Positions 1 through 64,000 of a stretch of 64,000 nt of DNA are shown here, in pieces. Origin of the DNA: Nocardioides sp. S-1144 (GTDB taxonomy: Bacteria > Actinomycetota > Actinomycetes > Propionibacteriales > Nocardioidaceae); NCBI RefSeq assembly GCF_005954645.2, contig NZ_CP040695.2, forward strand, positions 1,240,001 to 1,304,000, read 5' to 3'. Position 1 is the first letter of the stretch. The number at the start of each line of letters is the position of its first letter. Below the pieces are notes generated by a model. It was not told where the DNA came from. It did not search any database and saw only the letters and a list, made by a program, of their open reading frames with translations. The position numbers and the translations under genes are program-made.

Positions 1-486
1 GAGCGTCGTCCAGGTCTTCTGGCCGTTGACGACCCAGTCGTCACCGTCGAGGACGGCGGTGGTGCGCAGCCCGGCGAGGTCGGAGCCGGCGTCGGGCTCG
101 GAGAAGCCCTGGCTCCACCAGATGTCGAGGTTCGCGGTCTTCGGCAGGAACTTCTCCTTCTGCTCCTGGGTGCCGAACTGCGCGATGACCGGGCCGATCA
201 TGCTGGCGTTGAAGGCGAGCGGGACCGGCACGGACGCCGCCTGCATCTCCTCGTGCCAGATGTGGCGCTTGAGCTCGCTCCAGCCGCGGCCGCCCCACTC
301 CTCGGGCCAGTGCGGGACGGCGAGGCCCGCGGCGTTCAGCGCCTGCTGGCTCTCGACGATCTGCTCCCGGGTGAGCTCGCGCCCCTCCTCGACGGTGCGC
401 CGGATCTCCTCCGGGAACGTCGTGGTGAAGAACGTGCGCATCTCCTCCCGGAACGCCTGGTCGTCCTCGGTCAGTGCGAGCTGCAT
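1..486 (-). CDS. Acyl-CoA dehydrogenase, N-terminal part (cut by window edge)
   Basis: This is the first 162 residues of an acyl-CoA dehydrogenase, a flavoenzyme that introduces the alpha-beta double bond into acyl-CoA thioesters. The N-terminal helix (MQLALTEDDQAFREEMR), the FGTQEQKEKFLP segment, the FSEPDAGSDLAGLRTTA flavin/substrate loop and the VNGQKTWTT strand are all typical of the family. The ATG at 486 is preceded by AGGAGG eight bases upstream, so it is preferred to an in-frame ATG at 507. The C-terminal half with the catalytic glutamate lies outside the window. Substrate cannot be judged; the opposite window edge carries another, AidB-like, member. Confidence 0.93.
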   Translation of the reverse strand, partial: MQLALTEDDQAFREEMRTFFTTTFPEEIRRTVEEGRELTREQIVESQQALNAAGLAVPHWPEEWGGRGWSELKRHIWHEEMQAASVPVPLAFNASMIGPVIAQFGTQEQKEKFLPKTANLDIWWSQGFSEPDAGSDLAGLRTTAVLDGDDWVVNGQKTWTTL

Positions 487-586
487 GCGGGGTGCCTCCT
501 GCGACATCGACGGGTGGTGCGCGCGGTCACACCCATCTAACTCGCCAGTAGCAAGACCGCGCCACCGGCCCCGGGCAGCAGACCGC

Positions 587-690
587 GCCCACCCCGGACG
601 TTGAGCAAGCGAGCCCCGGCGAGCGCCGACGAAACGTGTGCCCACCCCGGACGTTGAGCAAGCGAGCCCCGGCGAGCGCCGACGAAACGT
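587..690. repeat. Tandem 51-bp intergenic repeat, two identical copies
   Basis: Copies at 587-637 and 640-690 are identical over 51 bases, separated by the two bases GT. Each begins GCCCACCCCGGACGTTGAGC and ends GCGCCGACGAAACGT, so short inverted ends ACGTT/AACGT sit inside each copy. A diverged copy in opposite orientation lies at 746-803. This looks like a REP-type extragenic repeat; function unknown. Confidence 0.8.
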
Positions 691-745
691 CCGGCCCTGC
701 GCTGCCAACCCGCCCCGTCGTCGGTCCGGCCTCGGCGGGCCAGGG

Positions 746-803
746 GTTTCGTCACGCGGGCCGCGACCTCGTTCCTCGGTCGCGCCGCTCGCTTAACCTC
801 CGT
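746..803 (-). repeat. Diverged inverted copy of the 51-bp repeat
   Basis: Read on the minus strand this stretch starts CGGAGGTTAAGCGAGCG and ends GTGACGAAACC, matching the CGGACGTTGAGCAAGCGAG and GACGAAACG ends of the 587-690 repeat, with a different GC-rich middle. Together the copies could form a large fold-back. Confidence 0.5.
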
Positions 804-838
804 CGAGCCGACTTCCCTCGCGGGCTCGGGCGGCCAGC

Positions 839-1789
839 TCAGGGCCGGCCGTCGGCGTACATCCGTAGCCGGCTCACGGTGCTGGCGGGGTCGGCGTCGA
901 CGTGGCCGTTGACCGCGCGGCTCGCCCAGCCCAGGCGGGCTCCGAGGTCGGCGGCGTCGGCGAGGGCGGCCACCGACGTGCCGAGGGCCGCGGCGAACGG
1001 CGCCAGGTAGGTGTCGCGGTAGGGCGCGACGTCCTCGGACCCGGGCTCGTCGTCGACGCCCCACGCGACCACGCCGAGCAGCGTGACGGCGAGGCTGAGG
1101 AACGGGTGCGAGACGCAGGCGTCGCCCCAGTCGAGCAGCCGGTGCCGAGCGCCCGGCGCGCCGTCGGGGGCCACGAAGACCTGGCCGTCGTGGAGATCGT
1201 CGTGCTGGACGGTCTCCTCGATGCCGTACGACGCCAGCCGGTCGACCATCGGCCCGACCCGGTCCGCGGCGTCGCGCAGGCGGGGCTCGACGACGTCGTC
1301 GCCGAGGCGCCCGACCAGGTCGGCGTACCCGGCGGCGAGGTCGTCGAGGCGGTGGTGCGGCATCCCGGTGGCGAGCAGCGCCGGCACGTCGGCCCGGGAG
1401 GCGAGCTGCACGCGGGCGTAGCCGTCGAGCGCGTCGTGCCAGCGGACCAGGCTGCGCTCCTCCGCGACGACCTCCCGCAGCCGGCGCCCGGCGTCCGCGG
1501 CGAGCAGCCAGCCGCGGTCGAGGTCGGCGGCGAGCAGCGGCGGCACCCGCTCCGGGGACCGCGCGGCGAGGATGGTGTGCACCGCCGCCTCGTGCTGCAG
1601 CGCCGGCTCGGTGGCCTTGAACCACAGCGTGCCGCCGTCGGTCGGCACCCGGAGCACGGTGCCCCACGAGCGGACGTGCGGCTGCTCGATCGCGCCGGTG
1701 CGGTGCCGGCCCAGCGCGCCGAGCCGCTCGTCGATCCAGCCGTGCGCCGTCGCCAGCCAGTCGGGGTCGGTCCAGGCCGTCTCGCTCAC
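839..1789 (-). CDS. Aminoglycoside phosphotransferase-fold kinase
   Basis: A 316-residue protein of the APH/choline-kinase-like fold, which transfers phosphate from ATP to a small molecule. Visible signatures are an N-lobe lysine region (LWFKATEPALQHEAAVHTIL), the catalytic loop VQHDDLHDGQVFV, where the usual asparagine position is glutamine, and the metal-binding LLDWGDA. The open frame extends far upstream, so the start is a choice. The GTG at 1789 is preferred because a CAGGCT hexamer lies eight bases upstream, the leaderless arrangement common in this window. It is transcribed divergently from the sigma-factor gene. The substrate is unknown, and nothing points to antibiotic resistance. 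Confidence 0.85.
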   Translation of the reverse strand: MSETAWTDPDWLATAHGWIDERLGALGRHRTGAIEQPHVRSWGTVLRVPTDGGTLWFKATEPALQHEAAVHTILAARSPERVPPLLAADLDRGWLLAADAGRRLREVVAEERSLVRWHDALDGYARVQLASRADVPALLATGMPHHRLDDLAAGYADLVGRLGDDVVEPRLRDAADRVGPMVDRLASYGIEETVQHDDLHDGQVFVAPDGAPGARHRLLDWGDACVSHPFLSLAVTLLGVVAWGVDDEPGSEDVAPYRDTYLAPFAAALGTSVAALADAADLGARLGWASRAVNGHVDADPASTVSRLRMYADGRP

Positions 1790-1978
1790 GGGCAGCCAGC
1801 CTGGGCGGTCCGGCCCGGGGTCGGCAACCGGGTTGTCGCCGTCGGACGTACACAGAAGCGGCGCGGGCGGCACCCGGACGACGAATGCGTACGTCCGCCG
1901 CGTGCGTCGCAACACGAACCGGGCCTCGAGCGTTGAAGATGCGTGACGACGGTCGACCGGGTGCGCGAGGAGGCGGCA

Positions 1979-2491
1979 GTGGGGGTGCCGGACTTCGACG
2001 CGTGGGTCGCCGCGCGCGGCCCGGCCCTGCTCCGGCTGGCCCACACGCTGACCGGCGACGCGGCCGACGCCGAGGACGTCGTCCAGGAGGCGCTGTCGCG
2101 CGCCCTCCCGCGGTGGGAGCGGATCCGCCGGGTCGAGGACGTCGACGCCTACCTGCGCCGGATGGTCGTCAACGCCCACACCTCGCGCTGGCGGGCCTGG
2201 CGCCGCCGCGTGTCGCCGGTCGAGCGGGTCGCCGACGTCGCCGACCGCGCGGTCCTCGACGAGCCGGGCGTCGAGCACGACGAGCGCCGTCGCATCTGGC
2301 TCGCGTGCCGCGCCCTGCCGGAGGACCAGCGCACCGCCGTCGTCCTGCGCTTCTACGAGCAGCTCGAGTACGCCGAGATCGCCGCGCTCACCGGCGTCCG
2401 CGAGGGGTCGGTGCGCTCGCGGGTCTCCCGCGGGCTCGCCGTCCTGCGCGCGGAGCTGGGTCCGGCGACCGGGGAGGAGAACCGTGGGTGA
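1979..2491 (+). CDS. SigE-type ECF RNA polymerase sigma factor
   Basis: A 170-residue ECF sigma factor of the actinobacterial SigE-like group. Region 2 is the first 75 residues (FDAWVAARGPALLRLAHTLTGD, then AEDVVQEAL and YLRRMVVNAHTSRWR). Region 4 is near residues 105-160 (ALPEDQRTAVVLRFYEQLEYAEIAALTG, then VRSRVSRGL). The start is ambiguous: GTG codons occur at 1943, 1979 and 1985. GAGGAGG at 1967-1973 best serves 1979. Its stop overlaps the GTG of the next gene, the usual coupling of these sigma factors to a membrane partner. That partner is frameshifted here, so this sigma factor may lack its normal control. Confidence 0.9.
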   Translation: MGVPDFDAWVAARGPALLRLAHTLTGDAADAEDVVQEALSRALPRWERIRRVEDVDAYLRRMVVNAHTSRWRAWRRRVSPVERVADVADRAVLDEPGVEHDERRRIWLACRALPEDQRTAVVLRFYEQLEYAEIAALTGVREGSVRSRVSRGLAVLRAELGPATGEENRG

Positions 2492-4243
2492 CTTCGAGGA
2501 CCGGCTGGCCGACGCCCTCGCCGAGGGCGCCGAGGGGGCACCGCACGCCGGCGGCCTGGCCGCCGCCGCCCGCGCCGTGCGCGGGTCCGGCGCCGTCGCC
2601 GGGTGGCGGTCGGTGCGGTCGCGGCGGTGCTCGCCGGCACGGTGCCGGTGGCGGTCGTGGCGTCGCTGCGCGACGACCCGTCGGCCGGCCCCCCGCCCGC
2701 GGATCGGACGGCGGAGCCCCTGGTGACCTGCGGCGTCGGCTCCTGGCCGGTGTCGGTCATGGACGGCGGCCTCCCCGAGGTCGCCGCCGACCCCGAGGTG
2801 CGTGCGGCCGTCGAGGCGTTGCCCGCGCAGCTCGGCATCGACAGCCCGGACGTGTCGCGGTGGATCGTCCTGGCCGCCGACGACGACGGCGTCACGATCG
2901 GGACCGGCGCCTGGTCCGCGGCGAGCGGACCGTCGCGTCGCGCCGAGACGGTCCGGCTCACCCGCGCCGACGACGGCGCCCTGAGGCCCGCGGGCGGCGG
3001 CGACTGTCGGCTCGCGGTCGTGACGCCGCCGGGCCGGTGGCAGGTGGACCTCGCGGCGCCGGGTGGCGGCGTCGACCCCACCACCGACCGGCCGGTGGTG
3101 CTGGCCACGGAGCGGCAGTGCACCAGCGGGCGCGACCCGCGGCCGTACCTGTCGGACCCGGTGGTCGTCGAGACCGCCGACCGCGTCGTCGTCACCCTCA
3201 CCTCCCGGGGCGACGACGAGGCCCACACGTGCGAGGGCAACCCGAGCGTCCCGGTCGCCCTCGACCTCGAGCAGCCCCTCGGCGACCGGGAGGTCGTCGA
3301 CGGCGGCACCTGGCCGCGGACGCCGCTCGAGGTGGCCGACGACGGGGTCGAGGCGCCGTGGCGGACCGTCGAGCACGCCGGCGTCGCGGTCGACGTGCCG
3401 GCCGACTGGCGCGAGCTCGACCGCACGACCTGCCCGTCCGACACCGCGGGGTTCGAGGTCGGGCTCCCGCGACCGCAGACCTCGGGCCTCCACCCCTGCG
3501 ACGCGACGACCGGACTCCGGATCGGGTCCGCCGCTGCGCTCGGCGCCGCCGGCCCCCACCACGACGGTGACGCCGCCGTCGCGGGCCAGGTGGTGCGTCT
3601 CCAGGTCACCGACGCCGCGACGACGCGCCGGATCCTGGCCTCGGCACGACCGGCGGGGGAGCCGGCACCGCCCGTGGACGGGTGGCGGACCGCCGACGTG
3701 GACGCGACCCTCGTCGCCGACGTGCCGGTCGGCGCCGGCGTCCGGATCGACGTGTCGGCCGGTTACCCCGACTGCGCCGCGGACACGACTCCGGCCCGGC
3801 CGGAGGGTGACGGGACCTGGCGGGCCGGCTACTGCGTCGACCGCGTCGTCACCGTCACCGCCCCGACCCAGGCCCTGGCCGACCTCGTCGTCGCCTCGAT
3901 CCGCCCGACCGACCGGTCCGGGCGACCCGACCCGTGGCGGGTGGCCGTCCTCGGCGACGTCCTCGTCGAGCTGCCCGGCGACTGGGCCTCCCCGCCCGGC
4001 TGCTCCGGACTCGCCGCGGCCGCGCCGCAGTGGGGTCCCGCGGACGGCGGGGCCGACTGCCGCGAGGTCCCCGGCGTCTCCGGCCACGCAGCGGGAACGT
4101 TCGACGCGGCCGAGGGACCGGGCCTGCGCCCCTGCGACGTCGGCTACTGCGGCTACCGGCGGCTCGGCGACGCGGTGGTCGTCGTCCGCGCGCCCGACGA
4201 GGCGACCGCGCAGCGGGTGCTCGACTCGGCCACCCCCACCTGA
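2484..4243 (+). CDS. Sigma-coupled single-pass membrane protein, frameshifted near 2570
   Basis: The gene starts at GTG 2484, overlapping the sigma-factor stop, and reads MGDFEDRLADALAEGAEGAP. In that frame it ends at 2726. The body continues in another frame to 4243. Extending that second frame upstream gives an arginine-rich stretch ending RRRRRVAVGAVAAVLAGTV, exactly the stop-transfer anchor expected after a short cytoplasmic N-terminus. One base appears missing in the GCC-rich run at about 2555-2575. The roughly 500-residue outer part has several cysteines and no domain I recognise. Either a GTG at 2603 gives a protein without its cytoplasmic tail, or the gene is broken, or the base call is wrong. 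Confidence 0.75.
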
Positions 4244-4284
4244 CCCGGGGCGATATCGGGGTGCGCCCGGCGCGCGCCATGACG

Positions 4285-4290
4285 GACAAT
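4285..4290 (+). promoter_or_regulatory. Putative -10 hexamer for leaderless ABC-F mRNA
   Basis: GACAAT lies eight bases before the GTG at 4299, with no Shine-Dalgarno sequence between. It fits the nAnnnT spacing rule seen at many starts in this window. Confidence 0.45.
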
Positions 4291-4298
4291 GCTCCGTC

Positions 4299-6010
<1,712 letters not shown>

Positions 6011-6014
<4 letters not shown>

Positions 6015-7033
6015 GCGGGCTCGAGGTCGCGCGGCTCGACCCGTTCGACGACGCGACGTTCGCGCTGTGGCACGCGACCCGCGCCGCGGCCCTCGAGGAC
6101 GCCGTGGGCGTGGCCGCCGCGCAGGTCTACGACCTCGCCGAGACCCGGGTGCAGTGGCAGGAGCCGTCCGACGGCAAGGAGCGGGTCGGCTACGTCGGGC
6201 GGGCCGGCGGCGAGGTCGTCGCCGTCGGGGTCCTCGTGCTGCCGCAGCGCGACAACCTGACCAAGGCCTTCGTCGAGGTCGCCGTCGCGCCGGCCCACCA
6301 GCGCCGCGGGCACGGGCGCACGATGCTCGAGCACGTCGAGGCGGCCGCGGTCGCCGCCGGCCGGTCGCTGCTCGACGCCGAGGTGCCCTGGCGCCACGAG
6401 CACGGCACCGACGGCACGGGGTCGCGCGACGTCGCCTTCGCCCGGGCGGCGGGTTTCGCGCTCGGGCTCAGCGACGTGCAGCGCTGGCTCGACGTGCCCG
6501 CCGACGCCGTCCTGCTCGACGCGCTCGCCGCCGAGGCCGCGCCGCACCACCGCGGCTACGAGCTCCGGTCGTGGGTCGGCGACGTCCCCGACGAGCTGGC
6601 CGAGGGCTGGCTGGTCCTCGACGCGAGCCTGGCGACCGAGGCGCCCACCGGCGACATCGAGGTCGAGGACCCCGACGTCGACGTGGCGCTGCTGCGCCAG
6701 ATCGAGGCCAACGTCGCCCGGCAGGGCCGGACGTCGTTCCACACCGTCGCCCTCGACGCGGCCGGCACCGTGGTCGCCTACTCGATGATCGTCCACGGCC
6801 GCTCCACCACGGCCTTCCAGTGGGGCACCCTGGTGCACCGCGACCACCGCGGTCACCGGCTGGGCACGGCGGTGAAGGTCGCCAACCACCGCCTCCTCGA
6901 GGCCGAGCGCCCCGACGTCGTCCGCGTCTCCACCTGGAACGCCGAGGTCAACGACCACATGATCGGCGTCAACGACCGGATGGGGTTCCGCCCCGTCTCC
7001 CGCATGGGCGAGTTCCAGAAGCGCCTGACCTAG
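6011..7033 (+). CDS. Two-domain GNAT acetyltransferase
   Basis: A 340-residue protein with two GNAT folds in tandem. The N-terminal half has an acetyl-CoA loop (VAVAPAHQRRGHGRTMLEHV). The C-terminal half has VHRDHRGHRLGTAVKVANH and ends in a WNAEVNDHMIGVNDRMGFR motif typical of mycothiol-synthase-like double GNATs. The GTG start overlaps the ABC-F stop (GTGA), so the two are probably co-translated. It resembles the protein at 23409 in length and C-terminal motifs, so these are paralogues. Substrate unknown. Confidence 0.88.
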
Positions 7034-7063
7034 CCGTGGCGCGGTCGCACCGGGCCCCTGGTT

Positions 7064-7130
7064 CCGTGCAATTGCCGCGAATCGGCCAGCTCGCGGCCGG
7101 GAAGTCGAGCCGATCGCGGCAATTGCACGG
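7064..7130. terminator. Long inverted repeat between convergent genes, likely bidirectional terminator
   Basis: Arms at 7064-7085 and 7110-7130 match over 21 paired bases, apart from one bulged A (left arm CCGTGCAATTGCCGCGAATC; right arm its complement). The loop is 24 bases. It sits exactly between the 3' ends of the GNAT gene and the htrA-like gene. There is no clear T-run. Confidence 0.7.
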
Positions 7131-7141
7131 ACGGGGCCAGG

Positions 7142-8452
7142 TCAGGAGGTGCCGGCGTCGGAGTCGAGGGTCAGGTCGACCGTCTGCTCCTTGCCGTCGC
7201 GCAGGTAGGTGATCGTCACCTGGTCGCCGGGGCGGTAGGACCGCACGGTCGCGATGAGCGAGTCGGAGCCGGTGACGGCGGTGTCGTCGACCTTGGTGAT
7301 GACGTCGCCGTCCTGGAGGCCGGCCTGCCCGGCGGCCGAGCCGTCGCTGATCTGGGAGATCTGCGCGCCGTCGACGACGGCGGCGCCGGCCTGCGAGCCG
7401 GGCGTGGCGGCGACGTCCTGCACGGAGACGCCGATCCGGGCGTGGGTGGGCGTCTCGCCGGCCTTCATCTGGTCGATGACCGGGAGCACCTCGTCGATCG
7501 GGATCGCGAAGCCGAGGCCGATCGAGCCCGCCTCGCCGCCCGCGGACGCCGTGGACCTGATGGAGGAGTTGATGCCGATGACGTGGCCGGCCAGGTCGAC
7601 CAGCGGTCCGCCGCTGTTGCCGGGGTTGATCGCGGCGTCGGTCTGGATCGCCGGGTAGACCGTGGCGTTGCCCTGCTCGTCGGAGCCGACGTCGACCGGT
7701 CGGTCGAGGGCGCTGACGATGCCCGAGGTGACCGTGGCGTCGAGGCCGTAGGGCGACCCGATCGCGACGACCTGCTCGCCGACGTCGACCTGGCCCGACT
7801 CGCCGATCGTCGCGGGGGTGAGCCCGTCGACGTCCTCGGCCTGCACGAGCGCGGTGTCGGTCAGCGGGTCGGTGCCCACGATGGTGGCCCGTGCGTGGCT
7901 GCCGTCGGAGAACGACACGGTGATGCTCCCGCCGTCGCCCGCGACCGAGGCGACGTGGTCGTTGGTGAGGATCAGCCCGTCGGAGCTGAGGATGATCCCC
8001 GAACCCGAGCCGGACTCGCTCGCCCCGGAGACGTCGAGCTTGACCACCGACGGCAGCACCGCCGCGGCCACCTGCTCGACGCTGCCGTCGGCGGCCGGCT
8101 CGTCCGGGCTGCTGACGACCTGGCTGGTGCCGACCGAGGAGGCGTAGCCGCCACCGGTGGCGTCGCCGTCACCGGCGAGGGCGTCGTAGGCCGCCGCGCC
8201 ACCGAGCCCGGCGCCGCCGCCCACGACGAGGGCGGCCGCCACGACGGCGGCCGCGAAGCCCTTGCGCCCGCGTCCGGGCGGATCCGCCGACGGACGGCCG
8301 GGGCTCCCGGGGTGGGCGGGCGCCTGCACCGGCAGGGCCTGGGTGCCGAAGGGGCTGGGGACGGCGTCCGGCCGGTACGGCGGCGGCGGGGGCGGGACGT
8401 CGCGGTAGTCGTCGAAACCCGGGTGCTCGGGGCGGGAGGGCGTGTCGTTCAT
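7142..8452 (-). CDS. HtrA/DegP-like S1C serine protease with PDZ domain
   Basis: A 436-residue membrane-anchored trypsin-like protease for envelope protein quality control. A proline-rich cytoplasmic N-terminus (residues 1-62) is followed by one membrane helix (66-88, [21 protein letters not shown]) and then the protease domain. The catalytic triad is visible as His166 in TNDHVAS, Asp199 in DPLTDTALV and Ser280 in INPGNSGGPLVD. A PDZ domain fills about residues 345-430 (GLQDGDVITKVDDTAV). The ATG at 8452 fits the family N-terminus. It is divergent from the acyl-CoA ligase, with 124 bp between them, and convergent with the GNAT gene. Confidence 0.93.
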   Translation of the reverse strand: MNDTPSRPEHPGFDDYRDVPPPPPPYRPDAVPSPFGTQALPVQAPAHPGSPGRPSADPPGRGRKGFAAAVVAAALVVGGGAGLGGAAAYDALAGDGDATGGGYASSVGTSQVVSSPDEPAADGSVEQVAAAVLPSVVKLDVSGASESGSGSGIILSSDGLILTNDHVASVAGDGGSITVSFSDGSHARATIVGTDPLTDTALVQAEDVDGLTPATIGESGQVDVGEQVVAIGSPYGLDATVTSGIVSALDRPVDVGSDEQGNATVYPAIQTDAAINPGNSGGPLVDLAGHVIGINSSIRSTASAGGEAGSIGLGFAIPIDEVLPVIDQMKAGETPTHARIGVSVQDVAATPGSQAGAAVVDGAQISQISDGSAAGQAGLQDGDVITKVDDTAVTGSDSLIATVRSYRPGDQVTITYLRDGKEQTVDLTLDSDAGTS

Positions 8453-8576
8453 GCTCTCGAGGTTGCTCCGCGCTCCTGTGACTGCGCTGAGACGCTGCTG
8501 GGGGAGAGGGAAGAAGCTGTCTCGAATCGGCGCCCGCTTGTGGCGCGGCTCACACCCGCCCCGCCATGATCGCGCC

Positions 8577-10154
8577 ATGAGCGCTCCCGAGCCGCAGTTC
8601 GTCGACGACCGCATCGCCCACTGGGCCACCGAGACCCCGGACGCCGAGGCGGTGACCTACCTGTCGCGCACCTTCACCTGGCGCGAGTGGGACGACCGCG
8701 TCCGCCGCAACGCCGGCGGCCTGCGGGCCCACGGGATCGGCCGCGGCGACGTCGTCGCGTTCCTCGACAAGAACCACCCGGCCTGCGTGGAGACCTCGCT
8801 CGGGGCGGCCTCGCTCGGCGCGGCCAACGCGATCGTCAACTGGCGCTCGGCCGGCGACGAGGTCGACTACGCGCTCAACGACTGCGGCGCCCGGGTGCTG
8901 TTCGTCGGCACCGAGCTGATGCCCACCATCGAGAGGATCCGCGACCGGCTGACGAGGGTCGAGCGGATCATCGAGGTGACCCCGGACGGCGTCGACGACG
9001 AGTACGAGGCGTGGCTGGCCGGCGCGACCCCGGTGTCGCGCCAGCCCGACGTCACGCCCGAGGACACCTGCCTGGTCATGTACTCCTCCGGCACGACCGG
9101 CCGGCCCAAGGGCGTCCTGCTCAGCCACCGCAACATGGTCAGCCACACCCGCAACGCCCACGACGGCTGGCGCTTCGAGCCGGGCGACAAGTGCATGGTG
9201 TCGATGCCGCTCTTCCACGTCGGCGGGTCCTCCTACGTCCTGTTCCCGATCAACGACGGCGTCCCGAGCGTGATGACCCGCGACCCCGACGGCGCCTCCC
9301 TGGCCGGGGCGATCCTCGCCGGCGCCAACCGGACCTTCCTCGTGCCGGCCGTGCTCGCGCAGGTGCTCCAGTCCGGGCCGGACGCCGTGAAGCTGTTCGG
9401 TGCGCTCCGGACCTACACCTACGGGGCCGCCCCGATGCCGCCGCCGCTGCTGCGCGCCGCGATGGAGGCCTGGCCCGACACCGACTTCCTCCAGGTCTAC
9501 GGGCTGACCGAGGTCGGCGGCGTCGCGACCCAGCTGTCGTCGGAGGACCACCGCACCGCCGTGGCCGACGGGCACCCCGAGCGGCTGGTCTCGGCGGGCC
9601 GGCCGATCCCCGGCGTCGAGGTGAAGGTCGTCGACCCCGGCACGCTCGAGGACGTCGCCCCCGGCGAGCACGGCGAGCTGTGGCTGCGCACGCCGCAGGT
9701 CTTCCAGGGCTACCTCGGCAAGCCCGAGGAGACCGCCCAGGTCATCACCGAGGACGGCTGGTTCCGCACCGGCGACCTCGGCAGGGTGGACGCCGACGGC
9801 TACGTCTTCGTGCAGGACCGGCTCAAGGACATGATCATCAGCGGCGGCGAGAACATCTACTCGCCCGAGGTGGAGCGGGTCCTGGCCGAGCACCCCGCCG
9901 TGATGGAGGTCGCGATCATCGGGATCCCCGACGACACCTGGGGTGAGTCGGTCAAGGCGGTCGTGTCGCTCCACGAGGGCGCCAGCGCGACCGAGGCCGA
10001 GCTGATCGCCTTCTGCCGCGAGCACCTGGCGGCGTTCAAGTGCCCCCGCTCGGTCGACATCACCGGCCCGCTGCCGCGCAACCCGACCGGCAAGATCCTC
10101 AAGCGCGACCTGCGCAAGCCCTACTGGGCCGACCGCGAGCGCCAGGTCAACTGA
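8577..10154 (+). CDS. Fatty-acyl-CoA synthetase (ANL superfamily)
   Basis: A 525-residue AMP-forming acyl-CoA ligase that adenylates a carboxylic acid and transfers it to CoA. It has the AMP-binding P-loop YSSGTTGRPKGV, the FQVYGLTEVGG-type adenine motif (seen as FLQVYGLTEVGG), the hinge GWFRTGDLGRVDADGY, IISGGENIYSPEVE and the C-terminal catalytic lysine in NPTGKILKRDLR. CATGAT six bases before the ATG suggests a leaderless message. Chain-length preference cannot be read. It fits the acyl-CoA dehydrogenases at the window edges in fatty-acid use. Confidence 0.93.
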   Translation: MSAPEPQFVDDRIAHWATETPDAEAVTYLSRTFTWREWDDRVRRNAGGLRAHGIGRGDVVAFLDKNHPACVETSLGAASLGAANAIVNWRSAGDEVDYALNDCGARVLFVGTELMPTIERIRDRLTRVERIIEVTPDGVDDEYEAWLAGATPVSRQPDVTPEDTCLVMYSSGTTGRPKGVLLSHRNMVSHTRNAHDGWRFEPGDKCMVSMPLFHVGGSSYVLFPINDGVPSVMTRDPDGASLAGAILAGANRTFLVPAVLAQVLQSGPDAVKLFGALRTYTYGAAPMPPPLLRAAMEAWPDTDFLQVYGLTEVGGVATQLSSEDHRTAVADGHPERLVSAGRPIPGVEVKVVDPGTLEDVAPGEHGELWLRTPQVFQGYLGKPEETAQVITEDGWFRTGDLGRVDADGYVFVQDRLKDMIISGGENIYSPEVERVLAEHPAVMEVAIIGIPDDTWGESVKAVVSLHEGASATEAELIAFCREHLAAFKCPRSVDITGPLPRNPTGKILKRDLRKPYWADRERQVN

Positions 10155-10187
10155 GGATCCCCGAGAGGGGGAGGCCATGCTTCTCCC

Positions 10188-11159
10188 ATGACCACCGCCC
10201 GGCTCGTGCCCGTCACGACCGAGATGGACGGCGAGGAGCTCGACGCCGAGGACGCCTGGCACCTGGCCCGCCAGCACGGGCTGGTCGCGGTGCTGCGGGG
10301 CGCCTTCGTCCGGTTCCGCTACGGGGACGGGTTCACCAACAGCCGCGCGCTGGCGCTGCAGACCTGCCTGGGCGTCGTCCCGTTCCTGCTGGCGGTCACC
10401 GGCCTGGCCGCCGACGTGGACGACGACCGCTGGGCCCGGGTGATCGCCCGGACCGTGGAGGCGGTCTCGCCCGGCGGCGACGGCGAGGACGCGCTCGCCG
10501 GCGCCGTCTCGGGCGGTTCCGAGCGGGCCGGTGAGGTGGCCCTCGTGCTGGGCCTGCTGCTGGCGCTGGTCTCGATGACGACGGCGATGGCCCAGGTCGA
10601 GCGCGGCAGCAACCGCATCTACGGCATCCGCCGCGACCGGCCCGCCCCGGCCAAGTACGGCCGTGCCGCGGTGCTGACGGCGGTGCTGGTCCTCCCGGTC
10701 GGCCTCGGGTTCTTCCTGCTCGTCGCCGGCGGCGCCTTCGGTGACGCGATGGTCGCGGAGTACGGGTGGTCCGGCACCGCCCACGCCACCTGGCAGGTGC
10801 TGCGGTGGCCGGCCGGGCTGGTGCTGCTGGTCACCACGATCGCGATCCTGCTCGACCACGCACCGCGCCGCCGGCAGCCGGCGCTGTCGTGGCTGGCCCT
10901 CGGCTCCGGGGTCGCCGTCGCCCTCAGCACGGTCGCGGCCGCGGGTCTCGCGCTGTACGTCAACGTCAGCGGCTCCTTCGGCAGCACCTACGGGCCGCTC
11001 GCCGGCATCGTGGCGCTGCTGCTGTGGAGCCTGATGTCGGCGATCTCGTTGTTCCTCGGGGTCGCGGTCTGCGCCCAGCTCGAGGCCCTGCGGGCCCACC
11101 AGCCCGACCCGGCCGACCCGGACCCGGGCCGCCCGCACGAGCGGGTCGTCGAGGGCTAG
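10188..11159 (+). CDS. YihY/BrkB family inner-membrane protein
   Basis: A 323-residue polytopic protein of the YihY/virulence factor BrkB family. The conserved ALALQTCLGVVPFLLAVTGLA helix near residue 50 is followed by further hydrophobic segments (EVALVLGLLLALVSMTTAM, AAVLTAVLVLPVGLGFFLLVAGGA, LRWPAGLVLLVTTIAILLDH, ALGSGVAVALSTVAAAGLALYV and GIVALLLWSLMSAISLFLGVAV). The function of the family is unsettled. CATGCT lies six bases before the ATG. The stop codon shares the palindrome CTAG with the stop of the convergent monooxygenase. Confidence 0.88.
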   Translation: MTTARLVPVTTEMDGEELDAEDAWHLARQHGLVAVLRGAFVRFRYGDGFTNSRALALQTCLGVVPFLLAVTGLAADVDDDRWARVIARTVEAVSPGGDGEDALAGAVSGGSERAGEVALVLGLLLALVSMTTAMAQVERGSNRIYGIRRDRPAPAKYGRAAVLTAVLVLPVGLGFFLLVAGGAFGDAMVAEYGWSGTAHATWQVLRWPAGLVLLVTTIAILLDHAPRRRQPALSWLALGSGVAVALSTVAAAGLALYVNVSGSFGSTYGPLAGIVALLLWSLMSAISLFLGVAVCAQLEALRAHQPDPADPDPGRPHERVVEG

Positions 11160-12349
11160 CCAGGGACCGACGCAGGACCGAGCGACCAGGTCGTCCACGG
11201 CGAGGTCCGGTCCCCGCACAGCGTGCCGACCAGCAGCGGCGCCACGCCGGGGACCCGGGTGAGGAGCGGGGCGAGCCCGTCGCGCGGCACCGCCAGCGGG
11301 GCGAGGTCGCTCTGGAAGACCGGCATCATCAGCCGGGTCGCCCACTGGTACCAGCGCAGGTGCGCGGCGCGGTCGCGGGCGTAGGCGTCGAGGGCGTCGC
11401 CGAGCGCGGGCCGGGTGGCCAGGGCGTGGGCCAGCGACCACGCGTCGGCCAGGGCCAGCGACGTGCCGGTGCCGAGCTGCGGGCTCATCGCGTGCGCGCT
11501 GTCGCCGACCAGCGCGGCGCCGTGGCGGCCCTCGACCCGCACCGGCGTGCGCACCACGACGTCGCGGTAGGTCGCCGGCATCAGCTCGGTGACCCGGTCG
11601 AGGAGGGCGGCGTGCGGGCCGGCGTACGGCGCCGCCGCCGCCCGCCAGGCCGGGAGGCCGGCCGCGAGGACCCGGGCGGTGTCGCGGGTGCGGACCGACC
11701 AGAACATCGACGTCCGGCCGCGGCCGGTCGGAAGCACGCCGAGGTAGGCCGAGGTGCCGCCCAGGCACTGGAACAGGGTGTCGGTGGCGCTCTCCCCGGG
11801 GTCGTCGACGACCGCCCACAGCGCGCCGTAGGTGTAGGGCTTGTCGCGCGTGGTCACGTTCATGCTCCGGCGCACCGGCGAGCGGACGCCGTCGCAGCCC
11901 ACCACCAGGTCGAACGCGCCGAGGTCGCCCGCGGCGGTCTCGACGGTCATCCCGGACGCCGTCGGCCGCACCCCGGTGACCGGCACCCCCAGCCGGACGT
12001 CGACACCACGCGCCAGCACGGCGTCGTGCAGCACCGAGAACAGCGCCCCGCGGTGGACGCCGAGCGCCGGCGTGGCGCCCGGCAGGGCGTCGTACCCGAG
12101 GTCGACGAGGCGGCGTCCGGACGAGGTCACGATGAGCACCCGCTCCACCGGGCGCGAGACGGCGCGCAGCTGCTCCAGCAGGCCGAGCCGGGCCAGCACC
12201 TCCTGACCCAGCGCCTGCAGCCAGATGCCCGCCCCGACCGGGCGCGGGTCGGTGGCCTGCTCGACCACGGTGACGTCGTGGCCGGCGTCGGTCAGCAGGC
12301 AGGCGAGCGTCGTCCCGCCGGTCCCGAGCCCCACGATCCCGATCCGCAT
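11156..12349 (-). CDS. FAD-dependent aromatic-hydroxylase-type monooxygenase
   Basis: A 397-residue flavoprotein of the UbiH/PHBH-type monooxygenase family. It has the dinucleotide fold MRIGIVGLGTGGTTLACLL, then VVEQATDPRPVGAGIWLQ, the internal DLVVGCDGVRSPVRR motif and the FAD ribityl motif ALVGDSAHAMSPQLGTGTSL. In-frame ATGs also exist at 12358 and 12361. The ATG at 12349 starts directly at the beta strand and has GATGAT seven bases upstream. The substrate is unknown. It is divergent from the EVE-domain gene across a palindromic repeat and overlaps the YihY gene by four bases at the 3' end. Confidence 0.9.
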   Translation of the reverse strand: MRIGIVGLGTGGTTLACLLTDAGHDVTVVEQATDPRPVGAGIWLQALGQEVLARLGLLEQLRAVSRPVERVLIVTSSGRRLVDLGYDALPGATPALGVHRGALFSVLHDAVLARGVDVRLGVPVTGVRPTASGMTVETAAGDLGAFDLVVGCDGVRSPVRRSMNVTTRDKPYTYGALWAVVDDPGESATDTLFQCLGGTSAYLGVLPTGRGRTSMFWSVRTRDTARVLAAGLPAWRAAAAPYAGPHAALLDRVTELMPATYRDVVVRTPVRVEGRHGAALVGDSAHAMSPQLGTGTSLALADAWSLAHALATRPALGDALDAYARDRAAHLRWYQWATRLMMPVFQSDLAPLAVPRDGLAPLLTRVPGVAPLLVGTLCGDRTSPWTTWSLGPASVPG

Positions 12350-12383
12350 GGCGCCCATCATCGCGGGTCGGGCCGGGGGGCGG

Positions 12384-12446
12384 GGTTTCCCCGGTCGACC
12401 GGGGAAACCTGAACCTGGGGGCCGGGATCCCGGCCGACAAGTTCAG
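12384..12446. repeat. Compound palindromic repeat, copy A
   Basis: A perfect 26-bp palindrome at 12384-12409 (half-site GGTTTCCCCGGTC) is followed by a 38-bp hairpin bounded by CTGAAC and GTTCAG (12409-12446). Its centre is the 16-bp palindrome GGCCGGGATCCCGGCC. A related element lies at 30092-30183. It sits between divergent genes, so it is not simply a terminator. Confidence 0.8.
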
Positions 12447-12524
12447 GTCTCGGCCCCCCAGTCGCGCCCGGACGACGTCGGCACGGGTCGGCGACCGTCC
12501 CCGCCCCCTGCTTGGCTGGACGAC

Positions 12525-12988
12525 GTGCCGCGCCACTGGATCAACACGATCAGCCACGACCACGTCCTGCTCGGGGTGGAGGGCGGCTTCACCCAGGCCG
12601 GTCACGGCACCGACACGCGGCTGCGGCGGCTGGCACGGGGCGACGGGATCGCGTTCTACTCGCCGCGGGAGTCGATCGGGGCCGCCCGGCCGCTGCAGCG
12701 GTTCACCGCGCTCGGGGTCGTCGCCGACGACGAGCCGTACCGCGTCGAGGTGGGCCACGACCTCCACCCCTGGCGTCGCCGCGTCGAGTTCGAGCGGGTC
12801 GTCGCCGTCCCGGTGCGGCCGCTCCTGCCGGTGCTCGGGTTCGTCGACGACGAGGAGCACTGGGGGCTGCCGTTCCGGCGGGGGCTGTTCGAGGTGCCGG
12901 CCGGGGACTTCGCCGCCGTCGCGGGCGCGATGCGCGACGCCGCGTGGGCCGCCGATGAGTCCGCCCGGGTGATCGGGTCACCACCGTC

Positions 12989-12992
<4 letters not shown>
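12525..12992 (+). CDS. EVE domain-containing protein
   Basis: A 155-residue EVE-domain (PUA-like fold) protein. EVE domains bind modified bases in nucleic acids. The opening VPRHWINTISHDHVLLGVEGG, then FTQAGHG and GDGIAFYSPRE, and the later HWGLPFRRGLFEVPAGDF are hallmarks of the actinobacterial version. The GTG at 12525 has TTGGCT seven bases upstream and begins exactly at the domain, so it is preferred to earlier starts. The last four bases overlap the alpha/beta-hydrolase gene. EVE genes elsewhere occur near restriction systems, but none is seen here. Confidence 0.88.
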
Positions 12993-13879
<887 letters not shown>

Positions 13880-13965
13880 CCCGGCCGCCCACCACGGCCC
13901 TGCACCACCGCCCACCACCCGGGCGCGTCACCTCCCGTTCACCCGCGTGGGGGAGGGTGGGTCCA

Positions 13966-16900
13966 GTGAACGACGATCCCGGCGACCCCCTGCTCCGGGG
14001 CGCGCACGCACCGCCCCCGCGCACCCTCGTCGAGATCTTCCGGGAGAGCGTCGCGCAGGCCGCGGACGAGCCCGCGGTCGACGCCGGCACCGGCGTCCTC
14101 ACCTACGCCGAGCTCGAGGAGGCGGCCGACGAGCTGGCCGCCGAGCTCGCCGCCCTCGGCGTCGGCCCCGGCGACAAGGTCGGGGTCCGCGTCTCCTCCG
14201 GCACCACCGACCTCTACGTCGCCATCATCGGCATCCTGCTCGCCGGCGCCGCCTACGTGCCGGTCGACGCCGACGACCCCGAGGAGCGCGCCCGGCTCGT
14301 GTTCGGCGAGGCCGACGTCGCCGCGGTGGTCGGCAACGACCTGGTCGTCGTCCCGCGTCGCCCGGCCACCGACCCCACCACCGCCCCCACCACCGCCCCC
14401 ACCACCGACCCCACCACCGCCACCGAGCCCGACCCCGACCGGCCCGACCCCGGCCTGGACGACGACGCGTGGGTCATCTTCACCTCCGGCTCGACGGGCC
14501 GGCCCAAGGGCGTCGCGGTGACCCACCGCTCGGCGGCGGCGTTCGTGGACGCCGAGTCGCGGATGTTCTGCCAGGACCGCCCGCTCGGCGTCGGCGACCG
14601 GGTGATGGCCGGCCTCTCGGTCGCCTTCGACGCCAGCTGCGAGGAGATGTGGCTGGCCTGGCGCTACGGCGGGTGCCTGGTCCCCGCCCCCCGCGCGCTC
14701 GTGCGCAGCGGCATCGACGTCGGGCCGTGGCTGGTCGCCAACCGGGTCACCGTCGTCTCGACCGTGCCCACCCTGGTCGCGCTCTGGCCGGCCGCCGCAC
14801 TCGCCGACGTCCGGCTCCTCATCATGGGCGGGGAGGCCTGCCCGCCCGAGCTGGCCGCCCGCCTGGTCGCCCCCGGCCGGGAGGTCTGGAACACCTACGG
14901 CCCCACCGAGGCGACGGTCGTGGCCTGCGGCACCGAGCTCACGGGGGAGGGGCCGGTGCGCATCGGCCTGCCGCTGGACGGCTGGGACCTGGCCGTCGTC
15001 GACGCCGAGGGCCACCGCGTGCCGGAGGGCGCCACCGGCGAGCTGATCATCGGCGGCGTCGGCCTGGCCCGCTACCTCGACCCCGCCAAGGACGCCGAGA
15101 AGTACGCCGCCATGCCGACCCTCGGCTGGGACCGCGCCTACCGCAGCGGCGACCTCGTGGTCCACGACCCCGCGGGCCTGCTGTTCGGCGGTCGCGCCGA
15201 CGACCAGGTCAAGCTCGGCGGCCGCCGGATCGAGCTCGGCGAGATCGACAGCGCCCTGCTCGCGCTGCCCGGCGTCCACGGTGCCGCGGCGGCCGTGCGG
15301 AGGTCGGCGGCCGGCAACAGCCTGCTCGTCGGCTACGTGTCGGCCGACGACGCCTTCGACCCCACCGCGGCCCTCGCGCTCCTGCGGCGCGACCTGCCGG
15401 CGGCCCTGGTGCCCCGGCTCGCCGTGGTCGACACCCTGCCCACCCGGACGTCGGGCAAGGTCGACCGCGACGCCCTCCCGTGGCCGCTGCCCCGCTCCAC
15501 CGACCCGACGGCGTCCGGCTTCAGCGCCACCGAGGCCTGGGTCGCGGAGCTCTGGCTCGACATCCTCGGCTCGGGCGCCGAGACGCGCACGGCCGACTTC
15601 TTCGACCTCGGCGGCGGCAGCCTGTCCGCCGCCCAGCTCGTCTCGCGGCTGCGGGCGCGCTTCCCCGACGTCGTGGTCGGCGAGCTCTACGAGCACCCCA
15701 CCCTCGGTGACCTCGCCACGCACCTCGAGGGCATGGCCGCCGCCGGGCCCGCCTCCGACCGCAGCGTGCGCCCGACGCCGCTCAAGACGCAGGCCGGTCA
15801 GGTCGTGGCGACGGTGCTGGTGCGCTGCCTGGCCGTGCCGCGCTGGGTTTTCTGGGTCGGTCTGGCCTGCCTGCTGCTCGGCACCCTCGACGGACTCGCC
15901 TGGCTGCCCGGCGTCCCGGCCTGGCTGCTGGTCGTGCTCGGCGCGGGCTTCGTCGCCCCACCGGGCCGGATGCTGCTCGCGGCCGGCGCCGCGCGCCTGC
16001 TGCTCCGCCCGGTCGAGCCGGGCGACCACCCCCGCGGCGGCAAGGCCCACCTGCGGCTCTGGCTCGCCGGGCACGTCGCCGACGAGCTCGGCGCGGTCGG
16101 GCTGGCCTCCGCGCCGTTCATGACCTGGTACGCCCGGCTGCTCGGCGCCCGGGTCGGGCGCGACGTCGACCTGCACTCGGTGCCGCCGATCACCGGTCTG
16201 CTCACCCTCGGCCGGGGGTGCTCGATCGAGCCCGAGGTCGACCTGTCGGGCTACTGGGTCGACGGCGACGTCCTGCACCTCGGCGCGGTGCGCGTGGGCG
16301 CCCGCGCGCGCGTCGGGGCGCGGTCGATGCTCTGCCCCGGCGCCCACGTCGGCGCGGACGCCGAGGTCGGTCCCGGCTCCGCGGTGTTCGGGCGCGTGCC
16401 CGACGGCGGGTTCTGGTCGGGCTCGCCCGCCGAGCGGATCTCCGACGACGCCCGCGGCCCCTGGTCCGACCGGCCCAGCAACAGCCGGTGGTGGGTCGCG
16501 GCCTACGGCGCGGTCGCGCTGCTGCTCGCCTCCCTGCCGGTCGTCGCGGTCCTCGCGGGCGCGCTGCCGCCCCTGCTCCTCGCCGACCGTCCGGACGACG
16601 CCGCCGGGCTGCTGGGCCTCCTCGCCTGGCTGCCGCTCTCGACCGTCGTCGGCCTGGTCGTCCTGGCGCTCCTCGTGCTGGCGGTGGTCCGCGTGGCGGG
16701 CCGGGCCGTCGTCGCCGGCGTCCACCCGGTGCGGAGCCGTGCGGCCCTGGCCGTCTGGACGACGATGCGGGTGCTCGACGAGGCCCGCACCTGGCTCTTC
16801 CCGCTCTACTCCTCGACGCTGACGCCGCACTGGCTGCGCGCCCTCGGCGCCCGGATCGGCAGGGACGTCGAGGCGTCCACGGTGCTGATGATCCCCTCGC

Positions 16901-17889
16901 TCACCCAGGTCAACGACGAGTCGTTCCTCGCCGACGACACCCTCATCGGCGGCTACGAGCTCGGTGGCGGCTGGCTGCGCGCCGAGCGGGTCAAGATCGG
17001 CAAGCGCGCCTTCGTGGGAAACTCCGGCATGGCCGCCCCCGGCCGCCGGGTGCCGAAGGCGTCCCTCGTCGCGGTGCTGTCGGCCGCGCCGCGGCGCCGG
17101 ACGGCGTCCAAGGGGGAGTCCTGGCTCGGCAGCCCGCCGGCCCCGCTGCGCCGGACGGCGGACGCGGCCGTCGACCACCGCACCTTCGACCCCCCGACCC
17201 GGCTGCGGGTCTACCGCGCGCTGGTCGAGCTCTGCCGCCTGCTGCCGGCGGTGGTCGGCTCCGGGCTCGCCGCGCTGGTCGCGATCGGCGTCGTCGCCCT
17301 GCTCGACGGACCCGGTGTCGTGGCCGCGGCACTGCTCACCGGGCCGCTCCTGGTGGCGGCGGGGCTCGTCGCCGCGCTCGTCGCGGTCGCCGCGAAGTGG
17401 GCCCTGGTCGGCCGCCTGCGGCCCGGCAGCCACCCGCTCTGGAGCGGCTTCGTGTGGCGCAACGAGCTCTCCGACACCTTCGTGGAGGTGGTCGCCGCCC
17501 CGTGGTTCGCCCGCACGGTGAGCGGCACCCCGATCCTCAACGCGTGGTTCCGCCTGCTCGGCGCGAGGATCGGGCGCGGCGTCTGGTGCGAGACCTACTG
17601 GCTGCCCGAGACCGACCTCGTCGAGCTCGGCGACGGGGCGACGGTCAACCAGGGCAGCGTGGTGCAGACCCACCTGTTCCACGACCGGCGACTGGCCACC
17701 GACGTCGTCACCCTGGAGCGCGGTGCGACCCTCGGTCCCAACAGCGTGATCCTGCCCGCTGCGACCCTCGGCCGGCACGCTACGGTCGGCCCCGTGTCGT
17801 TGGTGATGAGGGGCGAGTCCGTGCCGGACCGGACGACGTGGATCGGCAACCCGATCGGGCCGTGGGACGGCGGGCACCAGCCGCGATGA
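13966..17889 (+). CDS. Pls/PosA-type non-ribosomal polyamino-acid synthetase
   Basis: A 1307-residue membrane synthetase. The adenylation domain (residues ~20-500) has IFTSGSTGRPKGVAV (~171), NTYGPTEATV, YRSGDLV, the ADDQVKLGGRRIELGEID hinge and RTSGKVDRDAL. A carrier domain follows, with LGGGSLSA carrying the phosphopantetheine serine at about 552. No condensation or thioesterase domain is present. Instead three repeats of two membrane helices plus a left-handed hexapeptide (LbH) soluble domain fill residues ~620-1300. This is the architecture of epsilon-poly-lysine synthetase and its relatives. A Thr/Pro repeat (PTTAPTTAPTTDPTT, ~138) interrupts the adenylation domain. GGGGGAGGG precedes the GTG. 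It overlaps the M1 peptidase by four bases. The amino acid used cannot be read with confidence. Confidence 0.9.
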   Translation: MNDDPGDPLLRGAHAPPPRTLVEIFRESVAQAADEPAVDAGTGVLTYAELEEAADELAAELAALGVGPGDKVGVRVSSGTTDLYVAIIGILLAGAAYVPVDADDPEERARLVFGEADVAAVVGNDLVVVPRRPATDPTTAPTTAPTTDPTTATEPDPDRPDPGLDDDAWVIFTSGSTGRPKGVAVTHRSAAAFVDAESRMFCQDRPLGVGDRVMAGLSVAFDASCEEMWLAWRYGGCLVPAPRALVRSGIDVGPWLVANRVTVVSTVPTLVALWPAAALADVRLLIMGGEACPPELAARLVAPGREVWNTYGPTEATVVACGTELTGEGPVRIGLPLDGWDLAVVDAEGHRVPEGATGELIIGGVGLARYLDPAKDAEKYAAMPTLGWDRAYRSGDLVVHDPAGLLFGGRADDQVKLGGRRIELGEIDSALLALPGVHGAAAAVRRSAAGNSLLVGYVSADDAFDPTAALALLRRDLPAALVPRLAVVDTLPTRTSGKVDRDALPWPLPRSTDPTASGFSATEAWVAELWLDILGSGAETRTADFFDLGGGSLSAAQLVSRLRARFPDVVVGELYEHPTLGDLATHLEGMAAAGPASDRSVRPTPLKTQAGQVVATVLVRCLAVPRWVFWVGLACLLLGTLDGLAWLPGVPAWLLVVLGAGFVAPPGRMLLAAGAARLLLRPVEPGDHPRGGKAHLRLWLAGHVADELGAVGLASAPFMTWYARLLGARVGRDVDLHSVPPITGLLTLGRGCSIEPEVDLSGYWVDGDVLHLGAVRVGARARVGARSMLCPGAHVGADAEVGPGSAVFGRVPDGGFWSGSPAERISDDARGPWSDRPSNSRWWVAAYGAVALLLASLPVVAVLAGALPPLLLADRPDDAAGLLGLLAWLPLSTVVGLVVLALLVLAVVRVAGRAVVAGVHPVRSRAALAVWTTMRVLDEARTWLFPLYSSTLTPHWLRALGARIGRDVEASTVLMIPSLTQVNDESFLADDTLIGGYELGGGWLRAERVKIGKRAFVGNSGMAAPGRRVPKASLVAVLSAAPRRRTASKGESWLGSPPAPLRRTADAAVDHRTFDPPTRLRVYRALVELCRLLPAVVGSGLAALVAIGVVALLDGPGVVAAALLTGPLLVAAGLVAALVAVAAKWALVGRLRPGSHPLWSGFVWRNELSDTFVEVVAAPWFARTVSGTPILNAWFRLLGARIGRGVWCETYWLPETDLVELGDGATVNQGSVVQTHLFHDRRLATDVVTLERGATLGPNSVILPAATLGRHATVGPVSLVMRGESVPDRTTWIGNPIGPWDGGHQPR

Positions 17890-19187
17890 GGAACCTGCCC
17901 ACCGCCGACCCCTACCTCCCCGACCACGGCGACCCGAGCTGGAGCGCCGAGCACTACGACCTCGACCTGGCCTACGACCTGGTGCGCAACCACCTGCGCG
18001 GCCAGGCCGAGATCCGGGCCCGCGCCACCGCCGACACCGAGCGGGTCGTGCTCGACCTGGCCCACCTCACCGCCACCAAGGTCACCCTCGACGGCGCGAC
18101 GCCGCGCTTCACCCAGCGCGGCCACCGTCTCGTCGTCACCCCGCGGACGCCGCTGGCCGCCGGGGCGTCGTTCACGCTCCGCGTCACCTACGCCGGCAAC
18201 CCCCAGCCGCTGGTCGCCAAGCACCTCGGCGACGCCGGGTGGGAGGAGCTCACCGACGGCGTCATCGTGGCCGCCCAGCCGCACGGCGCGCCGACCTGGT
18301 TCCCCTGCAACGACCGGCCCGACGACAAGGCCTCCTACCGGATCGCCGTCGCCGCACCGCACGGCTACACCGTCGTCGCCAACGGCACGGAGACCAGCCG
18401 GCAGCGCGGCGCGAGCGCCACGACCTGGGTCCACGAGCAGGTCGAGCCGATGGCGACCTACCTGGCGACGGTGCAGATCGGCCGGTACGACGTCCGCCAG
18501 CTCGGCACCGACCCGCCGGTGACCGCCGCGGTGCCGGCCGACGCGGGGGAGGGCTTCGAGGCCGCCTTCGGCCGCAACGCCGAGATGCTGGCCACCTTCG
18601 CCGAGCTGTTCGGGCCCTACCCGTTCCCGGCGTACGCCGTCGTCGTCACCGACGACGACCTGGAGATCCCGCTGGAGTCGCAGAGCCTGTCGACGTTCGG
18701 CCGCAACTTCATGACCGGCGACTGGGACTGCGTGCGGCTGGTCGCCCACGAGCTCGCGCACCAGTGGTTCGGCAACGCCGTCACGCTGCGCCGCTGGCAG
18801 GACATCTGGCTGCACGAGGGCTTCGCCTGCTACAGCGAGTGGCTCTGGTCGGAGGCCTCCGGCGGCGACAGCGCCGACGACCTGGCCACCCACCACCACG
18901 ACCGGCTCTCCCGCCTCGACGAGGACCTGCTGCTCTCCGACCCCGGTCCGGAGCTGATGTTCGACGACCGCGTCTACAAGCGCGGCGCGCTCACCCTGCA
19001 CGCCCTGCGCCGCACCGTCGGCGACGACGCGTTCTTCGACCTGCTGCGCGGCTGGGTCGCCGACCACGCCGGCGGCAACGTCACCACCGCCGACTTCGAG
19101 CGCGAGGCCGCCGAGCGCACCGGCCACGACCTCGACGCCCTCTTCGAGGCCTGGCTGCACCGCACCGACCTCCCCGACCTCCCGTGA
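17886..19187 (+). CDS. M1 family zinc aminopeptidase
   Basis: A 433-residue M1 metallopeptidase, shorter than the roughly 850-residue PepN type. The zinc site is HELAHQWFG (288-296) with the third ligand Glu311 in WLHEGFACYSEW. The catalytic tyrosine is probably that of FDDRVYKRGALTLHALR. The usual GAMEN exopeptidase motif is replaced by IPLESQS, which is common in this shorter actinobacterial group. There is no signal peptide. The ATG overlaps the synthetase stop (GATGA), which implies joint expression. Trimming or degrading the polymer made by the synthetase is a reasonable inference. Confidence 0.9.
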   Translation: MRNLPTADPYLPDHGDPSWSAEHYDLDLAYDLVRNHLRGQAEIRARATADTERVVLDLAHLTATKVTLDGATPRFTQRGHRLVVTPRTPLAAGASFTLRVTYAGNPQPLVAKHLGDAGWEELTDGVIVAAQPHGAPTWFPCNDRPDDKASYRIAVAAPHGYTVVANGTETSRQRGASATTWVHEQVEPMATYLATVQIGRYDVRQLGTDPPVTAAVPADAGEGFEAAFGRNAEMLATFAELFGPYPFPAYAVVVTDDDLEIPLESQSLSTFGRNFMTGDWDCVRLVAHELAHQWFGNAVTLRRWQDIWLHEGFACYSEWLWSEASGGDSADDLATHHHDRLSRLDEDLLLSDPGPELMFDDRVYKRGALTLHALRRTVGDDAFFDLLRGWVADHAGGNVTTADFEREAAERTGHDLDALFEAWLHRTDLPDLP

Positions 19188-19189
19188 CC

Positions 19190-19264
19190 CGCTGACCCGT
19201 CGCTGATCAGCGACGGGTCAGCGGGAAAACTGCACTGACCCGTCGCTGATCAGCGACGGGTCAG
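19190..19264. terminator. Tandem palindromes between convergent genes
   Basis: Two perfect palindromes built on the half-site CTGACCCGTCGCTGA: 34 bp at 19190-19223 and 30 bp at 19235-19264. They separate the ends of the M1 peptidase and citrate synthase genes. The same tandem arrangement recurs at 49077-49149. A short run of TCAG repeats follows at 19292-19319. A bidirectional terminator is the likely role. Confidence 0.75.
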
Positions 19265-19319
19265 CGCGGGGTCCGGGCGGTGGGCCCGGGTCCGGTCAGC
19301 TCAGGTCAGCTCGGGTCAG

Positions 19320-20609
<1,290 letters not shown>

Positions 20610-20615
20610 CCCCTC

Positions 20616-20621
20616 AACTTA
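20616..20621 (-). promoter_or_regulatory. -10 hexamer of leaderless gltA
   Basis: On the minus strand TAAGTT is followed by six bases (GAGGGG) and the GTG start of gltA. The purines could also act as a ribosome site if transcription began upstream. Confidence 0.5.
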
Positions 20622-20691
20622 GTCCGCTGCCCGGACGCCCGCTCACCCGGCACCGCCTGACGGACGCCGGAGGTGGCGGCGAGGTCCCGAA

Positions 20692-20721
20692 TTGCCGTTC
20701 GCCGCGCGGGGACCGTATCTT
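20692..20721 (+). promoter_or_regulatory. Putative promoter of rplM-rpsI
   Basis: TTGCCG (20692-20697) and TATCTT (20716-20721) are 18 bases apart, a good housekeeping-sigma promoter. Transcription would begin near 20728 and leave a leader of about 165 bases before rplM. I saw no recognisable leader structure in it. Confidence 0.6.
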
Positions 20722-20893
20722 GGTGGGTCGAGTCTCCTGCCGCGTCCCGACCGCCGTACCCACGGTCGAGATGCAGATCCGGACGAAGAGGAGCCGGACA
20801 GAGTTCGTCAGAAGACCCACGCACCCGAGTCGCTCGGGCGCATCCCGCCAGGGCACCCCCTGCCGGACCCCACGAACGAGAATGAGCACCCAC

Positions 20894-21337
20894 ATGCGTA
20901 CCTACGCCCCCAAGCCCGGTGACATCGAGCGCACCTGGCACGTCATCGACGCCCAGGACATCGTCCTGGGCCGCCTCGCGGTCGTGTGCGCCACCCTCCT
21001 GCGTGGCAAGCACAAGCCGACCTACGCCCCGAACGTCGACGGCGGCGACTTCGTCATCGTCGTCAACGCCGAGAAGGTGGCCCTGGCCGGCAACAAGGCC
21101 ACGACCAAGAAGGTCTACCGCCACTCCGGCTTCCCGGGCGGCCTCACCGAGACCGCGATCGGCGACGTCCTGGCCAAGGACGCCCGCAAGGTCATCGAGC
21201 GCGCCGTGTGGGGCATGCTCCCCAAGAACAAGCTCAGCCGTCAGCAGCTCACCAAGCTGAAGGTGTACGCCGGCCCCGACCACCCGCACGCCGCTCAGAA
21301 GGCCGTGCCCCACGAGATCGTCCAGATCTCCCAGTAA
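20894..21337 (+). CDS. rplM: 50S ribosomal protein L13
   Basis: A 147-residue L13, an early-assembling large-subunit protein. [20 protein letters not shown], then [40 protein letters not shown] and [13 protein letters not shown] are diagnostic. An in-frame ATG at 20882 would add MSTH. The ATG at 20894 is preferred because it matches the family N-terminus, but neither has a strong ribosome site. It forms an operon with rpsI 38 bases downstream, ended by the hairpin at 21931. Confidence 0.95.
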
Positions 21338-21375
21338 CACGACCTTCCACGACGAGCAGAGCAGGTAGAGAACAG

Positions 21376-21885
21376 ATGTCTGAGAACACCACCGAGGTCA
21401 CCGAGGTCGAGGAGACCTTCGAGACCGACGAGTCCGGCGTTGCCTACACGTCCGAGAGCGCCGCTGGCGCCGACACCCCGGCCCGCCCGGCCACCATCGC
21501 CCCGGCCGCCGCGACCGGTCGCCGCAAGGAGGCCGTCGCCCGCGTGCGGATCGTCCCCGGCACCGGCAACTTCCGGATCAACGGCCGCACGATGGACTCC
21601 TACTTCCCCAACAAGCTGCACCAGCAGGTGGTCAACGAGCCGTTCGCCGCCCTGCAGCTCGAGGGTCGCTTCGACGTCATCGCCCGCATCCACGGCGGCG
21701 GCATCACCGGTCAGGCCGGCGCGCTGCGCCTCGGCATCGCCCGGTGCCTGAACGAGATCGACCTCGAGACCAACCGCGCCACGCTCAAGAAGGCCGGTCT
21801 GCTGACCCGCGACTCGCGCGTCATCGAGCGCAAGAAGGCCGGTCTCAAGAAGGCCCGCAAGGCGCCCCAGTTCAGCAAGCGCTGA
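21376..21885 (+). CDS. rpsI: 30S ribosomal protein S9
   Basis: A 169-residue S9. The core starts at [16 protein letters not shown] near residue 47 and ends in the basic tail [12 protein letters not shown] that reaches the ribosomal P site. An acidic, low-complexity N-terminal extension of about 45 residues ([20 protein letters not shown]) precedes it, as in other high-GC actinobacteria. It follows rplM in the same operon. Confidence 0.96.
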
Positions 21886-21930
21886 TCGCCGGCCGCGGCG
21901 CTGGTCCCCAGCACCGCGGCGGCACCCACA

Positions 21931-21972
21931 TCGGTCGGCGGCCCGCTCCGGGCCGCCGACCGACGTGCTTTT
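21931..21972 (+). terminator. Rho-independent terminator of rplM-rpsI
   Basis: A perfect 15-bp stem (TCGGTCGGCGGCCCG and its complement at 21949-21963) with the loop CTC is followed by CGTGCTTTT. It lies 46 bases after rpsI and 32 bases before the glmM start. Confidence 0.85.
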
Positions 21973-22003
21973 CGACCGCTGTCAGCATGGGAGAACGATC
22001 CTG

Positions 22004-23353
22004 ATGACCCGCATCTTCGGAACCGACGGCGTCCGCGGCCTGGCCAACGGGCTCCTGACCGCCGAGCTCGCGCTCGACCTCGGCGTCGCGGCCGCGCGCG
22101 TCCTGGTCGACCGCGGCGACTACTCCGGCCCGCGCCCGCTCGCGGTCGTCGGCCGCGACACCCGCATCTCCGGGCAGTTCCTCGAGCACGCGGTCGTCGC
22201 CGGGCTGGCCTCGGCCGGCGTCGACGTCCTGCGCCTGCGGGTGCTGCCGACCCCCGGCGTCGCCTACTTCACCGACGCCCTCGGCGCCGACGTCGGCGTC
22301 GTCATCAGCGCCTCCCACAACGCGATGCCCGACAACGGCATCAAGTTCCTCGCCCGCGGCGGCGTCAAGCTCGACGACGCCCTCGAGCGCGAGATCGAGG
22401 CGCACCTCGGGCAGGAGTGGGACCGCCCCACCGGCGGCGACGTCGGCCGCGTGCGCCCCTACGCGCCCACGGTGGAGGAGTACGCCGCCCACCTGGCCCG
22501 CACCCTCGACGGCACCATCGGCCCGCTGCGCGTCGTCCTCGACTGCGCGCACGGCGCGGCCAGCGACGTCGGGCCGCGCGCCTTCGCCGACGCCGGCATC
22601 GAGGTCGTCACCATCGGTGCCGAGCCCGACGGGCTCAACATCAACGACGGCTACGGCTCCACCCACCTCGACCGGCTGCAGCGCGCCGTCGTCGACCACG
22701 GCGCGCACGCCGGTTTCGCCGTCGACGGCGACGCCGACCGGTGCCTGGCCGTCGACGCCACCGGCGCCGTCGTCGACGGTGACCAGATCCTCGCGATCCT
22801 GGCGCTGGCCCTGCGCGACGCCGGCCGGCTGGTCGACGACACCGTGGTCGCGACCGTGATGAGCAACCTCGGCTTCGTCAGGGCGATGACCGACGCGGGC
22901 ATCGTCGTGCGCCAGACCGGCGTGGGGGACCGCTACGTGCTCGAGGACATGAACGCCGGCGGCTACAACCTCGGCGGCGAGCAGTCCGGCCACGTCATCA
23001 TGCGCGACCACGCCACCACCGGCGACGGCGTCCTGACCGCCCTGCACGTGCTGCAGCGGATGGTCACCACCGGCCGCTCGCTGCGCGACCTCGCCGCCGT
23101 GGTGACCCGCTTCCCGCAGGTGCTGGTCAACGTGCCCGGCGTCGACAAGGCGCGCTGCAGCACCGACGAGGTGCTCGCCGCCGCGGTGGCCGCCGAGGAG
23201 GCCGCGCTGGGCGAGGAGGGCCGGGTGCTGCTGCGCCCCTCGGGCACCGAGCCGCTGGTGCGGGTGATGGTCGAGGCCGCCACGCAGGAGCGGGCCGACG
23301 ACGTCGCCCACCGCCTCGCCGACGTCGTCCGGGAGCGGCTCAGCCTGTCGTAG
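22004..23353 (+). CDS. glmM: Phosphoglucosamine mutase
   Basis: A 449-residue enzyme that interconverts glucosamine-6-phosphate and glucosamine-1-phosphate for UDP-GlcNAc and peptidoglycan synthesis. The start [15 protein letters not shown], the phosphoserine loop [15 protein letters not shown] (active serine ~104), metal loop DGDADR, sugar loop GEQSGH and phosphate loop [12 protein letters not shown] are all present. GGGAG lies upstream of the ATG at 22004. It follows the ribosomal operon, a conserved actinobacterial order. GlmS, which supplies its substrate, is encoded at 27843. Confidence 0.97.
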
Positions 23354-23394
23354 GCGCGGACCCGTACCTGGCCCCCTGACCCCGGGCCCGGTCG

Positions 23395-23400
23395 TAGGGT
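23395..23400 (+). promoter_or_regulatory. -10 hexamer for leaderless GNAT mRNA
   Basis: TAGGGT lies eight bases before the ATG at 23409 with no ribosome site between. Confidence 0.55.
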
Positions 23401-23408
23401 GGGCGCCT

Positions 23409-24434
23409 ATGAGCGGCGACGGGATCCAGGTCCTCGGCTTCCCGGTGACCAGCACGCCGTTCCTGCACGCCTGGTGGCACGTCGCGCTGTGGTCGCGCGA
23501 GCACGTCCGCCTCGACACCTTCCCCGCCTGGCCGGACGCCCAGCGGCACTGGACGACGCCCCACCCCGACCGCGAGCAGCACCACCTGCTCGCCCGGCGC
23601 GACGGCGAGCCGGTCGGCGCCGCCTCCGTGAGCACCGTCGGCCGCGACAACCCGCACCTGGCGTTCCTGGAGGTCTACTGCCTGCCCGGCAGCCGCCGCC
23701 TCGGCGTCGGCACGGCGCTCCTGCGCGAGGCCGAGCACCTGGCCCTCGGGCTGGGCCGCCGCACCCTCCTGGCCGAGACGATCGCGCCGCCGGGACAGGA
23801 GAGCCCGGGACTGGCCTTCGCCGGGGCGCACGGCTACCGGCGGGCCGGCCTGGAGGAGAAGAAGAGCGTCGACCTGGCCGCCACCGAGCACCTGTGGGAC
23901 GACGTCGACGCCGAGGTCGCCGGGCCTTCGGGCGGCCACGACGTGCTCTGGTGGGGCGACACCACGCCCGAGGACCAGGTCGAGCGGGTCTGCGCCCTCT
24001 ACACGCGCTTCCTCGGGGAGATCCCGCTCGGGGACGTCGACCTCCGACCCGAGACCTGGGACGCCGAGCGGCTCCGCGCCGCCGAGGCCCACCAGGCCGC
24101 CGTCGGCCGGCAGCGCCTGCTCGTCGCCGCGCGGGCCCCCGACGGGAGCCTGGTCGGCTACAGCGAGGCCGTCCGCGCGCTCGCCGCCCCGCACCGCTGC
24201 GGCATCTCCGGCACCCTGGTGCTGCCCGAGCACCGCGGGCACGCCCTCGGTCTCGCCCTCAAGGTGCGGCTGCACCGCCTCGTGCGCGAGCAGTGGCCCG
24301 ACTGCGCCACGGTGCTGACCGGCAACGCCGGCGGCAACGCCGCGATGAACGCCGTCAACGACCGGCTCGGCTACGTCGCGGTCGAGGACGGCCACGAGCT
24401 CCAGAAGGTGCTCCCGGCACCCCCGTCCGGCTGA
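23409..24434 (+). CDS. Two-domain GNAT acetyltransferase
   Basis: A 341-residue double GNAT. The first domain shows LEVYCLPGSRRLGVGTALLREAE. The second shows LVLPEHRGHALGLALKVRLHR and ends GNAGGNAAMNAVNDRLGYV. Length and C-terminal pattern match the protein at 6011, so the two are likely paralogues of the mycothiol-synthase-like group. TAGGGT eight bases upstream supports the ATG. Substrate unknown. Confidence 0.88.
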   Translation: MSGDGIQVLGFPVTSTPFLHAWWHVALWSREHVRLDTFPAWPDAQRHWTTPHPDREQHHLLARRDGEPVGAASVSTVGRDNPHLAFLEVYCLPGSRRLGVGTALLREAEHLALGLGRRTLLAETIAPPGQESPGLAFAGAHGYRRAGLEEKKSVDLAATEHLWDDVDAEVAGPSGGHDVLWWGDTTPEDQVERVCALYTRFLGEIPLGDVDLRPETWDAERLRAAEAHQAAVGRQRLLVAARAPDGSLVGYSEAVRALAAPHRCGISGTLVLPEHRGHALGLALKVRLHRLVREQWPDCATVLTGNAGGNAAMNAVNDRLGYVAVEDGHELQKVLPAPPSG

Positions 24435-24452
24435 CCGGGGGGCGGCGCCCAA

Positions 24453-24458
24453 TATCCT
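24453..24458 (+). promoter_or_regulatory. -10 hexamer for leaderless FKBP mRNA
   Basis: TATCCT lies seven bases before the ATG at 24466, again without a ribosome site. Confidence 0.55.
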
Positions 24459-24465
24459 CGGCGCC

Positions 24466-25014
24466 ATGTCCCACACCGCTGCCCGGTCCCGCCGAGTCCT
24501 CCGAGTCGTCGCCGCGCCGGCGCTCGTGCTGAGCCTCGCCCTCTCCCTCACCGCGTGCGGCGGGGACGACGACGAGGACCAGACGGCGTCCGACACCACG
24601 GGCGAGACGTCGGGTGACTGGGCGCCCGCGATCGAGACGAACGAGGAGGGCGACGTCACGGGTCTCGACTTCTCCGGCACCGCCGAGCCCGGCGACGAGC
24701 TCGAGGTGCGGGTCGTCGAGGAGGGCGACGGCGCGGAGGTCACCGCCGGCCAGACGATCCAGGCCGACTACTGGGGCCAGGGCTACGGCACCGAGGAGCC
24801 CTTCGACGAGAGCTACAGCCGCGAGCCGTTCACCGCGCAGATCGGCGTCGGCCAGCTGATCCAGGGCTGGGACCAGGGCCTGGTGGGCGTGCCGGTCGGC
24901 AGCCGCGTGCTGCTCGCCATCCCGCCGGACCTCGGCTACGGCGACCAGGACCAGCCGGGCATCCCCGGCGGCTCGACGCTGTACTTCGTGCTGGACATCC
25001 TCAGCGCCGCCTGA
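24466..25014 (+). CDS. FKBP-type peptidyl-prolyl isomerase lipoprotein
   Basis: A 182-residue exported lipoprotein. A basic N-terminus and hydrophobic stretch end in the lipobox LSLTAC (Cys ~27), followed by an acidic linker. The FKBP domain fills residues ~80-182: VTAGQTIQADYWGQGYGTEEPFDESY, FTAQIGVGQLIQGWDQGLVGVPVGSRVLLAIPP and GIPGGSTLYFVLDI. It would help prolyl isomerisation of secreted proteins. Its stop overlaps the ATG of the ABC ATPase by one base, hinting at translational coupling to the exporter. Confidence 0.93.
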   Translation: MSHTAARSRRVLRVVAAPALVLSLALSLTACGGDDDEDQTASDTTGETSGDWAPAIETNEEGDVTGLDFSGTAEPGDELEVRVVEEGDGAEVTAGQTIQADYWGQGYGTEEPFDESYSREPFTAQIGVGQLIQGWDQGLVGVPVGSRVLLAIPPDLGYGDQDQPGIPGGSTLYFVLDILSAA

Positions 25015-25958
25015 TGGCCGGGACCGCCCCGGCGGTCGCCGCCCCCTCGCTGGCGGTCGCCGGACTCACGAAGACCTTCGGGCCGGTGCGCGCCGTCGAC
25101 GACCTGACCTTCGAGGTGCGCCCCGGCGCCGTGACCGGGTTCCTCGGCCCGAACGGCGCCGGCAAGACCACGACGCTGCGGATGCTGCTGGGGCTGGCGA
25201 CACCGACGTCCGGCAGCACCCGGGTCGGTGACCGCCCGTACGCCGCGCACCCCCAGCCCGCGCGGGTCGTCGGTGCCGCCCTCGAGGCCACCGGGTTCCA
25301 CCCCGGCCGCACCGGCCTGGGGCACCTGCAGGTCTACGCGCCGCAGGTCGGGGCCGACCTCGACCGGTGCCACGAGCTCCTCGAGACCGTGGGGCTCACG
25401 GCGGCGGCCGGACGTCGCGTCGGGCAGTACTCGATGGGCATGCGGCAGCGCCTCGGGCTCGCGACCGCGCTGCTCGGCGACCCGCCCTGCCTCGTGCTCG
25501 ACGAGCCGACCAACGGGCTCGACCCCGAGGGCATCCGGTGGCTGCGGACCCTGCTGCGCGGCTTCGCGGCCGAGGGTCGCACCGTGCTGGTCTCCAGCCA
25601 CCTCCTGGGCGAGGTCCAGAACACCGTCGACGACGTCGTGGTCATCGTCCGCGGCCGCCTCGTGCACGCCTCGTCGCTGGCCGACCTGGCCGCGCTGGCC
25701 GAGCCGGGCGCCTACGTGGTCTCACCGACCGCCGACGCCGTCGCCGACCTGGCCCGGCGGGAGGGCTGGTCGGTGCGGGCGCACGAGCGCGGGCTCGTGG
25801 TCGACGGCGTCACCGCGGGCGCGGTGGGCGCGGCGGCGCACCGCGACGGCGTCGAGCTGCACGAGCTCACGCCGCGGGGCACCGACCTGGAGGACGTCTT
25901 CCTCCGGCTCACCGCGAGCGGGCACGACCTCGCCGGGCCGCCGGGAGCAGCCCGGTGA
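25014..25958 (+). CDS. ABC transporter ATP-binding protein
   Basis: A 314-residue ABC ATPase of the drug/lipid exporter type (two-gene, ATPase plus permease). It has Walker A GPNGAGKTTT, the signature YSMGMRQRLGLATALLG (SMGMRQR in place of LSGGQ), Walker B CLVLDEPTNGLDPEG and the H-loop VLVSSHLLGE. The C-terminal 100 residues follow the usual DrrA-like pattern. It overlaps both neighbours and works with the permease encoded next. Confidence 0.93.
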   Translation: MAGTAPAVAAPSLAVAGLTKTFGPVRAVDDLTFEVRPGAVTGFLGPNGAGKTTTLRMLLGLATPTSGSTRVGDRPYAAHPQPARVVGAALEATGFHPGRTGLGHLQVYAPQVGADLDRCHELLETVGLTAAAGRRVGQYSMGMRQRLGLATALLGDPPCLVLDEPTNGLDPEGIRWLRTLLRGFAAEGRTVLVSSHLLGEVQNTVDDVVVIVRGRLVHASSLADLAALAEPGAYVVSPTADAVADLARREGWSVRAHERGLVVDGVTAGAVGAAAHRDGVELHELTPRGTDLEDVFLRLTASGHDLAGPPGAAR

Positions 25959-26758
25959 GGGCCGCGCTCCGGTCCGAGCTCCGCAAGCTCCTGAGCACGC
26001 GGCTGTGGTGGGTGCTGCTGCTGGCGATGGCCGCCTACCTGGTCTTCATCGGCGCCACCCTCGGGCTCGCGCTCGCCCTCGGCGGCGACGTCGGGGAGTC
26101 GGGCGGCGCGCCGGTCCTCGGCGGGGTCGCCGCCGCCACCACCGTCTACAGCCTGGTCAGCGCAATCGGCTACGTCTTCCCGCTGGTCGTCGGCAGCCTC
26201 GCCGTGACCACCGAGTTCCGCCACCACACGATCACCCAGACCCTGCTGGCCGAGCCGCGGCGCGGCGTCCTGCTGGCGGCCAAGCTGCTGGCGACCGTGC
26301 CGGTCGGCTTCCTGTACGGCGTCGTCGGGGCCCTCGCGATCGTGCTCGGCGGCGCCCCGGCGCTCGCGGTCGCGGGCGACGGGGCGTTCCTGACCGACGG
26401 CGACGTCGTGCAGGTCCTGCTCCTCGACGTCCTGGTCACCGTGCTGTGGGCCCTGCTCGGCGCGGCGTTCGGCCTGCTCGTCACCCAGCAGGTGGCCGCG
26501 ATCGTGGTGATCCTGGCCTTCACCCAGTTCGTCGAGCCCGTCGTGCGGCTCGCGCTCGGTGCGGTCGACGCGCTCGCCGGCGTCGCGGCGTTCCTGCCCG
26601 GCGCCGCCGCGGACGCCCTGATCGGGGCCAGCTTCTTCGGCGAGCTGGGGTCGGGCGACCTGCTCCCGCGGTGGGCCGGGGCGCTGGTGCTGCTGGCCTA
26701 CATCGCCGGGTTCGCGACGATCGGCCGGCTCACGACGCTGCGCCGCGACGTCGCCTGA
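25955..26758 (+). CDS. ABC transporter permease
   Basis: A 267-residue ABC-2-type permease with about six membrane helices (LWWVLLLAMAAYLVFIGATL, then VYSLVSAIGYVFPLVVGSLAV, LLATVPVGFLYGVVGALAIVL, VLLLDVLVTVLWALLGAAFGL, VAAIVVILAFTQFVEPVV and WAGALVLLAYIAGFATIG). The conserved TTEFRHHTITQTLLAEPRR loop matches gene-pair exporters. The GTG overlaps the ATPase stop. Cargo unknown. Confidence 0.9.
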   Translation: MRAALRSELRKLLSTRLWWVLLLAMAAYLVFIGATLGLALALGGDVGESGGAPVLGGVAAATTVYSLVSAIGYVFPLVVGSLAVTTEFRHHTITQTLLAEPRRGVLLAAKLLATVPVGFLYGVVGALAIVLGGAPALAVAGDGAFLTDGDVVQVLLLDVLVTVLWALLGAAFGLLVTQQVAAIVVILAFTQFVEPVVRLALGAVDALAGVAAFLPGAAADALIGASFFGELGSGDLLPRWAGALVLLAYIAGFATIGRLTTLRRDVA

Positions 26759-26780
26759 GCGACGACGGCGGTCGGCTCAG
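26755..26780. terminator. Small hairpin spanning two convergent stop codons
   Basis: CTGAGC (26755-26760) and GCTCAG (26775-26780) pair around a 14-base loop, taking in the TGA stops of both the permease and coaA. A weak bidirectional terminator is possible. Confidence 0.35.
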
Positions 26781-27775
26781 AGCTTGCGGAGCCGGACGTA
26801 GCGCACCGAGTGGTCGCGGTCCTTGCGCATCACGAGCGTCGCGCGCGACCGGGTCGGCAGGATGTTCTGCACCAGGTTGGGGCCGTTGATGGTCGCCCAG
26901 ATGCGCTCGGCCTCGGCGACGGCCTCGTCGTGGGTGAGCTCGGCGTACTTCGAGAAGTAGGAGTCGGGGTCGCGGAACGCCGTCTCGCGCAGCCGCAGGA
27001 ACCGTGAGACGTACCAGTCGCGGATCTTGTCGCGGCCGGCGTCGACGTAGATGGAGAAGTCGAAGAAGTCGCTCAGCGTCAGCCCGGCGCTGCCGTCGTC
27101 GCGGACCCGGGCCGGCTGGAGGACGTTGAGGCCCTCGATGATGACGATGTCGGGCCGCTTGATGGTGATCCGCTCGTCGGGCACGACGTCGTAGACCAGG
27201 TGGGAGTAGGTCGGGGCCTCGACCTCGTCGCGGCCGGACTTGATGTCGACGACGAACCGCAGCAGCGCGCGCCGGTCGTAGGACTCCGGGAACCCCTTGC
27301 GCTGCAGGAGCCCGCGCCGCTCGAGCTCGGCGTTCGGGTAGAGGAAGCCGTCGGTGGTGACGAGGGCGACGTTGGGGTGCTCGGGCCAGTGGGCCAGCAT
27401 CTGCTGCAGCACCCGCGCGGTGGTCGACTTGCCCACGGCCACCGAGCCCGCGAGCCCGATCACGAACGGCGTGCGGGGCGGCGTCGTCTGGTGGAGGAAC
27501 CGCTCCTGGTCGCGGTGCAGCTGACCGGCCGAGCCGACGTACAGGCTGAGCAGCCGCGACAGCGGGAGGTAGACCTCCTCGACCTCGCGCAGGTCGAGGG
27601 AGTCGCCCAGCCCGCGCAGCGTGCGGACCTCGTCGGCGCTCAGGGGGCTCTCGGTCTCGTGCGCGAGGGCGGCCCAGGCGCTGCGGTCGAGCTCGATGTA
27701 GGGCGAGGACTCCCGCGCCGCCTCCCGCCCCAGCGGGTCGGTGTCATGGCGCCGACCGGCACCCGCGTGGGACAT
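26777..27775 (-). CDS. coaA: Type I pantothenate kinase
   Basis: A 332-residue P-loop kinase that phosphorylates pantothenate, the first step of CoA synthesis. It has Walker [64 protein letters not shown] and the FDFSIYVDA motif. AAGAAT seven bases before the ATG suggests leaderless expression. It is divergent from glmS across 67 bp, so the two promoters are packed back to back. Confidence 0.96.
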
Positions 27776-27782
27776 GGCGGCG

Positions 27783-27788
27783 ATTCTT
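27783..27788 (-). promoter_or_regulatory. -10 hexamer of leaderless coaA
   Basis: Minus-strand AAGAAT lies seven bases before the coaA ATG, inside the 67-bp gap shared with glmS. Confidence 0.5.
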
Positions 27789-27828
27789 GCAGCAGCCGTG
27801 CCTGCCGGAGGCGGCAGTCCGTCTCTCG

Positions 27829-27834
27829 TAGGCT
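27829..27834 (+). promoter_or_regulatory. -10 hexamer of leaderless glmS
   Basis: TAGGCT lies eight bases before the glmS ATG. There is no room for a glmS ribozyme or other long leader, unlike the Bacillus gene. Confidence 0.6.
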
Positions 27835-27842
27835 GGCGCGCT

Positions 27843-29699
27843 ATGTGCGGAATCGTGGGTTACGTCGGACCGAAGCAGGCCCAGGACGTCGTGGTCGAGG
27901 GGTTGCGGCGGCTCGAGTACCGGGGCTACGACTCGGCCGGGGTCGCGCTCGTGATCCCCGGCGGGGCGTCGGGCGTGATCGCCGAGGCCAAGAAGGCCGG
28001 CAAGCTGGCCAACCTCGAGAAGGTGATCGCCGACAGCACGCTGCCGCCGTCGCACACCGGGATCGGGCACACCCGCTGGGCGACGCACGGGGCGCCGACC
28101 GACGCCAACGCCCACCCGCACCTGGGGAGCGAGCGCCGGGTCGCGCTGGTGCACAACGGCATCATCGAGAACTTCGCCGAGCTGCGCACCCGCCTCGAGG
28201 ACGACGACCACGTGCTGCTGTCGGAGACCGACACCGAGGTCGCAGCCCACCTGCTCGAGCTCGCGGTGGCCGCCGGCGCCGACCTGACGACGGCGATGCA
28301 GCAGGTCTGCCGCCGGCTCGAGGGCGCCTTCACCCTGGTGGCCGTCGACGCCCACGACCCCGACCGGGTGGTCGCGGCGCGGCGCAACTCGCCCCTGGTC
28401 GTCGGCGTGGGGGAGGGCGAGCACTTCCTGGGCTCCGACGTCGCGGCGTTCATCGAGCACACCCGCGAGGCGCTCGAGCTCGGCCAGGACCAGGTCGTCA
28501 CCATCACCCGTGACGCCGTCGCGATCACCGACTTCGACGGCCGCCCCGGCGAGGGACGGGCCTACCACGTCGACTGGGACCTCTCGGCCGCCGAGAAGGA
28601 CGGCCACGACTGGTTCATGCGCAAGGAGATCTTCGAGCAGCCCCGCGCCGTGGCCGACTCGCTGCTGGGCCGGCGCTCGACGTCCGGGCTGCTCCAGCTC
28701 GACGAGATGCGGCTCTCCGACGACGAGATCCGCGACATCGACAAGATCATCATCATCGCCGCCGGCACCTCGTTCTACGCCGGCATGGTCGCGAAGTACG
28801 CCATCGAGCACTGGACGCGGATCCCGGTCGAGGTCGAGCTCAGCTCGGAGTTCCGCTACCGCGACCCGATCCTCGACCACTCGACCCTCGTCGTCGCGAT
28901 CAGCCAGTCCGGCGAGACCGCCGACACCCTGCAGGCGATCCGGCACGCGCGCTCGCAGCGCTCCAAGGTCCTCGCGATCTGCAACACCAACGGCTCGACC
29001 ATCCCGCGCGAGTCCGACGCGGTCATCTACACCCACGCCGGGCCCGAGATCGGCGTCGCCTCGACCAAGGGGTTCCTGACCCAGCTGGTCGCCTGCTACC
29101 TGCTCGCGCTCTACGTCGCCCAGGTCAAGGGCACCCGCTTCGGCGACGAGATCGAGGAGGTGATGAGCCAGCTCGAGGCGATGCCCGACCACATCGCGAC
29201 GGTGCTCGCCGGCGCCGAGCAGGTCTACGACCTCGCGCGCGCCCACACCGGCACCCGCTCGGTCCTCTTCCTGGGTCGGCACGCCGGCTACCCCGTCGCG
29301 CTCGAGGGCGCGCTCAAGCTCAAGGAGATCGCCTACCTGCACGCCGAGGGCTTCGCCGCCGGCGAGCTCAAGCACGGCCCGATCGCCCTGGTCGAGCAGG
29401 GGCTGCCGGTGCTGTGCGTCGTCCCGCCCCGCGGGCGCGACCAGCTGCACGAGAAGATGATCTCCGGCATCCAGGAGGTCCGGGCCCGCGGCGCGCAGAC
29501 CATCTGCCTGGCCGAGGAGGGCGACACCCGGATCGAGCCGTACGCCGACGTCCTCATCCGGCTGCCGAAGGTGCCGGTGCTGCTCCAGCCGCTGGTCGCC
29601 GTCGTCCCGCTCCAGCTCTTCGCCTGCGAGCTCGCCACCGCGCTCGGCCACGACGTCGACCAGCCGCGCAACCTGGCCAAGTCAGTCACGGTCGAGTGA
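27843..29699 (+). CDS. glmS: Glutamine-fructose-6-phosphate aminotransferase (isomerizing)
   Basis: A 618-residue GlmS that makes glucosamine-6-phosphate from fructose-6-phosphate and glutamine. The N-terminal nucleophile Cys follows the initiator Met ([11 protein letters not shown]). The glutaminase half has [18 protein letters not shown] and LVHNGIIEN. Two SIS sugar isomerase domains follow, with [35 protein letters not shown] and the C-terminal [13 protein letters not shown]. It supplies GlmM, encoded 4.5 kb upstream. Confidence 0.97.
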
Positions 29700-29730
29700 T
29701 GACGCCCTCGCCCGCGACCGGGAGCACGCC

Positions 29731-30084
29731 GTGGCCGTGATCGGCGTCGGCATCGACGTGTGCGACCTCGACCGGTTCGCCGCCTCGATGGAGCGGACGC
29801 CGGGCCTGCGCGACCGGCTCTTCACCCCGGCCGAGGCCGCCCGCCCGCTGGCCTCGCTCGCGGCCCGGTTCGCCGCGAAGGAGGCCCTCGCCAAGGCCCT
29901 CGGCGCCCCGGCCGGCCTCGCCTGGCACGACGCCGAGGTGTTCTCCGAGGAGTCCGGCCGACCCCGCTTCGACCTCCGCGGCACCGTCCGCGCCCGCGCC
30001 GACCAGCTCGGCGTCGTCCACGTGCACGTCTCGCTCTCCCACGACGCCGGCATCGCCTCCGCCGTCGTCGTCCTGGAGTCGTAG
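29731..30084 (+). CDS. acpS: Holo-[acyl-carrier-protein] synthase
   Basis: A 117-residue AcpS that transfers phosphopantetheine from CoA to acyl carrier protein. It has the [13 protein letters not shown] start, [15 protein letters not shown] and [21 protein letters not shown] seven bases upstream favours the GTG at 29731 over the GTG at 29737. It lies 31 bases after glmS in the conserved order glmS-acpS-nnr-alr. Carrier domains of synthetases such as that at 13966 usually need a larger Sfp-type enzyme, which is not in this window. Confidence 0.94.
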
Positions 30085-30091
30085 CCCGGGT

Positions 30092-30183
30092 GGGATTTCC
30101 CCGGTCGACCGGGGAAGTCTGAACTGGGGGGCCGGGATATCGGCCGACAAGTTCAGGGATCCCCGGTCGACCGGGGAAATCCC
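30092..30183. repeat. Compound palindromic repeat, copy B (92 bp)
   Basis: Outer arms of 24 bases (30092-30115 and 30160-30183) are complementary, and each is itself palindromic around CCCCGGTCGACCGGGG. The middle is a 38-bp hairpin bounded by CTGAAC (30119-30124) and GTTCAG (30151-30156). Copy A lies at 12384-12446. Here it separates two genes on the same strand, ten bases before the nnr promoter hexamer. Confidence 0.85.
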
Positions 30184-30193
30184 GGCCACTGGC

Positions 30194-30199
30194 TACGGT
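30194..30199 (+). promoter_or_regulatory. -10 hexamer of leaderless nnr
   Basis: TACGGT lies six bases before the nnr ATG and eleven bases after the compound palindrome. Confidence 0.55.
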
Positions 30200-30205
30200 G
30201 GGCGG

Positions 30206-31609
30206 ATGAGGCGGGCACACACGGTCGACCAGGTGCGGGAGGCCGAGCGGGCGCTGATGGCGCGGCTGCCGGACGGCGCGCTGATGCAGCGGGCCGCGCA
30301 CGGGCTGGCGCACGCGGTGCTCGACCTCCTCGGGACGGCGGGGACGGTCTACGGACGCCGGGTGCTGCTCCTGGTCGGCTCCGGCGACAACGGCGGGGAC
30401 GCCCTGCACGCCGGCGCGGTGCTCGCCCGGCGCGGGGTCGCGGTCGAGGCGTGGCTGCTGTCCGACCACGCCCACCGGGCCGGCCTCGAGGCGCTGCGGC
30501 GAGCCGGCGGCCGCGTGGTCACGACGGCGCCGCGCACCCGACCCGACCTCGTCGTCGACGCGATCGTCGGCATCGGTGGCCGGCCCGGGCTGCGGCCCGG
30601 GGCCCGCCAGGCGCTGGACGCCGTCGCGGGCGTGCCGGTCGTCGCGGTCGACGTGCCCAGCGGGGTCGACGTCGACACCGGCGAGCTCGACGGCCCGCAC
30701 GTCGAGGCGGCGCTCACCATCACCTTCGGCACCCACAAGTTCGCCCACCTGCTCGACCCCGCCGCGCGGGCCGCCGGCACCGTGCACCTCGTCGACCTCG
30801 GCCTCGACCTGCCGGCGCCGGCCGCGGAGGCGCTGCAGGACGCCGACGTCGCCGCCCTCCTGCCGCGACCCGGCCCCGACGCCCAGAAGTACTCCCGCGG
30901 CGTCGTCGGCGTCCGGGCCGGCTCCGACGCCTACCCGGGCGCCGGGCTCCTCTCCGTCGCCGGGGCGAGCTGCGGCCTCGCCGGGATGGTCCGCTACGTC
31001 GGCGACCGCGGCGTGCTCGACCTGGTCCACGCCCAGCACCCCGAGGTCGTCGGCGCCGGCCGGGTGCAGGCGTGGGTGGTCGGCAGCGGCAGCGGCGACG
31101 GCGCCCCCGGCACCCTGGCCGAGGCCCTCGCCGACGCCGTCCCGACCGTCGTGGACGCCGACGCGCTGGCCCACGCCCCCCGCGGCGGCGGCCACGAGTC
31201 GCTGGTCCTCACCCCGCACGCCGGTGAGCTGGCCCGGATGCTCGACGTCGACCGCGTCGACGTCGAGGCGCGTCCCCTCGAGCACGCCCGCCGCGCCGTC
31301 GAGACCTACGGCGCCGTGGTGCTGCTCAAGGGTCGCCACACGCTCGTCGTGCACCCCGACGGCCGGGTGCGGGTCACCACCACCGGCACGCCGTGGCTGG
31401 CCACGGCGGGGGCGGGCGACGTCCTCGGCGGCGTCATCGGGGCGCTGCTCGCCGCCGGCCTCAGCCCCTTCGACGCCGCGTCGGTCGGCTCCTGGCTGCA
31501 CGGCGCCGCCGCGACGGCCGCCGCCGCGGACGGTCCGATCACCGCCGGTGACGTCGCGCGTGGCCTGCCACGCGTGCTCGGGTCGCTGCTGCGAGAATCG
31601 ACGACATGA
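30206..31609 (+). CDS. nnr: Bifunctional NAD(P)H-hydrate epimerase/dehydratase
   Basis: A 467-residue repair enzyme for hydrated NAD(P)H. The N-terminal epimerase domain has VLLLVGSGDNGGDALHAG and VAVDVPSGVDVDTGE. The C-terminal ADP-dependent dehydratase has KYSRGVVGVRAGSDAYPGAG, VVDADALAH, LTPHAGELARML, VVLLKGRHTLVV and TGTPWLATAGAGDVLGGVIG. Its stop overlaps the alr start (ATGA). Confidence 0.95.
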   Translation: MRRAHTVDQVREAERALMARLPDGALMQRAAHGLAHAVLDLLGTAGTVYGRRVLLLVGSGDNGGDALHAGAVLARRGVAVEAWLLSDHAHRAGLEALRRAGGRVVTTAPRTRPDLVVDAIVGIGGRPGLRPGARQALDAVAGVPVVAVDVPSGVDVDTGELDGPHVEAALTITFGTHKFAHLLDPAARAAGTVHLVDLGLDLPAPAAEALQDADVAALLPRPGPDAQKYSRGVVGVRAGSDAYPGAGLLSVAGASCGLAGMVRYVGDRGVLDLVHAQHPEVVGAGRVQAWVVGSGSGDGAPGTLAEALADAVPTVVDADALAHAPRGGGHESLVLTPHAGELARMLDVDRVDVEARPLEHARRAVETYGAVVLLKGRHTLVVHPDGRVRVTTTGTPWLATAGAGDVLGGVIGALLAAGLSPFDAASVGSWLHGAAATAAAADGPITAGDVARGLPRVLGSLLRESTT

Positions 31610-32790
31610 CCCGAGCCGAGATCGTCGTCGACCTCGCGGCGATCCGTCACAACGTCCGGCTGCTGCGTGAGCTCGTCGGCACCACGATGATCACCGTGGT
31701 CAAGGCCGACGCCTACGGCCACGGGATGGTCGAGGTCGCCCGCGCCGCCCGCGACGCCGGCGCCGAGTGGCTCGCCGTCGCCACCCTCGACGAGGCCCGC
31801 GCGCTGCGCGCCGGCGGCGACACCGGCCCCGTGCTCACCTGGCTCACGGTCCCCGGCGAGCGGTACGACGACGTGGTGCGCGCCGGGATCGACCTCACGG
31901 CCTACTCCGTCGCCGAGCTCGACGAGATCGCCGCCGCCGACGCCGGTGTCCCGGCCCGCGTGCAGCTCAAGGTCGACACCGGGCTGGGGCGCGGGGGAGC
32001 GATCCGCGCCGACTGGGAGCGGTTCTTCGCCCGCGCCCGCGCCGGCGAGGAGGCCGGTGCCTGGACCGTCACCGGGATCTGGTCGCACCTGGCCTGCGCC
32101 GACGAGCCCGACCACCCCGCCAATGACGCCCAGCAGGCCGCCTTCGACGATGCCCTGGCGCTCGCCGCGGCGGCCGGGCTGCGCCCCGCGCTGCGCCACC
32201 TCGCCAACTCCGCCGCCGCCATCCTGCGCCCCGGCGCCCGCTACGACGCCGTCCGCGTCGGCCTCGCCAGCTACGGCCTCGACCCCGCCCCGAGCGTCGA
32301 GCACGGCACCGACCTGCGCCCGGCGATGACCGTGCGCGCCGAGCTCGCGCTGGTCAAGCACCTGGCTGCCGGCGACTCCGTCTCCTACGGCCACACCTGG
32401 ACCGCCGCCGCCCCGACGACGATCGGCCTGGTCCCCGCCGGCTACGCCGAGGGCGTGCCCGTCGCGGGCAGCGGCCGGCTCGAGGTCGCCGTCGACGGCA
32501 CCCGGCGCCCGCTCCGCGGCCGGGTCTGCATGGACCAGGTGCTGGTCGACCTCGGCGGTGACGAGCCGCCCGCCGGCACCGACGTCGTCCTGTTCGGCCC
32601 GCCCGGCGAGGGCCGCGCGACCGCCCAGGACTGGGCCGAGGCGTGCGGCACCATCAGCTACGAGATCGTCACCCGGGTCGGCGGCCGGATGCCGCGCCGC
32701 CACGTCGACCCCGACCGCGACCCCGACCGCGACCCCGACCACGACCTCGACCCCGAGTCCGACCGTGACGACGACCGGGGGCCCCGATGA
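31606..32790 (+). CDS. alr: Alanine racemase
   Basis: A 394-residue PLP enzyme that makes D-alanine for peptidoglycan. The PLP lysine is in VVKADAYGHGMVEVARA (~34). The substrate region LKVDTGLGRGGA, the second catalytic tyrosine in VSYGHTWTA, and GRVCMDQVLVDLG are visible. After the conserved end (SYEIVTRVGGRMPRRHVD) comes a charged repeat tail of about 25 residues made of DPDRDP units, which is not part of the fold. GAGAAT seven bases upstream suggests an internal leaderless start besides coupling to nnr. Confidence 0.95.
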   Translation: MTRAEIVVDLAAIRHNVRLLRELVGTTMITVVKADAYGHGMVEVARAARDAGAEWLAVATLDEARALRAGGDTGPVLTWLTVPGERYDDVVRAGIDLTAYSVAELDEIAAADAGVPARVQLKVDTGLGRGGAIRADWERFFARARAGEEAGAWTVTGIWSHLACADEPDHPANDAQQAAFDDALALAAAAGLRPALRHLANSAAAILRPGARYDAVRVGLASYGLDPAPSVEHGTDLRPAMTVRAELALVKHLAAGDSVSYGHTWTAAAPTTIGLVPAGYAEGVPVAGSGRLEVAVDGTRRPLRGRVCMDQVLVDLGGDEPPAGTDVVLFGPPGEGRATAQDWAEACGTISYEIVTRVGGRMPRRHVDPDRDPDRDPDHDLDPESDRDDDRGPR

Positions 32791-33839
32791 GCACCAAGGG
32801 CAGGGTGATCGGCTCGATCGGCGGCGCCCTCGGCGTCGCGGCGGCCGGCACCGCCGTCGGCATCCTGCGCCAGCACCGCGCGATCAGCCGGGTCGCCGGC
32901 GCCGACGTCCCGTTCGGCTCGCTGCGCTCGCCGGCCACCACCGTGGTCGCCGAGGACGGCGTCCCGCTGCACGTCGAGGTCGACGAGGTCGACCCCGGCA
33001 CCACGCCGCCGGTCACCGTCGTCTTCGTGCACGGTTACTGCCTGAACCTGGACTGCTGGCACTTCCAGCGCGCCGCCTACCGCGGCCTGGTCCGCAGCGT
33101 CTACTACGACCAGCGCTCCCACGGCCGCTCCGGCCGCTCCGACCGCGAGCACGCCACGATCGACCAGCTCGGCCGCGACCTCGCGCAGGTCATCGCCGAG
33201 GTCGTGCCCGACGGCCCGGTGGTGCTGGTCGGGCACTCGATGGGCGGCATGACCGTGGTGACCCTCGCCGAGCAGCTCCCCGAGCTGATCGGCACCAAGG
33301 TCATCGGGGTCGCGCTGATCTCGACCACCGCCGGCGGGTTCGACCCCAGCCGGGTCCTGCTCCCCATGCTGCCCGCCCGCCTGACCGGGCGGCTGACGCA
33401 CCGGGCGATGGCGACGCTGCACCGCGGCCACGGCGCGATCGACTCGGCCCGCCGCGTCGGCCGGGCGGTCGCCAACGTCGCGACGCGGCAGTTCGCCTTC
33501 GGCGGCGACGTCCCGCGCTCCTACGTCTCCTTCGTCGACGACATGCTGTCGCAGACGCCGTTCGAGGTGGTCGCCGACTTCTTCCCCAGCTTCCGCGACC
33601 TCGACAAGTTCGACTTCGTCGAGGTGCTCGACGAGGTCCCGGTCTCCATCATCTGCGGCAACGCCGACAAGCTGACCTCGATCGGGCACTCGCGCAAGCT
33701 GCACGTCCGGATCCCCGGCTCCCGGCTGCTGGAGTGCGACGGTGCCGGTCACATGGTGCCGCTCGAGCGCCACGACCAGGTCAACGCCGAGCTCGACCAG
33801 CTCATCACGGCGGCCACGACCCGGGCAGCCGGCCGGTGA
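32787..33839 (+). CDS. Alpha/beta hydrolase
   Basis: A 350-residue hydrolase with an N-terminal hydrophobic segment (GSIGGALGVAAAGTAVGI) that may tether it to the membrane. The alpha/beta domain shows VVFVHGYCLNLDCWHF, YYDQRSHGRSGRS, the nucleophile elbow GHSMGGMTVV, the acid in ICGNADKLTS and the histidine in GAGHMVPLE. It overlaps alr and the next gene, so it belongs to the alr-tsa operon. Substrate unknown. Confidence 0.9.
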   Translation: MSTKGRVIGSIGGALGVAAAGTAVGILRQHRAISRVAGADVPFGSLRSPATTVVAEDGVPLHVEVDEVDPGTTPPVTVVFVHGYCLNLDCWHFQRAAYRGLVRSVYYDQRSHGRSGRSDREHATIDQLGRDLAQVIAEVVPDGPVVLVGHSMGGMTVVTLAEQLPELIGTKVIGVALISTTAGGFDPSRVLLPMLPARLTGRLTHRAMATLHRGHGAIDSARRVGRAVANVATRQFAFGGDVPRSYVSFVDDMLSQTPFEVVADFFPSFRDLDKFDFVEVLDEVPVSIICGNADKLTSIGHSRKLHVRIPGSRLLECDGAGHMVPLERHDQVNAELDQLITAATTRAAGR

Positions 33840-34747
33840 GCGAGGTCAGCGTCCGTCGCGTCGGCCCCGAGTCAGCCGCGGCGGTGCTCGCGATCGTGCG
33901 CGACGCCTTCGGCAGTCGCCCGCCGCTGCACCCGCCGGCCGACGCGCTCACCGAGACCGAGGCCTCCATCGCCACCCGGCTGGCCCTCGGTGGCGGCCTG
34001 GTCGCCCGGGTCGACGGCGTGCCGGTCGGTGCCCTGCTGCTCGACGCCGTCGGCGACGCCGTCTACCTGCGCCGGTTCGGCGTGGTCTCGGCCGCGCGGG
34101 GCCACGGCGTCGCGGGCGCGCTGATCCAGGCGGCGTCCGAGGCCGCCGTCGGCCGGCCGTGGCTGCGGGTGGTCGCACGCGAGGAGCTGCCGGCGACGAT
34201 CGCCTTCTGGGTGCGCCGCGGGTTCGTGCAGACCGACCGTCGCTCGCCCTACGTCGAGCTGGTCCGGCCGGTGCCGGTGTTCCACGAGGTGCCCACCGCC
34301 GACGACATGCGGGCGCTCGGCGCCCGCGTGGCCCGCACGCTGCGCCCCGGCGACCTGGTCGTCCTCACCGGCGACCTGGGGGCCGGGAAGACCACCTTCA
34401 CCCAGGGCCTGGGCCGCGGGCTCGGCGTCGAGGGCGCGGTGACGTCGCCGACGTTCGTCATCGCCCGCGAGCACCGGTCGACCTCGGACGGCCCGGAGCT
34501 GGTGCACGTCGACGCCTACCGCCTCGGCGGCGCCGCCGAGCTCGACGACCTCGACCTCGACACCTCCTTCGACGACGCCGTCACGGTGGTCGAGTGGGGC
34601 GAGGGGGTCGCCGAGGACCTCGCCGACTCCCGCCTCCAGATCCGCATCACGCGCTCCGCGGGTGCCGGCGGCCAGGGGGCCGACGGCGAGCTCGACCCGC
34701 GCACGGTCGAGATCCTGCGGCTCGGCCCGCGCTGGGCGACGTCGTGA
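33836..34747 (+). CDS. tsaE: GNAT-TsaE fusion (t6A tRNA modification ATPase)
   Basis: A 303-residue fusion. Residues 1-145 are a GNAT acetyltransferase (RRFGVVSAARGHGVAGALIQAA, FWVRRGFVQTDRR). Residues ~150-303 are TsaE, the ATPase that works with TsaB and TsaD in N6-threonylcarbamoyl-adenosine formation. The TsaE part has VVLTGDLGAGKTTFTQGLGRGLG, SPTFVIAREH, LVHVDAYRLGG and VTVVEWGEG. The reading frame runs unbroken through both parts. The GTG overlaps the hydrolase stop. The GNAT substrate is unknown; an intact TsaE with an added domain is the simplest reading. Confidence 0.9.
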   Translation: MSEVSVRRVGPESAAAVLAIVRDAFGSRPPLHPPADALTETEASIATRLALGGGLVARVDGVPVGALLLDAVGDAVYLRRFGVVSAARGHGVAGALIQAASEAAVGRPWLRVVAREELPATIAFWVRRGFVQTDRRSPYVELVRPVPVFHEVPTADDMRALGARVARTLRPGDLVVLTGDLGAGKTTFTQGLGRGLGVEGAVTSPTFVIAREHRSTSDGPELVHVDAYRLGGAAELDDLDLDTSFDDAVTVVEWGEGVAEDLADSRLQIRITRSAGAGGQGADGELDPRTVEILRLGPRWATS

Positions 34748-34770
34748 GCCCGGCCCCGCCCGCCATGGCC

Positions 34771-34776
34771 TAACGT
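34771..34776 (+). promoter_or_regulatory. -10 hexamer of leaderless tsaB
   Basis: TAACGT lies seven bases before the GTG start of tsaB, in the 36-bp gap after tsaE. Confidence 0.5.
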
Positions 34777-34783
34777 CGTCACC

Positions 34784-35422
34784 GTGCTGCTCGCGTTCGA
34801 CACCGCCTCGCCCACCGTCACCGTCGCCCTCCTCGACGACGGCGAGGTGCTGGCCGAGCTGGTCTCGGAGGAGACGATGCGGCACGGCGAGCAGCTGGCG
34901 CCGCTCATCGACGAGGCGCTGCGCCGCTGCGACGCGCTGCGCTCCGACGTGACGGCGGTCGCGGTCGGCGTCGGCCCGGGCCCGTTCACCGGCCTGCGGG
35001 TCGGCCTGGTCACCGCCCGCACGCTGGGCTTCGTCCTCGAGGTCCCCGTCTACGGCGTGTGCAGCCTCGACGCGCTGGCCGTCGAGGCGGTCGACACCGG
35101 CGCGGTCGGTGCGAGCTTCGTGGTCGCCACCGACGCCCGCCGCAAGGAGGTCTACCTCGCGGCCTACGACGAGGACGGCGTCCGCACCGGCGGCCCGGCC
35201 GTCGACCGGCCCGCGAGCGTGGCCACCACCGTCCCGGTCGTGGGGGAGGGCGCGGTGCTCTACCCCGAGGCCTTCCCGAACCGGCTCGGCCCGCTGCGTC
35301 CGTCGGCGGGGTGGCTGGGTCGCGCGGTCACGGAGGAGCGGGTCGAGCTGCTCGACCCGGAGCCGCTCTACCTGCGGCGGCCCGACGCCGTCGCGCCCGG
35401 CGCCGCCAAGCCCGTCTCGTGA
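34784..35422 (+). CDS. tsaB: tRNA threonylcarbamoyladenosine biosynthesis protein TsaB
   Basis: A 212-residue TsaB, an inactive TsaD-like partner in t6A synthesis. It starts LLAFDTASPTVTVALLDDG and has RHGEQLAPLIDEAL, VGVGPGPFTGLRVGLVTART and VATDARRKEVYLAAYD. Its stop overlaps the rimI start. TsaD, the catalytic partner normally encoded after rimI, is absent here. Confidence 0.94.
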   Translation: MLLAFDTASPTVTVALLDDGEVLAELVSEETMRHGEQLAPLIDEALRRCDALRSDVTAVAVGVGPGPFTGLRVGLVTARTLGFVLEVPVYGVCSLDALAVEAVDTGAVGASFVVATDARRKEVYLAAYDEDGVRTGGPAVDRPASVATTVPVVGEGAVLYPEAFPNRLGPLRPSAGWLGRAVTEERVELLDPEPLYLRRPDAVAPGAAKPVS

Positions 35423-35892
35423 GCCCGGCCGGCCCGGCGAGCGCCCCGACGATCCGGGTGGCCGGCCCGGACGACGCCGCCGCGGTCGCCGACCTCGAGG
35501 CCGAGAACCTCGGCGGCGACGCGTGGCCGTTCGGACTCGTGGCCGCGGGGGTCGCGGGTGAGGCGCCGACGGTGACCTACCTCGTCGCCGACCTCGACGG
35601 CGTCGTCGTCGGCTACGCCGCCGCGAGCGTCGTGGCCGACATCGCCGAGCTGCAACGGGTCGCGGTCACGCCGCGGCACCGTCGCGCGGGGGTCGCGGGG
35701 CTGTTGCTCGACGGCGTCGTCGCCCTGGCCCGCTCCGGCGGGGCCGACCGGGTGCTGCTCGAGGTCCGGGAGGACAACGAGGCCGCGCTGGGCTTCTACG
35801 CCCAGCGCGGCTTCGGGGAGATCGACCGTCGCCGCCGGTACTACCGCGACGGCGCGACCGCCGTGGTGATGCTGCTCCCGGTCGACCGGTGA
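35419..35892 (+). CDS. rimI: Ribosomal protein S18-alanine N-acetyltransferase RimI
   Basis: A 157-residue single-domain GNAT in the RimI position after tsaB. It has LQRVAVTPRHRRAGVAGLLLDGVV, the VLLEVREDNEAALGFYAQRGFGEIDRRRRYY motif and a short C-terminus. The GTG overlaps the tsaB stop. Assignment as RimI rests on the EVREDN motif and context; acetylation of other N-termini is possible. Confidence 0.88.
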   Translation: MSPAGPASAPTIRVAGPDDAAAVADLEAENLGGDAWPFGLVAAGVAGEAPTVTYLVADLDGVVVGYAAASVVADIAELQRVAVTPRHRRAGVAGLLLDGVVALARSGGADRVLLEVREDNEAALGFYAQRGFGEIDRRRRYYRDGATAVVMLLPVDR

Positions 35893-35909
35893 GGCCGTCC
35901 CGGGGGTGC

Positions 35910-37346
35910 TCAGTCGAGGACCTCCGGGGCCACGCCGTCGTCGTCGATCCAGTCGCGACCGTCGTCGAAGAGGTCGCGGTCGCGGCCCTGCTCGTCCTGG
36001 TCGCGGCCCGAGCGGCGTCCGGCACCGGCGGCTCCGGCGCCGCCCGGCCCACGGCCCCCGGCCGTGCCCCGGGTGCCCTTGGCGCTGCCGTTGCGCGACC
36101 CGGCCGCCCCGGCGGTGCCGGCCGCCCCGCGACCGGTGCCCCGACCCGCGGTGCCGCGTCCGGCCGCACCGGTGCCGCGGCCGGCGGAGGAGCGTGACCC
36201 GGGAGCGGACCCCACGGCGCCGCCCCGGCCACCCGCCGGCCGCGAGGTGGGCACTGCTCCCGCCGCGCCGCCGCGACCCAGGGCGCCGGCCGTGCCGGCC
36301 GGCCGGCCGCTCGCGCCGATGGGGCGGGCCCCGGCCGGGGTGCCGGGCGTGACGACGCCCGGACGGACGCCGGCCCCGATCGCGGCACCGGCGGCGGCGC
36401 CGCCGGCACCGATCCCCGCTGCCGCGGCGGGCGAGACGCCTCCCGGCGCCCCCGCCGACCCGGGGCTCGGCGGCATCGCCGAGGGCGAGAGGGGCGAGAT
36501 CGGGGCCATCGGGGTGGTCGACCCCGGTGTCGTCGGGCCGACCGGCGCGGGAGGGGCGGGTGCCCCCGGCGCGATCGGGGAGGTGGGTGCGCCGGGTCCC
36601 TGGGGCGTGCCCGGGGTCGGGCCCTGCGGGTAGCCGGGCTGTGACGGGTTGCCCGGCGGGGAGCCCGGCGGGATGCCTGGCGGCGGCGAGGTCGGGGGCG
36701 AGGTGGGCGTACCGGGAGGCACCGACGTCGGCGGGCGGGAGATCGGCGCGTCGGGGCTACCGCCCCCCGGGCCGGTCGGGCCGGTCGGGGGTAGCTGCTC
36801 GGGCGGCCGGACGGGCTCCTGCTCGCCGTGGATCCGCTTGATGTCGCCGAGCTCGGAGCCGAAGACCTCGTCGAGGCGCCGGGTCCACTCCCCGGAGATC
36901 CGCTCGCGGGCCTCGAGGTTGTCGTTGTACTCCTTGACCGACTCACCGTGCTTGCGCTGCTCGGTGACGTCCTCCGGCGTCGCCGGCCCCACGGGACGGC
37001 GGTAGGGGCCGGGCTTGTCGAGCTCGGGGCTGCTGACGTCCATCTGGCGCCGCGCCTCCCGGGCCTCCCGGATCGCCCTCGCGGTCCGGTCGAGCGCCCG
37101 GCTGCCGTCGCGCAGCAGCTGCACGCGCTCGTCGAGACCCCGCGCCGTCTCCACGAACGAGCGGCCCATCGCGGGACCCGTCTCGCCGCCGATGACGTGG
37201 TCGCGCTGGGCGGCCTGGCGCATCGACGCGGCCACCACGTTGAGCAGCTCGGCGCACCGGTACCACTCCGCGGACCCCTCGTCGATCTGCTCGTGGTCGG
37301 CGCCGTCGAGGTAGCGCCGGAACTCGATCTCGGACGGTCCGGGCAT
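35910..37346 (-). CDS. PPE/ESX-like protein with long Pro/Gly/Ala-rich tail
   Basis: A 478-residue protein. The first 165 residues are predicted helical, with WYRCAELLNVVAASMRQAAQ, RGLDERVQLLRDGSRAL and EARERISGEWTRRLDEVFG. This resembles PPE/WXG-like substrates of type VII secretion in general shape only. Residues ~175-345 are proline-rich, then glycine/alanine/arginine-rich to ~450, ending in an acidic DLFDDGRDWIDDDG tail. There is no signal peptide. It overlaps the upstream 37346-37789 gene by one base. No ESX ATPase or EccC is in the window, so secretion is an inference. Confidence 0.75.
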   Translation of the reverse strand: MPGPSEIEFRRYLDGADHEQIDEGSAEWYRCAELLNVVAASMRQAAQRDHVIGGETGPAMGRSFVETARGLDERVQLLRDGSRALDRTARAIREAREARRQMDVSSPELDKPGPYRRPVGPATPEDVTEQRKHGESVKEYNDNLEARERISGEWTRRLDEVFGSELGDIKRIHGEQEPVRPPEQLPPTGPTGPGGGSPDAPISRPPTSVPPGTPTSPPTSPPPGIPPGSPPGNPSQPGYPQGPTPGTPQGPGAPTSPIAPGAPAPPAPVGPTTPGSTTPMAPISPLSPSAMPPSPGSAGAPGGVSPAAAAGIGAGGAAAGAAIGAGVRPGVVTPGTPAGARPIGASGRPAGTAGALGRGGAAGAVPTSRPAGGRGGAVGSAPGSRSSAGRGTGAAGRGTAGRGTGRGAAGTAGAAGSRNGSAKGTRGTAGGRGPGGAGAAGAGRRSGRDQDEQGRDRDLFDDGRDWIDDDGVAPEVLD

Positions 37347-37789
37347 CAGCCCTCCTCCTCCGCCGGGATCTCGCAGGTGGTGTTGGTGAAGTCGGGCGGG
37401 GCGGCGCAGCCCTCGACGGCCTCGAGGGTCGGGACGGGCGCCCCGGCCACGCGGTCGGTCGAGCGGCGCGAGCCGTCGCCGCTGGTCTCGTCGGTGAAGA
37501 CCATGTCGTCGTGGAAGCGGTGGATCTTGACGACGTAGCCCTCCAGCCCGACGACCAGGTCGCGCATCGCCTCGGTCACGTGCTGGTGGGCGAGGTTCAC
37601 GTGGTGCCCGAACTGCTGCCCGGGGTCGGAGGCGCCGAAGACGGCCGGTGCCACGCCCTTCGGGCGGGAGTTGCGGTCGACGTCGTCGGCGTTCTCGGTG
37701 AGGATCTTGACGATCTCGCGGATCGTCGCCTCCTCGACGTTGATCGCGCCCAGCGCTGCGCCTGCCTGTGCGGCCAGACCGATGCTCAT
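37346..37789 (-). CDS. Small helical ESX-like partner protein
   Basis: A 147-residue protein beginning MSIGLAAQAGAALGAINVEE. The first 95 residues are mostly helical, and the C-terminus is polar with two cysteines (EGCAAPPDFTNTTCEIP). AGAGGAGAG precedes the ATG. The stop overlaps the start of the PPE-like gene, so a two-protein complex such as a PE/PPE or WXG100 heterodimer is plausible. I see no WXG motif, so the family is not certain. Confidence 0.7.
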   Translation of the reverse strand: MSIGLAAQAGAALGAINVEEATIREIVKILTENADDVDRNSRPKGVAPAVFGASDPGQQFGHHVNLAHQHVTEAMRDLVVGLEGYVVKIHRFHDDMVFTDETSGDGSRRSTDRVAGAPVPTLEAVEGCAAPPDFTNTTCEIPAEEEG

Positions 37790-37940
37790 CCGTGAACTCT
37801 CCTCTGCTGCTCTGCTGCGGGCCGAGACGCGGTTCGCCTACCCCTCGCCCACACCGGTAAACCTGCGGGCGCCCGCCCCACGCCCGGCACGCTACTCGTT
37901 AGGGTCGGGGTAGTCCCGATCTCGGAAAGGGGTCCCGATC

Positions 37941-38573
37941 GTGCGATCCGTGTCCCGCAGCAAGGCCGTCCCCGCCGCCGTCCTGGTCGCCGTCCTCGCC
38001 CTCGCGGGCTGCGGCGGCGGTGGCGACGACGGTGGTGACGGCGGTGCCGGGAGCGACGGCCCGGACCCGTCGGCGAGCGCCACCTCCTCCGCGGCGGGCT
38101 CCCCGTCGCAGGCGCCGAGCCCCACGGAGCCGACCGAGGCGGCGGTGGTCCCGGCCTCCGGACCCGAGCTGGCGATGGACGTCGCCACGGTGCGGCTCCC
38201 GGAGGGCTGGAGGCTCACCGAGGGCCAGGCGAGCTTCCTGGCCACGGGAACCGACCCCGGGGCCGGCTCGACGAGCTTCATCGGGCTCTCGCAGTTCCCC
38301 TCGACGACGTCCGACCCGACCGCGGCCGAGCTCGAGGAGACGGTGCTCGAGGGCGACCTGCGCGGTCGCGGGATGGTGCAGGACCCGGTCGAGGTCGACG
38401 GGGTGGAGATGCGCCGGGTGACCGGCCGGGACGGCGCGTCGTCGATCGAGGTCCTCATCGCCCTCGTCGACGGCGACCTGGTCACCCTCAAGGTCCGGCA
38501 GGGCAAGGACATCCCCGGCGCCGAGCGCGCCGAGGTCGTCGCGAGCGTCCTGGCCAGCTTCCGCTGGTCCTGA
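37941..38573 (+). CDS. Secreted lipoprotein, unknown function
   Basis: A 210-residue lipoprotein. The signal sequence AVPAAVLVAVLALAGC has a clear lipobox (LAGC, Cys ~24). A Gly/Asp then Ser/Pro linker follows to residue ~65. The remainder (MDVATVRLPEGWRLTEG to VVASVLASFRWS) looks like a small alpha-beta domain seen in many actinobacterial lipoproteins. A GTG at 37950 is an alternative start. TAGGGT at 37900-37905 may be the -10, leaving a leader of about 30 bases with GGAAAGG. Confidence 0.82.
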   Translation: MRSVSRSKAVPAAVLVAVLALAGCGGGGDDGGDGGAGSDGPDPSASATSSAAGSPSQAPSPTEPTEAAVVPASGPELAMDVATVRLPEGWRLTEGQASFLATGTDPGAGSTSFIGLSQFPSTTSDPTAAELEETVLEGDLRGRGMVQDPVEVDGVEMRRVTGRDGASSIEVLIALVDGDLVTLKVRQGKDIPGAERAEVVASVLASFRWS

Positions 38574-38579
38574 GCCGGA

Positions 38580-39767
38580 TCAGTCGGACAGGACGAACGG
38601 CGGGTCGAGGTCCTCGCCCGGCACCGGGCCGAGCACGGTGGTGGGCTCCCCGCCGACGTCCTGGGTGAGCACCGTCCAGGCCCCGTCGTAGGCGGTCGCG
38701 AGGATCGTGTCCTCGTCGAGGAACCGCACGTACGGCACCGAGGTGTCCTCGATCTCGAGTCTCGCGACCTCGGTGAGGTCGGTGTCGAGGACCGCGACCC
38801 ACCGGTTCCCGAAGCCGTCACCCTGGGGGTCCCCTGCCAGGAGGTAGCGGCCGTCGGGGGAGACGTCGAGGAACTTGTAGTCGCAGGTCTCCTCGATCAC
38901 CGCCTCCTGCTCGGCCGGGTCCCACAGAGCGCTGCAGCCGGTGAGGTCGTCGTCGAGCACCCGGGTGACGACGGTGACCAGGTCGCCCTCGGACGTCGCG
39001 CCGGTCACGCTCAGGACGCCGGGAGCCGGGCTGCTCTCGCGGCCGTCCTGGTTGACCTCGATCGGGTCGTCCTGGCTCTGGTTGAGGAAGACCCGGCAGC
39101 TGGTGACGCAGTCGTCGCCGGTGGCGACCATCGGGAACTGCAGCTCGGGGTCGAAGCCGTCGGCGATCACCTTCTGGCCGTCGTCCCCCACGGTCTGCAG
39201 CTCGCCGTCGAGGGTCATGAAGACGACGTAGGTGCCGGTGACCGAGGCGATCGGCGGGTTGAAGGCCGAGTAGCTCTCGACCACGGCGCCGTCCTCGACG
39301 ACGTCGACGACCGTGTCGCCGTTGTCGGCCTGGGCGGTGGCCACGATCCGGTCGCCGAGGTCGGTGGCGGAGGTGTAGTCGCCGGGCAGGGCGACGACGC
39401 TGCCGTCGGCGCGGTGCAGGTCGCCGTCCTGGAGGTAGGCAAAACCGGGGCCCTCGGGCTCCGGCGGGGCCGGGGTCTCGGTGTCGACGGCGGTCGGGGT
39501 CTGGGTGGCGACCGGCGGCCCGCTGCTGCGGTCGGTGCCGAAGCCGCCGCTCGAGGCGACGGCGACGGGGGTGATGACGGCCGCGGCGGCCACGAGGCTC
39601 GCCGCGACGACGGTACGGCGACGTCGCTTGATGCTCACGGCTCTGCCTCTCACGTGCTCGAAGGTCAACGGGGACTCGCGGAGGTCGCGGACGCGGCGGT
39701 CGAACTCGCTGCTCATCTCGCTCTCCCAGTCCTGGTCGGGGTGCTGGTCGGGTCGGTCCTCGTTCAT
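38580..39767 (-). CDS. Membrane-anchored beta-propeller-like partner of ECF sigma factor
   Basis: A 395-residue single-pass protein. The cytoplasmic N-terminus (~1-48) ends in IKRRRR, followed by the membrane helix TVVAASLVAAAAVITPVAVA and then a Thr/Pro linker. The exterior part has repeated short beta motifs (FAYLQDGDLHRADGS, FLDVSPDGRYLLAGD and VRFLDEDTILATAYDG), suggesting a TolB/WD40-like propeller. It overlaps the sigma-factor gene by four bases (ATGA). It probably regulates that sigma factor, but no zinc-binding anti-sigma motif is seen. Confidence 0.8.
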   Translation of the reverse strand: MNEDRPDQHPDQDWESEMSSEFDRRVRDLRESPLTFEHVRGRAVSIKRRRRTVVAASLVAAAAVITPVAVASSGGFGTDRSSGPPVATQTPTAVDTETPAPPEPEGPGFAYLQDGDLHRADGSVVALPGDYTSATDLGDRIVATAQADNGDTVVDVVEDGAVVESYSAFNPPIASVTGTYVVFMTLDGELQTVGDDGQKVIADGFDPELQFPMVATGDDCVTSCRVFLNQSQDDPIEVNQDGRESSPAPGVLSVTGATSEGDLVTVVTRVLDDDLTGCSALWDPAEQEAVIEETCDYKFLDVSPDGRYLLAGDPQGDGFGNRWVAVLDTDLTEVARLEIEDTSVPYVRFLDEDTILATAYDGAWTVLTQDVGGEPTTVLGPVPGEDLDPPFVLSD

Positions 39768-40288
39768 CGGTCCTCCTCCGGTCGTCCGGGGTGCAGGTCG
39801 GCGGGCACACGCTCACGCAGCGCCGCGATGGCCCGGCTGCACTGCGACTTCACGGTGCCGACCGAGATGCCGAGGACGTCGGCGGTCTCGGCCTCGCTCA
39901 GCTGCTCGTAGTAGCGCAGCACCACGACGGCGCGCGCCTTCGGTGGCAGGGACGTGACGACGTCCCACAGCGCGGCGCTGCGGCCCTCGTCGTAGGCGTC
40001 GAGGTGGGGGCTCTCGGGCAGCACCTCGGTGGCGTGCTCCTTGCGCTTCCAGGCCCGGCGCCACAGCGAGTTGTTCTCGTTGACCATGATCCGGCGCACG
40101 TAGGCGTCGACCGAGGCCCGGTCGTTGACCTTGTCCCAGGCCAGGTACAGCTTGGCCAGCGACGTCTGCAGGATGTCCTCGGCCTGGTGCCGGTCGCCGG
40201 TGAGCAGGTACGCGGTGCGCAGCAGGCTCGGCTGGCGTGCCTGCAGGTACGCCGTGAACTCGGCGTCGCGGCGTCCGTGCCGGGTCAT
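39764..40288 (-). CDS. SigE-type ECF RNA polymerase sigma factor
   Basis: A 174-residue ECF sigma factor. Region 2 shows FTAYLQARQPSLLRTAYLLTGD, AEDILQTSLAKLYLAW and YVRRIMVNENNSLWRR. Region 4 shows SLPPKARAVVVLRYYEQLSEAETADVLG and GTVKSQCSRAIAAL. The ATG at 40288 is chosen from the family N-terminus and because GACACT lies six bases upstream. It is the second sigma plus membrane-partner module in this window. This one is intact, unlike that at 1979-4243. Confidence 0.93.
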   Translation of the reverse strand: MTRHGRRDAEFTAYLQARQPSLLRTAYLLTGDRHQAEDILQTSLAKLYLAWDKVNDRASVDAYVRRIMVNENNSLWRRAWKRKEHATEVLPESPHLDAYDEGRSAALWDVVTSLPPKARAVVVLRYYEQLSEAETADVLGISVGTVKSQCSRAIAALRERVPADLHPGRPEEDR

Positions 40289-40402
40289 GTCTCCAGTGTC
40301 GGGTCTGTCCCGTCCGTGCAGCAGCATCATCACGGCTCCTCCCTCACGTTCACGACACCAAGACGCGAACGGTGCGGAGAAGGTTGCAACCGGCCGCCGA
40401 CG

Positions 40403-41437
40403 TCAGTGGGCCAGGAGGTAGCCGGTGCGCCGGCCCGGCCGGACCACCGGCGTGGTCCGCTCGATCGAGCCGTCGAGCCCGAGCCGCACGATCGCCTGGC
40501 GACTCCCGCCCCGAGGCGGCCGGGCGACGCCGAGCAGGTGCCGTCGGTCCTCCCACACCAGGCCGTGGATCCCCAGCCCGCGCGGGACGGCGAGGACGTG
40601 ACGCACCGCGCCCGTGCGGGCGTCGCGGACCGTCCACCCGCCGCGCCGCGACCAGCCGAGGAGCCGGCCACCCGGGCCCAGGGCGACGGCCCCCCAGCGC
40701 CGGTCGTGCCAGAGCCGGCGACCGGCCCGGGTGTCCAGGACGACGACGCCGCGGCCGTCCGTGTCGGGGACGCCCACCAGCAGGCCGGAGCGCCCGTCGA
40801 CCGCGCGCACCCCGGCGAGGCCGGTGATGCGGCGCGGCGCCCCGACCAGGTCGGACCGGAGGACCCCGCGCGTGCCGGAGCCCCGACTGAGGAGCACGTC
40901 GCCGTCGAGCAGGCCGACGACGGCGGTGAGCACGCCCTGCCCCGGCCGGTCCTCCAGGCGCTGGGTCCGCTCGCCGTCCGCCGTGCGCAGGTGCAGCACC
41001 GTCGGCGCCGGCACCCCCGACTCGGGGCACGCGAACGTCGCCCAGGCGACGGTGTCCCCGTGCGCGGCCCCACCCCCGCTCGTGCACCCGTCGAGCTCCT
41101 CGACGCCGTCGGCGGTGACCACGCTCAGGCCGCTGGTGCCCTCGAAGTACCGGCCGTCGTCGACCAGCAGGCCGCCGCGGAACGCGTCGACCCCACCCAG
41201 GGCGAAGCGGCTCGGCGGCAGCTCGAAGCCGCCGCCGCGGGCGACGTACGTCGTGCCCACGACGTGGCCGGTGCGGGGCGGGGGCCCGACCGGGAGCTGC
41301 TGCAGGGCCGCCCGCGCGGGGGCCGGCGCCGAGGTGGCGGGGCCCGGGGGCGCCGGGGCCGGGGGCGGTCGCCCGGCGTCCGGGCCGGAGCAGGCGGCGA
41401 ACGCGACGAGGACCAGCGCGACGGCGAGCGGCTTCAC
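40403..41437 (-). CDS. Secreted lipoprotein, possibly beta-propeller
   Basis: A 344-residue lipoprotein. The signal VKPLAVALVLVAFAACSG has a lipobox (FAAC, Cys ~17), then a Pro/Ala-rich linker to ~50. The rest has repeated strands such as LLVGVPDTDGRGVVVLDTRAGRRLWHDRRWGAVALGP, resembling a quinoprotein-like propeller without recognisable catalytic residues. The open frame extends to 41614, but the GTG at 41437 directly precedes the signal peptide. It lies 114 bp upstream of the sigma-factor gene on the same strand. Confidence 0.75.
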   Translation of the reverse strand: MKPLAVALVLVAFAACSGPDAGRPPPAPAPPGPATSAPAPARAALQQLPVGPPPRTGHVVGTTYVARGGGFELPPSRFALGGVDAFRGGLLVDDGRYFEGTSGLSVVTADGVEELDGCTSGGGAAHGDTVAWATFACPESGVPAPTVLHLRTADGERTQRLEDRPGQGVLTAVVGLLDGDVLLSRGSGTRGVLRSDLVGAPRRITGLAGVRAVDGRSGLLVGVPDTDGRGVVVLDTRAGRRLWHDRRWGAVALGPGGRLLGWSRRGGWTVRDARTGAVRHVLAVPRGLGIHGLVWEDRRHLLGVARPPRGGSRQAIVRLGLDGSIERTTPVVRPGRRTGYLLAH

Positions 41438-41651
41438 CCCGGTACGACGCCCGACGACGCCACGGGGTTGACCCGCACGGGGGCCCGGCGGCACGTCGCA
41501 GTTCCGGGACGCCGCGGGCGCGGCTGCGCGCGCCTGACTACGGTGGGGACGATGCTCACGCGGCGTCCGTGGCTCCCGGGAGCCGGGCGCGGCGTCACGT
41601 CGCCCGTGACGCACCGAGCGTCGTCCACCGAGTCAGAGCAGGGGAGCACGC

Positions 41652-42752
41652 ATGCAGCAGGTCAAGGCCGTCGTCGCGAAGGCCAAGGGAGAGCCCGTCG
41701 AGCTGGTCACCATCAACGTGCCGGACCCGGGACCGGGTGAGGCCGTGGTCAAGGTGCAGGCCTGCGGTGTGTGCCACACCGACCTGCACTACCGCGAGGG
41801 CGGGATCAACGACGACTTCCCGTTCCTCCTCGGCCACGAGGCCGCCGGCGTGGTCGAGGCCGTCGGGCCCGACGTGACCGGGGTGGCGCCGGGCGACTTC
41901 GTCGTCCTGAACTGGCGCGCCGTCTGCGGGCAGTGCCGCGCGTGCAAGCGGGGCGAGCCGCAGTACTGCTTCGCCACCCACAACGCCACCCAGAAGATGA
42001 CGCTCGAGGACGGCACCGAGCTCTCGCCGGCCCTGGGGATCGGCGCGTTCGCCGAGAAGACCCTGGTCGCGGCCGGGCAGTGCACGAAGGTCGACCCCGA
42101 GGCGCGGCCGGCGGCCGTGGGCCTGCTCGGCTGCGGCGTGATGGCCGGCATCGGCGCGGCGATCAACACCGGCGCCGTGACCCGCGGGAAGTCCGTCGCG
42201 GTCATCGGCTGCGGCGGCGTCGGCGTCGCGGCGGTCGCGGGCTCCGCGCTGGCCGGGGCCAGCCCGGTCATCGCCGTCGACATCGACCCCAAGAAGCTCG
42301 AGGCGGCCACCCGCCTGGGCGCCACGCACACCGTCGACTCCAGCAAGGTCGACGCCGTCGAGGAGATCAAGCGGATCTGCGCGGAGACCTACGAGGGCGC
42401 CGACGGCGCCGACGTCGTGGTCGAGGCCGTGGGTCGCCCGGAGACGTGGAAGCAGGCCTTCTACGCCCGCGACCTGGCCGGCACCGTCGTCCTGGTCGGC
42501 GTCCCGACGCCCGACATGACGCTGCCCGACCTGCCGCTGATCGACGTGTTCGGCCGCGGCGGCTCGCTCAAGTCGAGCTGGTACGGCGACTGCCTGCCGA
42601 GCCGTGACTTCCCGATGCTGGTCGACCTCTACCGCCAGGGCCGGCTCGACCTCGACGCGTTCGTCACCGAGGAGATCGGCATCGACGACGTCGAGGCCGC
42701 CTTCGCCAAGATGCACGACGGCGACGTCCTGCGCTCGGTGGTGATCCTGTGA
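41652..42752 (+). CDS. mscR: S-(hydroxymethyl)mycothiol dehydrogenase
   Basis: A 366-residue zinc alcohol dehydrogenase. It oxidises the mycothiol adduct of formaldehyde, and homologues also reduce S-nitrosomycothiol. Catalytic zinc ligands are in [13 protein letters not shown] and GHEAAG, structural zinc cysteines in [15 protein letters not shown] and the NAD site in [13 protein letters not shown]. The segment [15 protein letters not shown] with [18 protein letters not shown] marks the mycothiol type. TACGGT at 41538-41543 may be the -10. The stop overlaps the MBL hydrolase. Confidence 0.92.
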
Positions 42753-43396
42753 CGGCCACCCGGGCCAGGGTCGACCACGCGGTCTCCTCGGGCACCTTCA
42801 GCCTCGACGGCCAGACCTTCGACGTCGACAACAACATCTGGGTGGTCGGCGACGACGCCGAGTGCGTCGTCATCGACGCCCCGCACTCGGTCGAGGACAT
42901 CCTGGCCGTGGTGGGCGACCGCACGATCAAGGCGATCGTGCTCACCCACGCCCACGACGACCACTGTCGTGTCGCACCGGCGCTCCGCGCGGCCGCCAAC
43001 GGCGGGTCCGGGGCGCCGATCATGCTGCACCCGGCCGACCGTCCCTTGTGGGAGCTCACGCACGGCGGTCCCGACGACGAGACCGCCACGCTGTGGGACC
43101 TCGACCTCGCCGACGGCGTCACGATCGAGGTCGGCGGGACGACGCTGCAGGTGCTGCACACGCCGGGTCACGCGCCCGGCGCGGTCTGCCTGTACGCCCC
43201 CGACCTGGGCTGCGTCTTCACCGGCGACACCCTGTTCAACGGTGGTCCGGGCGCGACCGGGCGCAGCTTCAGCGACGAGGACCTGATCAAGGACTCCATC
43301 CGCGCCCGGCTGTTCGCCCTCCCGGCCGGGACCGTGGTGCACACCGGCCACGGCGACGACACCACGATCGCGGCGGAGCAGGCCGGCCTCGGCTGA
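42749..43396 (+). CDS. Metallo-beta-lactamase-fold hydrolase, formaldehyde pathway
   Basis: A 215-residue MBL-fold hydrolase. The metal motif is LTHAHDDHC, later ligands are in [20 protein letters not shown] and HTGHGDDTT. The GTG overlaps the mycothiol dehydrogenase stop. In mycothiol bacteria this partner is thought to hydrolyse S-formylmycothiol to formate and free thiol; that function is inferred from the pairing and the glyoxalase-II-like motifs. Confidence 0.9.
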
Positions 43397-43419
43397 GCCC
43401 TGCCGGCGGCGTCCCGGGG

Positions 43420-44595
43420 TCAGAGCGGTTCGACGAGGTACGCGGCGCCCCGCCCGGCGACCCGGGTCAGCACGATCGTGGCCTCGGCGGCACCGGTGAG
43501 GGCGAGCCGCTTGCGCAGCTGCTCGGGGACGACGTCGACGCCGCGCTTCTTGATCGTCAGCGTCCCGACGCCGCGCTCGCGCAGCGCCGCCCTCAGCTGC
43601 TTCTCGCGGTAGGGGAGCTCCTCGAGCACGCGGTAGCCGCGGGCGAACGGCGTCCGGGAGGAGTCGTCGGAGGTCACGTAGGCGATGTGCTCGTCGACCA
43701 GCCCACCGCCGACCGCGGCCGCGACCGCGGTCACCAGGCCGGCGCGGATGACGGCGCCGTCGGGCTCGTAGAGGTAGCCGCCGACGTCGCGGACGCCGAC
43801 GTGGGCGGCGCCGGGGTCGTCGTCCTCGGTGAGGGTGGCCAGGCCGCCGTCGCCGATGACGGTGGCCCGGCGACGGGTCGAGGCCAGGCTGCCCGACCAC
43901 AGGGCGGCCTCCTTGACCTCGCCGCGGTCACTGACCCACTCGGCCTCGACGCCCTCGGGTACCAGGTCGTGGGGGATTCCGGGGGCCACCTTCACGCAGG
44001 CGTCGCGGGCGAGGAGCCGCTCGACGAAGGTCCAGGGCGGCGTCCAGGCGTCGGGGCTCCAGGTGCGGCCCGCCCCGGAGCGGCGCGCGGGGTCGGCGAA
44101 GGCGACGTCGAAGGGCGAGGTGTCGATCCGGGTGGCGTCGGCCACGCTCACCGCCCCCGGGAGGCCGAGGGCGGCCAGGTTGGCCCCGGCCACCGCGACC
44201 CGGACCGGGTCGAGGTCGATGCCGACGCAGGTGATGCCGGCCTCGGCGGCGGCGAGCAGGTCACCGCCGATGCCGCAGCCGAGGTCGACCAGGGTGCGGG
44301 TCGCGAACGCCGTCAGCCGGCCGGCCCGGTGGCGCGCGACCGCGGCGCGGGTGGCCTGCTCGAGCCCGTCGGGGGTGAAGTACAGCAGCGCGGCCCGCTC
44401 GCCGAGCTTGGCCTCGGCGCGCCGGCGCAGCGTCACCTGGGTGAGCGCGGCGGCGACCCGGTCGGGCGTCGCCGTCCGGCGCAGCGCCGTCTGGACCGCG
44501 AGCTCGTCGTCACCGCCGGCTACGAGGGCGGTCGCCGTCGCCAGCAGGGCCTGACCGTCGTCGGTCAGCAGCCAGTGGAAGGCGTCGAGGTCCAT
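43420..44595 (-). CDS. Class I SAM-dependent methyltransferase, THUMP-like
   Basis: A 391-residue methyltransferase. The SAM motif I is TLVDLGCGIGGDLLAAAEAG, motif II VGIDLDPVRVAVA and a DPAR motif follows (VAFADPARRSGAGR). The C-terminal 100 residues (LRERGVGTLTIKKRGVDVVPEQLRKRL) match the THUMP-like domain attached to such enzymes in actinobacteria. Its neighbourship with groES is conserved. RNA is the likely substrate by analogy. GAAGAT six bases before the ATG suggests a leaderless message. Confidence 0.9.
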   Translation of the reverse strand: MDLDAFHWLLTDDGQALLATATALVAGGDDELAVQTALRRTATPDRVAAALTQVTLRRRAEAKLGERAALLYFTPDGLEQATRAAVARHRAGRLTAFATRTLVDLGCGIGGDLLAAAEAGITCVGIDLDPVRVAVAGANLAALGLPGAVSVADATRIDTSPFDVAFADPARRSGAGRTWSPDAWTPPWTFVERLLARDACVKVAPGIPHDLVPEGVEAEWVSDRGEVKEAALWSGSLASTRRRATVIGDGGLATLTEDDDPGAAHVGVRDVGGYLYEPDGAVIRAGLVTAVAAAVGGGLVDEHIAYVTSDDSSRTPFARGYRVLEELPYREKQLRAALRERGVGTLTIKKRGVDVVPEQLRKRLALTGAAEATIVLTRVAGRGAAYLVEPL

Positions 44596-44666
44596 GTCCT
44601 GATCTTCGCAGGCGGCTCCGGCCCGGCGGGCGCGACGGGCGCCCGGCCGGTCGACCCCCACCCTCC

Positions 44667-44693
44667 CTGGCACTCGTCAGGGGGGAGTGCTAG
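44667..44693. promoter_or_regulatory. CIRCE operator 1 (HrcA site) over groES promoter
   Basis: CTGGCACTC (44667-44675), nine bases, then GAGTGCTAG (44685-44693) form the HrcA inverted repeat. It overlaps a likely promoter: TGGCAC (44668-44673) and TAGTTT (44691-44696), 17 bases apart. Confidence 0.85.
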
Positions 44694-44701
44694 TTTCGGA
44701 A

Positions 44702-44728
44702 CTGGCACTCTCGACCCGAGGGTGCCAG
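44702..44728. promoter_or_regulatory. CIRCE operator 2 (HrcA site) at groES transcription start
   Basis: CTGGCACTC (44702-44710), nine bases, then GGGTGCCAG (44720-44728), one mismatch from symmetry. It covers the expected transcription start near 44703. Confidence 0.8.
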
Positions 44729-44823
44729 CGCTTGCGAAGAGGTACGACCCCCGCGACGGCGTACCACCGAGCAGGCCCACCACGTGAGCCCGCAGAGTTA
44801 CAACGAAAGTGGAGGTCGACATC

Positions 44824-45117
44824 GTGTCGGTCAACATCAAGCCTCTCGAGGACCGGATCGTCGTCAAGCCCCTCGAGGCCGAGCAGACCACGGCCTCCGG
44901 CCTGGTCATCCCGGACACCGCCAAGGAGAAGCCCCAGGAGGGCGAGGTCGTGGCGCTGGGTCCGGGTCGCATCGACGACAACGGCAACCGCGTCCCGCTC
45001 GACGTCGCCGTCGGCGACAAGGTCATCTACAGCAAGTACGGCGGCACCGAGGTCAAGTACGCCGGGGACGAGTTCCTCATCCTCTCGGCGCGCGACGTCC
45101 TCGCCGTCGTCTCCTGA
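44824..45117 (+). CDS. groES: Co-chaperonin GroES
   Basis: A 97-residue GroES, the lid of the chaperonin ring. It has [21 protein letters not shown], the mobile loop [17 protein letters not shown] and [19 protein letters not shown] eight bases upstream fixes the GTG at 44824 over a GTG at 44809. Transcription is probably repressed by HrcA through two CIRCE elements. Confidence 0.97.
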
Positions 45118-45217
45118 TCACTTCCTGATCCTTCCAGATCAGCTGCGCGGGTCGTCCGCCTGACGAGCGCCTCGTGCGTGAAGTCGGCGGGCGACCCGTT
45201 CGCCGTCCTGGCCCTGA

Positions 45218-46879
<1,662 letters not shown>

Positions 46880-46907
46880 TCCACCCCGCCGGTCCGCCGG
46901 CACCGTT

Positions 46908-46948
46908 CCGACCCGTCGCGGGTGACCGCGGCGGGTCGGTCCGCTTTT
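46908..46948 (+). terminator. Rho-independent terminator of groES-groEL
   Basis: A 14-bp stem (CCGACCCGTCGCGG at 46908-46921 pairing with 46926-46939, one U-G pair) closed by the tetraloop GTGA is followed by TCCGCTTTT. Confidence 0.88.
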
Positions 46949-47027
46949 CGGTGCCCCAGATCCGCGCGGGGGGCGACTGGCTCTGACAGGGTGGGCGGGC
47001 ACCGTGCCGACCTGGGGAGGGAGGGCG

Positions 47028-47582
47028 ATGGACCACCACGCGCCGGACCGGCGACCGGCCGGGGGCTCCCGCCTGCTCACCGTCGTCCTCGCGGTGCTGC
47101 TGCTCGCCGTCCTCGCCACCTCGACGGTGCTCGTCCTCGAGCGCCGCAACGAGCCCGACGTCTCCCCGCAGCGACCCGCCGACATCGGCGCGGCCCGCTG
47201 GCAGGACGACGTCGCGGGCCGTGCGGTCCTCGCCGCGCGCCGCGCGGCGCGGACCTACTTCACCCTCGACCACCGACACGTCGAGCGCGACATGGACGCG
47301 ATGCGCGCCCTGGGCACCGACGAGTTCGTCGCGTCCTACGACGCCGGCGCGGCGGCCCTCGCCGCCCGGGTCTCCGAGCAGCGGCTGCGGCTCAGCGCGG
47401 CCCTCGAGCCCGACGGCGCCGCCACCGAGCTCCTCGTCGCCGACCGGGCCCAGGTCCTGGTCACCCTCGACGTGACGACCGTGGCGCCGACCGGACGGCG
47501 CACGGCCCCGTACCGGACCCGCGTGGTGCTCGACCTGGTCGACGACGAGTGGCTGGTCGCGGCGTTCGAGGAGGTGCGCTGA
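47028..47582 (+). CDS. Mce-associated-like membrane protein
   Basis: A 184-residue single-pass protein. The helix LLTVVLAVLLLAVLATSTVLVL (~18-39) is followed by an outer domain with AVLAARRAARTYFTLDHRHVERDMDAM and a C-terminal VVLDLVDDEWLVAAFEEVR, resembling Mce-associated proteins. GGGAGGGAGG precedes the ATG at 47028. The stop overlaps the start of a similar gene. No mce genes are in the window. Confidence 0.8.
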   Translation: MDHHAPDRRPAGGSRLLTVVLAVLLLAVLATSTVLVLERRNEPDVSPQRPADIGAARWQDDVAGRAVLAARRAARTYFTLDHRHVERDMDAMRALGTDEFVASYDAGAAALAARVSEQRLRLSAALEPDGAATELLVADRAQVLVTLDVTTVAPTGRRTAPYRTRVVLDLVDDEWLVAAFEEVR

Positions 47583-48118
47583 TGGGCCCGCTGCGTCGTC
47601 GCGTCGTCGTCCTGCTCGCCCTGGTGCTGGCGGGCTCGGGCCTGACGGTCGCGCTCGCGCTCACCCGCCCCGACGTCGCCCCGAGCGCGCCCGACAGCCG
47701 CGGCGACTACGAGGTCGCCGACCTGCTCGGACCCGGCGGCGACGGGCTCGAGGCGGCGGTCGCGGCCGTCCCGCTGGCCTTCGGCTACGACCACGCCGAC
47801 CTCACCGGCAGCCTGAGGGCCGCCTCGGAGACCATGACCCCGGCCTACGCCGCCCGCTTCGCCCGGGTCTTCGGCCGCGAGGTCCGCCCCTTCGCCCGCG
47901 AGCGCGAGGCCGTCACCGAGGCGCGGGTGCGTGGAGCAGGGGTGGTCCGCACCGGCGGCGGGGAGGACGTCGTCTGCCTCCTCTACGTCGACCAGGTGCT
48001 CGTCTCCGGGCGTGGTCTCGCGGCCGGCGAGAGCGAGGTGCTCGGGCGCAACCGGGTGCTCGTGGACGTCGTCCTCACCGACGGGGTCTGGAAGGTCGAC
48101 GACATCCAGGTCCTCTGA
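47582..48118 (+). CDS. Mce-associated-like membrane protein, second of pair
   Basis: A 178-residue protein with an N-terminal helix (VVVLLALVLAGSGLTVALALT). The outer domain has FGYDHADLTGSLRAASETMTPAYAARFARVF, LLYVDQVLV and the closing VDVVLTDGVWKVDDIQVL, again Mce-associated-like. The ATG overlaps the previous stop (TGATG), so the pair is probably made together. Function unknown. Confidence 0.8.
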   Translation: MGPLRRRVVVLLALVLAGSGLTVALALTRPDVAPSAPDSRGDYEVADLLGPGGDGLEAAVAAVPLAFGYDHADLTGSLRAASETMTPAYAARFARVFGREVRPFAREREAVTEARVRGAGVVRTGGGEDVVCLLYVDQVLVSGRGLAAGESEVLGRNRVLVDVVLTDGVWKVDDIQVL

Positions 48119-48197
48119 GCCGGACGCCGGGCTGGATGCAACCTCACCGCAACCCGGGGGACTTGCGGGTGCAACGACGGCCGAGGACGCTGGAGGC

Positions 48198-49082
48198 ATG
48201 CTGTGGAGAGTGCGCGTCACCCTGCCCGACCGCCCGGGCGCCCTGGCCGAGCTGGCGGCGGAGTGCGGCAAGGCCGGCGCCAACATCGTCGGCGTCCAGG
48301 CCTTCCCCGACAACGACCGGGTGACCGACGAGCTCGTGCTGCGGACCCCCGACGAGTGGACCGCCGAGGACCTCGTGGTCCTGCACGAGCGCTCCGGCGG
48401 CCGGGACGTGGTGGCCGCGACCTGCACCGAGGAGGCGCTGCTCGACCAGCCGACCCGCTTCGTGCAGGCGGCCCGCTCGGTGCTGGCCCAGCCGGCGTCG
48501 TTCCCCGACGTCGTGGCGCACCTCTTCGACGCCGACGTGCTGCCCGGCGAGGGACCGCAGGACGTGATGGAGATGGTGGTCGGCGACGTCCAGGTGCAGA
48601 TCCGGCGGGTCGCCCCGTTCACCGCCGTCGAGCACGCCCGCGGCGCCGCGATGGCCGAGCTCGTCAGCGACGTGCTCGGCCGCGAACGCCCGGCCTTCGC
48701 GCCGTCCGGTGGACGACGGATCGGGGCCGGTGCGGTGCCGACCTACGTCGTCGACGGCGGCACGGTGACCGCGCTCGCCGACGGCGTCGCCGCCGGCCGG
48801 GCCGTGGTGGTCGCCAGCACCGAGGACCCGACGGTCTTCACCGTCGACATCCGGGTCGACGCCGCCTGGCAGCGCCGCGGCATCGGCACCCGGCTGCTGG
48901 GCGACTCCGCCCGCCTCGCGCGCGGCCTCGGCGCCTCCGAGATCGTGCTCACCACCGCCCACGACAACCGTGCGGTGATGCCGATGGTGCTCTCCGCAGG
49001 CATGCGCGGCCGGATCCGGATGGCCGGCGAGACCCTGACCGTCCGCATCTCCGTCACCGAGCTCCGCCCCCTCGACCGCTGA
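48198..49082 (+). CDS. ACT domain-GNAT acetyltransferase fusion
   Basis: A 294-residue fusion. Residues 1-75 form an ACT-like ligand-binding domain (MLWRVRVTLPDRPGALAELAAECGKAGANIVGVQ). Residues ~180-294 form a GNAT domain (FTVDIRVDAAWQRRGIGTRLLGDSARLARG, VLTTAHDNRAVMPMVLSAGM). ACT domains usually bind amino acids, so allosteric control of acetylation is likely; this is inference. GACGCT lies six bases before the ATG, with GGAGG in between. Its stop codon lies inside the palindrome at 49077. Confidence 0.88.
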   Translation: MLWRVRVTLPDRPGALAELAAECGKAGANIVGVQAFPDNDRVTDELVLRTPDEWTAEDLVVLHERSGGRDVVAATCTEEALLDQPTRFVQAARSVLAQPASFPDVVAHLFDADVLPGEGPQDVMEMVVGDVQVQIRRVAPFTAVEHARGAAMAELVSDVLGRERPAFAPSGGRRIGAGAVPTYVVDGGTVTALADGVAAGRAVVVASTEDPTVFTVDIRVDAAWQRRGIGTRLLGDSARLARGLGASEIVLTTAHDNRAVMPMVLSAGMRGRIRMAGETLTVRISVTELRPLDR

Positions 49083-49149
49083 CCCGTCGCTGATCAGCGA
49101 CGGGTCAGCGAGTCCTGGGCCGACCCGTCGCTGATCAGCGACGGGTCGG
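49077..49149. terminator. Tandem palindromes between convergent genes, second locus
   Basis: A 34-bp palindrome at 49077-49110, identical to that at 19190-19223, is followed by a 30-bp one at 49120-49149. In the latter the outer T-A pair has become C-G on both sides, keeping symmetry. They separate the ACT-GNAT and GH15 genes, which converge. Confidence 0.75.
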
Positions 49150-49151
49150 CG

Positions 49152-50966
49152 TCAGGTGAGGCGGCGGTCGAGGTTCATCGCGGCGCTGATGAGGGACAGG
49201 TGGGTGAAGGCCTGGGGGAAGTTGCCGAGCTGGTCGCCGGTGAGCCCGACCTGCTCGGCGTAGAGCCCGAGGTGGTTGGCGTAGGTGAACATCTTCTCCA
49301 GCGCCAGGCGGGCGTCGTCGAGCCGGCCGGCGCGGGTGAGGGCCTCGACGTACCAGAACGAGCAGAGCGAGAACGTGCCCTCCGGCCCGTCGAGGCCGTC
49401 GGTGGTGTGACCCAGGTCGTAGCGGAAGACCAGGCTGTCGGAGACCAGCCGCTCCTCGAGCACCCGCAGCGTCGAGAGCCAGCGCGGGTCGTTGGGCGCG
49501 AGGAACTTCACCAGCGGCATCAGCAGGACGCCGGCGTCGACGGTGTCGGCGCCCTCGGCGGACATGAACGCACCGACCTCGTCGTCCCAGCACTCCTCGA
49601 CGATGCGGCGCTGGATGGCGTCGCGGGCCTCGCCCCAGCGCGTCAGGTCGCCGGGCAGCCCCCGCTGGCGCGCGGTGCGCATCATCCGCTCGATCGCCAC
49701 CCAGCACATCAGGCGCGACACGGTGTGCGGTCGCGGGTCGTCGCGGATCTCCCACATGCCGGCGTCGGGGCGCTCCCAGTTCTCGATCAGCCACTCGACC
49801 ACCCGGGTCAGGTCGGACCACGCGTCGAGGCTGATGCCGGCGCTGTACTTGTTGAACAGGTAGACCGAGTCGATCAGCTCGCCGTAGATGTCGAGCTGGA
49901 GCTGCTCGGCGGCGGCGTTGCCGACCCGCACCGGGCGGGAGTCGGCGTAGCCGCGCAGGTGGTCGAGCTCGTGCTCCTCGGCCGGGACGCCGCCGTCGAT
50001 GTCGTAGAGGTTGCGCAGCGGGCCGACGTCGTCGTTGCCCTGGTCGTCGCCGAGCCGCTCCGACAGCCACCGCATGAAGGACTCGGCCTCGTCGGTGAAG
50101 CCCAGCCGCAGCAGCGCGTAGAGGCTGAACGCCGCGTCGCGGATCCACACGTAGCGGTAGTCCCAGTTGCGCTCGCCGCCGATCTCCTCCGGCAGGCTGG
50201 TCGTCGGGGCGGCGACGATCGCGCCGCTGGGCTCGTGGGTGAGCAGCTTCAGCGTGATGGCGGAGCGGTCGACCATCTCGCGCCAGCGGCCGCGGTAGGT
50301 CGACTGGGCCAGCCAGCCGCGCCAGTACCGCGCGGTGCGGTCGAGCTCGTCGGTCACGTCGTCGTCGGGCAGGTCGGCGCCGTCCTCGAGCACGTGCAGG
50401 GAGAACCGGGCCTCCTCGCCGGCGCGCAGCACGCACTCCGCCGAGAGGACGTCGTCGCCCACCTCGACGTCGTGGCTCGCGCTCAGCCCGAGGCGCAGGT
50501 CGCCGGACGTCAGCAGCAGCCGGCGGGGCGCGAGCACCTCGACGTCCGGGACGACGCGCCCGTAGTCGGGTCGCGCCCGCAGCTCGGTGCGGACCCGGAC
50601 CGTCCCGCGGACGGCCATGATCCGGCGCACGATCCGCTGGCGGTGGTCGGGGTCGTGGGCACGCTCGACCGGGAAGAAGTCGTGCACCTCCGCGACGCCG
50701 TCCTCGGTGAGGAACCGGGTCACCAGGATCGCGGAGTCGGGCAGGTAGAACTGCGTCGTGCGCGTGTGGCCGTCGACCACCCACGTCCGCCAGGAGCCGG
50801 CGTCGGGGTCGAGCAGCCCGCCGAAGACGCTGGGTGCGTCGAAGCGGCCGGCGCAGAACCAGTCGATGGTCGCCTCGGTCGACACCAGGGCGCAGGTGCG
50901 CAGGTCGCCGATGACGCCGTGGTCGGCGATCTCGGCCTGCGCGTGACCGTGCTCGGCCGGGCTCAC
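49152..50966 (-). CDS. Glycoside hydrolase family 15 protein
   Basis: A 604-residue GH15 enzyme of the glucoamylase/trehalase type. An N-terminal beta domain ([24 protein letters not shown]) precedes the (alpha/alpha)6 barrel with [44 protein letters not shown] and the second catalytic region [19 protein letters not shown]. There is no signal peptide, so it acts in the cytoplasm. The GTG at 50966 overlaps the zwf stop by four bases, better than the GTG at 50978. It is co-translated with zwf, which suits release of glucose from trehalose or glucans. Confidence 0.92.
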
Positions 50967-52381
50967 CGCAGCCGCCACCCGCCCTCGGCGAGGTCGAGCG
51001 CGGCCTGGGGACCCCAGGAGCCCTGCTCGTAGGGGTGCACCGGGGGCCGCTCGTCGAGCAGCGGCTGCACCACCTGCCAGAGCCGGTCGACCTCGTCGGA
51101 GCGGGTGAAGAAGGTCTGGTCACCGCGCATCACGTCGAGCAGCAGCCGCTCGTAGGCCTCGAGCGGGTCCGACACCTCCGCCGGGACGTCGTCGGCGAGC
51201 GCCAGGTGGAAGGAGCCCTCGACGAGGGCGAGGTCGGGACCGGGTCGCTTGGCGCGGACGTCGACGCGCACCTGGACGTCGTCGGTCAGCTCGAGCACCA
51301 GGTCGTTGGGCGGCTGCGCGGCGAGCGCGGCCGGGTCGCCGAACAGCGAGCCCGCGGCCTCGCGGAACCGGAGCGTGATCGTGCGCCGGGTCTCGGCCAG
51401 CGCCTTGCCGGTGCGCAGGTAGAACGGGACGCCGCGCCAGCGCTCGTTGTCGACGTACATCTCGAGGGCGACGAAGGTCTCGACGTCGGAGTCGGCGTCG
51501 ACGTCGTCCTCGTCGCGGTAGCCGTCGTACTGGCCGTAGACGGCGCGGCTCGCGTCGAGGGGCCGCACCGCCTCGAAGACGGCGGACTTCGCGTCGCGCA
51601 CGGCCTGCGCGGTGAGCTCGGCCGGCTCCTCGAGCGCGATGAAGCCGAGCAGCTGCGACAGGTGGGTCGAGACCATGTCGCGCAGGCAGCCGGTGGACTC
51701 GTAGAAGCTGCCGCGGCCCTCCATCGCGAGCGTCTCGGGGACGTCGATCTGCACCGACGCGATGCTGCGCCGGTCCCACGCCGGCTCGAAGAGGCCGTTG
51801 GCGAAGCGCAGCGCCAGGATGTTCTGCACCGCCTCCTTGCCGAGGAAGTGGTCGATGCGGAAGACCTGCTCCTCCGCCACGACGTCCTTGAGGGCGGCGT
51901 CGAGGCTGCGCGAGCTCTCGAGGTCGAGGCCGAACGGCTTCTCCACGACGACCCGGGCCCGGTCGGTGAGACCCTCGCGGCCCAGCATCGCGATCATCGG
52001 CTCCATCGCGGCCGGCGGGACGGAGAGGTAGACCAGCCGGCGCACGTCGTCGCCGCCGAGGCGGTCCTCGGCGTCGCGGACGGCGGCCGCGAGGTCGGCG
52101 CCGTCGTCGGCGTCCGAGGTCTGGAAGCGCACCCGGGCCAGGAGGTCGTCGGCGACCTCGTCGTCGAGGTCGTCGACGCTCTCGGCGAGGGCCTCGCGGA
52201 GCTGGTCGCGGAACTCGGCGTCGGTGCCGGGGGAGTGCCGCCCGGAGCCGATGACGGCGTACTCCTCGGGCATCCGGCCGGCCGCGGCGAGGCGGTAGAG
52301 ACCGGGGAAGAGCTTGCGTGCCGCGAGGTCGCCGGTGGCGCCGAAGAGCACGAGGACGTGGGCTGGGAGCTGGTCGGTCAC
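50963..52381 (-). CDS. zwf: Glucose-6-phosphate 1-dehydrogenase
   Basis: A 472-residue G6PD, first enzyme of the pentose phosphate pathway and a source of NADPH. It has [38 protein letters not shown], the active-site [13 protein letters not shown] and [15 protein letters not shown]. The GTG at 52381 has CAGGCT six bases upstream on its strand. It is divergent from guaB across 87 bp and coupled to the GH15 gene downstream. Confidence 0.96.
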
Positions 52382-52387
52382 CCGACC

Positions 52388-52393
52388 AGCCTG
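52388..52393 (-). promoter_or_regulatory. -10 hexamer of leaderless zwf
   Basis: Minus-strand CAGGCT lies six bases before the zwf GTG. Confidence 0.45.
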
Positions 52394-52456
52394 ACGGCGG
52401 GCCGCGGCGAGCGGTTCATCCAGAAGGCCACGACCGGTGCGGCGCGGGTCACGCCG

Positions 52457-53971
<1,515 letters not shown>

Positions 53972-53978
53972 GCCGGTC

Positions 53979-54707
53979 TCAGGCGGCCGCGGTGCCGACG
54001 TACCAGACGGTGCGCACGTGGCGCCGCACGAGCGTGCCCTGCTCCTCGAGCAGCAGCCGCACCCGCCAGGCGTCACCGGTGCGGTCGATCCCGTCGGCCA
54101 GGTCGGGCGGACCGTAGACCGAGGCACCCTGGGTGCAGGAGTAGTAGCCGATCCAGTCGGGGTGCTGCGGCGGCGCGCCCCACGCGCCGCCGACGCGCGA
54201 CAGGCACCGGCGGCCGCCGTCGAGGGCCAGCGTGACCGGCGTCGGCTCGGTGGGAGCCTGCAGGCCGCGCGGGAAGCGGCCCTCGTGGCGGACCCGGAAC
54301 AGCTGCCGGCCGCGGGCGTCGCGCACGCAGAGCACGGTGTGGCCCGTCGACCGCCAGCAGGCCTGCAGGCCGTAGGCGGTCGGGTAGCACCCGGCGATGC
54401 GCGGGTCGACCGCGCCCGGCGCCGCTCCGTCGCAGGTCACCGAGCCGCTCAGCCGGGACGTCGTCCACCCCGGCGCCGGCCGACCCTCGCTGGTCACGGG
54501 GCGGACGACCACCGCCCTGGTGGCGGGTGGCTGAGCGGGCTCGCCGGTGCCGCTGGCGGTGCTCCCGGCGGTGCTCGCGGCGGTGCTCCCGGCGGTGCTC
54601 GGCTGGGCGGCGGCCGGGCCGGTGGCCGGCAGCGAGGTGAGGGTGACGACGACCGCGAGGGTCGCGACGAGGGCGAGGAGGGCGGTGAGGCTGGGGAGAC
54701 GGCGCAC
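53979..54707 (-). CDS. Secreted protein, unknown function
   Basis: A 242-residue exported protein. The signal peptide [26 protein letters not shown] is followed by a low-complexity [13 protein letters not shown] linker. The mature part has six cysteines spaced as possible disulfides ([47 protein letters not shown]). GAAGGA precedes the GTG. It is convergent with guaB, seven bases apart. I do not recognise a family. Confidence 0.78.
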
Positions 54708-54856
54708 GGCGACGTCCTTCCGGGTCCGAGAACAGGGTCAGGTGCTACGAGGGAGACGCAGCCCGGGCCCGATGGGTTGCACCGGGGCGGCACCGGATCC
54801 CACGGAGTCTCACCGGGTCCCTTCGGGTCCCGTCGGGTCCCGCCGGGGGCAGGCCC

Positions 54857-54862
54857 TACGCT
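54857..54862 (+). promoter_or_regulatory. -10 hexamer of leaderless rnhA
   Basis: TACGCT lies seven bases before the GTG at 54870. Confidence 0.55.
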
Positions 54863-54869
54863 CGCCCCC

Positions 54870-55343
54870 GTGAGCGAGGTCGTGATCTACACCGACGGAG
54901 CCTGCGTGCCCAACCCCGGCCCCGGCGGGTGGGGCGCCTTCCTGCGGCACGGCGTCCACGAGAAGGAGCTGTGCGGCGGCGAGGCCGGCACCACCACCAA
55001 CAACCGGATGGAGCTGCTGGCGCCGATCATGGCGCTGGAGGCGCTCACGCGACGATCGAGGGTCGAGCTGTTCACCGACAGCGTCTACGTGCGCAGCGGC
55101 ATCACGACGTGGGTCGCCGGCTGGCAGCGCAACGGGTGGAGGACCTCGGCCAAGCAGCCGGTGAAGAACGTCGACCTGTGGCAGCGGCTCGTCGCCGCGT
55201 GCGCCGAGCACGACGTCGAGTGGCACTGGGTCAAGGGTCACTCCGGCATCGACGGCAACGAGCGCGCCGACCGGCTCGCCAGCCGCGGGCTGCGCGAGGC
55301 CGTCGCGGCGGGCACCGCGGGCACCGCGGGCACCGCGGGCTGA
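54870..55343 (+). CDS. rnhA: Ribonuclease HI
   Basis: A 157-residue RNase HI that cuts the RNA of RNA-DNA hybrids. The four acidic active-site residues are in [45 protein letters not shown] and [12 protein letters not shown]. The C-terminus ends in an AGTAGTAGTAG repeat. The GTG is supported by TACGCT seven bases upstream and by the family N-terminus. Confidence 0.95.
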
Positions 55344-55363
55344 GCCTCGTCCCGTCCGCGCCC

Positions 55364-55691
55364 GTGACGGCGGCCGCACCGCCCTCCGCGGCCCGGGTCG
55401 CGATCCCGGAGCCGTTCGTCGCGATCGGTGGCGCCGTGGTCGCGGCCCGACTGCGTCGTCCGTCCCGTCGACGACGCCCGGGCCCGGGCCGTCGGCGTGC
55501 TGGTCGTCGGGTACCGGGTGCCCGAGTGGCGCGTCGGAGGCTCGGCGTTCTCCTCCAGCGGCACCGGCGGCACCGGCGGCGGCCTCGGCTGGCTGGCACG
55601 GAGCACCCGCGTGGGCGGCACGCTCGAGGTGCGCGGAGTCGGCCGCGACCCCGTCGGCGGGCTCGTCGTCGTCCCTCGGTGGCTGCGGTGA
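55364..55691 (+). pseudogene. Small ORF with single-base frameshift, hypothetical
   Basis: From GTG 55364 one frame reads MTAAAPPSAARVAIPEPFVAIGG with strong G/C third positions. From about 55449 another frame does, ending at 55691 (VLVVGYRVPEWRVGGSAF, LVVVPRWLR). Removing one C from the run at 55446-55448 joins them into about 108 residues without a stop. No domain recognised. It may be a broken gene, a sequencing error, or just an 87-residue ORF from 55428. Confidence 0.45.
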
Positions 55692-55716
55692 GCGTCGGTC
55701 GTGGGAAAGTGGGGGC

Positions 55717-56823
55717 ATGACCGAGATCCAGATCGGCCAGGCGAAGCGCGCCCGGCGTGCGTACTCCTTCGACGACATCGCGATCGTGCCCTCGCGGCGC
55801 ACCCGCGACCCGGAGGAGGTCAACATCGACTGGCAGATCGACGCCTACCGCTTCGAGCTGCCGGTGCTCGCCGCCCCGATGGACTCGGTGATGTCGCCGG
55901 AGACCGCGATCGCCCTCGGTCGCCACGGCGGGCTCGGCGTCCTCAACCTCGAGGGCCTGTGGACCCGCTACGACGACCCGCGCGACCTGCTCGCGGAGGT
56001 CGCCGGCCTGGAGGGCATCGAGGCGACGGCGCGGATGCAGGAGATCTACGCCGAGCCGATCCGGCACGAGCTGATCACCGAGCGCCTGCGCGAGATCCGC
56101 GACGCCGGCGTCACCGTCGCCGGCGCGCTGTCGCCGCAGCGCACCAAGGAGTTCGCCAAGGTCGTCGTCGACGCCGGCGTCGACATGTTCGTGATCCGCG
56201 GGACGACGGTCAGCGCCGAGCACGTCTCGAGCCAGGTCGAGCCCCTGAACCTCAAGGAGTTCATCTACGAGCTCGACGTGCCGGTCATCGTCGGCGGCTG
56301 CGCGACCCACCAGGCCGCGCTGCACCTGATGCGCACCGGTGCCGCCGGCGTCCTGGTCGGGTTCGGCGGGGGAGCGGCCCACACGACGCGCACCGTGCTC
56401 GGCGTGGCGGTACCGATGGCCAGCTCGGTCGCCGACGTCGCCGCCGCCCGCCGTGACTACCTCGACGAGTCCGGTGGCCGCTACGTCCACGTCATCGCCG
56501 ACGGCTCGATCGGCAAGTCCGGCGACCTGGCCAAGGCCATCGCCTGCGGCGCGGACGCCGTCATGGTCGGCTCGCCGTTCGCCCGCGCGACCGATGCCCC
56601 CGGGCACGGCTTCCACTGGGGCACCGAGGCCCACCACGAGGCGCTGCCCCGTGGTCGCCGCGTCAAGCTCGACCAGGTCGGCTCGCTCGAGGAGATCCTG
56701 TTCGGCCCCTCGCGCGTCGCCGACGGCACCATGAACCTGATCGGCGCGCTGCGTCGCTCGATGGCCACGACCGGCTACACCGACCTCAAGGAGTTCCAGC
56801 GCGTCGAGGTCGTCCTCGGCTGA
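55717..56823 (+). CDS. GuaB3 family IMP dehydrogenase-related protein
   Basis: A 368-residue relative of IMPDH, named GuaB3 in actinobacteria. The barrel start RRAYSFDDIAIVPSRRTRD and IADGSIGKSGDLAKAIACGADAVMVGSPF are IMPDH-like. The CBS domains are missing and the catalytic cysteine loop is replaced by GFGGGAAHTTRTVLG, so ordinary IMPDH activity is doubtful. Some relatives have been linked to GMP reductase-like roles; I cannot decide. GAAAGT lies six bases before the ATG. Confidence 0.92.
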   Translation: MTEIQIGQAKRARRAYSFDDIAIVPSRRTRDPEEVNIDWQIDAYRFELPVLAAPMDSVMSPETAIALGRHGGLGVLNLEGLWTRYDDPRDLLAEVAGLEGIEATARMQEIYAEPIRHELITERLREIRDAGVTVAGALSPQRTKEFAKVVVDAGVDMFVIRGTTVSAEHVSSQVEPLNLKEFIYELDVPVIVGGCATHQAALHLMRTGAAGVLVGFGGGAAHTTRTVLGVAVPMASSVADVAAARRDYLDESGGRYVHVIADGSIGKSGDLAKAIACGADAVMVGSPFARATDAPGHGFHWGTEAHHEALPRGRRVKLDQVGSLEEILFGPSRVADGTMNLIGALRRSMATTGYTDLKEFQRVEVVLG

Positions 56824-56991
56824 GTCCCCAGCCCCCGTCGATTTCCGGCGCCCACCCCTGGCGCTCGACGGCCCCGACGGCCTACGTTCGGGATCCGGGC
56901 CATCGGGGGCCCGCCTGATCCGTGACGACGTCGACCGTCGTCCCGGCGTGCGTTCCTCCGTGGCCACTCTCTACTCGGAGGGACACCGCAC

Positions 56992-58965
56992 ATGGCTCGT
57001 TCTCGTCGTCGATCTCGCACGATCGGCACCGTGGGTTTCACCCTGACCGCGCTGGTGGTCTCGGGTGCAGCCCTGGCCGCCCCGGCCCCGCAGGACCTGA
57101 CCGCCGACCAGGAACGGGCCCTGGCGGCCGGCTTCCAGGTCGCGCCCAAGGCCGCCCCGAACGCGCGCGGCGCGATCGGCGTCAACCCCTACATCGCCAA
57201 CGTCGCCGACGCCACCGCCGCCGACTACGCCGCGTGGCGCACGCGGATGGCGGCGAGCGCCGACAAGCGGGTCGCCACGCAGACCTACCGGTCGGCGCGC
57301 ACCCGGGCCAACCAGGTCACGCCGGCCGCCGCGGCGGTCGTCGTCCACGACGAGGAGGAGTCCGACGGGACCTCGGGGTCGAACGACTCGCTCGCCAACG
57401 CCGAGCGGATCAGCGCCTTCGGCACCGCCAAGGCCAAGAACAACGTCGTGCGGATCATCGGCTCCCAGGCCGAGCTGCCCGTCCCCGCGGCCGAGGAGCT
57501 GGAACCGGTCCCGGAGGACAACGGCTCGATCCCGCTCGCGGGCGACTCCGGCATCGACGGCGTCTCGGCGGTCACCACGACCGGCGTCCTGGGGGACGGA
57601 CCGCACGGCTCCACCGGTGACGGCACCAACGACTTCGACGTCTACTCCGTCGACCTCGAGGCGGGCCTGTCCCTGGTCGCCGACACCTCCGGCCAGACCA
57701 CCGACACGATCCTGGCCCTCTACGACGCCGCGGGCGAGCTGGTCGCCGCCGACGACGACGGCGGGGTCGGCGTCGCGAGCCTCCTGGAGTACTCCGCCGA
57801 GGCCGACGGCACCTACTACCTGCTGGTCGGCGGCTACTCGCCGGCCGGCCCGCTCCCGGAGGACCCGGCCGACAGCGGCTCGGGCGCCGGCGGGGCCGAC
57901 GAGGGGCCCTACGACCTCGCGATCACCCAGACCGAGGTCGACCGCGACTTCTACGCCGTCAAGCTGCGTCCCGGGGACGTCGTGGGCGGCGTCGCGAACG
58001 GCAACGCCGACGGGCTGACCGTCTTCCGCCCCGACGGCGACCAGGCGGTCGGCGCCCCCGGCGTCGACGCGTCCTCGCTGTACGCGCCGGAGTCGCCGCT
58101 GCCCGGCGGCGGCAACACGACCTTCGCCTACGTCGCGGAGGAGGCCGGCTGGTACGTCCTCGACGTCTCCGGCCTGGTCGGCGACTACTCGGTGCAGGTC
58201 GAGGGCTACCGGCCCGGGGCCCAGCTCGACCGGAACAAGAGCCAGACCGTCTACCTCGACTTCGAGGGTGGCCGGGTCAACACCGGTCTGTGGGGCGGTC
58301 CCGGCGTGCGCCAGCTGTCCCCGTTCTCGGCGTTCCTCGGCAAGTGGGGCATCGCCCGGGCGCGGGAGCGGGCGATGATCAACAAGATCACCAACGCCGT
58401 GCGACGCAACCTCGAGGAGGTCGGGGAGCACGGCGGCCTGAACGACCCGAGGGTCACCGTCGTCAACTCGCGCAGCCACCCCGAGCTCGCGGGACGGACG
58501 AACGTCTCCCGCGTCGTGGTCGGCGGCACGATCGACGAGTCGGGCATCTCGACGATCGGCATCGCGCAGTACATCGACCCGGGCAACTACGGCCACGAGG
58601 ACACCGCGCTGGTGCTGCTCGACGTGCTGAGCGACCCGTCCGGGCCCGCGTCGCTGAACACCTACCTCACCGACGCCAGCGACGTCGAGGCGTTCGTGGC
58701 CAACGGCGTCGGCAACGTGACCGCCCACGAGGTCGGTCACATGATCGGCAGCTACCACACCGACAACCTCTCGGAGGTGGTCAACCTGATGGACTCCGGT
58801 GGCGCCAACTTCCAGAACCTGTTCGGTGTCGGGCCCGACGGCGTGGGCGGGACCGCCGACGACCTCAACGTCCGGTTCGTCGAGGACACCTACTCCCCGG
58901 CCGAGGGCTTCACCGGGACCGAGGACACCCAGAACGTGACGGCGTGGGCCTACCCCGGCTACTGA
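56992..58965 (+). CDS. Secreted metzincin-like metalloprotease with PPC domains
   Basis: A 657-residue exported protein. The signal peptide TIGTVGFTLTALVVSGAALAAPA precedes a Lys/Arg propeptide-like stretch. Residues ~190-400 hold two PPC/DVUA0089-type beta domains (DVYSVDLEAGLSLVADTSGQ, YYLLVGGYSPAG, WYVLDVSGLVGDYSVQVEGY). The C-terminal domain has the zinc motif HEVGHMIGSYH (~580) followed by VNLMDSGG, the Met-turn, so metzincin-like. The ATG at 56992 has GGGACACCGCAC upstream. It stands alone. Substrate unknown. Confidence 0.85.
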   Translation: MARSRRRSRTIGTVGFTLTALVVSGAALAAPAPQDLTADQERALAAGFQVAPKAAPNARGAIGVNPYIANVADATAADYAAWRTRMAASADKRVATQTYRSARTRANQVTPAAAAVVVHDEEESDGTSGSNDSLANAERISAFGTAKAKNNVVRIIGSQAELPVPAAEELEPVPEDNGSIPLAGDSGIDGVSAVTTTGVLGDGPHGSTGDGTNDFDVYSVDLEAGLSLVADTSGQTTDTILALYDAAGELVAADDDGGVGVASLLEYSAEADGTYYLLVGGYSPAGPLPEDPADSGSGAGGADEGPYDLAITQTEVDRDFYAVKLRPGDVVGGVANGNADGLTVFRPDGDQAVGAPGVDASSLYAPESPLPGGGNTTFAYVAEEAGWYVLDVSGLVGDYSVQVEGYRPGAQLDRNKSQTVYLDFEGGRVNTGLWGGPGVRQLSPFSAFLGKWGIARARERAMINKITNAVRRNLEEVGEHGGLNDPRVTVVNSRSHPELAGRTNVSRVVVGGTIDESGISTIGIAQYIDPGNYGHEDTALVLLDVLSDPSGPASLNTYLTDASDVEAFVANGVGNVTAHEVGHMIGSYHTDNLSEVVNLMDSGGANFQNLFGVGPDGVGGTADDLNVRFVEDTYSPAEGFTGTEDTQNVTAWAYPGY

Positions 58966-59031
58966 GCCGGGGCGGACCCGCCGACCGCGTCACTGACCGA
59001 CTGACCGACTGACCGACCGATCCGACGACGG

Positions 59032-59070
59032 CTGCGGCCCGGGACACCCTGCGGGGGTCCCGGGCCGCAG
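59032..59070 (+). terminator. Strong hairpin after the metzincin gene
   Basis: A perfect 14-bp stem (CTGCGGCCCGGGAC at 59032-59045 with 59057-59070) and an 11-base loop. It is preceded by ACTGACCG tandem repeats at about 58991-59018. There is no T-run. Confidence 0.65.
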
Positions 59071-59113
59071 GCGTGTCGGCGCGACCGCTCCCCGAGGTGC
59101 CAGACTGATCCCC

Positions 59114-59152
59114 ATGACGTTGCGCTGCGTGCTCCCGCCCCCGGTCTCCTGA
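59114..59152 (+). CDS. 12-residue leader peptide upstream of EamA transporter
   Basis: ATG at 59114 opens the peptide MTLRCVLPPPVS, ending at TGA 59150-59152. CAGACT at 59101-59106 lies seven bases before the ATG, the leaderless pattern of this genome. The stop codon is followed at once by a hairpin (CCGGAGC 59154-59160 with GCTCCGG 59173-59179), and the transporter ATG is 74 bases after the stop. Three prolines in a row can stall ribosomes and the lone cysteine could sense cysteinyl-tRNA. Regulation by attenuation is inference. Confidence 0.5.
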   Translation: MTLRCVLPPPVS

Positions 59153-59153
59153 C

Positions 59154-59179
59154 CCGGAGCGCGACCCCGGTTGCTCCGG
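59154..59179 (+). promoter_or_regulatory. Hairpin after leader peptide, possible attenuator
   Basis: CCGGAGC and GCTCCGG pair around a 12-base loop directly after the leader peptide stop. No T-run follows, so it may act on translation rather than termination. Confidence 0.35.
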
Positions 59180-59225
59180 AGAAGCCGTGTCCGACCGTCT
59201 CCGACAGCACCGTGAAAGCACCGTC

Positions 59226-60188
59226 ATGTCCTCCTCCCGGGCCCGTGCGGGCCTGCTCCAGATCTGTCTCGCCGGCGTCCTGTGGGGCACCGGCGGCCTG
59301 GCCGTCCAGGTCGTCCGCGACCACGCGCCGCTCTCCGTGCTGACCATCAGCGGGTGGCGGACCGGCCTGGCGGCCGTCGTCCTGCTCGCCGCGGCGCTGG
59401 TGGCCGGTCGGCTCGGCGAGGTCCGCCGGCTGCTGCGCGCGCGCCCCGGCCGGGTCGCCGTCGTCGGCCTCTGCACGGCCGCGTACCAGGCGCTGTACTT
59501 CGCCTCCGTCGTGCTGGTCGGCGTCACCGTCTCCACGGTGGTCAGCCTCGGCCTCGCGCCGGTGCTGCTCGTGGCGCGCGACGCCGTCGTGGCGCGGTCC
59601 CGCCCGCGCGGCGTCCTCCCCGTGCTCGCCGCGCTGACCGGCCTGGTGCTCGTCAGCACCGCGGCCGGCCCGGGCGAGACCGGGCCCACGCCGGTGCTCG
59701 GCGTCCTGGCCGCCGTCGCCTCCGGGACGGCGTACGCCGCCGCGACCGCGCTGGGCGAGCCGCTCGCCCGTGGGAGCGACCCCCTCGCGCTCACCGCCGC
59801 GACGACGACGGTCGGCGCGGTCGGGCTGGTGCCGGTCGCCCTGCTGCTCGGCGGCCCGGCCGGCACCTCCGACCCGGTCGCCCTTGCGGTGCTGGTCTAC
59901 CTCGGCACGTTGACCTTCGCGCTCGCCTACGCGCTCCTGTACGCCGGCCTGCGGACGACGTCGAGCAGCGCGGCCGTCGTCGCGACCCTGGTCGAGCCGG
60001 TGACGGCGGGCCTGGTGGCGGCGGTCTTCCTCGGCGAGCGGCTCGGGGTGCTCGGCGTCGCGGGGATGGTGCTGGTGCTCTCGGCGATCGCGTCGCTCCC
60101 ACGGGCCGGACGGGCCGGACGGGCCGGCGCGCGGGGGCTCCCGGCGTCGGGTCCGGTCGTCGGCGGGCCTCCCGGCACGACGGCCTAG
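59226..60188 (+). CDS. EamA/DMT family transporter
   Basis: A 320-residue transporter with two EamA repeats and about ten membrane helices (ICLAGVLWGTGGLAVQVV at the start, VCLCTAAYQALYFASVVLVGVTVSTVVSLGLAPVLLV-like helices in the middle, and AVVATLVEPVTAGLVAAVFLGERLGVLGVAGMVLVL at the end). The family exports amino acids and related metabolites. GAAAG precedes the ATG at 59226. A GTG at 59187 would add 13 residues. A short leader peptide and hairpin upstream suggest regulated expression. It precedes the murein-peptide cassette. Confidence 0.88.
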   Translation: MSSSRARAGLLQICLAGVLWGTGGLAVQVVRDHAPLSVLTISGWRTGLAAVVLLAAALVAGRLGEVRRLLRARPGRVAVVGLCTAAYQALYFASVVLVGVTVSTVVSLGLAPVLLVARDAVVARSRPRGVLPVLAALTGLVLVSTAAGPGETGPTPVLGVLAAVASGTAYAAATALGEPLARGSDPLALTAATTTVGAVGLVPVALLLGGPAGTSDPVALAVLVYLGTLTFALAYALLYAGLRTTSSSAAVVATLVEPVTAGLVAAVFLGERLGVLGVAGMVLVLSAIASLPRAGRAGRAGARGLPASGPVVGGPPGTTA

Positions 60189-60191
60189 GGT
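60186..60191 (+). promoter_or_regulatory. -10 hexamer for leaderless serine hydrolase mRNA
   Basis: TAGGGT lies seven bases before the GTG at 60199. Confidence 0.55.
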
Positions 60192-60198
60192 GGACGAC

Positions 60199-60960
60199 GT
60201 GGCAGATCTCGTGGCGTGGTGGCTCGGGCCCCTCGACGGCCGGGCCGCCGGCGACGACGGCTGGTGGGAGCAGGACGCCGACGAGCCGGCCTACGCGGCG
60301 AGCCTGGTGAAGGTGCCGCTCGCGGTCGCCGCCGAGGACGTCGACCTCGACCGGGCGGTGCTGGTGCACGCCGACTTCGCCTCCGCGGTCGGTGGCCGGT
60401 TCACCCTCGACCGCGACGACGACCAGGACGACGCCACCTGGGACGCCGTCGGCGAGCACGTCACCCTCCGCGAGCTGCGGCGCCGGGCGATCGTCGAGTC
60501 CAGCAACATCGCCACGAACCTGCTGCTCGAGGAGGTCGGGGTGCCGGCGGTGCAGCGGGTCCTCGCCGCCGCCGGGTGCAGCGACCGCACCACCGTGACC
60601 CGCGGCATCGGCGACCTCGCCGCCCGCGACGCCGGGCTGGCCAACGACGTGACCGCCCGCGACCTGGCCCGGCTGCTGCGGCGGGTGCCGCCCGCGGTCG
60701 AGGACGTCATGCGCGGGCAGGCCCACCGCGAGGCGATCCCGGCCGGGCTCCCCTCCGGTCCCGACGCGCCCGTGGTGGCCAACAAGACGGGCTGGGTCGA
60801 CGGGATCACCCACGACATGGCGATCGTCCGGCCGGTCGACGCCGAGCCGTTCGTCCTGGTCGTCCTGACCCGCACCGACGAGTCGCACGAGGCCGCCCAG
60901 GAGCGGATCGCCGCGATCGCCGCCGAGGCGTGGCAGCGCGCGGGGGAGAGGCGCCCGTGA
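60199..60960 (+). CDS. Cytoplasmic class A beta-lactamase-like serine hydrolase
   Basis: A 253-residue penicillin-recognising enzyme. The SxxK motif is ASLVKVPLAV (Ser ~32), the SxN motif is VESSNIATNLLLEE and the KTG motif is ANKTGWVDGITHD. There is no signal peptide, unlike real beta-lactamases. A GTG at 60190 is also in frame, but TAGGGT overlaps it and points to 60199. Its stop overlaps the epimerase start. In this cassette a role on murein peptides, such as a carboxypeptidase, is more likely than drug resistance. Confidence 0.85.
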   Translation: MADLVAWWLGPLDGRAAGDDGWWEQDADEPAYAASLVKVPLAVAAEDVDLDRAVLVHADFASAVGGRFTLDRDDDQDDATWDAVGEHVTLRELRRRAIVESSNIATNLLLEEVGVPAVQRVLAAAGCSDRTTVTRGIGDLAARDAGLANDVTARDLARLLRRVPPAVEDVMRGQAHREAIPAGLPSGPDAPVVANKTGWVDGITHDMAIVRPVDAEPFVLVVLTRTDESHEAAQERIAAIAAEAWQRAGERRP

Positions 60961-62093
60961 CCGGCTCGAGCACCATCCGCGAGGTGCGCACCCGGCGGCT
61001 CAGCGTGCCGCTGCACACGCCCTTCGTGACCGCCCTGCGCCGCACCACCACGATCGAGACCGTGCTGGTCGAGGTCGTCGACAGCGACGGCGTCAGCGGC
61101 TGGGGCGAGGCACCCCAGGTCTGGCAGGTCACCGGTGACTCGCTCGCCGGGTCGCAGGCCTGCCTCGACGGCCCGATCGCGGACGCCGTCGTCGGCCGCG
61201 ACGCCGACCCCCGCGCGACCGCGTCGCTCGTGCAGAGGTGCGTGGTCGGGAACAGGTCGGCGAAGATGGCCGCCGACGTCGCCCTGCACGACCTCGCCGC
61301 CCGTCGCGCCGGCGTCCCGCTCGCCGCGCACCTCGCGTCCTACGCCGGCGTCGCGGGCCCGGCGGCCACGCAGGTGCGCACCGACGTCACGCTCTCGGCC
61401 GGCAGCGCCGACGAGCTCGCGAGGGCCGCGATCGCCCGCGTCGCCGACGGCTTCGGCACCCTCAAGCTCAAGGTCGGCACCGACGCCGCCACCGACCTCG
61501 ACCGGGTCCGCGCGGTCCGCGAGGTCGTCGGCCCGCACGTCGCGCTCCGCCTCGACGCCAACCAGGGCTGGGACGCCTTCGAGGCGGTCCGGGTCATCAC
61601 CGCGCTCGAGGACGCCGGCGCCGACGTCGAGGTCGTCGAGCAGCCGGTGCCCGCGCGCGACGTCCTCGGGCTGGCCCACGTCACCGCCCACGTCGAGACG
61701 CCGGTGATGGCCGACGAGTCGCTGTTCGTGCTGGAGGACCTGGTCGAGATCATCCGGCTCGACGCCGCCGACCTGGTCAACGTCAAGCTCGCCAAGTGCG
61801 GCGGCCTGACCCCGGCGCTCGAGCTGCTGCGCGTCGCCGGCCTGCACGGGTTCGGCACCTTCGTCGGCTCGATGATGGAGTCGCACGTCGGGCTCGGTGC
61901 CGCGGCCTCGCTCGTCGCCGCCGTCGGCACCACCAGCCTGCCCGACCTGGACGCCGCGTGGTGGGCCACCGCGTCGCCGTACGCCGGCGGCCCGCACTAC
62001 GTGGGCGACCGACTGGTCCTGTCCGCCGCTCCCGGGCTGGGCATCGACGGCCTGCAGCCCGGGGGAGAACCGACCGAGGGAGAACGAGCATGA
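60957..62093 (+). CDS. Dipeptide epimerase (enolase superfamily, L-Ala-D/L-Glu type)
   Basis: A 378-residue muconate-lactonizing subgroup enzyme. The catalytic lysine pair is in FGTLKLKVGTD. Metal ligands are in LRLDANQGWD, VVEQPV and VMADESLF. The second lysine is in VNVKLAKCGGLTPAL. The end has GSMMESHVGLGAAA. These match L-Ala-D/L-Glu epimerases that recycle murein dipeptides. The GTG overlaps the hydrolase stop, and the gene overlaps the NlpC/P60 gene by four bases. Confidence 0.9.
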   Translation: MTGSSTIREVRTRRLSVPLHTPFVTALRRTTTIETVLVEVVDSDGVSGWGEAPQVWQVTGDSLAGSQACLDGPIADAVVGRDADPRATASLVQRCVVGNRSAKMAADVALHDLAARRAGVPLAAHLASYAGVAGPAATQVRTDVTLSAGSADELARAAIARVADGFGTLKLKVGTDAATDLDRVRAVREVVGPHVALRLDANQGWDAFEAVRVITALEDAGADVEVVEQPVPARDVLGLAHVTAHVETPVMADESLFVLEDLVEIIRLDAADLVNVKLAKCGGLTPALELLRVAGLHGFGTFVGSMMESHVGLGAAASLVAAVGTTSLPDLDAAWWATASPYAGGPHYVGDRLVLSAAPGLGIDGLQPGGEPTEGERA

Positions 62094-62659
62094 GAGCCAT
62101 CCGCGCCACCGGGGTCCTGGCCGGGCCGGCCGCCGACGCCGAGCAGGTCACCCAGCTGCTGGCCGGCGAGCGGGTCGAGGTCCACGACCGGGAGGGCGAC
62201 TGGCTCAGGGTCACCGTCCCGGGCCAGTGGTCCTCGAAGGACGCGATGGGCTACCCCGGCTGGGCGCTCGCCGCCGACCTCGCGCACGACGAGGACAGCG
62301 TCGTCGAGATCGCCCGCACCTACCTCGGCACGCCCTACGTCTGGGGCGGGCTCACCCACGACGGGATCGACTGCTCGGGACTGGTGCACGCCTCCTTCCG
62401 CGCCGTCGGCACCGCCGTGCCGCGCGACGCCTTCGACCAGGCCGCCACCTGCGAGCCGGTCGAGCTGGGCAGCGAGCGACCCGGCGACCTCTGGTTCTTC
62501 GCCCGGGGCGGCCCCGGCACCCGGATCACCCACGTCGGGTTCGTCACCGCGCCCGGCGTCCTCCTGCACGCGCCCGACTCCGGGCCGCGCCGCTACGTGG
62601 TCGAGGAGGAGCTCCCCGACGAGCGCCGGCCCACGCTGGTCGCCGCGGGCCGCTTCTGA
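62090..62659 (+). CDS. Cytoplasmic NlpC/P60 (C40) murein peptidase
   Basis: A 189-residue C40 peptidase. An SH3-like N-terminal domain (~1-65, VLAGPAADAEQVTQLLAGE, GDWLRVTVPGQ) precedes the catalytic domain with YVWGGLTHDGIDCSGLVHASF (Cys ~102), the histidine in ITHVGFVTAPG and the third residue in LLHAPDS. There is no signal peptide. It resembles YkfC, which releases L-Ala-D-Glu from murein peptides for the epimerase. GGGAGAA precedes the ATG. Confidence 0.92.
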   Translation: MRAIRATGVLAGPAADAEQVTQLLAGERVEVHDREGDWLRVTVPGQWSSKDAMGYPGWALAADLAHDEDSVVEIARTYLGTPYVWGGLTHDGIDCSGLVHASFRAVGTAVPRDAFDQAATCEPVELGSERPGDLWFFARGGPGTRITHVGFVTAPGVLLHAPDSGPRRYVVEEELPDERRPTLVAAGRF

Positions 62660-62680
62660 GCCTCGGCCGGGCCGGTCGTG

Positions 62681-64000
62681 TCAGTCGACCGGCTCGACGA
62701 CGCCCCGCTCGATGATCGCGTCGAGGTCGAGGCCCGTCGGCAGGGTGCCCAGCGCACCGCCCCAGTCGCGGTCCAGGCGGGAGGCGCAGAAGGCGTCGGC
62801 GACGGCGGCGGGGGCGTGCCGCACCAGCAGCGAGCCCTGCAGCACGAGGGCGAGCCGCTCGACCACGCGGCGCGCGCGCAGCTCCAGGTCGTCGTGGTCG
62901 GAGAGCTCCTTCCTGACCGTCGCGACGGCGTCGTCGAGGCGGCGGTCGGCGCCGGCGGCGAGGTCGACCTCGGCGAGGAACCGCTCGACCGACTCGGGCT
63001 CACGGCCCATCGCGCGCAGGGCGTCGAGGGCGGCGACGTTGCCGGAGCCCTCCCAGATCGACAGCAGCGGGAGCTCGCGGTAGATGCGGGGCAGGCCCGA
63101 CTCCTCGACGTAGCCGTTGCCGCCGAGGCACTCCATGGCCTCACCGGCGTGGGCCGGGCCGCGCTTGCAGACCCAGTACTTCGAGACCGCGAGGCCCATC
63201 CGTCGGAACGACGCCTCGTCGAGGTCGCCGCGCACGGCGCGGTCGGTGGCACCGGCCAGCCGCATCGCGACCGTGGTGGCGGCCTCCGACTCGACGACGA
63301 GGTCGGCGAGCACGTTGCGCATCAGTGGCTGGTCGACCAGGCGTCGCCCGAACGCCGAGCGGTGCCGCGCGTGGTGGACGGCGAGGACGGTGGCGTTGCG
63401 CATGCCCGAGGCCGTGCCGAGGGTGCAGTCGAGACGGGTCAGGTTGACCATCTCCACGATGGTGCGCACCCCGCGGCCCTCCTCGCCGACCAGCCAGGCG
63501 GTCGCGCCGTCGTACTCGATCTCGGCCGAGGCGTTCGACCTGTTGCCGAGCTTGTCCTTGAGCCGGACCAGGTGCATCGCGTTGCGGGTGCCGTCGGCCA
63601 GCACCCGCGGCACCAGGAAGCACGACAGGCCGCCGGGGGCCTGGGCGAGGGAGAGGAACAGGTCGCTCATCGGCGCCGAGGTGAACCACTTGTGCCCGGT
63701 GAGGCGGTAGGACCCGTCGGGCTGGGGCACCGCGCGCGTGGTGTTGGCGCGGACGTCGGAGCCGCCCTGCTTCTCGGTCATCGACATGCCGGCGACCAGC
63801 CCGACCTTGCCCGCCGGCGCCCGCAGCCCGGGGTCGTAGGTGGTCGAGGTGAGCAGCGGCTCGTACGTCGCGGCCAGGTCGGGGGCGGCCCGCAGCGCCG
63901 GCACCACGGCGTAGGTCATCGAGATCGGGCAGCCGTGGCCGGCGTCGACGTTCCAGACGAGGAACTTGGCCGCGCGCGCGACGTGGGCACCGGGCCGCGG
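62681..64000 (-). CDS. AidB-like acyl-CoA dehydrogenase (cut by window edge)
   Basis: The C-terminal 439 residues of an AidB-type acyl-CoA dehydrogenase. Coding continues unbroken to the window end (HVARAAKFLVWNVDAGHGCPISM). It has GMSMTEKQGGSDVRANTT, LTGHKWFTSAPMSDLFL, GLSCFLVPRVLADG, FGRRLVDQPLMRNVLADL and MECLGGNGYVEESGLPRIYRE with IWEGSGNVAALDALRA. E. coli AidB belongs to the alkylation-damage response; in actinobacteria the role is unclear. It is convergent with the NlpC/P60 gene, 21 bp apart. Confidence 0.94.
   Translation of the reverse strand, partial: PRPGAHVARAAKFLVWNVDAGHGCPISMTYAVVPALRAAPDLAATYEPLLTSTTYDPGLRAPAGKVGLVAGMSMTEKQGGSDVRANTTRAVPQPDGSYRLTGHKWFTSAPMSDLFLSLAQAPGGLSCFLVPRVLADGTRNAMHLVRLKDKLGNRSNASAEIEYDGATAWLVGEEGRGVRTIVEMVNLTRLDCTLGTASGMRNATVLAVHHARHRSAFGRRLVDQPLMRNVLADLVVESEAATTVAMRLAGATDRAVRGDLDEASFRRMGLAVSKYWVCKRGPAHAGEAMECLGGNGYVEESGLPRIYRELPLLSIWEGSGNVAALDALRAMGREPESVERFLAEVDLAAGADRRLDDAVATVRKELSDHDDLELRARRVVERLALVLQGSLLVRHAPAAVADAFCASRLDRDWGGALGTLPTGLDLDAIIERGVVEPVD

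Follow-up and report, generated by a model that had tools for sequence, protein, structure and literature searches.

On balance, the compound palindrome at positions 30,092–30,183 (+ strand; copy B) of the 64,000-nucleotide stretch of Nocardioides sp. S-1144 DNA analysed here (the window) appears to be a non-autonomous repeat originating from the ends of a gene-bearing Nocardioides element, its low-rate spread presumably driven by the protein of that element and its persistence presumably due to retention at the 3' ends of genes. More generally, the data suggest a spreading family of DNA repeats, not described before, that has a partner protein of its own.

Copy B is identified by its sequence, its fold and covariance-model matches on both strands. 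Its outer arms of 24 bases each (30,092–30,115, GGGATTTCCCCGGTCGACCGGGGA, and 30,160–30,183, both read directly on the + strand) are exact reverse complements, and each contains a 16-bp perfect palindrome, CCCCGGTCGACCGGGG, termed unit A (30,099–30,114 on the left, where divergence from Nocardioides sp. 1609 is low, and 30,161–30,176 on the right). The nested arrangement claimed in the original prediction, complementary arms that are each themselves palindromic, is therefore exact on direct reading. Between the A units lies a 38-bp hairpin, CTGAAC...GTTCAG (unit B; 30,119–30,156; like the A palindromes, without strand assignment), which was correctly said to be common to copy B and another element of the window, copy A; the two versions show three differences (C for T in the left arm and ATCC for ATAT in the centre). 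At up to two mismatches, CCCCGGTCGACCGGGG occurs six times in the window against 0.56 expected.

When folded as RNA, copy B reached -87.6 kcal/mol, compared with -51.6 +/- 3.9 kcal/mol for shuffled sequences (z = -9.2; 0/200 as good). This value corresponds to one long hairpin; local hairpins, formed with a pairing span of at most 46 nt, gave -66.6 kcal/mol, and for one copy in genome G012 the separate-hairpin form is the predicted minimum. The local A stems are preserved between species, with 95–97% of cells paired. When the two A units are compared at their four-base centres, the informative cases comprise 17 direct, 5 inverted and 6 other arrangements. The centres are thus mostly direct, so that complementarity over the whole outer arm is not kept and a conserved long-hairpin switch is unsupported. 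Two folds are open to the element, as had been proposed. Covariation across copies was strong, and orthologue comparison gave 8 two-sided changes against 3.3 expected; given these counts, and because arm exchange or palindrome correction could yield the same pattern, covariation was not used as decisive for an RNA fold. No covariance model of a known Rfam RNA matched the family, and a known RNA family was ruled out as its identity.

The family of copies that had been suspected does exist. A blastn survey of the 4.43-Mb genome found 29 distinct places, of which 10 have the A-B-A architecture of copy B (type 2) and 19 consist of A-B followed by a tail (type 1), the tail being a half-palindrome, TTTnGGCCnCCCAGTC. 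Copy A belongs to the latter type, with a core of one A palindrome and the B hairpin (12,389–12,446, + strand; hairpin at 12,409–12,446) and a tail, GTCTCGGCCCCCCAGTC (12,447–12,463, + strand), the half-palindrome whose orientation is inward in copies that bear the gene. Having a single A unit, copy A is of another architecture but of the same family as copy B. Of 118 Nocardioides genomes sampled, 96 gave covariance-model matches to the family. Outside the genus, matches came from fewer than half of the genomes sampled in three other Nocardioidaceae genera and from one genome of another family of the order.

The geometry of the repeat is rigid. Despite sequence divergence by species, 64 of the 65 distinct copies have an A-B-A core of 78 bp, free of indels, in a search that allowed 68–88 bp, and successive dyads (A, B, A) lie 31 bp apart. 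In the type 2 copies of this genome, the two B halves differ consistently (for example GGGGAAGTCTGAAC versus GGGGATCCCTGAAC). B is therefore a hybrid, composed of two half-arms, as the joining of two different ends would produce.

Such ends are found around a gene. In the S-1144 genome, a single gene is enclosed by two copies in opposing orientation, at 2173060(+) and 2174265(-), and a homologue in genome G008, 49–50% identical, is framed by that genome's own version of the repeat. At 30 loci from 30 species, covariance-model matches lie near the gene and mostly flank it on either side, and 29 nnr control loci gave one weak match. The gene-bearing form has an A-B-tail pointing inward at both ends, measures 1168–1281 bp from A to A and holds one gene of ~0.9 kb. 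Twenty further loci, mostly paralogues, are also framed, some by unrelated palindromes (TTCACCG...CGGTGAA and GGTTATCAGCA...TGCTGATAACC). With a joint inverted-palindrome score of at least 37 as the threshold, 48 of 50 partner-gene loci were framed, compared with 0/600 random placements and 2/505 other genes.

Gene and repeat are also tied to one another in sequence and in occurrence. Gene distance and end similarity are correlated (Mantel r = 0.60; 0/2000 permutations), and paralogues within one genome have unlike ends, built from different palindromes. The ends match dispersed copies best within their own genome (0.88–0.94) and reach at most 0.76 against the other two genomes. By profile search the partner-protein family is present in 107 of 118 genomes, and a close homologue occurs in 77 of 96 repeat-positive genomes, the remaining 19 lacking one, but in only 2 of 22 repeat-negative genomes (P = 5e-10). 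A second paralogue in this genome (G000:C1:656697-657611, locus L360; with L045:504-588) is framed by TTTCACCGC...GCGGTGAAA, and elsewhere in the genome an A-B-A copy matching this type has the A-to-A spacing of the main family, exactly 62 bp, as does another, sequence-unrelated palindrome type. The gene-bearing form occupies 22 neighbourhoods among 50 loci, one of them common to 12 species, and is mostly inherited in place. Gene and ends may consequently correlate by common descent, which contributes to the Mantel correlation; the end match within each genome, the association in presence and the 62-bp spacing of unrelated types are independent of common descent and are the stronger points.

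The partner protein, of ~300–316 amino acids, has no name in NCBIfam. An AbiEi_4 domain (PF13338) lies at its N-terminus, scoring above cutoff in protein P0001 and matched in 21 of 30 family members, and an alignment of these 30 members shows E205, D238, E249, D251, G252, K255 and Y256 to be invariant. A profile match to the Vsr-like nuclease AbaSI is weak (E = 0.11). A distant sister family, encoded in the acpS-nnr gap of other species, aligns to the partner family by profile (E = 2e-5); the model of the sister protein (pLDDT 80) matches the AbiEi antitoxin 6y8q and Rv2827c, its C-terminus being poorly modelled, and the sister protein has a weak match to DUF559. Judged from sequence, the partner protein probably combines an AbiEi-like winged-helix N-terminus with a nuclease-like C-terminus of the PD-(D/E)XK/Vsr type, the latter assignment being drawn from the invariant E/D/E/K residues, the weak profile match and the sister's poorly modelled C-terminus.

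The placement of the copies suggests a role at the 3' ends of genes. Of the 59 copies in two genomes, convergent genes flank 26 and divergent genes 4, compared with 6 and 33, respectively, of 84 other gaps of at least 60 bp (P = 3e-7 and 6e-6; gene calls from our own codon-based predictions). Moreover, 23 of 29 copies between co-directional genes lie closer to the preceding stop than to the following start. Over all copies shared by S-1144 and Nocardioides sp. 1609, the A units differ by 1.5% and the flanks by 10.7%, and indels are five times rarer than in the flanks; the low A-unit divergence could come from selection or from conversion among copies. With regard to intrinsic-terminator features, a hairpin soon after the stop codon is present, whereas a U-tract after the hairpin is absent (in copy B, GGGGAA stands 3' of the A hairpin). 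Closely spaced hairpins behind stop codons have been reported as bacterial terminators for which a U-tract is not required (PMC8355165). The B arms of type 1 copies contain 11 G-U against 16 A-C mispairs, hence no G-U excess, and strand-specific RNA selection through a G-U bias was discarded as a candidate. Since both a U-tract and a G-U excess are missing, the RNA role is putative, and the position of the copies makes a terminator or other 3'-end role likely. At G000:C1:3479037 (L031), an upstream reading frame apparently enters the element and ends at the TGA of CTGAAC; here the repeat may supply the stop codon.

The copies are largely stable, with signs of occasional gain. Nocardioides sp. 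1609 has a family copy at 24 of the 29 sites, 22 of which were aligned, and the more distant genome G032, with 30 copies, has three neighbouring genes in common with S-1144 and no more. One copy (G000:C1:1667888-1667990; L033) arose recently from the one at 2498467, with which it has in common private substitutions and ~25 bp of donor flank. It is inserted into the linker region of a membrane-protein gene without breaking the reading frame, and the same gene of Nocardioides sp. 1609 lacks it. The donor flank is unlike the product of a precise transposase, and no clear target-site duplication was found; at 4 of the 5 unshared loci the empty sites are too diverged to define ends. Carriage of the repeat by phages or plasmids was rejected on one marginal match to an unannotated phage record, with no relative of the partner protein in viral contigs, and no plasmid match. 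In Nocardioides sp. 1609, a tandem type 1 duplication with ~80 bp of flank (L234; copies at C14:248355 and 248506) lies just upstream of an smc-like gene, and a cluster of three copies (L233) corresponds to two copies in S-1144. At the sites orthologous to L048 and L050, the same genome lacks the family repeat and has other repeats (GGTCTCGACTCGCCGTGACTCCGTCCCCGCGGCTCGACC) in the same gaps.

Among known systems, REPIN/RAYT is the best analogy. REPINs are inverted REP doublets whose partner gene is flanked by repeats and vertically inherited, and which are copied slowly (PMC3116915, PMC8049555, PMC8266576). As in that system, the Nocardioides repeats consist of two conserved inverted 16-mers separated by a hairpin spacer, variable but constant in length, fold as a long hairpin or a clover, show compensatory changes, number tens of extragenic copies and form tandem clusters with flanks. 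Likewise, the partner gene is repeat-flanked (a different protein here, and thus an analogy only), vertically inherited and largely immobile, and its presence correlates with that of the repeats. Unlike in REPIN/RAYT, there is no Y1/HUH transposase, the partner is AbiEi-like with a nuclease-like domain, and each end is composed of A, B and a half-palindrome. No RAYT transposase (Y1_Tnp, PF01797) was found in the S-1144 genome (0/1) or in 118 Nocardioides genomes, control genomes being detected, and a RAYT was accordingly ruled out as mobiliser for the sampled genus. Nor does the palindrome carry a GTAG or CGTC tag at its foot in the aligned copies, as judged by inspection; lacking both transposase and tag, the family is not a member of REPIN/RAYT. 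The GTAG- and CGTC-tagged REPs are similarly short palindromes, many downstream of coding regions and proposed as RNA elements, but they bear the tags, and the phyla listed for them do not include Actinobacteria; CGTC REPs have no dedicated transposase, whereas the Nocardioides family has a partner gene (PMC3733652). With AbiEi antitoxins of type IV AbiE systems the partner protein has the N-terminal winged-helix family PF13338 in common, as well as the fold of its sister. It differs in being encoded by a single gene per unit, with no AbiEii toxin gene beside it (the A-to-A length holds one ~0.9-kb gene), and in its nuclease-like C-terminus and palindromic ends. ERIC/IRU and MITEs are imperfect palindromic intergenic elements of ~100 bp, as here; they were set apart by description, the partner gene and geometry being different. 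No clear target duplication was found, with most empty sites too diverged to define the junctions.

From these data a mechanism can be proposed in which the gene-bearing form (A-B-tail, gene, tail-B-A) would be the source of the repeat ends, and solo ends (A-B-tail) and end-to-end fusions (A-B-A, among them copy B) would become scattered behind genes. The partner protein would recognise the palindromes, as duplex or as extruded hairpins, and might copy or move them at a low rate, by analogy with what RAYTs do for REPINs. Copies would survive where they do least harm or where they serve as 3'-end hairpins, and would be retained if their clustered hairpins terminated transcription, or shielded mRNA 3' ends, from both sides; at acpS-nnr, copy B would close the acpS transcript ahead of the nnr promoter. 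A more specific version is put forward tentatively, at just short of even confidence: a REPIN-like system in which an AbiEi-like/PD-(D/E)XK protein replaces the HUH transposase and several sequence-orthogonal protein and palindrome pairs coexist per genome, all with the same 31 + 31-bp arrangement of three dyads.

The main rivals to a mobile repeat are domesticated terminators and AbiEi-type operators. That the copies are host-domesticated, bidirectional clusters of 3'-end hairpins (terminators or mRNA stabilisers) spread by ordinary duplication, with the gene merely caught between two of them, would agree with their position after stops, their enrichment between convergent and rarity between divergent genes, the low divergence and rare indels of the A units, and the terminator activity reported for clustered hairpins without a U-tract (PMC8355165). 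It leaves unexplained why inverted palindromes stand on both sides of the partner gene, the 5' side included, at 48/50 loci compared with 2/505 other genes, and why paralogues have family-specific palindromes, and it is considered unlikely. AbiEi antitoxins bind inverted repeats. The AbiEi_4 domain of the partner protein and the fold of its sister could thus indicate a regulator whose operators are the palindromes, scattered as a regulon, its nuclease-like domain being inactive or having another role; this is distinctly unlikely in that the copies keep away from promoters and follow stop codons, the units duplicated are entire A-B or A-B-A modules instead of isolated operators, and gain and loss occur site by site.

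Passive propagation through template switching during replication or through recombination, without any dedicated enzyme, would account for the tandem duplications with flanks, the donor flank carried by the recent insertion, and the half-arm exchange and palindrome correction between copies, but not for the tie to one gene family in presence, position and sequence, and was judged very unlikely. The original prediction, in which the element acts as a switch for nnr, is barely tenable. Copy B lies between acpS (holo-ACP synthase, NCBIfam; 29,731–30,084, + strand), whose stop codon is 7 bp before it, and nnr (NAD(P)H-hydrate epimerase/dehydratase, NCBIfam; 30,206–31,609, + strand, ATG at 30,206). 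A -10-like hexamer, TACGGT (30,194–30,199, + strand), does follow the element after ten bases, as noted at the outset, and two alternative folds are available. Yet a TAnnGT motif precedes nnr also in species without the element (plus-strand rows alone were compared), the 29 copies are at unrelated loci, most of them behind stop codons, and long-arm complementarity is not conserved. The 7-bp distance from acpS further weakens an nnr-specific role. Nocardioides sp. 1609, the nearest named relative found (94% DNA identity here), has the same element in the same place. In many other Nocardioides, the site occupied here by copy B contains the distant sister gene, framed by another palindrome family of 50 bp, GGGTCGTG...CACGACCC (L097:413-1470, L088:420-1478, L112, L095, L131, L144, L145, L185 and others).

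REP and REPIN repeats have so far been tied to one enzyme class, RAYT. If the proposal of a repeat family moved by its AbiEi-like partner is correct, a second, unrelated protein family lives beside its own palindromes and the repeat lifestyle arose twice, two origins that the sequence-unrelated yet geometrically identical repeats of paralogous proteins would support. A widespread, unnamed AbiEi-like group in Nocardioides would also gain a function, and intergenic hairpin repeats that could otherwise pass for terminators would be accounted for. A literature search of incomplete coverage returned no paper linking such AbiEi-like proteins with palindromic repeats, and there is a real chance that the machinery behind the dispersed palindromes and their partner is new. 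Since matched as well as mismatched substrates are available within each genome, the palindrome and protein pairs can be tested directly in vitro.

The window also contains a second palindrome family, TGACCCGTCGCTGATCAGCGACGGGTCA, at 19,189–19,266 and 49,076–49,151, in pairs 41–43 bp apart; it has 158 blastn matches in this genome (both strands counted), often in local arrays.
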